A stretch of DNA of 64,000 bases from Planoprotostelium fungivorum. Lineage: Eukaryota; Evosea; Variosea; Cavosteliida; Cavosteliaceae. The position numbers and the translations under genes are program-made. The stretch spans positions 1 through 64,000 of the forward strand of contig MDYQ01000024.1 in the NCBI GenBank assembly GCA_003024175.1, given 5' to 3'. Below, in pieces: positions 1 through 64,000 of the stretch (the first letter of the stretch is position 1; every line of letters starts with the position of its first letter). Below the pieces are notes generated by a model. The model ran no database searches. It was not told the origin of the DNA and saw only the letters and a program-made list of their open reading frames with translations.

Positions 1-3000
1 AGACAGCGTATTGCTCCAGAACAGAGCGACTTACCACCCATTGGTAACATACCAGACATCTTCAAAGACCTCACGTCTAGAGTGCCAAATATACGGACGG
101 TGACAATCAATTGCTCCCCATTGATATCGACCATTTATACAGGTGACTGAGAGACTAAATGGCAGAAAGCTTCGCGTAGCCACCATGTGTTCAGGAACAG
201 AATCCCCTCTATTAGCCCTCGAGATGTTTGGAGAGATGGTGAGATCATTCGTTCCATCAACGTCTCACCTTCACAGATCGAAAGGCAGTACGACCAGAAG
301 CTGCGAGTCGATCACATCTTCTCCTGCGAGATCGAACCATTCAAACAGGCATACATTGAGAGAAACTTCAAACCTCCCATCCTCTTCCGTGATGTCTGTG
401 AACTCGGTGGCGAGACCGCGTGAGTCCACTCGTTATTCGGCCCTCTTTGACATATCACAGTACTACCGCTTACGGAGCTGAAGTACCCGTCGTGGGTGAT
501 GTCGATCTCCTCGTCTCCGGCACATCTTGTGTCGACTTCAGCAATTTAAACAACAAGAAGCAAGAATTGGATGCGAAGGGTGAATCTGGACGAACTTTCC
601 GTGGAATGATGTCATGGATCACCAATCATCGACCACCCATTGTCATCATCGAGAACGTCCTCAATGCCCCTTGGAAGGACGTGAGAGAAGAATAGATTCC
701 TCACCCCAGTGCTGAATATCCAAACAGTTGGTACAGAAATTCGAAGAACAAGACTACGCGGCCAACTTCTGTCGTTTGGACACGAAGAACTATTACATCC
801 CCCACACGCGGTGCAGAGGCTATCTCGTGGCTTTCGATCGAAAGAAGGTATATCTTCCATCCTCGGTCCACCTATCTAACACAAAAAAGGGCGGGAAAAC
901 ACCCATGACAGAAGAATGGGCCAAGATGATGAAGAGCTTGGAGAGGAGTGCCAGCGTCACACTCGAATCGTTCATGTTGGACACCGATGATCCACGCGTC
1001 TACGAGGCCAGAGAGAAATTGGTGAGATCTCGGTGAAATCTCCCCCACTGACTCGTTGTAGTCTGCCGACGTCGAAGATCGTAAAGCGGGTCGTTTAGAC
1101 TGGGGTCGTTGTGAGAGCCGTCACCAGAGGGCCCGATTAGTCGAGGGCTTGGGGAACAAGAGACCTTTCACCACCTGGGACGAGAGTAACCCACGAAATC
1201 TCGATGAAATCTCACGACGACAGGCGGGCACGTCAAAGTACCGGATTTTGCCTGGGCCGATTGGGCTTCAGTTCAAGTGGAGAGAGTGTGGGACCTCATG
1301 GACATTGAGACCCTGAGAGCTGCCACTCGCGGTGTAGATCCGTCGTTCAAGACGTAACGAGAGATTTCATCGTCTACAACGACTGACGTTGACAGGCAAT
1401 TGTGGAATCTATCGCAGAACGTGGATCGATCCATTGGATCTTCGATGGCGGGAATTTCTCCCTGCCTGACTCCCACCATGATTCCTTACTTGACCAACCG
1501 TGGTGGACCTCTGGTAGGTCTAGAGGCTCTATCTCTACAAGGTGGGTGTCCGTCTACAACGAGGCTGATGACGTCACAGGGTTACCCGTGGATAAGTTGC
1601 TCTTGACGAGGGAGAAGGAGGATCAGCTGTTCGATTTGGCGGGAAATGCGATGTCGACTACTGTGGTAGGCTGTGCCATCGTATCTGCTCTCATCATAGG
1701 GAAGAAGATGTTGACACCCGGAGACGAAAGTGAGATTTCCACGAAAATTCGAGATCTGACTCGTTGTAGATGCGATGGAGGTGGAGGAACCGAAGGAAAA
1801 TTCACCGAATTTCTCGGAGATGGGAGGGCTGGATCAATTGACGGAGAAGCCTCTCGACCTTCAATCTACAACTGCCGTTCCTCTCAAGAAGATCCTGACC
1901 GAGGCCCAGCGCAGCTCTCGATTATGCGAATGCGAGGGCAGAGCAGCGATGACCAGCAGAAGCATACAGAGGTGATGACGATCTACAACGAACCATCACT
2001 CACTCACATTTCATCAGATGCTCGGATTGTTTCACCAGCACGTGTGTCAAATGTGGTGGCAGACCCGAGCACAACTACCAGATCTTAAATTTCCAAGAAA
2101 ATCCAAGACTATCCCCCGTCGATTTCGCGATCACCCTGAAATCTGCGCTCCCCATGCGAATTTCACTCCGCGGAATGTCCGAGGAACTGTTATGCGATCT
2201 GTGGAAATCTCAGGAAGCAGAGGTGATCATCTCGTCACGTGACCTCATCTACAACGAACACAGAGTAAGATGTGGAAGCCCTTCTCCACTGCCTTCCTCC
2301 GTGGAGTGCGATCGGAATTATATTTCTCCGGTCTCAAGCGTCAAGACTTTTGGATCGCCACTTACAAATCTCCCCAAGCCATCATGGAGCTGATTCTCCA
2401 TCCCCTCCGTCCCGAGTGGAGGTATATGTCTCGTTGTAGAACGACGTCTGATCGAAATAGATTCTACGGAATTCCTGAGGCCAGTGAGCCAGCCAACAGT
2501 CCAGTGAGGAAGCTTCTCAGCCAACCTGCAGCTCGCAGTTTGTGTAAAGAAACACTCTTCGATGGAAAATGGCAGATCGCCTTCCCCATACAGTCCAATG
2601 TGAGATGAAGTGGTATGACGTCACGATGACGTCATCAGGTACGCATGCACGTTCGAGGCGTGGGGGAGATGGTACCGGCCTGGGAGGCTCGATTGGGACT
2701 GCAAGAACCGTTCAAAGAATGGAAGGTCTTCTCCAGCTTGAGTGTCGACGTCGACGAGAAAGATCGCGGAAAATTCGACAGAGACGTAAGGGGTACGTAC
2801 CAGTTACTGGAACGCTGTGGAACAGCGAATTCCGCTCTACACAAGGTGAGTATTCCCGTGACTCGTTGTAGATTGACACGCCACCAGTTGATGGACTCCG
2901 ACGACAGCTTACCTCCCTTGTATCTATTTTTAGATCCCTCTCGCACCGGAGATCCCGCGGACGATAGCTTCGTATTTTCCGAATCGATTCATAGGTGTGC

Positions 3001-6000
3001 TTACGGTGAGGCTCGCTGCCTCATCGGTAAACTACAACCCGACTGGAGACCGAAAGACAAAATGAAAACGGAGACCATCAAATGCACCGTCGACCAACGA
3101 TGGATCGATCTCGACCGAGTCTCGTTAGAGGTGAAGCTGATGGGTTCATGCGTAACGTACGTATCTCACGTGTACAGGCTTCTGCATGTCAGAAAGCTAT
3201 CTACGCTAGCCCGACCAAGACGCTGGAGATCAACTCGACACAAGATTCCTGCTTAGCTCCCTCTGCTCTTCTGTTGTGCAAGTGAGTGGTACCACGATGT
3301 GTGATGACGTGTGATGACGTCATCAGGGTACCCCTGGGAGAAAATCCGGACACGGTGTGGCCCAGAGATTCTTGGAAGGAGATCGATAAGGTGAGAGATT
3401 TCCACGAGATTTCACTGACTTCTAAGATCCACGAGAGGGAGACCTTCAAGTCTCTGTCGTGGCTGACAGAACGTGTGAAGAACTTGGGTCACGTGTCACA
3501 ATGGACCACTATGACCTACCACAACCAAGTGAGAGACTTCTTCGGAATTTCACTGAAATTTCCAGGAACATTGTCAGAGGTGCGCCCCCGTGGCTCCCAG
3601 CATCCAATGGATACGCGGTAAGAAGGGTTACGTACCGCACGAAGACACCGTACAAGCTGGTGTCTACGAGCAAGCACTGAAGAGGAGACCTTCACCCTTC
3701 ACTGTACAAGTGAGTCAACTACGATGACGTATGATGACGTCATACAGCTCCACTATGATACTCAGAGTACGATGGGTACCATGCAGATCGGAATCAACGT
3801 GGCCTCGCTGGCCCACCGCGCCCTGTCGAGATTTTCCAAGAAAAGTATCGGAACCTCCGATACCCCAAAGTTGTCATGGAGACTCGACACAGAATTTCAC
3901 GCACCTCCACGTTTGGAGGTTCCTCCTTTCTTCTTGACTTCCAACAAGAAGGATGACACACACAAACAACTGTCCTATTTCAAATTACCCCTCCGCCACG
4001 AACAGTTGAGGTGATCCGTCTACAACGAGACCGATGACGTGTGATGACGTCATCAGATCTCTGACGTGGATGAGAGAGCAAGAGGAAAATCCAAAGACTT
4101 TTGTGGAGGAAGAGATTGCCGAGGCCATACTCGATTCACTCAGTTGGAGGGCAGAGGGTAAAGCGGAGCGTAACGTACTCATGAAGGGTGGTGTACTCGC
4201 CGACGAGGTGATGACGTCATCCATACGACATCCCTCGAGACGTCTAAACGACACAGGTCGGTTACGGCAAGACGGCCATTTCTATAGGGCTGATCGCCTC
4301 CACACGAGAGGAGAGAGACATCGACATGAAGAAGGGAGATGTCATCGTGGATGGCACCATCAGAACAAAGGCCACTTGTGTCGTTGTGCCCGCACATCTC
4401 GTCCGCCAGTGGCCGTCCGAATTCTCGAAGGTGAGGGGTGACGTTCGGTTCGTTGTAGATGGAGGTATGGCGGGTTGTAGATTGACGGACGTAGTTTGTG
4501 GGGAAGGAGTTGAGTGTGGTGGCGATCAAGGACCAATCGGATCTGAACAATTTATCTGTGAAGGACATCTTACAAGCTGACGTCATCGTTGTTGCTGTCA
4601 CGATATTCAAGAGCCCCATGTACCAAGAGAACATGGCCGCCTTTGCGGGTGAGTCATCTACAACGAGCCATCGTCTCGTCTACAACGATCTCATCATCTC
4701 AGGCGTGGAGCCACTTCCAGGAAAACCGGGCAGACACTTTGACCTCAAGTACAGAGCGGCCGTGGAGAGCACAAAGAGAAACGTAGAGACTCTCGTCAAG
4801 GAAGGAGGCAAGGCTCTACTGAAGAAGATCAAGGACGTCTACCACCAAGGTGAAGTCACGTGATCGTTTCATTCTGTTGAGACGTTCTATAGCACCGGAT
4901 ACAATTGTGGCGCCACCCAGCAAGAGACTGAAGGGTGAGAGGGTGATGATGGATATTTAACTCATCTACAACCAGGCAAACAATACAGAGAGGCGGCAGA
5001 GAGAGACGAAGAAGACATCGACCAACTGGACGGTATGACACGATCAGAGGTGACGTCACACTCTTCCATCTACAACTGACCAACGGAAGCCCGAGGGAGG
5101 ATATCTCGACGTCTCTGTTCCCATTCGATTGTGTGACAGAAAGGATGTGGAGACACAGAGAATTCTGCTAGAACAATGGAAGGAGAAGAATCGAAGGAAA
5201 GGAGAAGAGAAAGTCACGGAGGAGAAAAATGGCGGGAAGAAGGCACCGGGGTCACCGATGAAGAAACAGGTGGGGGTGATGACGTCATATGATGTGATGA
5301 CACCTTCAGTCTACGATCTTGTCCATGTTCAAGGGAGTGAACAGTAAGGAGAAGGCAAAGGAGCAGAAGGAAGAAGAGAAGAAGGAAGAGAAGACTGAGA
5401 AGAAGGAAGAGGAGAAGAAAGAGGAGAAGGAAGAGGAGAAGAAAGAGGAGAAGAAAGAAGAGAAGGAGAGTGCAGCGAAGGTGACAGGAAAGGGGCTGCT
5501 CACGAAGAAGACAACAAAGAAGGAAGAGAAACCAAAGGAAGACACCAAGTCATCCGGTAGTGAGAAGATGAGACCTTCTAGAGGATCCACATCCAGGAAA
5601 CCCACCTCATACATCGATGACACCAGCTCAGAGGAAGAGGTGACTCGTTGTAGATCGAACAATGGATTTAATTTCATAGGTACGAAAGGTGAAGGCAAAG
5701 GGGAGGGGAAAGTCATCCAAGAAGGCACAAGATGAATCTGAAGATGACTTTGAAAGTGGATCTGAAGAAGGTGTGATGACATGGGGTGATATCAAACTGA
5801 CTCGTTGTAGATGATGAGATTATCGAGGACTCAGACGTAGAGGGTGAATGGAGATGTAGAGAGTGAGATTGACTCGTTGTAGATAGCAACATCGAAGATT
5901 CCGCAGCCGAATCCGAAGTCGAAACGAAGGGTGAGACGATTCCATCCGCTCTCTTCTCACTCTACAACCAGCCAAACCAAAGAAGAAGGAAGAAAAGTCG

Positions 6001-8557
6001 AAACCCAAGGCGGAGATTAAATCGCAGAAAGAAGTCAAAGTCACCACGAACAAACGAAAGAGAGAAGAATTTGAAGACCCCGAAGCCAAGAAGAGACAGG
6101 TGACCTTACCGTAACCTCCCACATTAACGAACGCAGAGCTCCACCGAAGGAAGAGTCCAATCGGATCCATGGAAACTGGGCAGTCGATCGAGAGACAAGG
6201 GAGATTGGGAGAAGATGCAGGCACCTTCTCTCTCCATGTTCAAGTGGCACCGTCTCATCATCGACGAGTTCACTTACCTCGAAGGCCAGGCACACACGGC
6301 AGTCACCCTCCTGGGTGATCCATCTACATCGTTGTAGATACATAGTTGACGCGTTGTAGATGCGCAGAGGAGGTGGATTTTGAGTGGAACGCCTCCGATC
6401 CAAGATTTCGCTTCGGTTCAGACCATCGCAGTTTTCCTGGGAATTCACCTGGGAATTGACGATGATTCCATTGGGAAATCTACCATCGTCAAGAGCAGAA
6501 GGAAGGACCAGACGGGTGAGGCGGCACGAATTTTTGTGCCGGGGTCGCCGAACTGACCCATTCAGCCGCGGAAAAATTCCATTCGTTCCGTGAAGTGAGG
6601 AGCATCAGCTGGCACGCCCACCGCCACGAAATTGCACAGAAATTTCTGTCCCAATTCGCGCGACAGGTGATGACGTCATCATCATGTCCCTGACCCTCCC
6701 AGAATGTCGCCGATATCGATGAAATTCCGTGGAAAACTCACAGAGAAGAGATCGTACTGCCTGCGGCCGAGCGAGCCATCTACCTCGAATTAGAGCACCA
6801 TCTTCTGGCAACAGACAACTTGGTCAAAAAAGTCAAAAAGTCAAACAGCGACAGAGAGACACGTCTCGCCGAGACCCTGGGTGACAGCGAGTGAGATTTC
6901 ACGTAGATCTCGTGGAAAACTCACGGAGAACTCTAGTTCCGCGGAGGAGGCCCTCTTGAAGAGGTGCTCTCATTTTGACTTGGACGTTGCCGATGCAGAG
7001 AATGCGATGAAAGAGTGCGAGGTCATTGTTCAACACAGGAAGAAACAACTCGAAGCTTGCAGGAAAGACGTACAGAGACAGTTGGAGAAGGTGAAATCTC
7101 GCGGAGAATTCACGTGATGATGTCATCTGACAGCTACTGGACATGCAGAAGGGGTTGAAGGGAGAGAGTGATACCATGTTCTTAGAATGGCAGAGAGTCA
7201 TCAAGCAGGAGGGTGTCGGTGACCGAGATGCCACGACCGAGGTGATCTCATCTACAACGGCGTTGTAGACGGTCGAATTTACGCTTCATTTCAGGTCGTT
7301 CGATTGATGGAGAAGGTGGGAATCAACATGACCAAGATCAAGCCCGTTCCAGAGAAGAGAGTCGAAATCTCCAAGGAAAAGAACGAAAAGGTGACACCGT
7401 CTCGTTGTAGATCGAGAAGTGACTCGTTGTAGATATACGACGTCAGGCAAGAGACACACGTATTGAGATCTCTCGTGAAAGAATTAACTGCCCGAGTACG
7501 ATCCCTTCGTTTCTTCACTGCAGTGAGGGACATGCAGGGACAGGGGAAGGTGAAATTCGATGAAAAACGAAGCTGAAGGTGACAGACCAAGCCCGTTGTA
7601 GATTGCCCAAAGTGTGGTACCAAGTCGGTGGAATTGGAGGAAATTTCGCTCCTGTCATCTTGCGGGCACATGTCCTGTCACAAGTGCGTCACCGAATGTG
7701 CCGCCCAGGAGGTGATTATCTTCTGGCTCGTTGTAGTGTGACCTGTCTATAGATCTGCCCCCACTCCCTCTCTGGAGGCTGCTCGTGTGGAGCACGTGCG
7801 TACAATATCGTCAAGGCAACCACCTTGGGAGAAGATGACGTAGAGAGGGATGGTAAGGGAAGGCATTTTGGAAGAAAATTAGAAACAGTCATGGACCTCA
7901 TCAGGTGAAATTTCTCGGAAATATCTCAGAAATCTCTGTGAAATAGAAGGGGAATTTCTGAAGACAGGTAGGAACAAGATTCCAAAGAACGAGAGGGTCC
8001 TACTCTTCGTACAATTTTCCGATCTGATGAAGAAGGTGATCTACATCGTTGTAGATGGTCACGAATTAAACGAAATATGACAGGTCGGTCAAGCGTTGGA
8101 TCACAACAAGATTCCCTTCTTGTGCATCGATGGTACCCCGGCCTCGCGCAGCAAGAAGCTGATGGAATTTCAAGACGAGAAGAGTAAGGAGAAGGTTCTC
8201 ATGCTGAATGTCATGGACGAATCAGCCTCTGGAGCGTGAGTCGATTTAGAAGATGATCATCATGATGACGATGATGGTGATGATGGGATCTGATGATGAA
8301 CAGGAATCTGACGTGTGCGAATCACGTGATCTTCTTATCACCCCTGTTGGCCTCATCCGAACAGATCTATCGGCAAGCAGAGACACAAGCCATAGGAAGA
8401 GCCAGAAGATACGGACAGAAGAAGACGGTGACTCCATCATCATCATCATGTGATCGATTCTCATCATCATCTTCAGGTTCACATCTGGAGGTTCCTCACT
8501 CGCGACTCCATCGACGTCGAACTCGACGCGAAATACAACGTTGTAGATGAACAATAA
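1..8557 (+). CDS. DNMT5-like: DNMT5-type cytosine-5 DNA methyltransferase / SNF2 ATPase (5' end outside the window)
   Basis: Spliced reading gives a C5-methyltransferase core followed by a RING-split SNF2 ATPase, the order that defines the DNMT5 family (ATP-dependent maintenance CpG methylases). Methyltransferase: motif I VATMCSGTESP (about 170-210), catalytic loop SGTSCVDFSNLN (about 517-548), IIENV (about 645), and LAGNAMSTTVVG (about 1635-1675). A Cys-rich knuckle follows (CECEG...CSDCFTSTCVKCGG, about 1920-2070). SNF2 part: Walker A GYGKT (about 4260), Walker B IIDEFTYLE (about 6240-6270), LSGTPPIQDF (about 6380-6410), an inserted C4HC3-like RING beginning CPKCGT (about 7602-7720), then the C-lobe ending in QAIGRARRYGQ (about 8390-8425). 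A Lys/Glu-rich stretch (about 5330-6090) interrupts the N-lobe. More than 25 introns are inferred, most 36-60 nt. The window opens inside an exon, so the N-terminus and any chromo-type domain are not seen. The stop at 8555-8557 overlaps an AATAAA. Nuclear role is inferred from the family. Confidence 0.9.
3282..3326 (+). repeat. 45-nt intron carrying the TGACGTCA palindrome
   Basis: The intron lies in the methyltransferase gene. It holds tandem TGATGACG-type units and ends TGATGACGTCATCAG, so the right half of the palindrome supplies the 3' splice site. Closely similar introns in this gene lie at 2600-2638, 3710-3747 and 6667-6702. Confidence 0.8.
4011..4056 (+). repeat. 46-nt intron carrying both palindrome families
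   Basis: The intron starts GTGATCCGTCTACAACG and ends TGATGACGTCATCAG. The CTACAACG half-site sits near the donor and the TGACGTCA palindrome at the acceptor. This shows the two motif families can be combined in one intron. Confidence 0.8.
4649..4702 (+). repeat. 54-nt intron with two direct CTACAACG copies
   Basis: Splicing joins FAG to VEPLPGKPG in frame. Two CTACAACG units in the same orientation lie 20 nt apart inside the intron, which suggests internal duplication of the unit. Confidence 0.75.
6315..6359 (+). repeat. 45-nt intron with three CTACA/TGTAG half-sites
   Basis: The intron contains ATCTACATCGTTGTAGAT (one substitution from the 18-bp palindrome) and ends GACGCGTTGTAG. Splicing gives TAVTLLDAQRRWILSGTPP, the expected SNF2 motif III context, so both boundaries are well supported. 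Confidence 0.85.
7391..7446 (+). repeat. 56-nt intron with two CGTTGTAGAT copies
   Basis: Two TCGTTGTAGAT units occur in direct orientation, then the acceptor CGTCAG. Splicing joins EKNEK to ARDTHVLRSL in frame in the methyltransferase/SNF2 gene. Confidence 0.75.
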
Positions 8558-8575
8558 AATCATTTCGATCGGATT

Positions 8576-10309
8576 TTAAATCTGTCCCGTCTTGGGCGGC
8601 ACCGCCTCCGATTTCTTCGTGGGCGGAGAAGCCGTGAAGGCCTGCAGGCCAGTGATGGCCCTTCCCAAAATGAGAGAATGAATGCTCCTCGTACCCTCGT
8701 ACGTGATCACTGCCTCCAAGTTCATGACGTGGCTAGATGGGTCAGATCCTCCATCTACAACGTTGTAGTCACCGGATGATGTGGTATTCGTCGGAGATTC
8801 CGTTCCCGCCGAGGATGTCCCTCGACTGTCTCGCGATGGCGATTGCCTTGTCGCAAGAGTTTCTCTTGATCATAGACACCATCTCAGGGGCCAACAGACC
8901 TTCATCCTTCAATCGACCGACTCTCAAGCAGGCTTGAAGGCCGAGGGCAATGTCGGTGGACATGTCGGCGAAGTCCTGAGGGGGTTGGTTCGTTGTAGAT
9001 GATGGAGATGGGGGTCACCTTCTGGATGAGCTGGTAGGAGGCTAACGGAGCTCCAAACTGCTGTCGATCCAATGCGTATTGTCGTGCGGCGTGGAAGCAG
9101 AATTCGGCCGCACCCAGGGTACCCCAGGCGATACCGTATCTACAACGTTGTAGATCGATTATGATTTGGGACTCACCTGGCGTTGTTGAGACAACCGAAA
9201 GGTCCTTTCAGTCCTTTGACGTTGGGCAAGAGGTTGGCCGCAGGCACTTCCACATCGTCCATCATGATCATGCCTGTGATGCTGGCACGTAACGAGAATT
9301 TTCCCTCGATCTTCGGTGCACTGAGACCCTTCATACCCTGCGAAATTGTCATCATCTACAACGTTGTAGATCGTCACCTTCTCCAGGATGAATCCGCGGA
9401 TTTCTCCGGTCTCATCTTTGGCCCAGATGATGAAGACGTCAGCGATGGGCGAGTTGGTGATCCAGGTCTTACTGCCGTTCAGTATGTAGTTTTCTCCGAC
9501 TTTTCTGGCGCGAGTCTGCATGTTACCGGGGTCACTGCCTTGGTTGGGCTCGGTGAGGCCGAAACATCCGACAATTTGTCCGGCGGCCAGCCTGGGTAGG
9601 TACTTCTGCTTCTGCTCCTCTGATCCGTAGGCGTAGATGGGATGCATCACGAGGGATGATTGGACAGACATGGCAGAACGGTAACCACTGTCAACTCTGT
9701 CGTGATTCAGACACACGAACATTTCATCATCGGACACATGATATGGACAATGGTGAGATGAAAATCATTCAGAGGCGTACCTCTCGACTTCACGAGCGAT
9801 GAGACCGTAAGAGACGGATGAGACGCCCGGACAATCGTAGCCTTTGATGGTGGCACCCAAAAGACCTCTCTGGCCCATCTCGGTGATGATCTCACGATCA
9901 AACTGTTCGTGACGATTGGCTTCGATGATGCGTGGCATGAGGTGCTCTTGGCAATAAGAGTGGACCTGGGTATGACGTCAACGTCATGAACACGATAGGA
10001 GGGCAATGAAATGTCGAGACGTCATACAAAGTGAACGTATCGAAAGAAGAATTGTTTTGATGAGAACGACTCACTTGTTCTTGAATCATTTGTTCTTCCT
10101 CCGTCAATTGGGAATGCAGATTGAGGGGATCAGCCCAATTGTATTTCACTGTAACGATGAGCACATCCCTCTTGAAACTGTATTATCTCACCCTTCTCCG
10201 CTGGAGCAGCGAAGGTTCTCATCTGTGGTCGCCCGTTGAGACTGGGTCTCTTCAATGGTGTGACATGGTTCAGTCTCTGAAATTGTGCAACTCTTAACAC
10301 CTTGAACAT
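8576..10309 (-). CDS. GCDH: glutaryl-CoA dehydrogenase, mitochondrial
   Basis: This FAD-dependent acyl-CoA dehydrogenase oxidises and decarboxylates glutaryl-CoA to crotonyl-CoA in lysine and tryptophan breakdown. The spliced product matches the family along its length: [87 protein letters not shown] and [20 protein letters not shown], with the catalytic Glu region in the EAVITYEGT stretch. The N-terminus [16 protein letters not shown] is basic and amphipathic, a plausible mitochondrial targeting peptide, which decided the start at 10309. About seven introns are present; those at 8733-8772, 9140-9176 and 9338-9377 carry the CTACAACGTTGTAG palindrome. Its stop lies 18 bp from the stop of the convergent methyltransferase gene. 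Confidence 0.95.
8733..8772 (-). repeat. 40-nt GCDH intron with a CTACAACGTTGTAG palindrome
   Basis: The intron begins GTGACTACAACGTTGTAG and ends TGACCCATCTAG. Splicing joins YHIIR to HVMNLEAV, a junction fixed by strong family conservation, so the palindrome is certainly intronic. Confidence 0.9.
9140..9176 (-). repeat. 37-nt GCDH intron ending in the palindrome
   Basis: The last 16 nt are ATCTACAACGTTGTAG and the next exon begins AT, so the full 18-bp palindrome straddles the 3' splice site. Splicing joins CLNNAR to YGIAWG, as in known GCDH. Confidence 0.9.
9338..9377 (-). repeat. 40-nt GCDH intron with the full 18-bp palindrome
   Basis: GTGACG is followed by the complete ATCTACAACGTTGTAGAT, then TGATGACAATTTCGCAG. 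Here the palindrome sits near the donor rather than at the acceptor. Splicing joins GFILEK to GMKGLSAP. Confidence 0.9.
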
Positions 10310-10597
10310 CTCGTCTTCGTGCCGGTTTTGTGATGGTCGGAATACAAAGCGAGACCGGCTGTTTGTAAACATCAAAATTACGTTCCTGCCTGCACGTGAC
10401 CTCACTCCCCCAACACCAACACCGGTCCATGTCATTGAAGAGCTCGAATGAGAGTATGAAAACCCTCTATAGAATGTACCACTCGATTGAAAGACAAGGC
10501 ACACACGTCGCGGTACCAAGTCGATAGCGTGATCTTCTAAAACGTCTGAGCTCACAGATCACGATGATGGAATACGAATTTGAATTCTATTGTACAT

Positions 10598-11212
10598 TTA
10601 TTTGCACAAGACCACTGTACACTTTGCATTCTGAGAGACGTGTTCACTGATCGAACCGAAGATCAATCTATTATATATCAGTCTCGTTCATCGTCAACTC
10701 GGCTCACCTCTCGATGAAGTTGAGCTCGTGACTTCCAATCAGGACAGTGTCGATGTCGTTCTCCTTCGATGTCTCTACAATTCTCTCACCAACGTCAGCC
10801 ACAGCTTCTACAATTCTGTGAATTTTGTCCTCTGGCACCTTTTCTTCGTGTTAGAAGATGAAAATGTGACGTGTGCATCATGATCTGTGATGTGATTCGA
10901 TGTGATATGACGCACTCCACGTTGAACAAGCTTTTGAACGGCAGACTGTGCTAGATTCTCGGCTTCTGCTTTCAGCGCGTCGTGGTTGTTTGTGAAACGA
11001 TCCTTCAGATATTCTTGTGGAGCCATCACTTCTGGTGTCAGGGTCCCTGGCAATTCGATCTGAGAGAGTTAAGACGATGTCGATGTGAAAATGTCTGTCA
11101 CCTTATATCCCACCCACACATAGACGGTAGGTGACGCATCGATGATCTTTGTCAATTCGTCTATGGCGTGGTCAGACGATGGTGAGCCGTGATAGCAGAG
11201 GAGGTACTTCAT
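10598..11212 (-). CDS. universal stress protein (UspA-fold) family
   Basis: Four exons give a protein of about 150 residues, the usual size of a single UspA domain. It opens MKYLLCYHGSPSSDHAIDEL (first strand and helix) and closes with DTVLIGSHELNFIERLIFGS followed by SISEHVSQNAKCTVVLCK. That ending is the family's nucleotide-binding G-(2x)-G-(9x)-G(S/T) region plus last strand. The middle contains VPEDKIHRIVEAVADVGERI, where USPs usually have a GDPA-type segment. Most likely a soluble cytosolic stress protein; whether it binds ATP cannot be judged. It lies upstream of, and on the same strand as, the acyl-CoA dehydrogenase gene, with 288 bp between them. Confidence 0.88.
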
Positions 11213-11892
11213 GTTTTGCGTTTGTTTTTTGAAACGGGATTGCAAATCGCCTGCGAAATTCGAGCGACAAACCCCAAATTACAGTCACCGCTTCAACAGA
11301 ACAACCCAAGACGGTTCATGTCTAGACAGTAAGGTGGTTTAACCAGTACCAGATCGTAGAGTCATACCACAATCTTCACGAGAGCATGATGCGATCATGA
11401 TCCCATCTTCTTCACCCCCGTGCAATATTTATTCTCCGTATCCGAAATGAATCGTCTTTTCATCTTCGCAAGGAGGCTGACATCTTCAGTTGGGTCTCCT
11501 CGTCTCCTGACATCGCGTACGATTCTTCTGCACGCTCAAATCTAGCCCGATAGGCGATCGCCCCACTTCCTCGTGCCTGTGAGTCTCTCGGTGTCCTTCC
11601 ATAGCACTCTTGCCTTCCTGGAAGAGGCTGACTGCCCAACAGGCTTGAATATTAAGGTGCATGAGGGTTCTACGCTTTGTAAGCCTTTTGTCCTGTATTG
11701 GACGACGGCAGGTGTCTCCCGTCTGTCGGAAGCTTCTTTCTCTTCTTAAACTCGTGACAGCATCTTCTAATTCCATAGAAAAACCACCCATGGAGCCCTA
11801 TAGCACTCTGGTGGGAGTCTGATTCAAACTAACACGCTCACGAAACGTTCAACACCAACTCACACGTTCTCACGCTATCTATAATCATCACG
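11213..11892. other. intergenic region between divergent genes
   Basis: This 680-bp gap separates the stress-protein start from the secreted-protein start and should contain both promoters. The only open frame of note (11486-11791, minus) has no recognisable features and biased composition, and I do not call it. Confidence 0.5.
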
Positions 11893-12630
11893 ATGCACGC
11901 ACGTATCGCTCTCGTTTTCCTGGCTCTCAGCTTGGCCGTCTACGCCGATAAGGCCTGTGGATCAGGCACCTGTGGAGATAATCAGTCCTGCCATACCCCC
12001 ATGGGCGCAGCCACTGTCTGCTGCGATGCTGGAACCTCTTACTGCGGATGCCCCGAGACATTCAGAGGACACATCTGCTCTACTGGCTCTTGCTACGATG
12101 CCAGCAGCTCTTCCTGCACTGTCAACAGCTACCCCGCCTATGTTGTATGTCCTGCCAACACTCAAGGTTGTGTCTCTGCCTCTGGAGCCACCGGTTGCTG
12201 CAGTGAGGGATACACTTGTGACACGTGAGCCACTCTATCATATCGTCCATCGATCTGACACCATCCCAGATATCTGAGAACCTCATATGGTCTCTGTGTC
12301 CCCAACAACAGCACAACCTCCTCTGAAACCACCAACTCCCCAGCCGTTGTTCCCATCGCCTCTTCGACCGTAGAGTCTGCACCCGCCCAGACATCATCTT
12401 CTTCTCATGTCCACGCCACACCCCTCACCCCTTCCACCTCTGCATCTTGCAACTGTGCCTCTGACATGCCATGCTGTGATGGTGCCTGTTACTCCCCCAA
12501 CAACTATGGATGTTACGCCAGAGCCGACGGAAAGGTCCAACTGTGTTACGAGGGAACTTCTCTCTGTGGAACGACATGCTATGACACCAACAGCTACCAC
12601 TGTGAAAACGGAGTCGTCACACAAAATTAA
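11893..12630 (+). CDS. secreted cysteine-rich protein
   Basis: The signal peptide is MHARIALVFLALSLAVYA, followed by a mature chain dense in cysteines (CGSGTCGDNQSC, TVCCDAGTSYCGCP, ATGCCSEGYTCDT). A Ser/Thr/Pro linker (about 12300-12430) leads to a second Cys block with the pattern CGTTCYDTNSYHCENG. That last pattern resembles the short carbohydrate-binding module found in some secreted glucan-binding proteins (Carb_bind type). One 45-nt intron after SEGYTCDT is phase-consistent and has a CTGAC branch-like site. Probably extracellular or wall-associated; no enzyme motif is visible. It shares its terminal Cys module with the gene at 21633-22359. Confidence 0.85.
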
Positions 12631-12835
12631 ACTATTTTGTACACCGATCTACGCTCTTCTCTCTCATCACATGCGATCGATCAATACGTCTCTGGCAGAC
12701 GTGAGGTTACTCCCAATCTTAGGTTCCTTGTTCTCCTCGTTGTGTGAAAATAGACAGTGCCGTCGGCACCACAGAAAACTGCGACTCTCGTAAAACAAAA
12801 GAAAACGTCACACACAACGCGCGGGCACGGCAATC

Positions 12836-13781
12836 ATGATCATCACACAAGAACCCATCGCCTTTCACTATCTTTTGACAACACTATGGATCGGCTTAGC
12901 CCTGATCGTCACTGTGGTTCTGCAATTCATCACAGCTGGATATGGTAGACACTCACAACCGGGGCGCTTTAAGGTGAAGGGACAGTGCTGGGTGATATTG
13001 AACATCATTCAGATGAATAATCGCCTCACTTGGCTGTTGATGGAGATTCCATCACCTACACTTATCCTCTATTTCATGGTGACTTCTGAGCCCGATCACC
13101 GCGACGTAGCACGTCTTCTATTTGGTGGATTGTGGCTGATCCATTACTTCCAGAGATGTTTCATCTTCCCCTTCCGCATCCCTTCCAACAATCAGACAAT
13201 GGATCTTCTCATCTGCACCTGTGCCTTTGGTTTCAACTTGTGCAATGGTTACGTCGTCGGCCGTTGGATGTTTATCATCAGCGTGAGCCACAACCATCAC
13301 TATCCTTCCACCACTGACACCTATCCAGCCCGCTCAAGACTATTCCTTCAGCACTTTGCAGACACTGTCTTTCTTCATCGGTATCATAATGTTCGTGTAT
13401 GGTTTCGCATCCAACATCATCTGTGACGGCATGCTGGTCGATCTGAAGAAGAAGATCTCATCAGGAAAGAAAGAAGGAGAGCAAGTGGACCCCTCCGGTC
13501 GCTATGCCGTCCCAAGAGGTTACCTCTTCGATTACGTCGCCGCCCCCAACTATTTCAGCGAGATTGTAGAATGGACAGGTGTCAGCCATCTCATGATGGT
13601 GCGATCGCTGATGCCTCTTCTAGGATATTACATCATGACGCAGAACTACTTCACTCTTTCCTTCTTGGTATGGAACCTGGCCAATCTCGTGCCCAGGGCC
13701 AGAACTCACCTCAAGTGGTACCAGACAACCTTCCCCAAATACCCCAAAGAGAGGAAGGCAGTCTTCCCCTTCCTCTATTGA
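12836..13781 (+). CDS. 3-oxo-5-alpha-steroid 4-dehydrogenase (steroid 5-alpha-reductase) family membrane protein
   Basis: Two exons (intron 13283-13328) encode about 299 residues, close to the usual family length. Several hydrophobic segments span the chain, starting with FHYLLTTLWIGLALIVTVVL. The C-terminal third has the family's conserved block: GYLFDYVAAPNYFSEIVEW, then RARTHLKWYQTTFPKYPKER and a final short aromatic tail. These enzymes use NADPH to reduce a conjugated double bond in steroids or polyprenol-type lipids in the ER membrane. The substrate cannot be assigned from sequence. Confidence 0.9.
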
Positions 13782-14929
13782 GAGACACTGCCTCTCCTAC
13801 CGTGACAGAAAAGAAGAAATCCGAACGTCAATAGACTCTCTATTATTATATCGATGCTGGTGGTGTTCAAGCGGGAGATGGAGAATCATCACGCTGGCGT
13901 AGTGGTTGTCGTGCGGTACGGGTGGATCTGTATTTTCTCACTCATCACTCTGAGATGAGACGACAGGTCTTAGAGGAACACCTTGCGGTGGTTTTTGCAT
14001 GTGTGCGTGCCTCTGTGTGAGATGAGGTCAAGTCCAGCTGACGCGAGAGCTAACCGTCCTGCACATCGCGAACACTCTAGACTTCCTCTTTCGAGCTTGT
14101 CATCGAGGCCCTCAGATGCACTCGGACATCTTCTCTCTGTCTCGCTCTTCTTCCTCCCCGTCCAGTGGACATCGTCTTATGAAATCGAAGCCACGACGAA
14201 TTGTCTTGCTCTTGTTTTCGGCGGAATGGTGTAACTTCCGGCTTTCAGAAGCACTGCTCTAGCTACCTCCGTTGACCTGAGATTCGGTGGAAAGTTTCTT
14301 TGCATTTCATTGGTTGCCGTCGTTTCTTGCGAAATCGTCATGCTACGTTTCTCGGCGTCACCTCGTGCTTGGGGTTAAGGGGCTCCTTTGCTGATGCTAT
14401 GCAGTCGCTTGAAGTCGTAGCCGTTGGCGATGGTGCGGTGATCACGTACGCACCGAGTGGGAACGAGAGGCTCCTTCTATCAATAAATACTGCGGTCTTA
14501 ACGTGTCGGCTGCGGTAAGCTAAGGCGGGCATGTATCGTGGTGTGGCTCACAGATTTAGGGTACGGATAGTATCTATCCTGGATCTTTCTCGGGAGAAGG
14601 CGTGGGAGTCCGAATCAGATATACTCCCTGTTTAGTTGCCTTCCTTTCTGTGTGTTGACCAAACTGGGCGAAATACCAGAAATCATTTCTTTGCTCGCTG
14701 CCATATTATTGGAATCTTTTGAGAGTTGTTTGTGATTCGCACCCTGTTTTGGACGAATGGAGCACCTTTGGTCAATGGGTTAGATAGAGTACCAAGGTGA
14801 TGACACCGTCGCAGACACTCGAATAAAGAAAATGAAGAAAGTGTCTGTGCATCCTTACACGACCCAATAATGCACCCTCAATCGCACGCGTCATCTCTAC
14901 ATGTGATATCCAGTTCGTTCTTTATTCTA
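13782..14929. other. gene-free stretch between convergent genes
   Basis: This is about 1.15 kb between two 3' ends. Open frames here are under 85 codons, lack the regional intron motifs and show no known family. AATAAA-like signals occur near 14463 and 14822. I see no repeat or RNA structure in it. Confidence 0.45.
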
Positions 14930-17900
14930 TCATTGGTATCTCTCCTTGCGGATTCCAGTCATCTCGTTTCGAGCTGCTGCCAGTTCCTTCTCGAGGCGAG
15001 TGATGCGAAGAGCTGTCTCCAACTCCTTCACCTTGTCTGAAGTGGCTGTGGCTGGTGCGTCTTCCGTGACTTTTCCGTCTGCCTTCACGGTGGGCCTGGG
15101 TTCCGCCGTAACCTGAAATCTCCGTCAATTCCACATCTACAACGAGCCATCTACCTGAGCGGCATCTCTCGTCTTTGCGATGAGATCAGATGTGGCCGAT
15201 GCGACACCCTTGGCCGACATGAGAAGGAACTTTGTGGCATCTGAATCGGGGTCTCCTCTAACCCTCTCTGCGGCAACCAACTGGGCCGTGGCAGAAGACA
15301 CACCTGCATCCGCATGAGAAAAAGGGAGGGTCGAAAATGGGTCTCACCTCGGGCGAGGGTGACGACGAGGTCGTCGTCCAACTGTTTGGCAGTCGAGGCT
15401 TCGATGAGCTGCTCCATCGTCTGCACGACGGACTTGGCCGCAGAAACAACTCCCTCGGACCACGTGGGGTCGCGGTGGTACACCTGATGACGTCATCACA
15501 CGTCATCGGTCACGTGACCTCCACCTCTTCCTTCGACACGCCAGTCTTGTGGTTCTCGATCCTCTGATCTTGAGCCATTCTCGCAGCGTTTAAGAGGTTC
15601 TTAAGAGCTCCGGCGACGTCTCCGGTGGCGTTCATGACTAAGACGTGAGGATCCATGTACTCGCGAGTCGAAGTGATGCTGGGGACGTCAATCTACAACG
15701 CCGTTGTAGATGGACTCACCCTGATCGCTTGAGTGCCTTTCTGCGCAATTCTGCGGGGGAGCCACCTTTGACGGTCTTGAGGCGGGCGGCTGCGGTTGCG
15801 AGTGCGGCCATGGCGTTCTTCAGCTCGTCGTTGGTTGTCTGGTCGTAATTGTGGACGGGTGCCGCGGCGACGGTCTACAACGAGTCAACGGAGGGGAAAT
15901 TTCATGGAATCACCTTGACAGGTTCCACGACGGGTGGGAGTTGTACGGGAGGTTGCTGAGGGAGGACGGCGGGAGGGGGGATGGAGGCTGTTGCCGCCTC
16001 TTGGATCCTCTTGGCTTGAGCCAATTTCTCTCTCTGCTCTTCCTCGGCGTATCTACAACGAGTCACATGAAATGATTCTACATCCACTCGTCTACAACGA
16101 GGAATCGTCTCTCACCTGGCCTGCTTGCTCTTGATGGCACGGGTCTGCTCTACAATGCGGCTGGTCTGAGACTGTACGTCTCTCGCTTGCTCGTTGATCT
16201 GTCTCTCGAGTGCCTTGGGGTGAGTCAAACTACCCTGACTGATGACTTGGCTCGTTGTAGTGATGAGTTGCTGGAGCTCCTTCACGGCCCTCTTGGCGTG
16301 CTCTACAATGGGTGCTGTGCTCTCGGGGTAACGAGTGACAGTCGATTGTATTCCCTTTGTAGCCGAGAGAAGCTGACGTACCAAGGGTACGCTCTTCTCC
16401 ACGGTCTCCAGTACCTAGAAAGATCTGAGAAATTTCCGAGAAAAATGTGTGTACCTTAGAGTACTGGCCGTGGGAAGCCATGACGATGAGAGAGGCGGCT
16501 GATGACAGCTGCTGTGCCATCTTCTCCACGTCATCTACCGTGGCGCTCGTGTTCTGATGACGTCATCAGCGGCGCGTTGTAGATCGATCGACTCACGATG
16601 AGTGCGAAGGGGTTGTTCGACTCGTCCAACACGGTACCGATCTCGGCCACTTTCCCGCTCAAAAAGTTGACACGGTCTGAAGAGGCTTGTACAGCTCCAT
16701 TGGAGAATTTGACGAGATGATTGACAGCGTCTCTCACTGCATTGGACTTCTCGGTCAACATGCGAGATAAGGCGTCCTCGCTGAGGCCAGAGGAGAAAGG
16801 GTTGTGTTCCATGAGCTGGGAAGGTCAGGGAAGCCGAAACGAAATCTCCGTGAAATTTCACCTCGCGGGCGATTTCGGCTTGGTCGAATGCGGTCGTGGC
16901 GATTCTCTTGGCGTTGATCAACAGTTGCTGCTGCTCCCTCTGGTCTCCCATCTGGTTCGAGGCAACCTACAATCATCACCCTCCATTCCACCCTCTCACT
17001 CTTCACCTTTGAAACGTTGACGAGGTCACGCAGGTAAGCGCTGAGGTTGTCCAAGTTGAGGATGAAAGGACCCTCGGATTTGTTTCTGGCGTTCTTCTCG
17101 ATCTCTTCTGTGGAGGCGACGATGGCTTGAGACATTCCACTGATGGCACCCACCGTGGCGGTCAACGTGGATCGAGCAGCGGCAGCGTTGACATCTTCAT
17201 CTTGAATCGAAGTCCACTGCATGGCGCTGTCGAATTCGAGGCCAGCATCCTTCAGAACGCGAAGTGACTTCTCCAATTTCATCAGGTTGAGCTGCTTCTC
17301 GGAAGGCTGAAGAGTCGGTGAGATTTGGGGGAAATTTGGATTTACGTACCATGACGTTGATGGGGGCCATGGGTTGACGGATGTCTGTGGCGAGGAGGGG
17401 AGGAGAGAGAGCGAAAGATTCTGGGCCGGGGGCTCTCTGCGGAATAGGCTAAAAATAGGTCAACATTTGCGCGGGAAAATCGTGGGAGAAACTCACGGGG
17501 GGTGCGTCTTGACGGAGTCCCAAACCTGAAATCGATGAGTCCCAAATGTTTCCCGCCAGAACTCTCACCCAGATCCATGTTGAGGAACGGTTGCTGGATT
17601 CCCTGTTGTCCTTGGTAACCGGGACCTGCTGGCATCTGTGGTCGCTGTTGAGTGGCCATCTGAGGCTGCTGGGTGATGATCGTCTGTTGCTGAACGACCT
17701 GAGGCTGAGCCTTGACGTGAGCAAATTCAGGCACCAGAGGAGTCTCGAAAGAGGACACGTTGTCGAATTGTCCGGGGGCCGGGGCGTCCCAATCGATGAG
17801 AAGGGGCTCCGAGGCGATCTATAAATAGGTCAGAGGAGAAATTCTGTGGACGTACCTCCTGGTCGGTGTTGTGGGACATGTCTGCGATCTGTTCTTCCTT

Positions 17901-19275
17901 CGAGACGTAAGTGGTGGGTGCCTCCACCAGAGCCGAGCTCTGCATGACGCCTGATGTTCATGTGAGATCATCATGTGACATCATCATGTGACATCATGAT
18001 GATGACGGAAGATGGAGGACGTCTCACCCTTCTCCTTTCTGACGGGAGGGAAACTTCCCATTACAATGGGAATCCTCACACGGACGGGCGAAGTCCTCAC
18101 GGCCGCCAAGATGGTCAGATGGTACGAGGATCTACAACGCGTCAGCTCCATCTCATCATCATCATCCCCACCTGATCAGAGTGGCGTTCTGGATGGTGGG
18201 CTTCAAGTCACAGTTGGGCACGATGAGGTTGATGACACCAGAGAATTTGCCGGCTTCCAAGGGAAATTTCTTGTCCTTGTGCTTGATCTTGGCCACCGTT
18301 GACTTCTCAAAGAAGCCACTGCCAAAGACCCAGATCTGCTTCAGTTTGCACTTGAGAGAATAGACGGTACGGCCGGAATAGTTCTCCAGATTCACGGTGA
18401 TGGCGAGCTTGTCACCTGGACCACTTTTAGTTGGGGATGAAGGAGATGGAGGTCTCACCGGTAAACGTCACTGGCTTGTCCACGCTGGCTTCCAACTTTA
18501 AGAGGGCCTGGGACTGTGAGTACGCGACGTCATATGACATCTCACATTTCCCTCGGCCGTCGATCTGTGATGGATGACAAACTTCTTTTCGTTACGGTGG
18601 ATGATGGGAGGCTTCTCGGGGTCGACAAAGTAAGGAATGCCGATGCGAATGTTCTCAGCGACTCGCATGGATTTGGACCAAGGAACATCGACTACGACGT
18701 GGAGAAGATAGCCGATCTGTGAGATTGAGAGGGTGATCGAAAATGAGAGGGAGGTTTACCTTGACTTTGCCATTCTTGTAGAGGGCAGAGGGGGGGATGT
18801 TCTTTGGGACTGCGAATGAGAAGGGCCAAGAGTAGTTTCCGGCCTTGATGAGAACCGCCTGGGACTCGGGGGGGATTCCAACTCTTTGAATGGTTCCATT
18901 ACGGTTCATCTTGATCTTGTTTCCATAGAGGGTAGTCGCTCCATCTAAAATCCATTTTCTCTGAGAAAACATTCAGCATGCTGGACGAAGAACAGTCGAC
19001 GTCATCGCCGATCGAAAAGGTCAATATAGAAGGGGGTCGGGCACCTGGAAGGGGATGTCTGCAAGGACGGATGTCTCGCAGAACTCTGAACCCGTCAAAT
19101 GGATGACGATCGAGTTGACTCTTCTATCAGTCTTGAGATCGAGATGGACTCTGCCTGAGACAGTATCTCCCGTGGCGTAGTACAGTTTGGGGAGCTTAAT
19201 GCTCAAGTTACTTGTAGACGTTGAATTGTTGCTGGACCGGTCGTCCATCGTGATGGTATTATACTTTCCATCCAT
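14930..19275 (-). CDS. arrestin-domain protein with C-terminal I/LWEQ (talin/HIP1R-type) actin-binding domain
   Basis: Reading from 19275, exons first encode an arrestin fold: LPKLYYATGDTVSGRVHLDL, IHLTGSEFCETS, GNYSWPFSFAVPKNIPPS, GYLLHVVVDVPWSKSMRVAE, GVINLIVPNCDLKPTIQNAT and SYHLTILAAVRTSPVRVRIP. Phase-consistent introns lead into a Gln/Pro-rich linker (17340-17900) with LLIDWD, which resembles a clathrin box. Long helical segments follow, with two NPF motifs (HNPFSSG, SNNPFAL), typical EH-domain ligands. The C-terminal 190 or so residues align with the I/LWEQ domain of talin and HIP1R/Sla2: WSEGVVSAAKSVV, GVSSATAQLVAAERVRGDPD, AKGVASATSDLIAKT, and a final IRKERYQ that mirrors talin's IRQQQYK. 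More than 15 introns occur, several with CGTTGTAG motifs. Role inferred: an endocytic adaptor linking cargo or receptors to actin. Confidence 0.88.
15679..15719 (-). repeat. 41-nt intron with a CTACAACG-GCGTTGTAG dyad
   Basis: The intron starts GTGAGTCCATCTACAACGG and carries a near-perfect inverted repeat of the family, interrupted by one extra dinucleotide, before the acceptor GTCCCCAG. Confidence 0.8.
16053..16115 (-). repeat. 63-nt intron with two CTCGTTGTAG units
   Basis: One CTCGTTGTAGA lies near the donor and a second, GACTCGTTGTAG, forms the acceptor. The next exon starts AT. This is a direct tandem copy inside one intron of the arrestin-I/LWEQ gene. Confidence 0.75.
18514..18545 (-). 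repeat. very short intron, 32 nt (38 nt with the alternative acceptor)
   Basis: The donor is GTGAGATGTC and the acceptor ACTCACAG. Splicing joins TAEGN to SQALLKLEAS within the arrestin fold. Without removal the frame is lost. Using the next CAG would give 38 nt and drop two residues. Confidence 0.7.
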
Positions 19276-19552
19276 CAGCCACCGTTACGACCTCCATCGA
19301 ATAGAGGATGTCTCACCGTTCGTCGTTGAAAAAGGCTTTGAGCGAGCTCAGAATCTTCCAAGTCACCGAGAGACGGAAATCTCCACGTAATCTCTGAGTT
19401 TTGTGTCAGGTGCCTGATGACGATCTACAACGCCATCTATATGGCCGGTTTCCGAGGTGGGCGAGATTTCCTTGAGAGATGACTTTGAGTGTAACAAAGG
19501 TGCTCGCGAGACGTGCGAACTCGTTTCATTCCCGACGGCAGACACAAGAAGC

Positions 19553-21346
19553 ATGAGGCGGAGAGAGGAGAAGAAGAGAGGAGATGGAGTGGTGAGAGAG
19601 AAGATACCAATGACGAGGATGGAGAACTTTGTGTTGGAGATGGGCGATGAGGGCAATCCGTGTTCGGTGGAGATGTTCATACACATTGATGACCCAGAGC
19701 TGACATCCGAGAGAGTCATTCCCTTTCTAAACAAGGTGATGTGAAATGTATCATTGATGTTGAACATCCGACAGATGGTCGAAGCGTGTCCGAAATTAAG
19801 AGGTATCGTGGAGAAAGACAAGGGATTCTTTGGAAATAATCACTTTCACCTCACACCAGATTTCGACATACGAAATCACGTTCACAACATCCGATTGGGA
19901 GACGATACCAGAGCAGGAACACAAGATGAACTCAACGCTCTGGCAGCCAAGTTGTACGCTCAGAGTTGGGTTCCTGACCGTCCAATGTGGTCTGTCACGG
20001 TCGTGCAAAATGTCGATGCGGTAATATTTCCACACTCCTTTCATCCTCAACACGATCTCTCTCATCTTATGTATATCATCCAGATCGTCTCACTTTATAC
20101 AGATCGCCGAAGATGGAAACAGAGAGAGTGTCTTGATCTTCCTCGGTCAACATTCTCTCGGAGATGGCATCAGCTGGATGCTCATCACTCAGATGGCAAT
20201 CAACTCCCTTCAGACAGGAGAACCTCCACGGGTGAGTTCTACAACGCTGTAGATCGACAAATCACCTGACCTCTCCAGTTGCCCGACGAAGTGGTCGAGA
20301 TGGAAAAATTGAGATCAGCGTGGCTCATCTTCCTCGCCGTCTTAAAGTTGATCCTCTGCATTCCCATCGCCGTGATACCGTGGCTGTACAGCTTCGCCCA
20401 AGCGAAATCGACGAAACTCATCTACAACGACCACACGCCCAGAACGATCGCTAGGAGCAAGTCCATCAAATTGTCCGACGTCGAGAAGGTGTGTCTCTGT
20501 CGTAGAGGGAGGTGAGTGACGAGTGAACAGGTCAGAAAAATTTTCTCCAAATCAAAAGAAGGAAGAGGAAAGAAAGCTACGGTCAACGATGTCGCCGTGG
20601 CCACTTTTGTGAAGGCGTGGAACAAGGTGAAATTTCAGTGAGAATTGTGGACATATCTGAGGATGATAACAGGTGGTGGATAGTGAGCCGGAGTCCGTAC
20701 GTAAGATGGAATCCACGTACGTCGGTATTGTTATTCCCATTTCAATGCGACCGTACACGGGGGGTAACCTGGGTAACTGGTCCGCCGGGGGTGCCGTCTA
20801 CTTTTCCAGGAAAAATCGCGACGGCCTCGACCACACCTGCATGCAGCTCATCGAACAAGTCCGCAGCGTCATCCAAAACCACATCAAAAAGTGACATCTC
20901 ATCGACGATGACGTCATCTGACGTCACGCAGCTCCATCGTTCACCTGGTTAACTGGGCCATCATCGATGTACTCAACCACAGGTTCACCATTCCACCGTT
21001 GAGAAGAGACCAACCTTGCTTCTTTGGAACATGCTGCGGTGTGCTGACGAACATCAAAGGGCCGTCCAAGCCCATCGCATTACCCCTGGGTCGACAAGTA
21101 CACGTGACGTCCTTAGAGGTGAAGAGTGTGAGACTCGCGTGTGTCCAACGCATGCAGGTCCTGCCGAATCAACTGGGTAAGGGATGTCTGAGCATGGGTC
21201 TCAGCACCTACGACGGAGAGATGAGGATCATGGTGTGCTCCGGAAAGAGACCCGAAGAGAGAGAAGAAGAATACGTGCCGAAGCGTTTGTGCACCGCATT
21301 CAACGAAGCTTTCCTCGAAATCTTGGCCGAGTGCGAGGGACAATAA
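19553..21346 (+). CDS. wax ester synthase / diacylglycerol acyltransferase (WS/DGAT) family
   Basis: The spliced protein of about 480 residues has the WS/DGAT layout: N-terminal PMTRMENFVLEMG, the catalytic-site region LGQHSLGDGISW, a central hydrophobic stretch (WLIFLAVLKLILCIPIAVIP), NDVAVATFVKAW, IVIPISMRP and a C-terminal DUF1298-like half (LTNIKGPSKPIALPLGRQV, GLSTYDGEMRIMV). The usual HHxxxDG reads QHSLGDG: the catalytic second His is kept and the first is Gln. These enzymes esterify fatty alcohols or diacylglycerol with acyl-CoA in the ER membrane. An in-frame ATG at 19457 is possible; 19553 is chosen because homology starts shortly after it. One intron near 20231-20277 carries CTACAACGCTGTAGAT. 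The gene is divergent from the arrestin-fusion gene. Confidence 0.88.
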
Positions 21347-21632
21347 AAGATTGAGAGATCGAGGCCTATGCTGGATGTAGCAGCACACAAGGCCCAGCCT
21401 GATCCACGCATCTTGTCATAGGGGTAGTCGTTCGGTATCCAAGTCAAGAAAGCTCCGACCAACGGATATCTTGTCAAATCTGGCACTCGATGCCGTAGAA
21501 CACACCGCGCAGGATAGGTAGCCTGTTGTAGCAATTCCGAGCAATTTCCGCACTACCCCCGAAGCACCCTGGCACCAACTCCACCTCACAATCTCGACTC
21601 ACAACAACCATCGACACGCAACGACACCTACG

Positions 21633-22359
21633 ATGAAAACCACTCTCTTCCTCTTCTCTCTCCTCGCGCTGACTTCGGCTCAATACGCACAGCAGAACGG
21701 CATCAAAAAACCGACCACGAACCAAATCGTTCCTCTGGGTTCTACTTTCGACCTCACGGTCCAGCAGTTTGGATCGATGGCAGTCGGCGGCTACGCCATC
21801 AACGTCACCATCACGAACGTTCAGACGAAGCAGTCTCACTTCTACGGACAATTCAGAAATCCAAACGGTTACGGAGCAGGTAACCCCATCACGGTCACAC
21901 TGGTCGCTCCCGGATCCTCTTTTGGAGCGGGTCCCGCCAACATCACCGTCAATGACATCGTCGGTGAGCAACACGATCATCACGCACTCCCCTCCTCTAA
22001 ATGATTCATCAGGAACTCTCTACAACAACGGTACGGCTGTGGTAGATCCTTACGTTCAGCCCGTGTACTCTGTCATCGTTCAGCTGACTTCTGGTTCCAA
22101 CACACCTGCCGCCTCTATCTCGACCTCTAACCCGGCACCCAGCAGCTCCTCCCCTTCCACCAAGAGCTGTGGAGCTAATCAAGCCATGTGCAACGACGCT
22201 CGCATCGGTCAAGTCTGCTTCGATCAGACCAACTACCACTGCGTGAACGATCCTTCTGGTGGTAAGGCCCTGTGCCACAAGCCCGACGAGAGCTGCGGAA
22301 AGTACTGCTACGACATCAATCTCTACACCTGCAAGAATGGAAAGCTGCAGCAGAAGTGA
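21633..22359 (+). CDS. secreted protein with C-terminal Cys-rich carbohydrate-binding-like module
   Basis: The signal peptide is MKTTLFLFSLLALTSAQ. A beta-rich N-domain without cysteines follows (VPLGSTFDLTVQQFG, GYAINVTITNVQT), then a Ser/Pro linker (about 22105-22160) and a Cys-rich tail with CGANQAMCNDARIGQVC and SCGKYCYDINLYTCKNG. The tail pattern CGxxCYDxNxYxCxNG is shared with the gene at 11893-12630. One intron after VNDIV ends at CATCAG. Likely extracellular and perhaps polysaccharide-binding; no catalytic motif seen. Confidence 0.83.
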
Positions 22360-22625
22360 AGAGGAGACATTTACACAACATAATACACGACACGGATCAT
22401 CTTCGATTTCATGTTCTGTCGAGCGACCAAACGTGTGTAAGGTCTCACATCATCAGCGTTGAGTGGGCAAATTGTCTGTGGTGGTACGAATAAAAACGCT
22501 GAAATCTTTCAGACATCTAAGCCGAGAAACGGGTAAACTCTGAGGAGGCCTCCGATTGGGAACCGATCATACACACGAAACCGATACCCATTCAATCATA
22601 CGAAACAGAAGATCTGCACTGATAA

Positions 22626-23622
22626 ATGGAGAAAGACAACCGAACATTGAGAGCTCTAATGCCATTACCAGACAAAGACTTTGATACGACAGAGACCAGC
22701 GTACCATGGGCTTATCTATCCCAAAGGTTTCCAAATCTGAAGTGGGATTTTGCCACAGAGGTGAGCTGTGCGAACGCATCACAGTGACCGATGGTCTTCC
22801 AGAATGGAGCTGTAGCAGCCTGCGACCAGTTGTTATTGACTGGTGTGATCTTCGGTCAGTTGGGAGCCACACCAGAAGCCAAAGAGAAATACTCTCAGAT
22901 GATATCCAGCGAAGCTGTGAGCACCCCGTCTCATTCATTGTCTAAGTCGCACCACAGTATCAACATCCTATTCGTTATTCCGACATCGACACGGATGCTT
23001 ACGATCTCGTCCTCCTTCCCGGAGGACATGCCAAGGGAATGAGACAAATAATCGAAAATCTCACATTAAGAGAAAAGCTCCTACCTTTATTCCACGGATG
23101 CAGAGGCGATGCACCAAAGAGAGTCGTAGGTGCCATATGTCATGGAGTCGTCACCCTCTGTAGAGTCATCGACCCAAAGTGAACAGACGACACATCCACT
23201 TCATCTTCTAAATGCACGACCAGCACCAAACATTCTGTGCTGTACGATCTGAAGACGACTTCATTACCCAAACACATGGAGAAGATGGCTTATTACATCT
23301 CTGCATGGAAACTCGGAGACTATTATAGAACCTACCCCGAATACGTAGAAGATGAGGTGAATGCATCAACATCATCTGCCGTGATCTGACAACGGATGGC
23401 AGGTTAAGAGGATGTTGAGGTCACCAGACCAATTCATCGTAGGCAGAAATTACATGTTACCTGGAGGTGCTGAGGCTGTCAGTGTCACGAGACTGATTCA
23501 TCGCAGAGAACATCAATGTCGTTGAAGATGGAAACTACATCAGCGCTCGATGGCCCGGCGATGCGGAGAGATTCTCTCAAGTCCTGGGCGATCGATTGGA
23601 TGAGCTATTGAAGAAAAGATAA
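22626..23622 (+). CDS. DJ-1/PfpI (class I glutamine amidotransferase-like) family protein
   Basis: Six exons give a compact protein. YDLVLLPGGHAKGMRQII is the family's PGGHGxxD-like loop and VVGAICHGVVTLCR is the nucleophile elbow with its Cys. The end, VVEDGNYISARWPGDAERFS, matches the ThiJ/PfpI-type terminus. Intron boundaries were set by frame. The last intron (about 23478-23508) is only about 25-31 nt. Members include glyoxalases, chaperones and amidases, so the activity stays open. Probably cytosolic. Confidence 0.82.
23478..23508 (+). other. ultra-short intron in the DJ-1/PfpI gene
   Basis: The unspliced frame ends in a stop within about 20 codons, while the conserved C-terminal block DGNYISARWPGDA lies in another frame. 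The only nearby donor/acceptor pairs give an intron of 31 nt (GTCAGT...GCAGAG) or 25 nt (GTGTCACG...CGCAG). Confidence 0.6.
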
Positions 23623-23734
23623 ATTCTGCCGTTCATTCACACTCTCTCATCATGGTGATCACGACACGCGTATCAAATAGACACGAGTTCAGCGATGATG
23701 CACAGACGTGATCTCCTCCGTTTTTATTGTACAT

Positions 23735-24237
23735 TCACGTCTTCTTCATCTTCCTACACGTAGTGACCTCAAACCCTTCGACAGTACGCTCGACTCTACT
23801 CGTGTTCAGCGTGATAGAAGATAGTTTCTCCCACCTCGACCTCTGATTCTGGAACCACACTTGGATCTGTCTGGAGCTGGTCTTGAATCTCGAGGCCAGT
23901 TGTTCTCTCTCCTCGAAAGATGGATACGGTGACCTCAAATAAAATCGATTGAGTTCTTCCTTCTGCCTCGCCGTGAAGGCCCTGCGAGGTGACTTCTTAC
24001 AATCTGCTGACCATTCGTCAAACGTTTGAGATGCTGGGTAGTCTATATCTCCTCACTCTTCTGCTGCTTGTTGTTCTCCACTGACGGATCATAGAAGAAG
24101 ACTCGTGGTTGGACGGCGGCCCGGTCTGGAAAATTGAAAGGACTTATGATGGAGGATATGTTCATTTGCGGCTGTGTGGGCAAGCGCGGACGAATAGGTA
24201 TGCTGAGGATTGTTACGATATCGTGTCGTCGTCGCAA
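23735..24237 (-). CDS. homeodomain transcription factor
   Basis: A 50-nt intron is removed after NNKQQK; this brings RRAFTARQKEELNRFYLRS into frame with YPSFEEREQLASRFKTSSRQ and IQVWFQNQRSRWEK. That is a nearly complete homeodomain with the recognition-helix signature WFQNQR (Asn51, Arg53). The protein is small (about 150 residues). The start at 24237 is the first in-frame ATG; a second at MNISSIISPF (about 24168) is equally possible. Nuclear DNA-binding role is inferred from the fold. Class (TALE or typical) cannot be set with confidence, but no three-residue TALE loop is seen. Confidence 0.85.
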
Positions 24238-24491
24238 TCTATCAAACGGTTACGGGGACGAACCCCTTTGGATGACACGACCAGGATTAGTAACTGCCAA
24301 CATGTCCTCCATGGTCTGGAGGACCTTTCACTCAGCGACCTCTCTTCGAGATTTTCGCCTCAATACGTGCCTGCGTCTTCCCACGGAAGAAAAGGAGATG
24401 CGAAAGATATTACACCACACCGCGACAGCTTCTCGTCTCTTAATCGATTCTAAAATCATCGAACGTTTATGGCAAGCTCTTTGCAACACGT

Positions 24492-27400
24492 CTAATGGTA
24501 TCTCCTGCTGTCTCCTCCTCCCTTGAGAGGTTGCCTCTCTGATGTGACGGCTCTGTATTGCTTCCTCTCGATCGAAAGAATGCAAGGTGGCAGGAAGAAG
24601 CAAGTCAACACCACGATGACGTGGACGATCACGATGCCCATGAAGCACGATTTGTACCTGTCTCGTTCGATCCTCCATCTACAACGTTGTAGATCGCACC
24701 TGCCATAGATATCACCGGACAAGATGATGAGAGCGATGAGAATGGTCCAAGTGCCGAGCTCAGTCAGCAACTTGCATAGAAACACCCAAGTTCTCTTGTA
24801 CGGACGATTCCACACCAGCAGCATCACCCACCATGTCTGAAAGGCCAAGAGGCAGGGTAGCTGTCATAGACATGTCAGATGCGTACGAAACGGGGTATCC
24901 AGACGTACCTGCCACTGGATGTTGGTCGAGAGGAGAACGACGATGAGAATCCAGATGAAATTTCGCGTGATCAATTCGTCGATGGTGAATAGGAGATAAT
25001 CAGGCTTGAGGTGATTGAACAGACAGCCGTACTCTTCTTGCACCTGGAAGAGTCAGTGGGCACGAATATTCGTGTCACCACACCTGCTCCCGGTGTACCG
25101 TCTTGACGAGGGGGTCCAAGGCGACGTGGGATCTCGTCTCATCTACAACGAGTCAATCCTCGTCCATAGGTGTCGTGACGTCATCACACGTCATCACTGA
25201 CCGTTGTCCGTTTGCGGAAGCTCAGATTGTATGGCTTTGAACAATCGATAAGGTATGTTCAATTTCTTCGCATCCAATACAGTCAGAGTCTTCAAGTCTG
25301 CCGCCGTGTTGTACCAGTTACCCTGGTGACCGGTCACGTGACCACACATCCATCTACAACTCACCTTCAACATGGAAACGATGAATCTCGTATCCTCCAC
25401 AGGATGATCGATTCTTCTGGCTGCCCTGGCGACCAACTGTACACGTCATTTGAAATCTCCGCGAGATCTCTCACCTGATCGACCGGTGTATCCATCTCAC
25501 TCTTTTCGTTGTTGTTGACCTCCGACGCCAGAGAGGTCCTGCTGTTGTTGCGCGTCAAGTTGGGCGTGACGTCGTTGCCATGGAGATTGCACAGAGCTAC
25601 GGGTGTTAATCTCTCTAAGACGAAGGAGAGAGCGTGAGACCAAGGAGAGAAGAAGAAATCGAACGAGAGGTGCAAGTAACGCTTCCAAGTCGTCTTAATT
25701 TGCTCCTCCTGGGGTCGTCAGCGTTGTAGATGGAGATTTTCGGGAAATTTCTCACCGGGGCGTAGTGCATGTCTTCACGGATGAACGGCTCGTGCTGTTT
25801 GATGACCCTCCACAATCGATAGACCCAGTATGCCAACGCAATCTGTCGACACGTCGACAAGGTGTCACATTTACACGTCATCTCACCATGCAAGCGATGC
25901 CGGACAGTGTAGACACCCAGGTGTACCATTTCGGACAATCTTGACATTCAAATTGTCCGATTCTCAATACGACAGAGACCAACAGCAGCATGTGGAACCA
26001 TATAAACAATTGTAGTGTGTTACCCTGCAGAGTGAATTTCGTTGTCGTGTGACCCCCTCACCTTTGTTCTGGCGCTGGTCGGTGTGACCCAGATGATGCA
26101 GGCGATGACGAATAGAGCTATTTTGGGCATGAAAGACATCGACTCGATGTAGATGATCTCGCTGAGACCCAGGGCCATCTTGAAATCCGCCAAAAAGAGG
26201 GAGAAATAATGGAAGGGAATGTAACTGATCTCTTGGAGTGGCCCGTTGTAGAGGAGTAGAACGAAGGACTGGAAGTAGACCGTGGAGAACTACCGCGGGT
26301 GAGACGAAATTTCGATGAAATCTCACGTGGATGCCGGGTGATAGGAATCCGTTGGCATATGCGAACGGGGTGAAACCTCTTAAGAGGAGACAGAAGAGGG
26401 CGATTAAGAACATGAAGGCCCACACAGTCATGACTATGTAGTTCATCAACGTCAGGGAGGAGTCCAAGGGTAGGCGTACACCTGTTACGTATCATTACGG
26501 TTGTAGATGGAAGGTACACTGACGTATGGAGCAATCGTCTCCGGACCACAGGGGAACGCAAGCGCAAGTTCCGTTCTGCGTGCATTGACCGTTGGCGTTA
26601 CTGGATGGAATTGAGTGAAAATTCATCGAAATCTCGTCGAAATCTCACCAGACGATCTTGGCGTCACACGTGGAACAATCTGATCCCGAGAAGCCCTGAC
26701 AAAAAGATGAACAAAAATGAACAAAAATGAACAAAGTCAGCTGCATGATGTGTCACATTCGATTTCAACTCACTTTCTCACAGATGCACCTCCCATTCTT
26801 ATCATTGTTATCACACACTCCGTGTCCGTGCGGTGAACACAAGACCAACGAATCACACTGATCACAAGTGTCTCCATCCTACAATCACGTCAACTCCACC
26901 CGAACGAAACATCTCACCCAGCCTTGGACGCAGTCGCAACGTCTATTCCCACCCTGGCTCCTGCATTTTCCGTGGCCGTGACAGTAGCTGTCTTCACATG
27001 CAGAACAATCTTCACCGATGAAACCTGGGCTGCAGACACATGAATTGTTCACACACTTCCCCTGGCCATCGTAACAGTTCCTCGGGCAATACGGTCTCTC
27101 TGTGTTGCGTCACGTCAAACTACAACCCGCCGGACCCACCCGGACCGGAGTGGTAGTACATGGAGAGCCAGTTGGAATATTCTTCTTGGATGACCCACGA
27201 GTTGATGAGGTGACCCGTCTCGTTGTAGATGGACACGTTCTGCTCCGTTTGGAAGACGATGGTGCGTGAATTTGCGTCGTAGGCCATGTTCAATTGCGTG
27301 GATTCCGGGAAAACTCCGAGAATATCCGATGCACCCGATGTGTTCATCCTCATGATCACCGTCTGATTCGAACCGTTGTAAGGTTGGTATGTGGCTGGTT

Positions 27401-28477
27401 GTAGTGAGACCAATGGAGGTCACGTGACCCACCGATGAAGAAGGAGCCGTCATCGTATGGCTGTGATGCCATGGCTTGTGGATTCATCACGCTATAAGAA
27501 GAGGGAGGTGGTGCGTAAAATTCGGTTGCGTTGACAATGACTAGACCCGCGTTCTGGAGACGGTGAGATAGGGAAATTTCATCGACATTTTGGTGACACG
27601 GGACGGTTCATGTTTCGATGGACGATAATGACGGGATGTGATGCATCGATGCGATCGTGATGATGAAGAGGACGATCACCTCTTCTAAGAAGGTGTACAT
27701 CATCGTATCAGGATCGAAATAAGATCCTAAGACGTTCGGTGTCATGCCCGCTCCGGTTGGCATGGTGAATTGGGAAAAGTAGGTGGAAGAACAAGAGAAA
27801 GAGGTCTGAAAGGCTGTGCCATCATGAGTAGATGATAGATGATGAGTCGATGGACTCGATTCGAAGAGGAAACCCACATGAAAATTGAGAGAGGGGCACA
27901 GAATGCAAACGGATGCGATTGGGATATATGATGTAAGTCGAGATGATGAGTGTCTCGTTGACTTCGAAGACCGATAAGACGTCGTCCTTGTGATGAGTCG
28001 GTGGATCGAAATGACGTTAACATGAGAGATCTCACGCGAGCCAGATAATTTTCGGAGAAGTGACAGTAACTCTCGGGGGCACCACTTGTATTGGTTCGAA
28101 TACCTGAATTGATGAGTCGATGATTCCATCGGTGGTCGATGCCTTACCCTTCAGGAGGTTGCTGTTGTTCTCACTATCTCTTCCCAGTGCGAAACCCATC
28201 AGCATCGAATCACTGAACGTGATCGTTTGGAAAGTTTGTTTTCGAGGGGCGACGGCTGTTGATGGATCAATCGATTTCAATCGTTGGGTGATTCCTCACG
28301 ATCGTCTTTGTGAGACAAATCTTTGACGAGAATCACAGTGTTGGTCTTCGATGAAGTTAGCGTTCGATATCCAAATGGTTGCTTTCCGTTGTCGGCCAGA
28401 AAATAGACACGGTTATATGCCGTTGCGACAGACGCTAATACGAGCCATATCGATAACAGTGCGACTAATCTGCTCAT
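24492..28477 (-). CDS. EGF-repeat, multipass transmembrane protein of unknown family
   Basis: The signal peptide is [21 protein letters not shown] large extracellular part is rich in NxS/T sites ([24 protein letters not shown]) and may form a beta-propeller-like domain. Four EGF-like units follow (about 26520-27110): [38 protein letters not shown] and [12 protein letters not shown]. After them come at least six hydrophobic spans, including [59 protein letters not shown] and [17 protein letters not shown]. The C-terminus is short and charged. The layout suggests a surface receptor or adhesion protein. An intron at 24658-24699 carries the full 18-bp palindrome. Confidence 0.75.
24658..24699 (-). 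repeat. 42-nt intron with the full 18-bp palindrome
   Basis: GTGCG is followed by ATCTACAACGTTGTAGAT and the intron ends GAACGAGACAG. Splicing keeps the membrane-span reading frame ([14 protein letters not shown]). Confidence 0.85.
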
Positions 28478-28638
28478 GATGTAGACATCGATGTTCTGGC
28501 TGTGTGTGATCTCTCTTTTCGCAAGAAATTCCCTCTACAGGGCGAATTTTTACAATTATCTAACAGCAATTTTAAGTGAAATAATAGTGAACGGCGACCA
28601 TCACGAAGAGAAAGAGAATAGAAGTTGATTTATACACA

Positions 28639-29520
28639 TCATTGCAGAGAGACCTTGACAACCTGAGGCACATCCACTTGTTGGATTCCCAATGCTTCGT
28701 TGTCGTTGCGATCTCCCCAGTAGGACGTAGCCGTGTTCGACCACAGGGCAGAATGTGCGAGGAACATGAAAGCCAAGAAGTGGTTTCCAGCCTCTAAGAA
28801 CTTGTAACCCTGCTCTCTCTGTTGCTCCTGGCTGACTCTCTCCACTGTCCATCCATCTTCTCCCAGTATCTTCTTGTACTCTCCGAACAGCTGGTTCTGT
28901 GTGACCACGGCGTCCGATACTCTCAAAGGGCGGTAGCTCAGTCCCTCGGGCTTACGAAGGATAGACACAACAGCTCTTCCCACACCGTCGACTGTCGTGA
29001 CAGAGCTCTTCTCATCTCCAGTGCCGATGATGTTGACCTTCTTCTCCTTCGCGTTGATTCCGAGGAAGGCCTTGGTGAGACCCCAATCGAAGAAAGCACC
29101 GGTGTACAGGATGATGTATGGTAGTCCCTTGGACTTGGCTCTCTCCACGGCAGCGGCCTTCAGATTCCATTGAGTGGCTTGCGAGAGAGATTGACCGAGG
29201 GGGGTAGAGTGGTCGCAGCCAAATTCGGAACCAACGAAGAGCTTGACGCCAGCCTCCGCCGCGGCGTCGATGAGGTTGTCTTGTAAGGGACCGGGGGCGA
29301 TGGTAGATACGACAGCGTCTTGTCCTCTCAGTGATTCGGCCAGGCTCGATTTGTCCGAAAAGTCGACAGTGGCAACGCGGGCTCCCTCGAGAGAGGTGAT
29401 CTTACCACCCGCTCGAGTGAGGACAGTCACTGAGAAGTCTTTGGCCTCTAACAATTGCCCCAGGATGGGTGCTCCGATGTTGCCGCTGGCTCCAGCGATG
29501 GCGACGTTCTTGATGGACAT
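28639..29520 (-). CDS. NmrA-like NAD(P)-binding (isoflavone-reductase-like) protein
   Basis: This is an intronless reading frame of 293 residues. It opens MSIKNVAIAGASGNIGAPIL with a GxSGxxG dinucleotide-binding loop, followed by TVLTRAGGKITSLEG and AVVSTIAPGPLQDNLIDAAA. ERAKSKGLPYIILYTGAFFD is the usual NmrA/PCBER segment. Such atypical short-chain dehydrogenases act either as NADPH-dependent reductases or as redox-sensing regulators without a catalytic Tyr. The lack of introns is unusual here and could indicate retroposition or transfer. Start chosen at the first Met before the Rossmann strand. Confidence 0.9.
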   Translation of the reverse strand: MSIKNVAIAGASGNIGAPILGQLLEAKDFSVTVLTRAGGKITSLEGARVATVDFSDKSSLAESLRGQDAVVSTIAPGPLQDNLIDAAAEAGVKLFVGSEFGCDHSTPLGQSLSQATQWNLKAAAVERAKSKGLPYIILYTGAFFDWGLTKAFLGINAKEKKVNIIGTGDEKSSVTTVDGVGRAVVSILRKPEGLSYRPLRVSDAVVTQNQLFGEYKKILGEDGWTVERVSQEQQREQGYKFLEAGNHFLAFMFLAHSALWSNTATSYWGDRNDNEALGIQQVDVPQVVKVSLQ

Positions 29521-29845
29521 GATTGAATGAATAGGTTGTTGGTTTGTGTCGGTGAAAATAGTGAGGTGAGATCCATCCAAACGGTAGTAGACCGTCGCAG
29601 GAGTTCTTACCACAAGCTGCTGCGGTAACGAACGCAAATTACCGGGCTTGTAGGAAGTTTCCTACACCGGGAACGTTCAGTTGCCGATCGGGTGATGTCG
29701 CAATCAAGCCAAGATGTCGCCATCACAATGAACTCGGTCGAGATATCGTACCTCGTAGGCGTAGGATGTAAGAGATATTGCATGGGTTTAAGATTACAGC
29801 ACCCAATATACATCGATAGTCATCTACAATCAAACTGCTGTGCCA

Positions 29846-29877
29846 ACCCAATTCAACTTGAAATTTGGGATCGATTG
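29846..29877 (+). promoter_or_regulatory. conserved upstream element of the AT-hook paralogue pair (copy 1)
   Basis: ACCCAATTCAACTTGAA followed by TTTGGGAT lies 78 bp before the start at 29924. A near-identical block lies 87 bp before the paralogous start at 31533. The coding sequences are far more diverged than this block, so it is a candidate promoter element. Confidence 0.5.
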
Positions 29878-29923
29878 GGCTGATGAGTATTCGTGCACTT
29901 TGTCACATATCCAAGAGACCACT

Positions 29924-31043
29924 ATGGATAACGCACTCGTAGTTCAAATGATGACTGCCATGGGAGAAGGATTTCGAGTACAGATCGCAGATCTGCACCA
30001 GAAGAACTACAAGCTCACCGAGGATCTAACGAAACTTCAAAAAGAATGCGACGAGCTTCGATCGACCACAAAGCCTGACGATGCGACCACCACTAAGAAC
30101 CAGCACCTAAGAGGACAACTGGAGTCATTGAGAGAGCAGATCAAGAATCTGAGACATCAATTAGAGGAAAAGAAGAGGAGGGGAAAGAAGAGGGGTCTCG
30201 GTAGACCCAGAAAGGAGTTAGACAGCGACAGTGACGTCCAAAGTGATGTCTACAGCGATAGCGACGAAGATGACGTAGAGGAGGAGAGCGAGGAGGATAG
30301 ATCAGATAGAGTTTGCCAAGGAGCAGATACCCCACCCAAGAAAACAAGATCGACGACCGCACCAGGAAGTCAAGAGCGGATGACGAGAAGGAGCAGCCTC
30401 AACCGACAAGTGGTCTCCCTCGTGGAAGACGATGGCCGCGATGATGAGGCGTTAGATAGAGATGAAGTCGATGAGGAGATCTATCTCGATCCCACTGTCC
30501 GTCCAGTAGATTTCTTCGCCAACTTCAAATTTCCAACCGAGAGTGAGGTGACGCGTTCACCATCTTCGCTGACTTCTACAGGTGCTCGTTCTGCACGTCC
30601 AGAATCGAACGGTCACAAGAGGAGAGAGAACCTCACGTGGAACTACCTCGTCAATAAGGGTATCATCCAACCTCGCACACCACAACAGAAACCCACTCCC
30701 CTCTTCTGTCGCTTTCTCACACGAGATGACAAGCCAGAGAATCTTATCATGTGGTTGCAGGGAGGTGAGAAGTGGAAGTTGGGAAGTTGGATGGACAAGA
30801 AGGTGACTGAGCCCAAGGAGGTGATAAACCTGTTGCATGTTTGCAACTGACGTTTCGTAGAGAATGGGTGCGGTGATGAGGGAACAGGCGAAACGATTAA
30901 ATGAGGTCAAGATCGAATACGAGTGCTTGTGGCAACACCTGTCTATTTGCTATGAGGGTAATGTGAAGAATCTCTCTGAGATCCAGGCCCTCCTTGTAGA
31001 CAAGTCTTTGGGCGATAGATCTGTGTCGTCTACACCCAAATAA
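29924..31043 (+). CDS. AT-hook / coiled-coil nuclear protein, paralogue 1
   Basis: Order of parts: an N-terminal helix (MDNALVVQMMTAMGEGF), a coiled coil (about residues 20-95), a basic AT-hook KKRGLGRPRKEL, an acidic Asp/Glu/Ser run, then a conserved C-domain: DPTVRPVDFFANFKFPTE, GIIQPRTPQQKPTPLFCRFL, NLIMWLQGGEKWKLGSWMDK and NLSEIQALLVD. Two introns interrupt the C-domain. The AT-hook suggests minor-groove DNA binding. I do not recognise the C-domain as a named family. A paralogue lies at 31533-32511 and a relic at 31212-31280. Confidence 0.8.
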
Positions 31044-31211
31044 ACGTCTAAACAGAATCGACTCTTCGATGGTGGTGAAAAATTGCCTGCTAGTGCATCG
31101 TGATCAGATGATGATTCTCAGAAACCCGAAAAAGAAGCTTTTTTACAACTAACCGCGTGTTGTTGCAATATCCAGCTGGCGTTCGTGGACTCGCAAACAC
31201 ATAAGACAGCG

Positions 31212-31280
31212 ATGGACGATGCATCGCTCGGTAAGATGATGCGCCTGATGGAAAAGGGATTTCAGAGCGACCTCCATTGT
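31212..31280 (+). pseudogene. truncated relic of a third AT-hook family copy
   Basis: The frame MDDASLGKMMRLMEKGFQSD matches the N-terminal helix of both flanking paralogues (compare MDDAAFGQMMRVMGQGY) and then stops with no coiled coil, AT-hook or C-domain after it. This marks an old tandem duplication that decayed. Confidence 0.65.
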
Positions 31281-31445
31281 AATAGACGGGGCTCAATCCT
31301 AAAGACAAATGTTTCGTTATGATTCGCCTCTCCTCTTTCAGATGTTAACACCCTGCTAAATATGATCTCGTCTCAAGCCTTCTGTTTGAATTGATGATAC
31401 ATACAAGAAGGTACATTTACAACCAAACTTGAACTGTGCTCACCG

Positions 31446-31480
31446 ACCCAATTCAACTTGAACTTTGGGTCGGATGGGTC
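31446..31480 (+). promoter_or_regulatory. conserved upstream element of the AT-hook paralogue pair (copy 2)
   Basis: ACCCAATTCAACTTGAA is followed by CTTTGGGT, nearly identical to 29846-29877 and at a similar distance from the start codon. The relic copy at 31212 lacks it. Confidence 0.5.
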
Positions 31481-31532
31481 CTCATTGGGTTGAAGGTGTT
31501 CTCGTTCTCTTCTTCATAAACAAGAAGCCACC

Positions 31533-32511
31533 ATGGACGACGCAGCCTTCGGTCAGATGATGAGGGTGATGGGGCAAGGATACCAACAAAAGTACGAAAC
31601 ATTGCAAGAAGAACACAACAAACTTCAGAGAGACTTCCATGAATACAAAGAGAAGATGAACCAAATCATCGAGACACTCTCCATCGAGAATAGAAAACTC
31701 AAGGAGCCACCGATCAAAACAGAACATAAGTCTAATGGAAAGAAAGGCCCCGGCAGACCCAGGAAAGAAGTCAAGATCAGCGATGTTGAGGAAGAGGAAG
31801 AGGACAGCGAAGAGGATGCAGAAGAGACGACCAACACCCCACGCAAGAGAACTCGATCGACCACCCTTGAAGAACAGCAGAGGAGAAAGAGTATTCCTCC
31901 AAAATATAGTAGTGAAGATGATGACAACGATCAACAGCATGTGGACGATAGCGAGGTCATAGAGATCGGTCTCACAGTCCGACCCGAAGATTTCTTCGCA
32001 GATTATAAAGTCCCTACTGAGGGTAAGATGAGACGACACCTCATCATCTGACAATCATCTCCACAGACGCTCGTAACGTAAGGCCGAAGGCGAACAAGTT
32101 CAAGAAGAGAGCAGACCTACACTGGGATTTTTTCGTCAACAACAACGTCATCCAACCTCGCACATTACAAAACAAGCCCACTCCCCTCTTCTGTCGCTTC
32201 ACAACTGGATTTACTGAGCCACAGAATCTAGTCATGTGGCTGCAGCAGGGAGAACAGAGAGAGTGGAAGCTTGGAAGTTGGATGGACAAACGAGTCGGAG
32301 ACCCCAAACAGGTGAGAATCGAGTTTTTCGCGTCCATCATCACAGACTGATCTCTTCACAGAGATTGGACGTCGTGATGCTGCATCAGGCGGAACAGATG
32401 GGTGTGTCCCACATACAAGTGAAGGTGTGGGAGTACCTGTCTATCTTCGACAAAGAGGGCAAGCTCAAGAACCTATCAGAGATCCAAGCCGAATTGGTTG
32501 ACCCCAAATAA
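31533..32511 (+). CDS. AT-hook / coiled-coil nuclear protein, paralogue 2
   Basis: Same layout as the upstream paralogue: MDDAAFGQMMRVMGQGY, coiled coil, AT-hook KKGPGRPRKEV, acidic stretch, then GLTVRPEDFFADYKVPTE, NNVIQPRTLQNKPTPLFCRF, NLVMWLQQGEQREWKLGSWM and NLSEIQAELVDPK. Two introns sit at the same places as in paralogue 1. The stop overlaps an AATAAA and lies 18 bp from the stop of the convergent oxidoreductase gene. Confidence 0.8.
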
Positions 32512-32529
32512 AATGTATTTCCTTCTCCT

Positions 32530-34092
32530 TTATTTCGCGGCGGGTGGCTCGCAGTTGATCATCTCATCGGGTTGCTTTCCCTTCTTAAACTGTCTGACCT
32601 GCACGGCGACAGCGTGCTTTCTGCTCTCTAGAGGCTCCAACTTTACGGTCTCTCCCGTCTCGATGGACTTCTTGATGGCCAAGATGACACGAACGTCTCT
32701 GACTCCTTCGTCTCCGTCTGGCTCAGGATCTACACCGTCGATGATGCACTGAGAGAAATAATCTGTTTCGCCGGCGAAATGGTCGACCTGTAGGAGTTGT
32801 AGATGGAGAATAAAATAGAATAAACGACGGTCACCTCGGGGAAGTTGTGCGTCTTCTCTTCTCCTTCGATCTTTGTCTTGTAGCTGATCTATTGAAATGT
32901 CATGGGAATTTCATCGTAAGAAATCTCACCGCTTTTCCCGCGCTCCAGCTGAAGGATGGCTTCGCCTCGAGCTCACCGCGAGTACCTATTTTCACGATCA
33001 CTCGTCTACAACGTTGTAGATGAAACTCACCCAAAACCAGATATTGGTTCACCGCCGCTCCACTGTAGCTGGTCAGGAAATTGGCCACCCTCTCTCCTGG
33101 AAATTTCATGGAAACCGTAACGACATCATCGTGGTCCAGATCTCTACCGGGGGTCTGTATCGAATTACGATACTGTCCATCTACAACCAGCCACCTTGAA
33201 TCCCTTGGCAGATACTTCTAGAGGCTCCATACCGAAGAGGTTTCTCACGGCGTTGATCTGATAAGTGCCCATGTCTGGAATCGGTCCCGCGTCGAAGCCG
33301 TTCTGAAGGAAAGTTTAAAATGAAATAAATGTTTAAATCGTTCACTTTGGCTCGGTGGTTGTTCTCCTTCAGGGGCTGAGAGAAGGTGGAGGTGAAGATC
33401 CTGGGGTCTCCCAACTCTCCCTGAGATTTCGTGTTACGTTATGTGGGTACGTAAGAGGCGTACCTGGCGTACACGGTTGAAGGCTTCGACTGTGCCTGGC
33501 TCACAGTGTAGACGGTAGGCTACCATCAGTTTGGCGCCAGATTTCTTCGAGGCGTTGTTGATCGCAATGCAATCTTCCTCGGTCACCTGATATGACGTCA
33601 GAACATCACGACTGCATGGAGATGGAACTCACCTCCATGGGTTTCTCCAAGAGAACGTGATATCTGAGAGGGGATGAGTGGGTGATGGACAGGTGCATTT
33701 TTAATCACCCCGCCTCTAATGCTGGCTCAGCGAATTTTCTGTGGAGCCAGTTGGGCGTGGCGACGTATACAGCGTCGAATCCTCCTTCCTTCAAAAGTTT
33801 GGGGAAATCATCATAGCTGTAGCTCTTCAAGTTGTACATCTTGGCCAATTTGTCAGCCTTCTCTGGATCTCCTGAAACGGATGAGTGAGTCATTCGAATG
33901 GATGAGAATGGAAGGTACCTGTGACGAGGACAGTCATCTCAGAGTTGGTTGTCTGAGCGACTCCGGGCATGAAAGCTCTCTGAGAGATGTCTCCTCCTCC
34001 TACTACTGCATATCGTACCTGACTTGTTCAATCGCGATGCTAAAACCTTGTCGATCTACCTTGGATCCTTTCTGAACGTTGATGGCTGGCAT
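32530..34092 (-). CDS. Gfo/Idh/MocA-family NAD(P)-dependent oxidoreductase
   Basis: Exon 1 encodes MPAINVQKGSK and is spliced to VRYAVVGGGDISQRAFMPG, a Rossmann GxGxxxx loop. Then come GFDAVYVATPNWLHRKF and YHVLLEKPMEVTEEDC, the family's EKP motif. The C-domain has GPIPDMGTYQINAVRNLFGM, where family members place the catalytic-site Asp/Tyr, and an alpha/beta sheet region. About nine introns are present; 32986-33030 contains CTACAACGTTGTAGA. The family reduces or epimerises sugars and inositols; substrate unknown. Confidence 0.9.
32986..33030 (-). repeat. 45-nt intron with a CTACAACGTTGTAG palindrome
   Basis: The intron starts GTGAGTTTCATCTACAACG and ends AAAATAG. Splicing joins NQYLVLG to TRGELEAKPS in the oxidoreductase gene. 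Confidence 0.85.
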
Positions 34093-34493
34093 GCTTACGT
34101 GCGTGTGTTCGTGTGGTGTGCCATCTTCGCAGATCGTCACGTGCGGCACGGTGTGTCGATTTCTGTGATTTCTCGATTGACGTCATTTACGCAAACACGT
34201 AAGATGCTCCGTTCTGGAGATGGTGTCACAGGATCTCCACATCAGACCATGAAGTGAGAGGCTCTCATTCCAGCGATAACCTCCTATCCATCTCTCATCG
34301 TAGCGTCATATGAAGCACGCACATCATGTCGTCAGCATCGCTATATGACGCCGGCGTTTCTGCGGACGTTGAGATCTGTGATCAGAGGAGGCTTGTACGC
34401 ATCAGGGACCTAAACCATCTGCTTTGTAGATTTAACTGGAATCGATGAGAAGAAGATGAGAATGTTTTAGCGGTGATCTGAGATAGGTCCTGA

Positions 34494-34858
34494 CACTGTC
34501 GAGCAACCAAGGTGTTCTGGAAGACGGTGATCGGTTTCGTCGAGATGATGTTGGCAATGATCGAAGCGAGATCGAACGATGATGAATTCATCGCCAGAGT
34601 GCTGTTGGTCAAGAAAGTGATCGAGCTAGCCAAGAAATTTGCAGGAGACCGCATAGTCACGTTGACGGAGTCGAAGGTTACGCTCGAATCGGCATTCCAC
34701 AGAGTGAGAGGTGAAGCGGAAGAATTGGACGTGGTTAAAATGGCAGCTGAAGAGATAGGGCGGTAAGAGTGGAGGATTGCGGCAGTGTCTGCCCAGTGTG
34801 ACTCTCACTGGAACGATTAAATTGTAGAAAGATCCCTGACATCAAGACTTGGTGCTGA
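34494..34858 (+). CDS. possible small helical protein, 5' end unresolved
   Basis: An open helical segment (MMLAMIEARSNDDEFIARVL, VIELAKKFAGDRIVTLTESK, EEIGR) is followed by a 65-nt intron (34763-34827) that joins in frame to KIPDIKTWC and a stop. Upstream exons and a start codon are not clear. No family recognised. The rest of 34093-35002 shows nothing I can support. Confidence 0.35.
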
Positions 34859-35002
34859 GTTTGTGATAGATCTGTGTCATAATATCGACGCTCATGTGCC
34901 CGTCAGACACTCGAGATGATCGCCATCGATCATTCAACATTTACGATCAGAAGAATGGACAAAGACGACCGAAAATTTACACTCTATTCAAAAATGGTGA
35001 CA

Positions 35003-35863
35003 TCACATCACTCGACATTGTTTCTCGTGGCTCTTTCTCTTGTTCACTAGAGAGGGACTGGTTGTCACTGCGCTGCGGATGGCCTGATTGAACTGATGCA
35101 TGATTGGTCCATGTCCGATGCGATCGTGATGTTGTTCTCACCACTTCCTTTATAGCGGCTTTTCCTTCTGCTCTCTTGGCTCTGACAGACGAGCATTCGA
35201 ATGAGTGTAACGCCTCTATCTTCTGTGCTACTGCGATGGCCTCTTCTTTCGTGACGGCCTGCTCTTGTCCTTGCTCATTGAGATCGGAGCGTAGACCGAC
35301 CAACATGGTCGGTGTTGTGGGGGCATCTGATTGGTATCGTCAATTGGATGCAGAATGGAGAATGATGAGAGAAACTCACTGGATTTGATCTCGGGGTACC
35401 ATTTGTCAGTGACAGACTCAAGTGATGCCTTTGAATCCATGGAAAAACAGATGATGATACAATCTGCTCCTGAATAGGTGAGTGGCCTGAGAATATCCCA
35501 GCCCCCGTCAGGATGGACTTCTATGAGATTCAATTGCACAACGATCTGTGTTGATATGAGCCAAATGATATGGACAAGATCTCACCTCGTCTACCATAGC
35601 GGAACATGTGTAATGGTGTGTCGGAGGTTGCCATTCGATAGACCCTGGGTCTCGATGAGAATCGGAATCGAACATTTCCAAATGTAACTACCTGGGTAGA
35701 CACCCTCCACGTATGTGAGACAGAAGGTGCTCTTCCCGATGCCTCGATCTCCCACCACGATACATTTCACCGTGGACCTCTGTTCAGGATTCGTCAAGCT
35801 CCCATCCTCCACACCGACAGTCAGTCGATTGGACTTCTTCGAGATGGACCGTGGTGTTTTCAT
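35003..35863 (-). CDS. atypical Rho/Rac-family small GTPase
   Basis: Splicing restores a Rac-like protein: TVKCIVVGDRGIGKSTFCLT (P-loop), PPTHHYTCSAMVDEIVVQLN (effector region), ILRPLTYSGADCIIICFSMD, KWYPEIKS, MLVGLRSDL (G4) and FECSSVRA (G5). The last exon adds VFNQAIRSAV, a basic tail NKRKSHEK and a terminal CRVM, a CaaX-type prenylation signal. The G3 box reads IEVHPDGGWD instead of DTAGQE, and G4 reads LRSD rather than T(K/Q)xD. Hydrolysis is therefore likely altered. Probably a membrane-anchored, perhaps constitutively loaded or pseudo-GTPase regulator. Five exons. Confidence 0.85.
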
Positions 35864-36207
35864 CCAATGCGTGGCCCCTGTCGCTCAACCTCTTAACGAC
35901 TTTCCGGTTGGCTGTTGCTCTACTACACCGCGGCCTTGATCGCCTTTTTTTCGTTTACGAAGTCGCAGATCATCCCACAATCTGAGAACTGACAGGTCCA
36001 GTATGATCTGTAGATCTCTTCATCAGATCGTTCATCTTGGTGTGTATGTGGGGTCGCGCTACCATAGGGAGCTCTGTATACGTACGTCTATATTAATACG
36101 GCCTAGACATCCTCTCATCATCGTTTCTGTGTATCCATAGAGCTTCCATCACGATGCATGGATGAAATCACATCGACATCGAACACAAATGAGAGACGGT
36201 GACACGA
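35864..36207. other. intergenic region
   Basis: A 344-bp gap between two minus-strand genes. Apart from probable promoter sequence for the GTPase gene I see no feature in it. Confidence 0.4.
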
Positions 36208-38111
36208 TCACTCGACTGTATTCGGTTCTAGACATCCATTGACGCTCTCCTGCCTCCTGTCTAACCTCTCCCTCTCCTGTCTCTCGAAGATGAGTCGGTT
36301 GTATTGTGGCTTGAGGAACAAAACGAGAACGCAGCCGATGGCGCAGATTCCAGTGCAAAGGAGGAGGGGAAGACGAAAGAGCGACGTCTCCATCTTGAGT
36401 TTGATGATGATGATGGAGAGGAAGAAGGACATGACGTTCAGCCCGAAGAAGAGAAGACCCATGGCCGTAGCCTCTGGAACGGGATAGATGATCTCCACGG
36501 TCGCCTGAGATGGTTTAGAAGGTGATGGTGTGATGGTGTGTGATGATGTGATTATGAAACGGTGAGATGCACGATGTGATGGAAGATGGATGACGATGCA
36601 TGATGATGAGTCACCTCTAAAAGTGCCGGCATGCCTGCCGTTCCGAAGCCAGCGACGACAAAGATGACACCCAATATGATGACGCTGTGTATGGTCTCCA
36701 ACACAGCCGTGAACACCAACAGCGATCCCGTGATGATCAACAGACTGATCAGCTGATATCATCAGACGTAAATCGGCAAAATTTCGAGTTACGCACGATG
36801 ACGATCTTGAAAGCGTGGGTTCGATCTACAAGCGGCCCGCCCACTGCTCCTCCCAACACGCTGGCGGCGATCCAAATTGAAGCCAAATTTCCCGCCTCGG
36901 TCGTTGTGTAGCCGTATGGCTCTAGAATGGGATCCAATAGGACTGCTCACGTAAGTCGAATTCTCCGCGAAATCTCTCACTGAGAATAGAGACGCCGGTT
37001 CCTATGGTGATGGAGAATATGAGCGCCATGTTTAAGAAGGCGATGTTGGTGATGAGACTCTTCATGGCATGGAGAAACCCAACCTTCTTGACAGAAGCGG
37101 ATAAACTTGGGGGGATGGGTGGGCTGCCCCGGAAAAATAGGAAGATTCCCGCCACAGCTACGGAAGATATGACGGCTTGCACGAGCAAATACCCGGAGAA
37201 ATCTTCCGGACTGTTCACGAGGCGGGGGACGATGGTGTAGGACAATAGGGCGGCAACAAAAATTGAGCCGCCACCGGCGGCAGTGGCGGTCGTTCTCTCC
37301 CTGGGAGGAAACCAGTTGGCGGCCACTTTGGGACCTGGTGCGGATTAAAACAACGGACGCGGATTTAATCGAGAGAATTGGGATGGTGGGGAGAGAATTT
37401 CGTGGAAAGATGTAGGAAATTTCTGAGAATTTTCACCCGTGATATCGATGAATCCTTGAGCCACGGCGGTGAGGATCTTTTGATGTCACCGTTGTAGAAC
37501 GTCTCAATGTTTTGGACCCACCTGACCTCCCAGCAGCCACCCGTAACTAAATTCTCCAGGATAATATCTAACCCACACTCCCAAGAGGTGCAATCCAGCG
37601 GCAATGAACGTCTTTCAAAGTTCAGACTCTGTGGATCACGTCGAAATGATCTCACCCCGATGCCCAAACCGATGGAGTCGATGATGTACATGGCAGCGAA
37701 TCTCGTCGTACAGCCAGAGACCATGAAGACCAGGGCCAGCAGTGTCAATTGAAATTCATCTACGTGGTAAAATGCTTGAGCCAGTTTCGAGACAGGAGAG
37801 AAGGAGAATTCCATAAAATTGTTGGAGACGGAGAGACTGAAGAAAACTAGGAGGACCAGCCATCTGCGTGGAATGGGGTGAGGCTCTACATCTGATTCGA
37901 TTTTGGGAGATTCAGGATCAGCTGTTTGAAGAGTGAGTTGAGATCTGCGAGGAAATGTTTGAGATCATCACCTGAAGGAATGGGAGATTGATTTTGTGAT
38001 ACAGGTACAAATAGAGGCGAATTTTCGTTAACCTATAGATTAAAATGAGACGTGATCTCTGAGAGATGGGGATGGATGTCATTTTCTCACAGGGTCTGAT
38101 TTTCCCGTCAT
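36208..38111 (-). CDS. major facilitator transporter, SLC49/FLVCR-like
   Basis: The short first exon MTGKSDP is spliced to a polar N-tail, then about twelve membrane spans beginning RRWLVLLVFFSLSVSNNF. Family landmarks are GWLLGGQILTAVAQGFIDIT, VAANWFPPRERTTATA (the FLVCR WFxxxERATA block), a large GSPPIPPSL loop, and VEIIYPVPEATAMGLLFFGL, matching the TYPxxEGTSSGLL motif of the SLC49 clade. About seven introns. FLVCR relatives carry choline or heme; the substrate here is not predictable. Plasma membrane or endolysosome assumed. Confidence 0.85.
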
Positions 38112-38820
38112 ACGATAAGAATAAAATGTGCTCCTGATCCTGTCCATTCTTCTATAATCGTATGTGATTCATAAACGTGCCACTCTACTGATCTGTTCGT
38201 GTGATGATGGGAACTGATGATCCTGCCGTAGGCCGTTGTAAACACCCAAATCACGGATTCAAAGAAAGGAGGCAAGACAGATGCATTTGTCCATCATGAG
38301 CAGCTGCTCTTCAGCCAAAGAGACAGGTACAACTCGTCCACAGTTGTTGAAGAGACGTGGTGATTTCTCGCAGCGCGTCAACAAGAAGATGACACGCTCA
38401 TGTCAATTCTTGGAAGTCTCTGCACCCATTCGAGACCAAGGAACAAAAAAATTGAAAGTGGTGTGAAGTGACGCAAGATCATGCGACATACTGTGTTGGT
38501 GGTCTCCCTCCTCTTCAGACTTTGCTCATCACACGGGACATACCCATACGGATCATTCAATGGGTCACTCAATCAGCGGGTTTCGTGGGATTTAGGTCGC
38601 CTTTACCAGTAAAGAGCCTGTGCTCATTTCATTCAGTCAGAGATTTCCTCTGTATCTGTGTGTTCCGCAACCAGCGCACTGGTCTCTTTCCGTCTCATTC
38701 TTTCCACCCTCGAACGACTGCAACAGCTTGATCCGTGAGTCCGAATCCTTCATCACAGTTCGCATCGTAGATCTTCTTTGGCTCATCGTTACTTCAGGAC
38801 GCTCGCAACGCAACAACGAC
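38112..38820. other. intergenic region between divergent genes
   Basis: 709 bp between the transporter start and the glucanase start. Short open frames here have no family and no splice support. No repeat noticed. Confidence 0.4.
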
Positions 38821-41800
38821 ATGAGAAGCATCCTCTTCTCGATCTGTCTCTTGTTCTTGTCTCTCTCAATTGCCGATGCCGAAGTCTGGGGAGTTGATTA
38901 CACCGCCCGAAGAGGTCTCTCCCTCTGTCCAACTTACGAACAAGTATACCAGGATCTCGTGCTTCTGAAAGCCTTCACCAATCGCATCCGCATCTACAAC
39001 ATGCAAGACTGTAATCAAGGAAACTATACCGTCAGGATCGCTCAACAGCTGGGTATGAAGGTGATCCGTCGGAGATTCAGACAGCCATCTCACCACCACA
39101 GGTCTTCATCGGTTTCCAGAACAACCCTTTAGACATGGTCTACTACCAACTCTACATCTTACAGTGGCTGGAAGACAACTACCAAGTCCACGATACCATC
39201 ATCGGATCCACAGTGGGAACAGAGTCTCTGTGGCGTCAAGATCTCCCCTTGGCCACCGTATTAGAACGTGTCGCACTTGTCAAGGTGAACATCATCTCTG
39301 GACATCATCTCTGAACATCATCTCTGAACATCATCTCTGAACATCATCTCTGAACATCATCTCTGAACATCATCTCTGGACATCATCTCTGGACATCATC
39401 TCTGAACATCATCTCTGAACATCATCTCTGGACATCGTCTCTGAACGTCATCTGATGAACGGCGACAGAACTGGACGAGAGATTATGGCTTCAACTTCCC
39501 CGTCGGCTACGCCGACACTCCGTGGACGATCATGCAGAACCCATCACTGGCGACCGTCTGTGACATTCTCCTCTTCAATGTGAGTTCCTCTTGACGATGA
39601 TCAGACATCGTGCGATGATCAGACACATCATGATCACTGACCGCTCTCAGATCTTCCCCGTCTATCAAGGTACGTCCATCAACGGCGTGACGGACTCTGC
39701 ATCAGCCGATTCAATCATGGATGTGTATCGTCAGACCAAAAGAGTCTTTCCAAACACAACGGTGTGGATTGGAGAGACAGGGTGGTCCACAGACGATGTC
39801 AAATCGGGAGTGGTGCGTTTGAGAGGATGTCAGACGTGGCTGACAATGATGCAGTCTCCTTACAACACTCTCACTTGGTTCTTTCAGAACATGGCATGCA
39901 GAGCGTTCACGGAGAACGTTCCCATGTTCTGGTTCGAGGGTTTCGATCAATCGTGGCAGTCGTGGACGAGAGAGGCAAAGTGGGGACTCTACTTCAGCAA
40001 TCGTACTCTGAAGACGACACCCAACTTCAAGTGCAAGAGTGTGTCTCTTCTTCACTAGACAATGTCGCTGACCTCGTGACAGACGCACCTTCTACCTACA
40101 CTCTTAGCACTTACACTTCTGCTCCTATTGCCACGTACATCCAGGGCAACTGTGCTGTCATGTTCTCCAACTTGACATGCCGCACCGTATCCAACGACGT
40201 CAACTCGGTCAACTCTACCTTGGCTGGTCAAGCCACCAGCTATCTCTGCTCTGCCTATCCTCAGTACTGTAACGACATACGAGGCGTGGGCGCCAGATAT
40301 GCACACTGCAACTCTCTCGAGAAGGCTTCGTTTGTCATGGACCAGTACTACCGTCAGTTCTCGTACACACAAGGAGACGATGCCTGCTACTTTGGTGGTG
40401 TCGGACAGATCTACTCACCTTCTACCCCTGAAGCTTGTCACGCCATGTACGCTTCTGCACAGTGTCGTACGTCGGCAGAGAGTCCCACTGGACTGGGTAC
40501 AGCCGTGCAAGGGACACTAGACTATCTCTGCAGCCATTATCCTCACTACTGTCTGCCTCTCAACGACTCTAGCTCTCTCTACTTCCGCTGCAACGCCACG
40601 CAGAAGGCCACGTATGCCATGAACAAGTACTACAACGACTATGTCTTCACTCAGGGCAACGCTGCGTGTAACTTTAGCGGTCTGGGTCGTCTCAATCTGC
40701 CCCCTGCCAATCAGACGGTCTGTCATCAGGCTTACACTTCTTCTCGCTGCAGAACAGCCTCCGAAGACGTCAGCCTCGTCGACGCTGCAGCCGCAGGAGC
40801 CGCCATCAGCTTCATCTGCAAAGACTCACCTCAGTTCTGCACGCCTCTCAGAGGTTACAACGGCCCCCTCTCTCAATGCTCTCTACCTCAGCAAGCTTCT
40901 TACGTCATGGACTTGTACTACTCGACATACTATCCCACTCTCGGTGATGCCGCCTGTGACTTTGGTGGTTTGGGTAACATACAGAGGATGTACCCCTACA
41001 ACGCCACACTGTGCTCGGACATGTTCGAATCTCTCACTTGCCGTACGTCATCACAAGATCCATCCACACTCAACGCCACTCTCATCGGTGCCGCTCTCTC
41101 TTTCGTCTGCAGCGAGTTTGGGCCTGACGCTTGTGGACAACTGAGCGGAGTATACGGAAGATACGCCAGCTGCAACGCAGCACAGAAAGTCTCTTATGCA
41201 ATGACGTTCTACTACAACGAGTTCTCGAAGGCCCTCGGTGATGCGACCTGCAGCTTTGGCGGCCTCGGCAACATCCACAGAAACATCTCGTACAATGCCG
41301 CTGCCTGTCAGGAGGTCTACGACAAGGCTCAGTGCAGGACAAAGTCTTTGGACATCACCACTCTCGATGCCACAAAGGTCGATGGCATCTTAGACTATGT
41401 CTGTTCCAACTTTCCAGCCTACTGCTACGAGCTGTATGGTGCAGGCGGTCTGTACGCTCAGTGCTCGACAACTCAGAAGGCGACATACATCATGAATCAG
41501 TACTACAACTCTTACTACCCCACAGCTGGTGATGCTGCCTGCTACTTTGGCGACATCGGTCAGATACAGTGGAACCTCGTCTCAGACAACAACACTTGCC
41601 ATGCCATGTACAACTCTCTCGCCTGCCGCACTGTAGAGGAAGATCCTGCTGCCATGAATGCAACGACAGTCGGCCTTGCCATCCAGTACATCTGCGAGAC
41701 CAATCCTGACCTCTGCGTTCCACTTAACGCTATTGGTCCTTATGTCACCTGTAACACTGTACAGAGAGCGTCATTCGCCCTGAACGAGTACTATGCGAGG

Positions 41801-41998
41801 TACTATGTCAGTCAAGGCAAGGAGGCTTGCTCTTTTGGAGGGATCGGACAAGTGATGATCGAACTCACCACTTCCTCCACCACATCGCCTGTGATGACAA
41901 TACAAGGAGATGAAACGCATGCCATCGTTGGCAAGGCCACTGTGACAATGATGATGTCCCTTTTCATCACGCTGGCGGCATTGATTCTGTCTCTGTGA
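38821..41998 (+). CDS. GH17 endo-beta-1,3-glucanase with six X8 (CBM43-like) modules and GPI-type tail
   Basis: Signal peptide MRSILFSICLLFLSLSIADA. The GH17 barrel follows: VWGVDYTARRG, FTNRIRIYNMQDCNQG, IIGSTVGTESLWRQD (acid/base Glu), VWIGETGWSTDD (nucleophile Glu) and VPMFWFEGFDQSWQSW. From 40083 a single long exon carries six repeats of about 95 residues with six Cys each, of the form C.AMY.S..CRT ... YLC...P.YC ... C....KASYVM..YY ... AAC.FGG.G, which fits the X8 module. The C-terminus is hydrophobic (VTMMMSLFITLAALILSL), a GPI-anchor signal. Five introns all lie in the catalytic part. Likely acts on callose-like glucan at the cell surface or on prey and cyst walls. Confidence 0.92.
39287..39443 (+). 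repeat. intronic 13-bp minisatellite
   Basis: About twelve tandem copies of AACATCATCTCTG (some GACATCATCTCTG) fill most of the intron 39285-39468, making it 184 nt, several times the local norm. Confidence 0.9.
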
Positions 41999-42103
41999 GA
42001 ACTGATGAATAAACCGTGACTTATGGTAAGACTCTGATCACCATCGCATCACGGAGATCATTCATGCATGTATAAAACCGACACCTATGTCATATGTTCT
42101 TTA

Positions 42104-45100
42104 TCACACGTGATCTCTCGATGCTGTCTTGACGGCGATCTTCTTCTTCGCTTCGTGCATCTGTTTCGATTCCATGGCACTGTACACGTCCGATGGCTGA
42201 TCGATGGACTCTTCGTACTGTGGGGCTGCCTCTTCTTCGTTCGCCTCTCCCTCTTCCATCGTCTTCACGATCGTCGGCTCGATGTCTCCCTCCAAAAAGT
42301 TGACGATCTGTCCGAAATCGGGTCTCTCGTAAGGGTCTTCACCCCAGCATTCTGTAGAGTCATCAGATGATGTTCGTGTCGATGATGATAATAATGTTGA
42401 TGATGTTGGTGATGATCGAGTTGTTCGTGAAGGTGATGATGTTACAAAACTCACCGTGCATGAGTCGCTGAAGTTTGGGTGGACAATCCAAAGGTATCTT
42501 CAATCTGTGCCCGCGAGCGACGACACCAAAGGCAGCCTCCACCGGCGAGAGACCTTGCCACGGCTCCTGCCCCGTCAAGATCTCCCAGATCACAACACCG
42601 AAGGAGAAGACGTCCGACTTCGTGGAATATTCTCTCTTCGAGATGGCCTCGGGGGACATCCACCTGATGACGTCATCAGAGGGTGGGAGGGGGGAGGGAC
42701 TCACTTGAGAGGACCCACGACGGAAGTAGTGACCGAGGCGGAATCGGTGGAGTCTTGTTCGCGCGATAATCCGAAATCTGCGACTTGCGGTTCCAAATGT
42801 TTGGTCAGGAGGATGTTACGCACGGCGAGATCCCTGACATTTCTCAGAATTTTCTCCGTCGACAGATGATCGATCACCTGTGGACTACCTTCTCCAAATG
42901 TAGATGATACATTCCTTTCGCCACGCCCAGAATAAATTTCATACGTAACGCTTCCGTAATCGTCTGTGCGTTTCGCTGAAGGTAACCACCCAGATCACCG
43001 CCCTCGCAGAATTCAGTCACGAGGGACAGAGGCTGTGGGGGGAAGGTGAGACCTATAAATAGAACGACGTTGGGGTGGGCACGGAGGTTCTGAAGGATGG
43101 TCACTTCGCCCTGAAGGGGTGAGTCACGTGCGTACGGTACGTACGATATCTCACCAAGAAACTCTTCAGTTGCTCCTCGGTCACGTGCTCAGCTCGAATC
43201 TGCTTCACGGCCACCTTTGTTTCTCTCTGTGAAATTTCAGTGAGATACGAGTTTTCTGCGGAATTTCTCACCCATCTGGCCTTGAATACGATACCGAAGG
43301 CTCCCTCGCCGATCTTTTGCATCTCCTTCAGCTCGTCGAAATCGATGACCGATCTATTTTTAGATCAGATCGACCGTCTACAACGGTCACGTGACTCACT
43401 TCTTCGCGGCTCCCAGGGGGATATCGCTGACGTCGATCATGACAAATTGCTTGAGGGATGATTTGGCTGATTTCTTGTATCTGACCAAGAGGATGATGGC
43501 CACAATGGCGATGATGACTAAGACTCCACCACCGACGGCCAATCCTGAGATGGTTCCTACATTTCATATCAGTTCATCATCCACCATCATCACGATCATG
43601 ATCATCATGATCATCATGATGATGATCACCATGATGAGACGAATAGAATAAACTTCACCTTTCGATACGGTCGAATCTACGACGTCACTGTCCGTCGATT
43701 GTACCGATGACGTCACTGGATCCGCAGGTATGTAGGCGAACGTAGTCACCGTTCCGTTACTTCCCAACAGTTGAGGCCTGGACGATGCCAACGTTGCAAT
43801 GTCCTCTTGAATTCTCGCAGACGAAGCTTGATTGAAGCCGTTGGGAGCGGCTATATTTAGATCCACCCACACCTGCTCCGACGTGGCCCTCTTGCTCGCG
43901 GTCACGTTTACGTATTGTACGCGAGTGACATTTAGGCGGGAAAGTGTCGTGTTCGTCTGTACGGATATGACTCGGAGTAAATTCTGAGAAGAGAAGGCCT
44001 TCGGTGTCGATTGCAAGACCAGACGCATATTCTTCGGTGAATGGTCGAGCGTGACACAGATGGCACTACACTGAGTAACGGAGACCCACGGGATAGGGCA
44101 GACGAAACTGTTGTTCTGAAGGGCGCAAGTCTGAAAGTCGTGAGATCTCGTGGAGAATCGGTGGGAAACTCACGTCGAGGGAGGGGATGACACTGAACTG
44201 ATCCGCGGAAGTTAAATTGTTGAGAGAGAAATCGATCGCTACCAGGGAGGTAGAGAGGGGCGGAATGCCACCCGTAAAATCATTGTTCGAAGCATTCAAG
44301 TATACCAGATTGGATAATCCGGAGGTGCTGGGAAATTGTCCGGTGAGTTCGTTGCTGTCGGACGTAAGTCACTGAAATTTCGCGGAAATGTGTCACCTGC
44401 TGACGTCTGCAGAGATGAGATGTCTCTGTCCACTGATCGAGGGGATCGTACCGTTGAAACGGTTGTGACTGATCACGTGATCAGTCTCTTACGTACCAGA
44501 TACGTACGTACCTGACGTTGAATGTACGTATGGCCGTGAATTGTCCCACGAAGTCGACGTCGCCGCTGAACTGGTTTGAACTGATGTCCAGCTCCACCGT
44601 GTCCGCATTTAGCCGGCCAAATGTTCCGGTGAAATTGTTACCGTTGAGTCTCAAAGTCTTCAACACGGGAAGTCCCAAAAGACCCTCGGGTACCGTGCCC
44701 CTCATTCGATTGTTCGACACGTCAAATGACTGTAAGCTCCATCAGATCGTGGAGCATCTCGCGTCACATCACCGTGAGACGAGTGAGGTTGCCGATGTTG
44801 ACGGGAAGGGAAGCCGTGATCTGGTTCGCAGAGATGTTGAGTGTGATGAGTTGCTGCATGGATTCGACTGAACTGAGCGTGGGCCAATCTAACTTTCTAT
44901 TGTTGGCAATGCTGAGATACTGCAGATTGGACAGACGAGAGAAACTCTGAGGGATGAAGCCAACGAGAGAATTGTCGTTCAGGCCCAGGGTCGTCAAGCT
45001 GAGGAGATCTCCCAGGTTCTTCGGTATGACACCCTGGAGACGATTCGAAGAGAGGTCGAGGATCTACAACGAGTCAGGAGGAATGGCGGGGGAAAATGGC

Positions 45101-47122
45101 GGGAAAAAGTACCTTCAAGTGGGAGGCCTTCTCGGCGAGACCCGCGGCGATGGCTCCGGTCAATCTGAAATTTCGATGAGTTTTCTCTTCCATCTACCAC
45201 CCTACGCACTTGTTGTTGTTCAGCTTCAGAGTCTGAAGCTGGATGGTGCCTATACTTGGAATCGTCTGATTGAATGAATTGTAAGAAAAGTCGACTATGG
45301 TTGCCAGGGACGACGTGGGAAAGTCAGGGAGGGGCCCAGTGAAGCTGTCACGTTCAGAGATTTCTCCGAAATTTCCGAAATCTCACTTGTTATTGGCCAG
45401 AATCATCGTTGTTGCGATCGGTAGCGCCGTAAATAGATTTGAAGACACGACGCCCGTGAAGCTGTTGTTGCTGTTCTACAATCAGCCACTCCATACCCTC
45501 CACCACCCTCACCTTAGATCGAGCAGTGATAGCCCCTTGCAGGTCATTACGTTATCGATGGAGCCTGTCATCTGATTGTTGGTAATCGAAAATTCGATGA
45601 GAGAGGAAGGGAGGGGGGGTAAAGTGCCGTTGAAGCTGTTACCGTCCTATTCAAAATTTAAAAATGGCATTCAAATGAAACCGTTATACCAGAATGAGAG
45701 TCTGCAAGTTGGGCACGAGGCTGAAGGAGGGAAGTCGGCCGCTGAATTGATTGCCGTCGGCCTGGAAACATTAAAATCGAATCGATTCGAATTTGGGACT
45801 CACTCTGAACGTGGTGAGGTTGACTGCAGTGAGGGCGGGAACGCTACCGGTGAAGCTGTTACCCTGATGACGTCATCACACGTCATAGAGGGAGAAGCTC
45901 ACTCGTAGAATGACAGATCTCAAGGTAGGTACGGCCCACAATTTTGTAAGGTCACCGCTCAACGAGTTGAAGGACACGTCCACGTTGACCAACTGTGTGA
46001 GGTTCTCTATATCGGGGATGGTCCCTGCATCTGCATCAGAGACGGATGATGGAGAGATATGATGGAGATGATCTCACCCGTGAGGTCGTTGATGGACAAG
46101 TCTAAATCGGTGAGGGCGCTGAGCTTCTCTAGTCCCCAATCGATGTCTCCGGAGAAGTGATTACCAGAAACTTGAAACTTTTGGAGAGTACTGAGACTAC
46201 CTAAAGAGGATGATATGGGTCCAGAGAAGTAGTTGGAGTCTGACAAAGTGTGAGATGACCCGAGATGGACGATGGTGGACTCACTCAGGGAGATGTTGAT
46301 GATGAATGGGAGATCGTCGACGGTGGGGAAGGTTCCAGAAATGGTGTTCTGAGAGAAGTCGATGCCTTTGAGTCTGGGTAATGAAGAGAAGTTTGTGAAT
46401 GGAAGTTGTGTCAACTGGAATGATTGGAAAGTTGTTCTCGATGGAACGTTCGTTACCTGATTGATGGAGAGATCCAGCGTCTGTAGAGTTGGGATGGTTC
46501 CGAAACATGGGGGAACATTCGTGATGAAGTTGGAACTCATGTTGAAGAATCTGAGCTTGGGCAATTTACAGAAACTGGGTGGCAGGTGTTTCTGTATACC
46601 GTTGTTACCCACATTCCATGAAGTCAAATTCTGAAGTCCATCGAAAACATCCGGCAGCTGTCAATATATGTTAGCTCTCGATCACACCACATCATCATGT
46701 CGAGACTAACCTGATAACGGATAGAACCAGATGTACCAGTCATGCCCGTTACAGACCCATTGGTACATTGAATGCCCCACCATGGAGTGGTCACCCCACT
46801 GATGTTGACACAAGGATGGGGTGTTACCGTGAAGTTCCAAGCGGGGAGATTGGTAGCTCTCCAAACGGAGACGGCCAGTGTAGCATTGACTGATGGAAAT
46901 CACTTTTGATCCCACATCAAGATGCCACTCACATTGAACCACCCAGAAAGAATAGAGAGCAGCAGACTCTCTCCGTTGCCAGTCCGTCATGTTATCATAA
47001 AATGGATCGTATACATTCGTATTTTGGGGTAGATCGTTCACATTGTAAGCGGGTACATATGGATTCTGGGTTAATACAATGGCCACCAGACCGACCAACA
47101 CGAAGGCCACCTCCTTCATCAT
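42104..47122 (-). CDS. LRR receptor-like kinase with tyrosine-kinase-type catalytic motifs
   Basis: Signal peptide MMKEVAFVLVGLVAIVLT, then about fifteen plant-type leucine-rich repeats (LKTLRLNGNNFTGTFGRL, VELDISSNQFSGDVDFVG, LVYLNASNNDFTGGIPP), a non-LRR juxtamembrane domain, and one membrane span GLAVGGGVLVIIAIVAIILL (about 43460-43550). The cytoplasmic kinase has IGEGAFGIVFKARW, KVAVKQI, VVHRDLAVRNILL, VADFGLS and GPLKWMSPEAISKREYSTKS. HRDLAxRN with KWMSPE is the tyrosine-kinase pattern rather than the HRDLKxxN of plant LRR kinases. Over twenty short introns; 42664 and 45868 hold TGACGTCA. The tail has several Tyr (PQYEESID, SDVYSAMES) that could be phosphorylated. Likely a surface receptor. 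Confidence 0.9.
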
Positions 47123-47696
47123 CTTTGTTATTGGAAATGAATCTGATTCGCCTGGTCCACAAATCGTCTCCCTATGCAAAGTGTCCACAGGCCCCCGACA
47201 CAGCAACAGGAAAATATCTTTCCACATGGAAGTTGCGTCACACGAGAAGGAGCTGATCCACAAACCGCAACGAAAGGAGAAGTCTTTAGAGGCTCTAATC
47301 CAATCGAAGACTTTCAGCGTCAGAGATAGGGGTGCAACTGTGGCGGATAATTGATAAGGCCACAATTCTCCACTCCCTATGGGGTTTAATCTCGTTGCGT
47401 GGTGACAAATGATATTTATCTGGCCCACGCGAGAGAACAGAAGACATTCGGCTGGGGTTTAAGTTATAATTCAGGAGACGGAAAGGCGTAGGCCCCATTC
47501 CTCTGATATAAAGGACATATATTATATCTCTGTTGGGGTGACCGGCCACGATGGTGACAATGTTGATGATAATGGATGACGAGATGGATCATTGTTTTAT
47601 GTGATCGATGAGTTGTTGGTCCAATTTCTTCTTCTCTGAGACGAAGTGGTCCCACCTACGTTTCGTTAAGAACGTGCTTGCGTCACGATCGGATGA
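47123..47696. other. intergenic region
   Basis: 574 bp upstream of the receptor-kinase gene and downstream of the IBA57 gene. Open frames here look like shadows. A TATAAAGG-like string lies near 47507 on the plus strand but serves no gene I can see. Confidence 0.4.
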
Positions 47697-49149
47697 TCAC
47701 CAGAAGGGTCTGATCACGTGAACACATGTACCGTCTTCGGTGTGAAGCGTGGTTTCTTCTACCTTTTCGTTCACATGTTCCAATCTGACCTGAACATTTT
47801 CACAGAAAATTCTCCGTCGACAGACTCACCATGGCCAAACCGAACCGTCCCGCCTGAATCGTCTCAATAAATTGAAGCGTTGTAGATGGACCCACCGTCT
47901 CGTATACCTTTCCTGATTTCTTCTCGGTCGATGATGTCAGCGTCTTGCCTCGTTGTAGTGTCGACGTTCTGTCGACAAGTTGCGATATTTCTCCGATATC
48001 TTTGTCGTACAGGCCTTCGGATAATTTCTCTCCGTCCTCACCTGCAGCCACCGCCACCACCGGAAGAATCTTCTTACGTATGACACCTGCCCACGTCACA
48101 CCATGTCATGTATGATATCATACCCATGTGATGTGTTCGATTCGTCAGCTCTTGGCCGATATAACAACCCTTATTGAAGCTGACACCGTTCAGCTCCTCC
48201 ATCAAGTGTTCGAAGGGTAGAGCCTCTTCCCGCCAAAAACAGTCGTGGCCTTCGGGCACACCTGAAAAAATTTCGCGAAAGTTCTACGTCGACACACTCC
48301 CGCACCTTTTAGAATGCGATAGATCCGATACTCTTCCTCAGAAATTTCTCGGAAATCTCTCAGAATCTTCTCTGTGATATCGTGAGATGATGTCATATCG
48401 TCAGCACTTACCCTCTCCCTTCTGAACGATCACTCGATTTCCCATGAAATTTCCACGAGGATCTATTGGACAATCTGTACCCTCCAATTGTACGGTCTTA
48501 TCGTCTGAATGTCTCGAGTTCATCAGTGAATGTACGGAATAATCTTCCGTGACATTCGTAAAGTTGACTTTTGTTCTCAATTTAAACTTTTTCACGTGTT
48601 CCAATACGGCCTGATGCGGTCACGTTCGAAGGTGAGACGATGCACTCACCTCGGCACCGATTCGACCATCTACATCGAGGATGTATCTGCCTGGGTGAGC
48701 TGTCGACGAGGAAAATACTCGGAAGATTCACCCCTTGTCGAGGTCCGTTGGATCAGTTGGGTGGACGAAAGCGTCGAAGACGATTCGACCGGCTGAAGTC
48801 ATGAAGCTGGTATAGACGATGCCAGGTTTGACTTCTGATGAAGGATCGACCTTTTGTGCCTGTGGAAGATGAGAAGAAGGAGGTGTCGTGGGTTCACCGT
48901 GTGGCTGCTGTCGCTCTTAAGATCGGGTCTGTGGATGAGATTGAGATTGGTGCTGATTAGATTCTGAATGAAACGGAATGAGTCTAAGCCATCGATACGA
49001 ATTAAGGAACGGTTGAGGCGAGAGTGATATCCTGCACGTGTATCAGTGGTCGTTTTGATGATGTGTATGTTCACCCTTGTGGCTGGTAGAATGGCTGGTA
49101 TATCGTCTGAGTATCGAATGATAAGATAGAGCGCTCGCGTTGTTCGCAT
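47697..49149 (-). CDS. IBA57: IBA57/CAF17 iron-sulfur cluster assembly factor, mitochondrial
   Basis: The folate-binding YgfZ/GcvT-like protein helps build mitochondrial 4Fe-4S clusters. The diagnostic motif is present: [19 protein letters not shown], joined by splicing to [12 protein letters not shown]. Earlier segments fit the family: [40 protein letters not shown] and [18 protein letters not shown]. The start at [19 protein letters not shown] gives a plausible mitochondrial presequence. It ends CVHVIRPFW. About nine introns; several carry CGTTGTAG. Confidence 0.9.
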
Positions 49150-49363
49150 CTGATGTTACATCAGGTGATTGGATGCGGTTGGCATCGAGCAAACCCACAC
49201 AGACAGCCGTTTCGAGATAACACTCTAGCTCCAAGGATACCTCGATTCATTCGTCTAATAGATGTGCGTGATGTCAATCTTCCAATGATGACGATCGATG
49301 ATGCGATATTTACAGAAAAGATTTAAATACATTCAAATCGAATATCATACAACTATGCACACT

Positions 49364-50707
49364 TTATCCCTCTTTCTTGGACGTGATCGTCTCAGCTTGT
49401 TCCATCATCTTGACCATGGCTCTCAATGCCGTGATCTGTGTGACCGCCCCGATGAGACACAAGTATTGGATCCTCCTCTGCACTTCTCTCGACACACAAG
49501 CTCTCCAGATGAGTTCCTCCGTCTCTTCCGTCTTCCATTCTTGAGTCGGCAAGTGTTGCAGCATGGTGAGGGCTTCCGAGAAGTCCATCTGTTTGAGCTG
49601 GTGTCTGAACTTGAGAATGAGGCTGGCACAGAGGTGGAAGTGAAAGTCGGACATGTGATGCTCTCCCTCTGCGATGTAGGTGTCCCATATTCGCGAGACC
49701 GATGAGAGGTCAAATTCTCGAGTGAGGAGACACAACATCCATCGCACGGCAAACTGCATCATCATGACTCCCTCTCGGTCGAAATGTTCCAACAGGGGTT
49801 CTAAGGATGTGTGAGATGGGAATGTGTCGGTGATGGATGGACTCACCGTCGATGGTCTCAACGACGTCTCGAACTCGATGGAGTGCTGCCTCCATTCCGA
49901 TGTTGAGGTTGTCCGTGTGATAGTGCTTCATGCCATCCATAAAGATGGAAAAGCACCAGTATGTGTCGGCTTCCAATTGAGAACAAGATTGAGCGTCGAG
50001 CATATTCTCGCTGTAGCGAGAGGGCTCCACGTACCATGAGAGGAGAACTAACATCATCTGGCAGCAGACATCGGTCAACCCCTGGAAATAAGTTGTGTAC
50101 TCGTTCTCCATGGACCATATGTACAGTGTTCGTCTCATGATCTGCCTCCATGTTACGAGATAAAAAACGTCATCATGGTCACCTGTTGGAGTCTAACATC
50201 TTCGAGACAATTCCCCTCCAAACCTCTCGGAATGGTTCGAGGAATGTCTAAATCGATCTGCATCATGGTCGATTCATCTTCTGCGGCGTCTTTGAAGTAG
50301 GAGAGGGTCAGCTCAAAATAACGCGACCGCTTCCTCTCCAATGCTTGCAGACGATATTGTGATTCACAGGGAACATATCCCAAGAGAATCTGCCAGCAGA
50401 GAGGACGGACCTTTAGAATGTATGAGATGGATGGACGTCGCATCGAGAATGGACTTACCTGTTCTGGAATACCTTTCCATGATGCGGATCGCAGCTCTTC
50501 GAAATCGATCACGGGCCGAGCCAAGATCTGTAAAAATGCATCCAACTTTCTCTCCTCATCCTGATTGACGACAGCGACCGACAGACAGCTCTCCTGAAGG
50601 TTCTGTGTCCGAACGGAAGGGGGACTCAACTGTCCATCTGTCCTCCTCTTCTGTCCTTTTGGGAAGAAGTCTTGTATGAATGTCTGCAATCTCCACAGTT
50701 TGTTCAT
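49364..50707 (-). CDS. TBC1D22-like: TBC-domain Rab GTPase-activating protein, TBC1D22-like
   Basis: The TBC domain is nearly complete. LARPVIDFEELRSASWKGIP leads to VRPLCWQILLGYVPCESQYR, a TBC1D22 hallmark, and then QIDLDIPRTIPRG supplies the Arg finger and YFQGLTDVCCQMM the Gln finger. WSMENEYTTYFQ, FDREGVMMMQFAVRWMLCLL and SRIWDTYIAEG complete the fold. The N-terminus has a short polar stretch with KGQKRRTDGQLSPP. Five exons. It probably accelerates GTP hydrolysis on a Golgi or endosomal Rab. Confidence 0.92.
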
Positions 50708-52540
50708 CGTGTTGTGATGAGCGGAGGGAGGTGATGCTTTGTGGGGTTGTTGTTTTCGAAGATGATGAAGGTTCCGATTTCAATGAATTCAATTTCCAAT
50801 AAATGGAAAAGTCATACTACACCGACAGCATTTTATTTGTCTTTATTCAACGATATTCATCAGTGAACAATGAGAGAATAGAATGGTTAGAGATTGATAG
50901 ATAGCATGCGAAAAAGAGCTGGATGACGATATCATTTCGAATTCCGTGTCATTCGCTTGCAATCTCGATCGATTGGCTTCTGATCATCTTGAACTGAATA
51001 GAGACATTTTCTTCTTTTTCTTTATTCGAGTGTCTGTGGTCTTGACTGAAAACCTACTCGACGAACGTAGGGAAAATCGGACCATCAGAATTTAGCGTCG
51101 ATGCACTCTTCTCCTTATCCATGATCATCCATTAGCAATTGATCCAGGCTCATCGTCAGAATATCTGCACTCCCACCTGTCCATAGACTCACCTGAGAAG
51201 AAAGTGTCAGTCGAGAAGATCATCTAGCTCACCTGTTCGCCTCTGGTCTTGCTAAAAATGAACGCACAGCCCCGCAGCCTGTCGGGGTGCGTACTGTTGC
51301 CGTCACTTGTTTTCCTCCAGATTTCCACACAATCTACCCAGAATGACGTAATTCGTACGAAATTTCACGCTTTTCGTCATAACAATTAGGGTGTCCGCGT
51401 CTCTCCCGGCATTTGTATTCAATCTACGGTTATTACCGCAGCCGTCGCGTCAAGATGCCGAGAAAGGATTCCTCACACAGCTGGCGGTTCCGGCAAGCCA
51501 TTTTCAGCTCAGCACGCAGAGGAACAAGCCAACAACAGCTTGACAGCCACAACATCCATGGAACATCCTCACTTGGATCTCGATTGAGACACTAGTCGTA
51601 ACGGCCGAACGCATCCCCTCACAAGATCTCTTCTGATCAAGAACATATGAGTTTACATCTTCTTTGGAATCTCACGGGATCCCACTCCTAGAGCCAACCT
51701 CTTCACTGCCCCAACGACTTAGACAAGATCTCTAATGGAATCATCATACGGACTCGACACCTCCAAGAGGACTCATTTGCACGAGAGAAGACAAGAACGT
51801 GTCCCCAGCCGCCTCCAACGACCATCTCAAACGACAGTGATCACAAGTAGCGTCTGCTCTCCTCTTTAGAGGATGAACACATACTGTTGTCCCTGAGTTG
51901 GCGATGTGAGGTGACGGTGTTGCTACCATCAGTCAGACCGACAACTGATGGATGATGTACGGCCAGTATGGCCTTCGGGCAGAAGACCGTATTGTGCGGC
52001 CCAAGCGAATGCTCACGTTTTTTTAATTTGCGGTATGATAACGCAAAATCACTATCGTCTTCTTAACGCGCTTTTTAAAAAATGTAAGCATTCGCTTGGG
52101 CCGCACAATATGTCATTGCATCGACCGCACAGATGATTCACAAACGTGATTGATTCTGGCCGGAGTATGAGATCCTTTCGAGGGTCTCTACGATGAAGGC
52201 AGGCGAGTGTCTGACGAGGCTGTGGTGTACGGAGTATGGCCGTACCCAGCCCAGATAGAGCATCGGCGTTCCTGCTCATTCTGACGGTGCTACGAGACAA
52301 TCGACTGCGTAGATGATGACAACTTCGAATAAATTGAACTGCGTCGGATCTGTTTTCCTTCTTATCTTTCTCTCTTTCCACCTCAACATCGCGTGAGATG
52401 AGTCGATCAACTGTATAGACTTGAGATATGAAGGGTGTGCACGCCAAACGAGGGGTCGTTCACACACTTTACCGTCCTACTCACACCTCTAAAACAACTA
52501 ACCCATTTGATGTCTGAAATCATCACAGTTTATGTACACT
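50708..52540. other. gene-poor stretch of 1.8 kb
   Basis: No open frame here has a recognisable product or intron motifs. It holds the fold-back element at 51990-52110 and scattered AATAAA-like signals near 50800-50850. A small GC hairpin (CCCCG...CGGGG) lies near 51270-51290. Confidence 0.45.
51990..52110. repeat. 121-bp fold-back element with perfect 24-bp inverted arms
   Basis: The arms 51990-52013 (TATTGTGCGGCCC...) and 52087-52110 (...GGGCCGCACAATA) are exact reverse complements around a 73-bp A/T-rich centre. No clear target duplication is visible. It could be a tiny MITE-like element or a bidirectional terminator. Confidence 0.75.
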
Positions 52541-54847
52541 CTATTGGTTCAGAATCAGATCGTTCCCCGTTCGGACGGTGAGATCAGATGCCACGTCTTC
52601 TAAATGGAAAGGCAGATGAATTGGATGAGAGACCCCGTGAGAGATCATTCCGACGTTCATCATGTTGTGTGATGACCCCACGACGACCGATGCTTGAGAC
52701 GATGGGGTTGCGATGGACACTGATGATGGAGAAAAACTCAGCGAGGAGAGGATGTTGGTTGGGGGTGGGAGCTGGATGCCCAGATTGGCTCGCGGTAAGA
52801 TCGTCGGCGCTGCGCCAGAGTCAGATGATGATGATGGTTGATGAGAAGAGTGACGATGATGATGTGACCGATGAGATCATGTGATGTGATCGATGTAATC
52901 ATGTGATGATTGTTTTGAGACGTGATGCAATGGATCATCTGATGTCCATACCTGCCACAAAATTCGACGGTTCCTCATCGAACCGTGATGGTACGGCAAT
53001 AGCCAGAGAGGGGTCCACCTCTACACCCTCTTCCGCTGATGGCGGCGTCTTGTCTTCGTGATAGCAGGGAAATGAGAAGCCGATCTTCTTCAGTTTCTCG
53101 TGCTTCCATTCCGCCAATTTTCCTTCTTTTTTCGATTTGCGCTGAGTGCGAGCCCACAGGTGCAATTTCTTATCCGTCTGAGGCACATGGTCATGATGGA
53201 TGAAGAACATGATGTGATGATAGGTGATGTGAGATCAGGGAGCTGATGATGAATAGCATCGATGATGATGGAGCTGATGATGATGTTGGCAATGTCGATC
53301 GAGATGATGACGTGATGCTCGTGATGATGCCGATCGAAATGTATGAAATAAGCATGTTCACCTTGATGGGAACGAAAACGTGGTCGTGCTCCTTCCCAAA
53401 CTGCTTCAACCGTTTATACATGACCTTCCAATTCGCGTCTGATTTCTTCTGCTTCGGCGGGGGAAATTGCTCTCCCATGATCCCCACGAACATCAATTCC
53501 TCTCCGAAAATGCCTCCGTCGCCGTCCATGTCTGTCATCGTCACCCTCTACAACGTTGTAGATCGATCTCTCACCCACTACCTCTGGATCTTCGTGTATG
53601 ATGGAGGCGATGGTGTTGACGCTCCTCCTCTTCTTCCCGATGTCTTTCAGCGGGGTACCACCACCTATGCTCTTTGGCGTCACACCAACTTCTTCCAGTT
53701 TTCTTATCCTGCACTTTGATAATTTTCCACTCCTCCAGCTGTTCATCTGAGTCCAGATCCAATTGAAGAGCTTCGGGTCCCTCTCTTTGTCGACGCAGAC
53801 TGCACCCGTTTTGGACCTGAGACGTCAATTCTGGCGGGAAAACGGTTTTGGGACTCACTTGAGTTCGACGATCTGCTGGTACATGTCGTCCCAAAAGTAC
53901 TCAAAGTGGACGCCGAGATCGCTCAGTAGCATCTGCCTCTCTTCGTTCAACTTTCCCTTTCTGAAATTATTCTTCTGGCGATGCAGCCACGAGTAGAGCT
54001 GTGGTTGATTCATATAAGAAGGGTTCGAGTGTCCCTGCTGTCGCTTGAACTCTTTCAGCTCTTCGTATTTCTTCGACCAGAACTCGATGGCGTCGCTGCC
54101 GGGGTAGAATGACTTGTCGCTTTTTCTGGTGGAGGTGAGATGAAGAGGGATTGGAGGGGGATGAAACGCTCACTCGTACTCCTCGTTTGATCGCCCCAGG
54201 AGAAACTGTAATGGAGTCAGATGGGTGATGTCGATGAGTCATATCACCATCAGACGAGCGGGATCCGGTCTCGATCTCTTTCGTTTTGTCCTGATGTTCA
54301 TTCAGACGCAATCTGGAACAGGATCTCACGTATACTGCAATTGTCCATCTTCATCGAACGAATCTGATATATCCTCCCTCTCTTCACTTCTGTTGCTGCC
54401 ATTCGAGTACTCGTCAAAATGTCTAAGTGCATTCTCCTCTCCGTCTGTTGTTTCGTTGGAAGAATCGTCAAATTCCTCAGGAGTGACATAGTCCAGTGCG
54501 CTGAAAGAGGGCAATGATTGACTCAACAGTGGTGTATGATGTGATGGCGTATTTGAAGCGACCATAACTGGAGGTAAAATGTAATCTGATGCTTCGACTG
54601 TCTCTTCCGTTCCATCGAGATTGGGCAAGAGAAAGTGAGAATGGTCGTCGATGCTGGTCGTTTCTACGTCTAAAGGGCTGAGAGGATTGAGGTCGACTAC
54701 TATTTCGTCTTTCTGATAGACACTGATTCGAGGAAGAGGACCATCGTGGAGTGGACTGTATGTGATATCCGGAAGTATCAGTGGATCGATCGGCCTGAAC
54801 GTGTCTCTGTTGATGTCGAGCCTTCCCTCTTCGAGAGAGTCAGACAT
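52541..54847 (-). CDS. protein with three helicase-associated (HA) domains, no helicase
   Basis: An acidic, disordered N-terminal half (MSDSLEEGRLDINRDTF to SDSFDEDGQLQYT) is followed by three HA-type helical repeats: EFKRQQGHSNPSY...LYSWLHRQKNNFRKGK, DPKLFNWIWTQMNSWRSGKL, and KQFGKEHDHVFVPIK...LHLWARTQRKSKKEGK. Each ends in the (I/L)GV/IGF helix start typical of the domain. A Ser/Pro-rich tail after a long intron (about 52802-52950) ends NDLILNQ. HA domains are found in some viral and protist helicases and as tandem arrays in diatoms and are thought to bind nucleic acid. The intron at 53532-53581 carries CTACAACGTTGTAGA. Confidence 0.7.
53532..53581 (-). repeat. 50-nt intron with a CTACAACGTTGTAGA palindrome
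   Basis: The intron begins GTAGTGGGTGAGAGATCGAT, continues into the palindrome, and ends GACGATGACAG. It sits between IIHEDPE and DMDGDGGIF in the HA-domain gene. Confidence 0.8.
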
Positions 54848-55231
54848 GGGTGGTGCTCCGTCTCCAATGTGATGTGCTAATCGATGTAGATGCCGAGACG
54901 TCTCGGTCCAAAATATTGCTCCGACAGGTCACCCTCCTGTCTTCTTCTATGATTGCGAAGAAGGCTCCACACCCCCTAAAGACATCTGTCGCTGTTGCAG
55001 CTATAGCTGCACCCCTCTCTGGGATGCAGACTTTTCCTTCCACGTGAAGGGCCATCTCGTGGTAAGAGCACGTACATACGATCACGACACTACAGAGAAC
55101 GGTGAGTATAGATGGTATAGAGGAGAGGTCAGCTGCTGAATCGGCAGCCAGCAACGTCGATAAATCTTGGTCGCTTGTTTACCGCCGTTTTCCTTCCTAA
55201 CGGAAACACGTCTCATCACTGCATTCCGCCG
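54848..55231. other. intergenic region between divergent genes
   Basis: 384 bp between two divergent starts. A minus-strand frame of 104 codons (54840-55154) contains a hydrophobic stretch but overlaps the promoter and gene start, so I do not call it. Confidence 0.4.
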
Positions 55232-58167
55232 ATGAATGGAAGGGGAGACCATTCACAGAATGGAGACAGTAATCACAGTACACCAAGAAAAGGCCCATGG
55301 TTAGACGACTCTCTCCTCTGGCCACATCATGATGTCAGCCAAGACGTGCACGAATTGAGTCCTAGAACTTCATATTGGAATCGACCGAGTTCGCCTCTGC
55401 ACAGGAGTGCACTACGATCCGCATCCCATCAAGATAGGAGTGACGGCTCTCCCGACTTGAACGCTCTCAGACGCCTGCAATTCAAGGACTCTCCAAAAGT
55501 CACAGCAGCATCACAGAATGATACATCATTCAAGGAAATGGAATCGGTAAGGAACATACAGACAGATCCAATCACAATCTATACCTACTCTCACAACCTT
55601 GTCACGCCAGAAACCGTTTCTTGACGTGTCTTCTTGTTGGATGTTCGACTGACACTCACAGACCATCACCAATCTCAGGATCGAAAACTTCAACCTGAGA
55701 ATGATGATCACCAACATGGAGGAACAGCAGAGAAATATGTTTCACTCTTACGGTGGAACCATTGGAGATGAAGAATTACACGAGATACTCCATCAGGTCC
55801 ACCCCTCCATCTCGATGATGTTGGACTGAAACCCCACAGAACAACGGATTGAGAACCCAAATGTGTGAGATGAAAAACATATTACACTTGGCCAAGGAAG
55901 AGATCGATCGGCTCAGTCTCATTGCAGCCGGAAAGAGGTGAGAACTCATCCATGTCATGACTCTCACGTCGCACCGCAGCAGCAACGGATCGAATCCAGA
56001 ATTAGAGAACGAATTACAAGAGGCAATCAAAGAAGTGAGCTGAGAGTTATGTCTAAATTGACTCCGTTCAGGCGGCAGAGTCAAACGAGTTGGTGAAAAA
56101 ATTGGTGGAAGAGAATGAAGCGTTAGAACAAGAATTATCCGAAGAGAAATCACACAGCCGAGTGGGTCTCTCATCTTCATCGCGGTGTTCACACATCGCA
56201 GATCGCAGAAACGAGTTATCAGGAGGATCACGATGTGTACACGAGACGGGTGAGAGTGAAGAGACGTGAAGAGAAATTTGAAAGGTGTCCAGATTGAAGA
56301 GTTGTCCCAACAGTTGAAAGAGAGAGAAGAAGAGAAGGAGAAAATTGAAAGAGAGAGTGAAGAGAACAAGAGCGTTGCCGCTGAAGCCTTGGAGGAACTG
56401 GAGAAATCGGTGAAATCTCGTCGACGTGGAATTTTCACTGAAAAGTCGCAGCAACAGATGTGGAGGGAGAGAGAGGAGAGATTCAAAGAGAAAGAGAAGT
56501 CACTGATGAAACGTCTGACGATACTGAACGCACAATGTGAGAAAAACAGGAATCAAGAGGTGAATTTATTCTTCATCTACAATGATGACGAGTGATGACA
56601 TCATCACAGTCTGTCGATGAACAGAGAGACATGATGCAAGAAGCGCTACAGAATGCACACAAACAAGTGAGAAGGAGAAAATATGAAAATTAAATTGACG
56701 TCAGATATTACAATTGGAGAGCGAATTGGAACACAAGAGAGATCAAGATGTGAGATATCTGAAAATGATTCGAAAAACGAAGAAAAAATTGAAATCGTTG
56801 TAGAATGGACACGCTCCAGACGATGACGCTGAAGAGATGAGACAGAAGCTGATGTCCATGAGTCTAAAATTAGATCTCCTCTTCCGCAACGAAGACCATC
56901 AGGTACTCATCTTCACGAAATTTCATCCAAAATTCACCCTCTCAGAATGCCACGCACGAAGAGAAGGAATTGTTCCAAGGAACAGAAGAGGAAGAAGAAC
57001 TGCTGCACATGAGAGGAGCAGACCTGAAGACAGTAACATCCGACATATTACGCAAAATAGACGTCATTCAACAGCTATCCGATCGATCTCGAATGCAAGG
57101 CGACCGCATCAACGGCGACCTCAGACAGAAGAATCGGTGAAATTTCCGTGAAATCTACGTGAAATTTCTGACGGGGGTAGGTTGCTGGAGAATCAGAGGG
57201 AAGAAAATGACAGGAAAATGCGAGAGCTGACGAGAGAGCTATCCAGTCAGAGTCGTTCGCTGAATCGAAGCCGAGACGAATCGAAATTTCAAGACGAAAT
57301 CGAGAGGTACAAGCAACAGCTACACGACCTCCATTCGAAATTAGAGGCGACAGAGTACGAGAGAGATCTGGCCGACAGCGACAGAATTCGTTTGGAGCAG
57401 AAGTTGAAAGAGGCTGTCTTCAAGGTGACGACCGCCACCACCTCTAAAGAGGTCTACATTGTGAAACTGAAACATCGCAGTCGACCATGTGGGAAGAAGA
57501 AGTGTCGATGAGACATTCTGCCGCAGAGAACATCGAGAAGGAGAAGAACAGGAGACAGAGACAATACGAAGAAGAGAGAGAAGATAGCAATCATCGTAGA
57601 GAGAGTGAGAGGCAGAATCTGTTGACCTCTCACAAGAAGGAGATCGCTCGTATCAGGGAAGAGTATGCGGAAGAGGTGGAAGAGATAATCATTTTAAATT
57701 CATTTTAATGTGTTGTAGATCCACCGAATGAACGAGGACAACGAAGAGCTGAGACGGCTGCTGCTCATGAAGGAGAGGATGTCTTTAGAGGGTCGCACGG
57801 GTCGCTTCGAATCGAGTCTGGACGGTCGATACCTGTCGGGCAACGTGAGTGACAATCATCCTCTCTGCATCTCATCATGTCGCAGCTGTCCCCGAATCTG
57901 ACGATGGAAGACACGTCCATTCTCATCTCGAGGACGATGCGAACATCACGTCACGAGGATGATTGGCTGAACCAGATCTTGATCGCGAAACAAAAGTTGG
58001 AGAAGTGTTCGAGCGTCCAAAAGAAAGTGTTGAATCAGCTGGAGAAGAAGAGCAGAACGAGTCTGCAGGGAGTGAGCTGTCGTGATGATCGAGGGACGTA
58101 AAGAATGACGAAGATGCAGTTGGTCGAGGCGATCAGCGAGATCGAAAGAGACGACGACTTTACGTGA
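55232..58167 (+). CDS. CM1-motif (centrosomin/CDK5RAP2/Spc110-like) coiled-coil protein
   Basis: A disordered, Ser/Pro/His-rich N-terminus is spliced to TITNLRIENFNLRMMITNME, which fits the CM1 consensus (LKKENFNLKLRIxFLEE). HEILHQNNGLRTQMCEMKNI and LAKEEIDRLS follow. Nearly all of the remaining roughly 650 residues are predicted coiled coil (for example EELSQQLKEREEEKEKIERE and MLENQREENDRKMRELTREL), ending LVEAISEIERDDDFT. CM1 proteins recruit gamma-tubulin complexes to microtubule-organising centres. Around fourteen introns are inferred, mostly AT-richer than those elsewhere. The MTOC role is from the motif alone. Confidence 0.65.
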
Positions 58168-58291
58168 TGCGATAGAGGAAGGGAGAGGGACACAGACACA
58201 CTTGAGCGCGTCAGCAAGCATCGATGATCAATAGAACGAAACGTTCTTGTAATAACAACCATTGAACCTCGCATTCTTTTCTTCAATCACA

Positions 58292-59712
58292 ATGCAAGCG
58301 AAACCAGATGGGAGTATGTTCGATCAGAGACTGCACTGCCAAGCAAAAAGTCTCGTCGGCTGCACAGTAGTGATGAGAATCTCGACAGATGAAGATGGTA
58401 AAAGGAGAGATGATTATCGATGGAATTGATCGACATCAGGAAGAGAAAAATACCAAGTGTCAGGGGATCACAATCACCCAACGCCCTCTAAATTGACTTA
58501 TCCAACTTTTCAGATGATCCTTGTCTCTCCCGATGCCCTCGATCTCCTCTCTCAACCCAATTTTTCGGACGCACCGCTGGTCCTGCAGAGCAACTATGAT
58601 CTGTCCGAGTGCAATTTGAGCTTAACGACTGCCATGGTTCTCATCGAGCGAATCGGTGTCCCATTCGCGTGGTTTGTACACTCTTCCAGGGATTCTCTCG
58701 AGTACAACTACTTCTTGTCTTACATCAAGAGGAAATTACCCAGATGGATACCTTGTGCTGTGAGTCATTTCGTCTTTCTCATGCCCGTCATTGATGATCG
58801 TCATCGTGATCGGGATGAGATCATGGAGGTTGAGATGTTGATGAGCCTAGGTGTTGGCCGATTACGATGTGGCTGTACGGCAGGCAGCACAAGATTTATT
58901 TCCGATATCCACCCTGTACGGTGATCAGTTCCACTGGGTCCAAGCCATCGTCAAGTGGATGCAGTGGAACGGCTGCGGAGACTTTGTCGAAGAGATCATG
59001 CCTGAACTATCACTCGTCTGGTGGGCCAGAGCCACCGAATTCGAGACTCAATTGACCATCTTTGGTACAAAATGGATGCAGAAACTACCTCGATTCTGGG
59101 TGAGAAGAGGGACGAGATGGAAGGATGACGTGTGACAGGCTTCAATGCCCAGTGGATGGTATCTCCCACCACTCCTCCATCGGTGTGGGCCGGTTACGCC
59201 AGATCACAGTCAGATCCCTCCTCGACGGCCACCCTGGAGACGTGGTTCAAGCGTCTCAAGTCATTGGATCAAGAGAACAAGGCATCCATAGATAAGGTGA
59301 AGACGATGATGACGATGGTGATCGAGTGACGTCGTGATCAGGTCGTGTCGTTCTTGCGGAAAGAGTGGAAGCATTATTTTGTATTGATACCTTCCACACT
59401 GAGAGACGTTCTATCTAGAAGGGCAGTCTCGCAGGGGTTGGGCTACCTATCACAGGGAGGCCCCAACGGAAAGGTGAGAGCAGATTGTCTATACACCGAA
59501 CTGATGAGAGACAGGACGAAGAGATGATGGAGGGAAGATTGGACCAACACAATGGAATGGACGACCAAGGAGAAGAGTACACCGAGGCAGATTCCACAAT
59601 CGAACTGTCCCACCACAACTCTGAGATCCATCAGGATCAACAGGGCTCGGACCAGGGTGTCTCTCTGCCTCTCGTCGAGGATGGAAGTCAGAACGGCAAC
59701 CAGACGGAATAA
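58292..59712 (+). CDS. FLYWCH/MULE transposase-derived protein with spliced introns
   Basis: Exon 1 (MQAKPDGSMFDQRLHCQAKS, CTVVMRISTDEDG) is spliced to REKYQVSGDHNHPTPSK, giving a FLYWCH-like zinc knuckle (C, C, HNH). Then comes a MULE-type DDE fold: ALDLLSQPNFSDAPLVLQSN, SSRDSLEYNYFLSYIKRKLP, VLADYDVAVRQAAQDLFPIS, TLYGDQFHWVQAIVKWM. The ADYD and HW blocks mark the second acidic position and the following helix. A C-terminal acidic, Gln-rich tail ends NGNQTE. At least five introns occur. No terminal inverted repeats or target duplications were seen near the gene, which suggests a domesticated gene rather than a live transposon. Confidence 0.6.
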
Positions 59713-61182
59713 ACTCTATTTGTACTCTCTCTTCTATCACAGATCATCTCTCTGATTGATGTTACACAGATCATCTCTCTTCTATCACACAGATCATCTC
59801 TGATGTTACACAGACATCTCTAACACCAAACCAATGCTCGAATAAATGACTCACTATGCGTTCTGATTCTTGTTCTCCTTTCCTGTCTCATGTATGCTCT
59901 ACATTTCTCAACAGCCGTCGTTTGAATGGATCGCATGCATCATAAGCGGAGATGTTTGTTCTTTTGGATACAGGGATTGGGTTTAGTCGGAAGAGAAGTG
60001 ATCCATCCTCGATGCACCATTTTACTGCCAACCGAAAGAACCGAATCAATCACATCTTCGAAGAGACAGTACTCACTGGATGCTCTTGTGTATATACATA
60101 TCAACACGATATATTCTTAGTCTTTCCATCCTCTTCATTTTCGATTTGACAGCGATCACCAGAAACCAGCTTGAGAAGATCGAACCGAAAACTAGTCTCT
60201 GTGTCCGACATCCATGATCTCGGCTATCATGTAAGCTCCTCTGGGTTGTTGTCTATAACATCTCAACTCCGTCCCATCTGACTCGACCCATAATGTGCAT
60301 CTTGATTGTTTTCTTCGCGCATATATACCAACATTCCGATTGCATTTAACATGAAGCGTGCTTCCTTTACTAGACGACTGTCAGAATCTAGATGAGGTTA
60401 AGCCTTTGAGAGGACGCGACTGGCAACAGGATTGCGTTAAAGAATTGTAGCAGCTTGGTTCCTCGGGAAGAATAGACAGAATCTCTACGCTTCGGGGGGG
60501 CTGCGGCCCTTCCACCCTTTTTATACTTGAAGCAACCACCTCCAGAGAGGGTAATCGAGCGTTCCCAGTAAGAGTAAGATTAGCAGTGAAGAGAGAAGAT
60601 GAACCTTGAGAGCTCTCAGAGTCTAGGGAGACATTGGAACTAGCGTTCTGTGAGAGGCATTCGTCTCGGCTCATTTATTGATGTGACTTCCAGTTATGTG
60701 CCTCCCCAATACTATGACATACATCCAAGGTTGGCTGTTCAAGAACGGAGCGCTCAAGAGATCATTGGAGGGGGATCCGACAGGAATTCTAATGAGATGA
60801 TCATTCACTACCCCAAAGTGGATCGAACAAATCCGTCTCTTCTTCTCACCGCACTATATATAGGTGGTTTCGCCCGTCTCGATCTTTTCCATCCAGTAGC
60901 TGAAACATCTCATCTTCCTGACATCATCTGACCTTTCGAATAGATTCGGAAAGTCTGAGATCGGTATCGCCTTCGGCCCCATCATGATCGTGTGGTTCGC
61001 CACCTCAGCGTCTCTCGCATCATCGGCCGCCTCAATATCTTCTCATGTTTCGATGGTGCTCTCTCTTTCCGAACGGCTTGATAGAAACACGTCTAGAATC
61101 ATGTCGCTTCTTTCTATTTATATATTTATCGTACTGTTTTCGTGTACGAGTGTTACAGAGAGCCGATTGAGGTTCCATCTTC
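59713..61182. other. gene-poor stretch of 1.5 kb
   Basis: It starts with the short tandem block at 59738-59815. One Ser-rich minus-strand frame (60381-60674, 97 codons) and a plus frame (60650-60931) lack any family or splice support. Nothing else is recognisable. Confidence 0.4.
59738..59815. repeat. short degenerate tandem repeat
   Basis: ACACAGATCATCTCTC-like units recur three to four times with TGATGTTACACAG spacers just after the stop of the MULE-derived gene. Confidence 0.65.
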
Positions 61183-62122
<940 letters not shown>

Positions 62123-63378
62123 CTACGTCATCATGTCATCTCGATCATCTTTCTCTATCTTTGGAGGGACTCTGTCTCGATTGGGACCCCACTGTGGTTG
62201 CGTCAGAAGGTCTTTCGTGAGGCGATGCATGAATGGCATTACCATCATACGATCTTCGGGCACCGTATTCAACAGGATATCGGAAGGTGCCCGATAGAGG
62301 ACCAACGCCTTGCAGCCGCTGTGTCCACGTCAGAAGTCGATCACCATCGTATGACTCACTCTTGTTGAAGGGCTTGCAGCTCTGAGAAGAGGGGTTTCGT
62401 GATGCCGCTGAAAGAGGCCGACCTGGTCCTCCTCAACTCTCTCGTCGTGGATGATGCACCGGGTATCGTGTCTTCCCTCTTACGCCCAGCAAGTGGAGAC
62501 AAGATGAGAGCTCTACATGAAGACTGTCTCTGTGCTTCGGTGAGTCTGGGGTTCGTTGGTTTCTGAGAGAAGGTCAGAAGATGCATGCATCGGGGGAGGA
62601 GAGCTCACAATCGTGGGTGGCGGTGGAGTGGAGGGAATCGGAGGGGTCGGGAGTGTTGGACGAGATGAAGACTCCGAAGAACGAATGTGAAGGAAGTCTT
62701 CTTGCATAGGGCTGGTGATAATGATAAGGAGGTGATTCCAATCTGGATGATGGGCTCACTTATTTTGCTTTTGTTGTCGGTCTGAGGAGAGTGATAACTT
62801 ACCAAGTTGTATAGACATCAACTCCGATATGTGGCGTTTCTGTGGATGTATCATGTCGAGAACTCTCGTGAATATTGAGTCGATGTCATCAGGATATTTT
62901 CTCGTCTAAGAGGGTATAGAGGTGTCGGAGTTCGTGTATTATCATGAACTCATCGTTCTCACCTGTGAACTGTAGTTGTCATTTAAGTCGGTCATACCGA
63001 AAGCCTTTCTCTTCAGCCGAGTGACTTTCGGTGAGACCGTTACTTGCATATCATTATCCATTCCCATATCGTGTTTCTTCGTCTTCTGCGTGATTCGTTG
63101 GTTGTCAAAGAGGTGCGTGCTGTGTTGTCTCGGATGAGCAGCAGCCACCTGCCTGTGGAGACGGTTAGGAGGGGTGCTTGAGGGTCTCCTTCGTTGTAGA
63201 TATAACTCGCCGAAAACCTCTTATGCTTCAAGCCCGGTAGACACAATAAGTGTCTTGTTTCAGTGTGGTTTAGAGGATCCGGACTCAGTCTTAAAGAGGT
63301 AGAGACCGTTGAAGAATTCTCTGTGGAACCATATGCTTCTGTCAACATGCCTGACAGGATGTCTCTCTCTGAGTTCAT
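62123..63378 (-). CDS. protein of unknown function, mostly disordered with a conserved-looking C-terminus
   Basis: Eight or so exons join in consistent phase. The N-terminus MNSERDILSGMLTEAYGSTE is polar. YPDDIDSIFTRVLDMIHPQK and RHISELMSIQL form a probable helical segment, then comes a Pro-rich linker (PTLPTPPIPSTPPPPTI), a basic Ser-rich stretch (RRTRSASFSGITKPLF, a possible kinase site), and an end that looks globular: GCKALVLYRAPSDILLNTVP and MMVMPFMHRLTKDL. I do not recognise the family. One intron starts GCGAGT and contains CTACAACG, apparently a GC-AG intron. The gene is head to head with the next one, with 74 bp between starts. Confidence 0.55.
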
Positions 63379-63452
63379 TTTTCGCAGGTTGCAGGGGGCA
63401 TAAGTCTCTGAGAGTGAAGCGAGAGCTATAGATCTTCGGGGCGCAGGACATC

Positions 63453-64000
63453 ATGGCCTCATTCGGTCTCGATGGTGCTAAGAGAACGAATACTCTGAGG
63501 AGGATCACGGAGAAAAAGAAGACGAAACCAGTGACGGAGACTCTGTTGAGCATACAGAGTGTCGAGAGGGTAATCATCGAGGCGATTTCGATTCTTCCTC
63601 TCATGTGAAATGCAGGTGATAAGATGCTCCGAATATCATGTGGAAAAACTATCAAAGAATGCGAAGAAGGAGCTCAAGAATCGATCGGGTGAAATGGACT
63701 GAATCATCATCGTTATCGGATCTCATCTCTCACAGAATCCTCCGAATGCATGAGCGCCTTAGCCACCACTCTCATAGATTATTCTGGACAATTGAGAGGA
63801 CTTCCTTACTCTGACATCTCTCAACAATGGTCGAAGACGGGTGAATTACCCACGCCAACCCATCATCTGATTCTCCTCTTCAGCGTCACAGATTCACACC
63901 GCTGGGCAAATCATCCAAAACTTGGATGGTCTCCAAAAGATGATGGTGACACCGATCCGAGGGACATTAACTCTCCGACTGATCACCATGTAGACGACAC
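63453..64000 (+). CDS. BAR-like helical protein, truncated by the window edge
   Basis: Exons encode MASFGLDGAKRTNTLRRITE, VERVIRCSEYHVEKLSKNAK, ESSECMSALATTLIDYSGQL, GLPYSDISQQWSKTASQIH and TAGQIIQNLDGLQKMM. The heptad-like spacing with GLPY...W...A..I...I..LD..Q..M resembles the first two helices of BAR-domain membrane-bending proteins. A further donor at GTGACACC suggests the gene continues past the window. Assignment rests on pattern only. Confidence 0.45.

Follow-up and report, generated by a model that had tools for sequence, protein, structure and literature searches.

On the minus strand of the window (the whole 64,000-nucleotide stretch of DNA that was analysed), exon joining and translation gave a gene of 21 exons running from 19275 to 14930 and encoding a predicted protein of 1136 amino acids. 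The source organism, Planoprotostelium fungivorum, belongs to the Amoebozoa (Evosea, Variosea, Cavosteliida), and the assembly used comprises 36.86 Mb in 471 contigs. The gene and its parts are as follows.

14930..19275, minus strand: whole gene, 21 exons, 1136 aa, with the ATG at 19275 and the stop codon ending at 14930 (evidence: deposited protein P0001, PROFUN_04966, and four relatives)
18028..19275, minus strand: exons 1-6, arrestin fold, with Arrestin_N at residues 29-162 and Arrestin_C at 204-327 (Pfam; PDB beta-arrestin-2 8go9_A)
17350..17950, minus strand: exons 7-10, Gln/Pro-rich linker with the conserved tail motif EPLLIDWDAPAPGQ (LIDWD, residues 372-376), a motif present in all five proteins
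16116..17306, minus strand: exons 11-15, helical talin-like rod with NPF at residues 631 and 694 (Talin_IBS2B; hhalign)
15914..16052, minus strand: exon 16, spacer, charged and then Pro-rich (residues 832-878), with little conservation in the five-protein alignment
14930..15874, minus strand: exons 17-21, talin R13-DD/THATCH-like tail reaching the C-terminus (Pfam I/LWEQ at residues 983-1136, exons 19-21; PDB talin-1, Sla2 and HIP12)

An earlier note on this DNA had proposed one phase-consistent exon series here, and its coordinates proved exact: each of the 20 exon joins has at least one GT-AG solution that is in frame and free of stops, and the chosen introns measure 37-84 nt, the donor nearest the consensus having been picked by eye at joins with several solutions. 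Within 17300-18000, four introns measure 37-48 nt and a fifth, of 77 nt, lies partly inside; no gap there seems wide enough to hold both a terminator and a promoter. The translated model matched a deposited hypothetical protein of the same species (PROFUN_04966, here P0001; 1148 aa) at 99% over 99% of the query; the two disagree at the N-terminus, and in P0001 five residues (VASNQ) of exon 12 are missing; LVASQ at this place in the relative P0002 supports our version. A search of the genome with the rod gave ten matches, all of them in two copies of this gene. The contig bears a suspicious inverted duplication.

Domain content and the arrestin head

Four Pfam domains scored above their curated cut-offs: Arrestin_N (residues 29-162, E=2.8e-14), Arrestin_C (204-327, E=1.2e-21), Talin_IBS2B (578-666, E=7.1e-9) and I_LWEQ (983-1136, E=4.3e-27), the last covering profile positions 1-151 of 151. 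The earlier description of an N-terminal arrestin fold and an I/LWEQ domain extending to the last residues is thus borne out. Neither FERM nor ANTH was matched in the scan at E up to 1, the N-terminus being occupied by arrestin instead of FERM, and the same scan was also free of domains that target endosomes, such as FYVE or MIT. A PDB search with the single sequence matched talin-1, HIP12, beta-arrestins, Sla2, an arrestin-domain protein and TXNIP, and talin-1 (9az6) aligned through the last residues of the protein.

The arrestin part found its best PDB sequence match in beta-arrestin-2 (8go9_A, E 1.8e-7), and it is predicted to adopt the two-domain fold of the beta and visual arrestins. The position of Arg170, which we take to be the phosphate sensor of the arrestin-3 polar core (the residue number was counted on the aligned PDB chain), is occupied by Pro172, and this proline is invariant in all five family proteins. 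Also invariant in all five are K239, K243 and K255, which align with K233, R237 and K251 of arrestin-3. Passages of PMC2699828 and PMC5681653 describe these arrestin-3 residues as an InsP6/phosphoinositide (PIP2/PIP3) site, the mutation of which impairs endocytosis of the beta2-adrenergic receptor.

Relatives and conservation

Of 7623 candidates in a full-length search, whose search words were drawn from the first 500 residues, five reached E<=0.001, namely the window gene's own protein and P0002-P0005. Arrestin_N, Arrestin_C and I_LWEQ occur in all five in the same order, end to end, and the domain order was found in four proteins besides that of the window. Identity to the deposited protein over the alignment was 63, 37, 38 and 36% for P0002 to P0005, respectively; P0002 is collinear (60% identity over 99% of the query), and the arrestin cores of the relatives are 53-79% identical to that of the window. 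P0002 and P0005 come from EukProt as Trinity transcripts, and their names, although cut off, label them as complete ORFs. For P0003 (1022 aa) and P0004 (1020 aa), both with the source label 'lgn', the contigs measure 3146 and 3254 bases; once the coding length is subtracted, about 77 and 191 bases remain, which leaves little room for introns, and both are therefore probably transcripts as well.

A profile search recovered at least four proteins at E<=1e-10 among 8000 scored candidates and missed P0005. When the I/LWEQ end was used alone, a census of 5208 candidates retrieved 29 proteins at E<=1e-5 (two arrestin-headed, 17 with ANTH, nine talin-type, two of these with FERM_M, and one short Sla2-named protein without ANTH) and missed P0003-P0005. 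Because both of these searches missed known members, the number of family members counted here is a minimum. Pattern matches that might have represented prokaryotic or viral relatives were confirmed in none of 109 cases in genome contigs and none of 321 in viral contigs.

Linker and short motifs

The tail motif L[IL][DN]WD is present in all five proteins while the linker around it diverges. LLIDWD does lie in the linker, as the earlier note had it; its likeness to a clathrin box is looser, since none of the five proteins fits the strict beta-arrestin consensus given in a passage of PMC2699828 (L[LI][DEN][LF][DE]) and all five fit once position 4 may also be Trp. The two NPF motifs assigned to the linker also exist, but both fall within the helical rod, at positions 631 and 694 of the protein. 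Only the second, which may have a structural role there, is kept in all five proteins; the residue-631 motif reads NPF in two, DPF in two and is absent in one. Pattern searches of the five proteins found no adaptin (AP2) C-tail motif, no PPxY ubiquitin-ligase motif of the alpha-arrestin/ART type and no FxDxF.

The rod and the I/LWEQ tail

In hhalign comparisons with all nine talin-type and 11 of the 18 Sla2-type proteins, the middle rod without its I/LWEQ end matched talins at E 3.9e-11 and Sla2 at E 3.7e-5, against 4.6e-3 and 3.4e-4 for the reversed-sequence control, in scores that helical bundles inflate. With the control at 3.4e-4, the Sla2 match of the middle rod is barely above background. 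When the I/LWEQ end was included, the body matched talin at 9.6e-39 over 535 columns and Sla2 at 6.4e-27 over 378, and another talin stretch reached 1.4e-11. A profile of the five sequences searched against the PDB scored 90.9 bits with the talin-1 R13-DD chain, 64.7 with Sla2 and 60.2 with HIP12; against full-length talin-1 it reached 143.3 bits summed over several stretches, the best of which gave 91.7. The rod thus appears to resemble talin more than Sla2. Talin_IBS2B is also listed for three of the 17 ANTH proteins and for one short Sla2-named protein and is therefore not talin-specific; for this reason, and because of the inflation of bundle scores, the rod is called 'talin-like' and not 'talin-derived'. 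The earlier note's comparison of the C-terminal domain with the I/LWEQ domain of talin and HIP1R holds, with the correction that the body has its closest counterpart in the talin rod and not only in HIP1R.

The C-terminal pairing of I/LWEQ (R13) with a dimerisation helix that characterises talin is recognisable in the sequence, dimerisation itself being predicted. At the talin KVK site, the five proteins read R-V-R, R-V-R, R-A-K, R-A-K and R-S-K, and R2510 of talin aligns with R, R, K, K and K; both sites were placed in the alignment on the assumption of the usual talin numbering. According to the passages of PMC11665552 on ABS3, both surfaces are needed for talin ABS3 to bind actin, and mutation of either impairs binding.

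Other I/LWEQ genes and phylogeny of the domain

The genome has I/LWEQ matches on contigs C158, C264, C454, C341 and C168 (twice). On C158, FERM_M lies upstream of I/LWEQ on the same contig and strand, as does ANTH on C264, giving one apparent FERM-headed and one apparent ANTH-headed gene; on C454, a talin rod runs off the contig end. Since ANTH- and FERM-I/LWEQ genes thus appear to exist separately, the arrestin-I/LWEQ gene is not a simple replacement for either.

On one strand of C341, HSP70 exons (Pfam 7.2e-193 for a roughly assembled chain) are followed by three NPF motifs and by an I/LWEQ domain (3.4e-18), an unexpected arrangement that is likely to represent an HSP70-NPF-I/LWEQ fusion gene. 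All nine joins between anchors have at least one in-frame option, every one having several, the HSP70 stretch 37704-38121 is uncertain, and the I/LWEQ exons follow after a gap of 282 bases; the fusion is for these reasons graded as likely and not as proven.

Two trees of the I/LWEQ domain were built. In the first (29 rows; 12 of 18 Sla2-type), the five arrestin rows were united at only 41/68, and the very long HSP70 row stood beside arrestin rows at 98/98, with long branches meeting. The second (25 rows; 11 of 18 Sla2-type), which omits P0005, P0026, the C341 HSP70 row and the C454 talin row, placed the four arrestin rows in a clade of their own at 100/100. Each tree includes eight of the nine talin-type rows, P0017 being left out because the motif was not found. 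In the AU test on the second tree, neither grouping of the arrestin rows with talin (p 0.358) nor with Sla2 (p 0.363) was rejected.

Proposed role and alternative explanations

The domain fusion itself is genuine: sequence analysis places an arrestin fold, a tail motif, a talin-like helical rod and an I/LWEQ-DD tail in one predicted protein, and the arrangement is conserved in five. From this we infer, with rather more confidence than doubt, a single-polypeptide adaptor that would link membrane and cargo to F-actin, with endocytosis or phagocytosis as its likeliest site of action. The arrestin fold would sit on the inner face of the plasma membrane or of an early endocytic membrane through the basic patch of its C-domain (K239/K243/K255) and select transmembrane cargo, probably not through the phosphate-triggered switch of beta-arrestins because the polar-core Arg is replaced by Pro. 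In this it resembles amoebal AdcA, whose model has no polar core. LIDWD and the invariant NPF could recruit clathrin and EH-domain proteins. The C-terminal helix would dimerise, and the R13-like bundle would grip F-actin through its R-x-[RK] and [RK] surfaces in the manner of talin ABS3. The rod would then pass the pull of actin to the cargo patch, as an arrestin-cargo counterpart of Sla2/HIP1R at ANTH/PIP2 sites. Such a joining of arrestin cargo selection to actin is consistent with the residue-level conservation.

The greater likeness of the rod to talin, both in its middle and over the whole body, the higher PDB score of the talin-1 R13-DD chain and the missing strict clathrin box in all five proteins would also suit an arrestin-headed talin that acts in adhesion or mechanosensing without clathrin, tying membrane proteins to actin in the cortex or where the cell touches its substrate. 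We consider this unlikely, though it is the strongest competitor: the tail motif and NPF are kept in all five proteins despite the divergent linker around the former, the I/LWEQ tree does not prefer talin to Sla2, Talin_IBS2B also occurs in some ANTH proteins, and arrestin-clan proteins are mostly tied to trafficking in the account given in parts of PMC2699828.

More doubtful is a scaffold for endosomal sorting, with an arrestin core acting as in AdcA or Vps26 and an I/LWEQ tail bringing actin for recycling or scission. Passages of PMC3001460 and PMC2699828 describe Dictyostelium Adc proteins in which arrestin cores are fused to other domains, with AdcA endosomal, and the missing polar-core Arg has a parallel in the AdcA model, reported in PMC2699828 to be likewise without a polar core; against this, the endosome-targeting domains sought by Pfam are absent, and the retained lipid-site residues are those reported for PIP2, PIP3 and InsP6. 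A merger of two adjacent genes through misannotation or assembly error, with which the window DNA alone would be compatible and to which the suspicious duplication on the contig might point, is very unlikely and was rejected on the exon joins and the read-through relatives, given that the arrestin-rod introns of 37-77 nt leave scant space for a gene end and a promoter, that P0002 is collinear and that all five proteins read through, including two from assembled transcripts of other sources that carry both halves, in keeping with the single gene proposed earlier over two transcripts split at 17300-18000.

The adaptor reading bears on how cargo and force are connected. Animals and yeast mostly assign the two tasks to separate proteins: arrestins and ANTH/ENTH adaptors select cargo, and Sla2/HIP1R and talin couple to actin. 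A conserved natural fusion would mean that one molecule can do both; it makes a direct pull of actin on selected cargo testable by one knock-out, adds arrestin as a third kind of head on the talin/HIP1R tail and may reveal how receptors are linked to force in amoebae that feed on whole cells. More tentatively, the I/LWEQ tail might serve variosean amoebae as an interchangeable actin anchor, carrying heads for the membrane coat (ANTH), adhesion (FERM), cargo selection (arrestin) and possibly coat disassembly (HSP70-NPF); the arrestin-headed protein would then link selected receptors to actin directly and mechanically and would represent a hitherto undescribed class of cargo adaptor. The earlier note knew of no arrestin-I/LWEQ protein, and we likewise found no description of the pairing in the literature searched, the relevant passages of PMC8648300 and PMC6912373 describing no such fusion.

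Comparison with known systems

With talin, the protein shares a rod-like middle, the I/LWEQ domain, a C-terminal helix and basic residues at both ABS3 contacts; it differs in having arrestin instead of a FERM head, a much shorter rod, and clathrin-box-like and NPF motifs in addition. Sla2, HIP1 and HIP1R (ANTH, coiled coil, THATCH) also combine a membrane or cargo head with a THATCH tail, and the protein is similar in length to the Sla2 proteins of the census; however, arrestin stands in place of ANTH, and the middle matches Sla2 weakly (E 3.7e-5 versus 3.4e-4 for the reversed control). Like beta-arrestins, it has the InsP6/PIP triad in the C-domain and a clathrin-box-like motif in the tail after that domain, whereas the invariant Pro at Arg170, the lack of an adaptin motif and approximately 800 more residues with an I/LWEQ tail set it apart. 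As in AdcA-F, an amoebozoan arrestin core is combined with an accessory domain, and a polar core is lacking as in the AdcA model (PMC2699828), although the extensions reported for AdcA-F in the passages concerned are FYVE, C2, SAM, LIM and MIT, with no mention there of I/LWEQ (PMC3001460; PMC2699828). In view of these domain extensions (described in part of PMC2699828), the architecture can therefore be regarded as Adc-like with a new partner, and the fusion is a variant of two known kinds of protein, the amoebal arrestin-domain proteins and the I/LWEQ actin linkers.

Gene model, duplication and neighbouring gene

The deposited protein of the arrestin-I/LWEQ gene (PROFUN_04966) differs in its first stretch from the window translation starting at 19275, and its model skips the residues VASNQ (window 16967-17006), a counterpart of which is present, in similar form, in a relative with the same domain order. 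The gene lies in one arm of a large inverted duplication and has a divergent neighbour:

window 1-29728 and G000:C168:74001-103954 (P. fungivorum assembly), arms inverted: large inverted duplication
window about 19627-20515, + strand: divergent neighbour of the arrestin-I/LWEQ gene

The arms are 98.9–100% identical over most of their length, with two short stretches (window 13.8-14.6 kb) lower at 88.8–90.6%, and the second copy of the arrestin-I/LWEQ gene in the other arm shows no difference across 4346 nt. One arm forms the start of the contig; the duplication is either a true palindrome or an artefact of assembly. The neighbour encodes HSLGDG, an HxxxDG-type motif, which we take to resemble that of an acyltransferase or condensation-type enzyme.

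Repeated motif

The sequence CGTTGTAG occurs 64 times in the window (expected 0.94), for example at:

window 8755-8768
window 9140-9153
window 24679-24692
window 33006-33019
window 53548-53561

At six places in the window the sequence reads as the palindrome CTACAACGTTGTAG. Within the arrestin-I/LWEQ gene, the only gene whose introns were modelled, CGTTGTAG forms the 3' end of 3 of the 20 introns, and it is perhaps a mobile or intron-borne element.

Other apparent I/LWEQ genes

Further loci in the assembly include:

G000:C341:36281-40041, parts sharing one strand: apparent HSP70-NPF-I/LWEQ fusion gene
G000:C264:9889-13384, ORFs on one strand: apparent ANTH-I/LWEQ gene, Sla2/HIP1R-like

At the C341 locus, HSP70 exons are followed by a segment with three NPF motifs and then the I/LWEQ domain, all on a common strand, in what is apparently one fusion gene; no protein pairing LWEQ with Hsp70 was evident in a literature search, as judged from the listings. 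The unspliced ORFs of the C264 locus carry an NPF and a DPF mid-gene and a further NPF close to the end, and this locus appears to be an ANTH-I/LWEQ gene of Sla2/HIP1R type.
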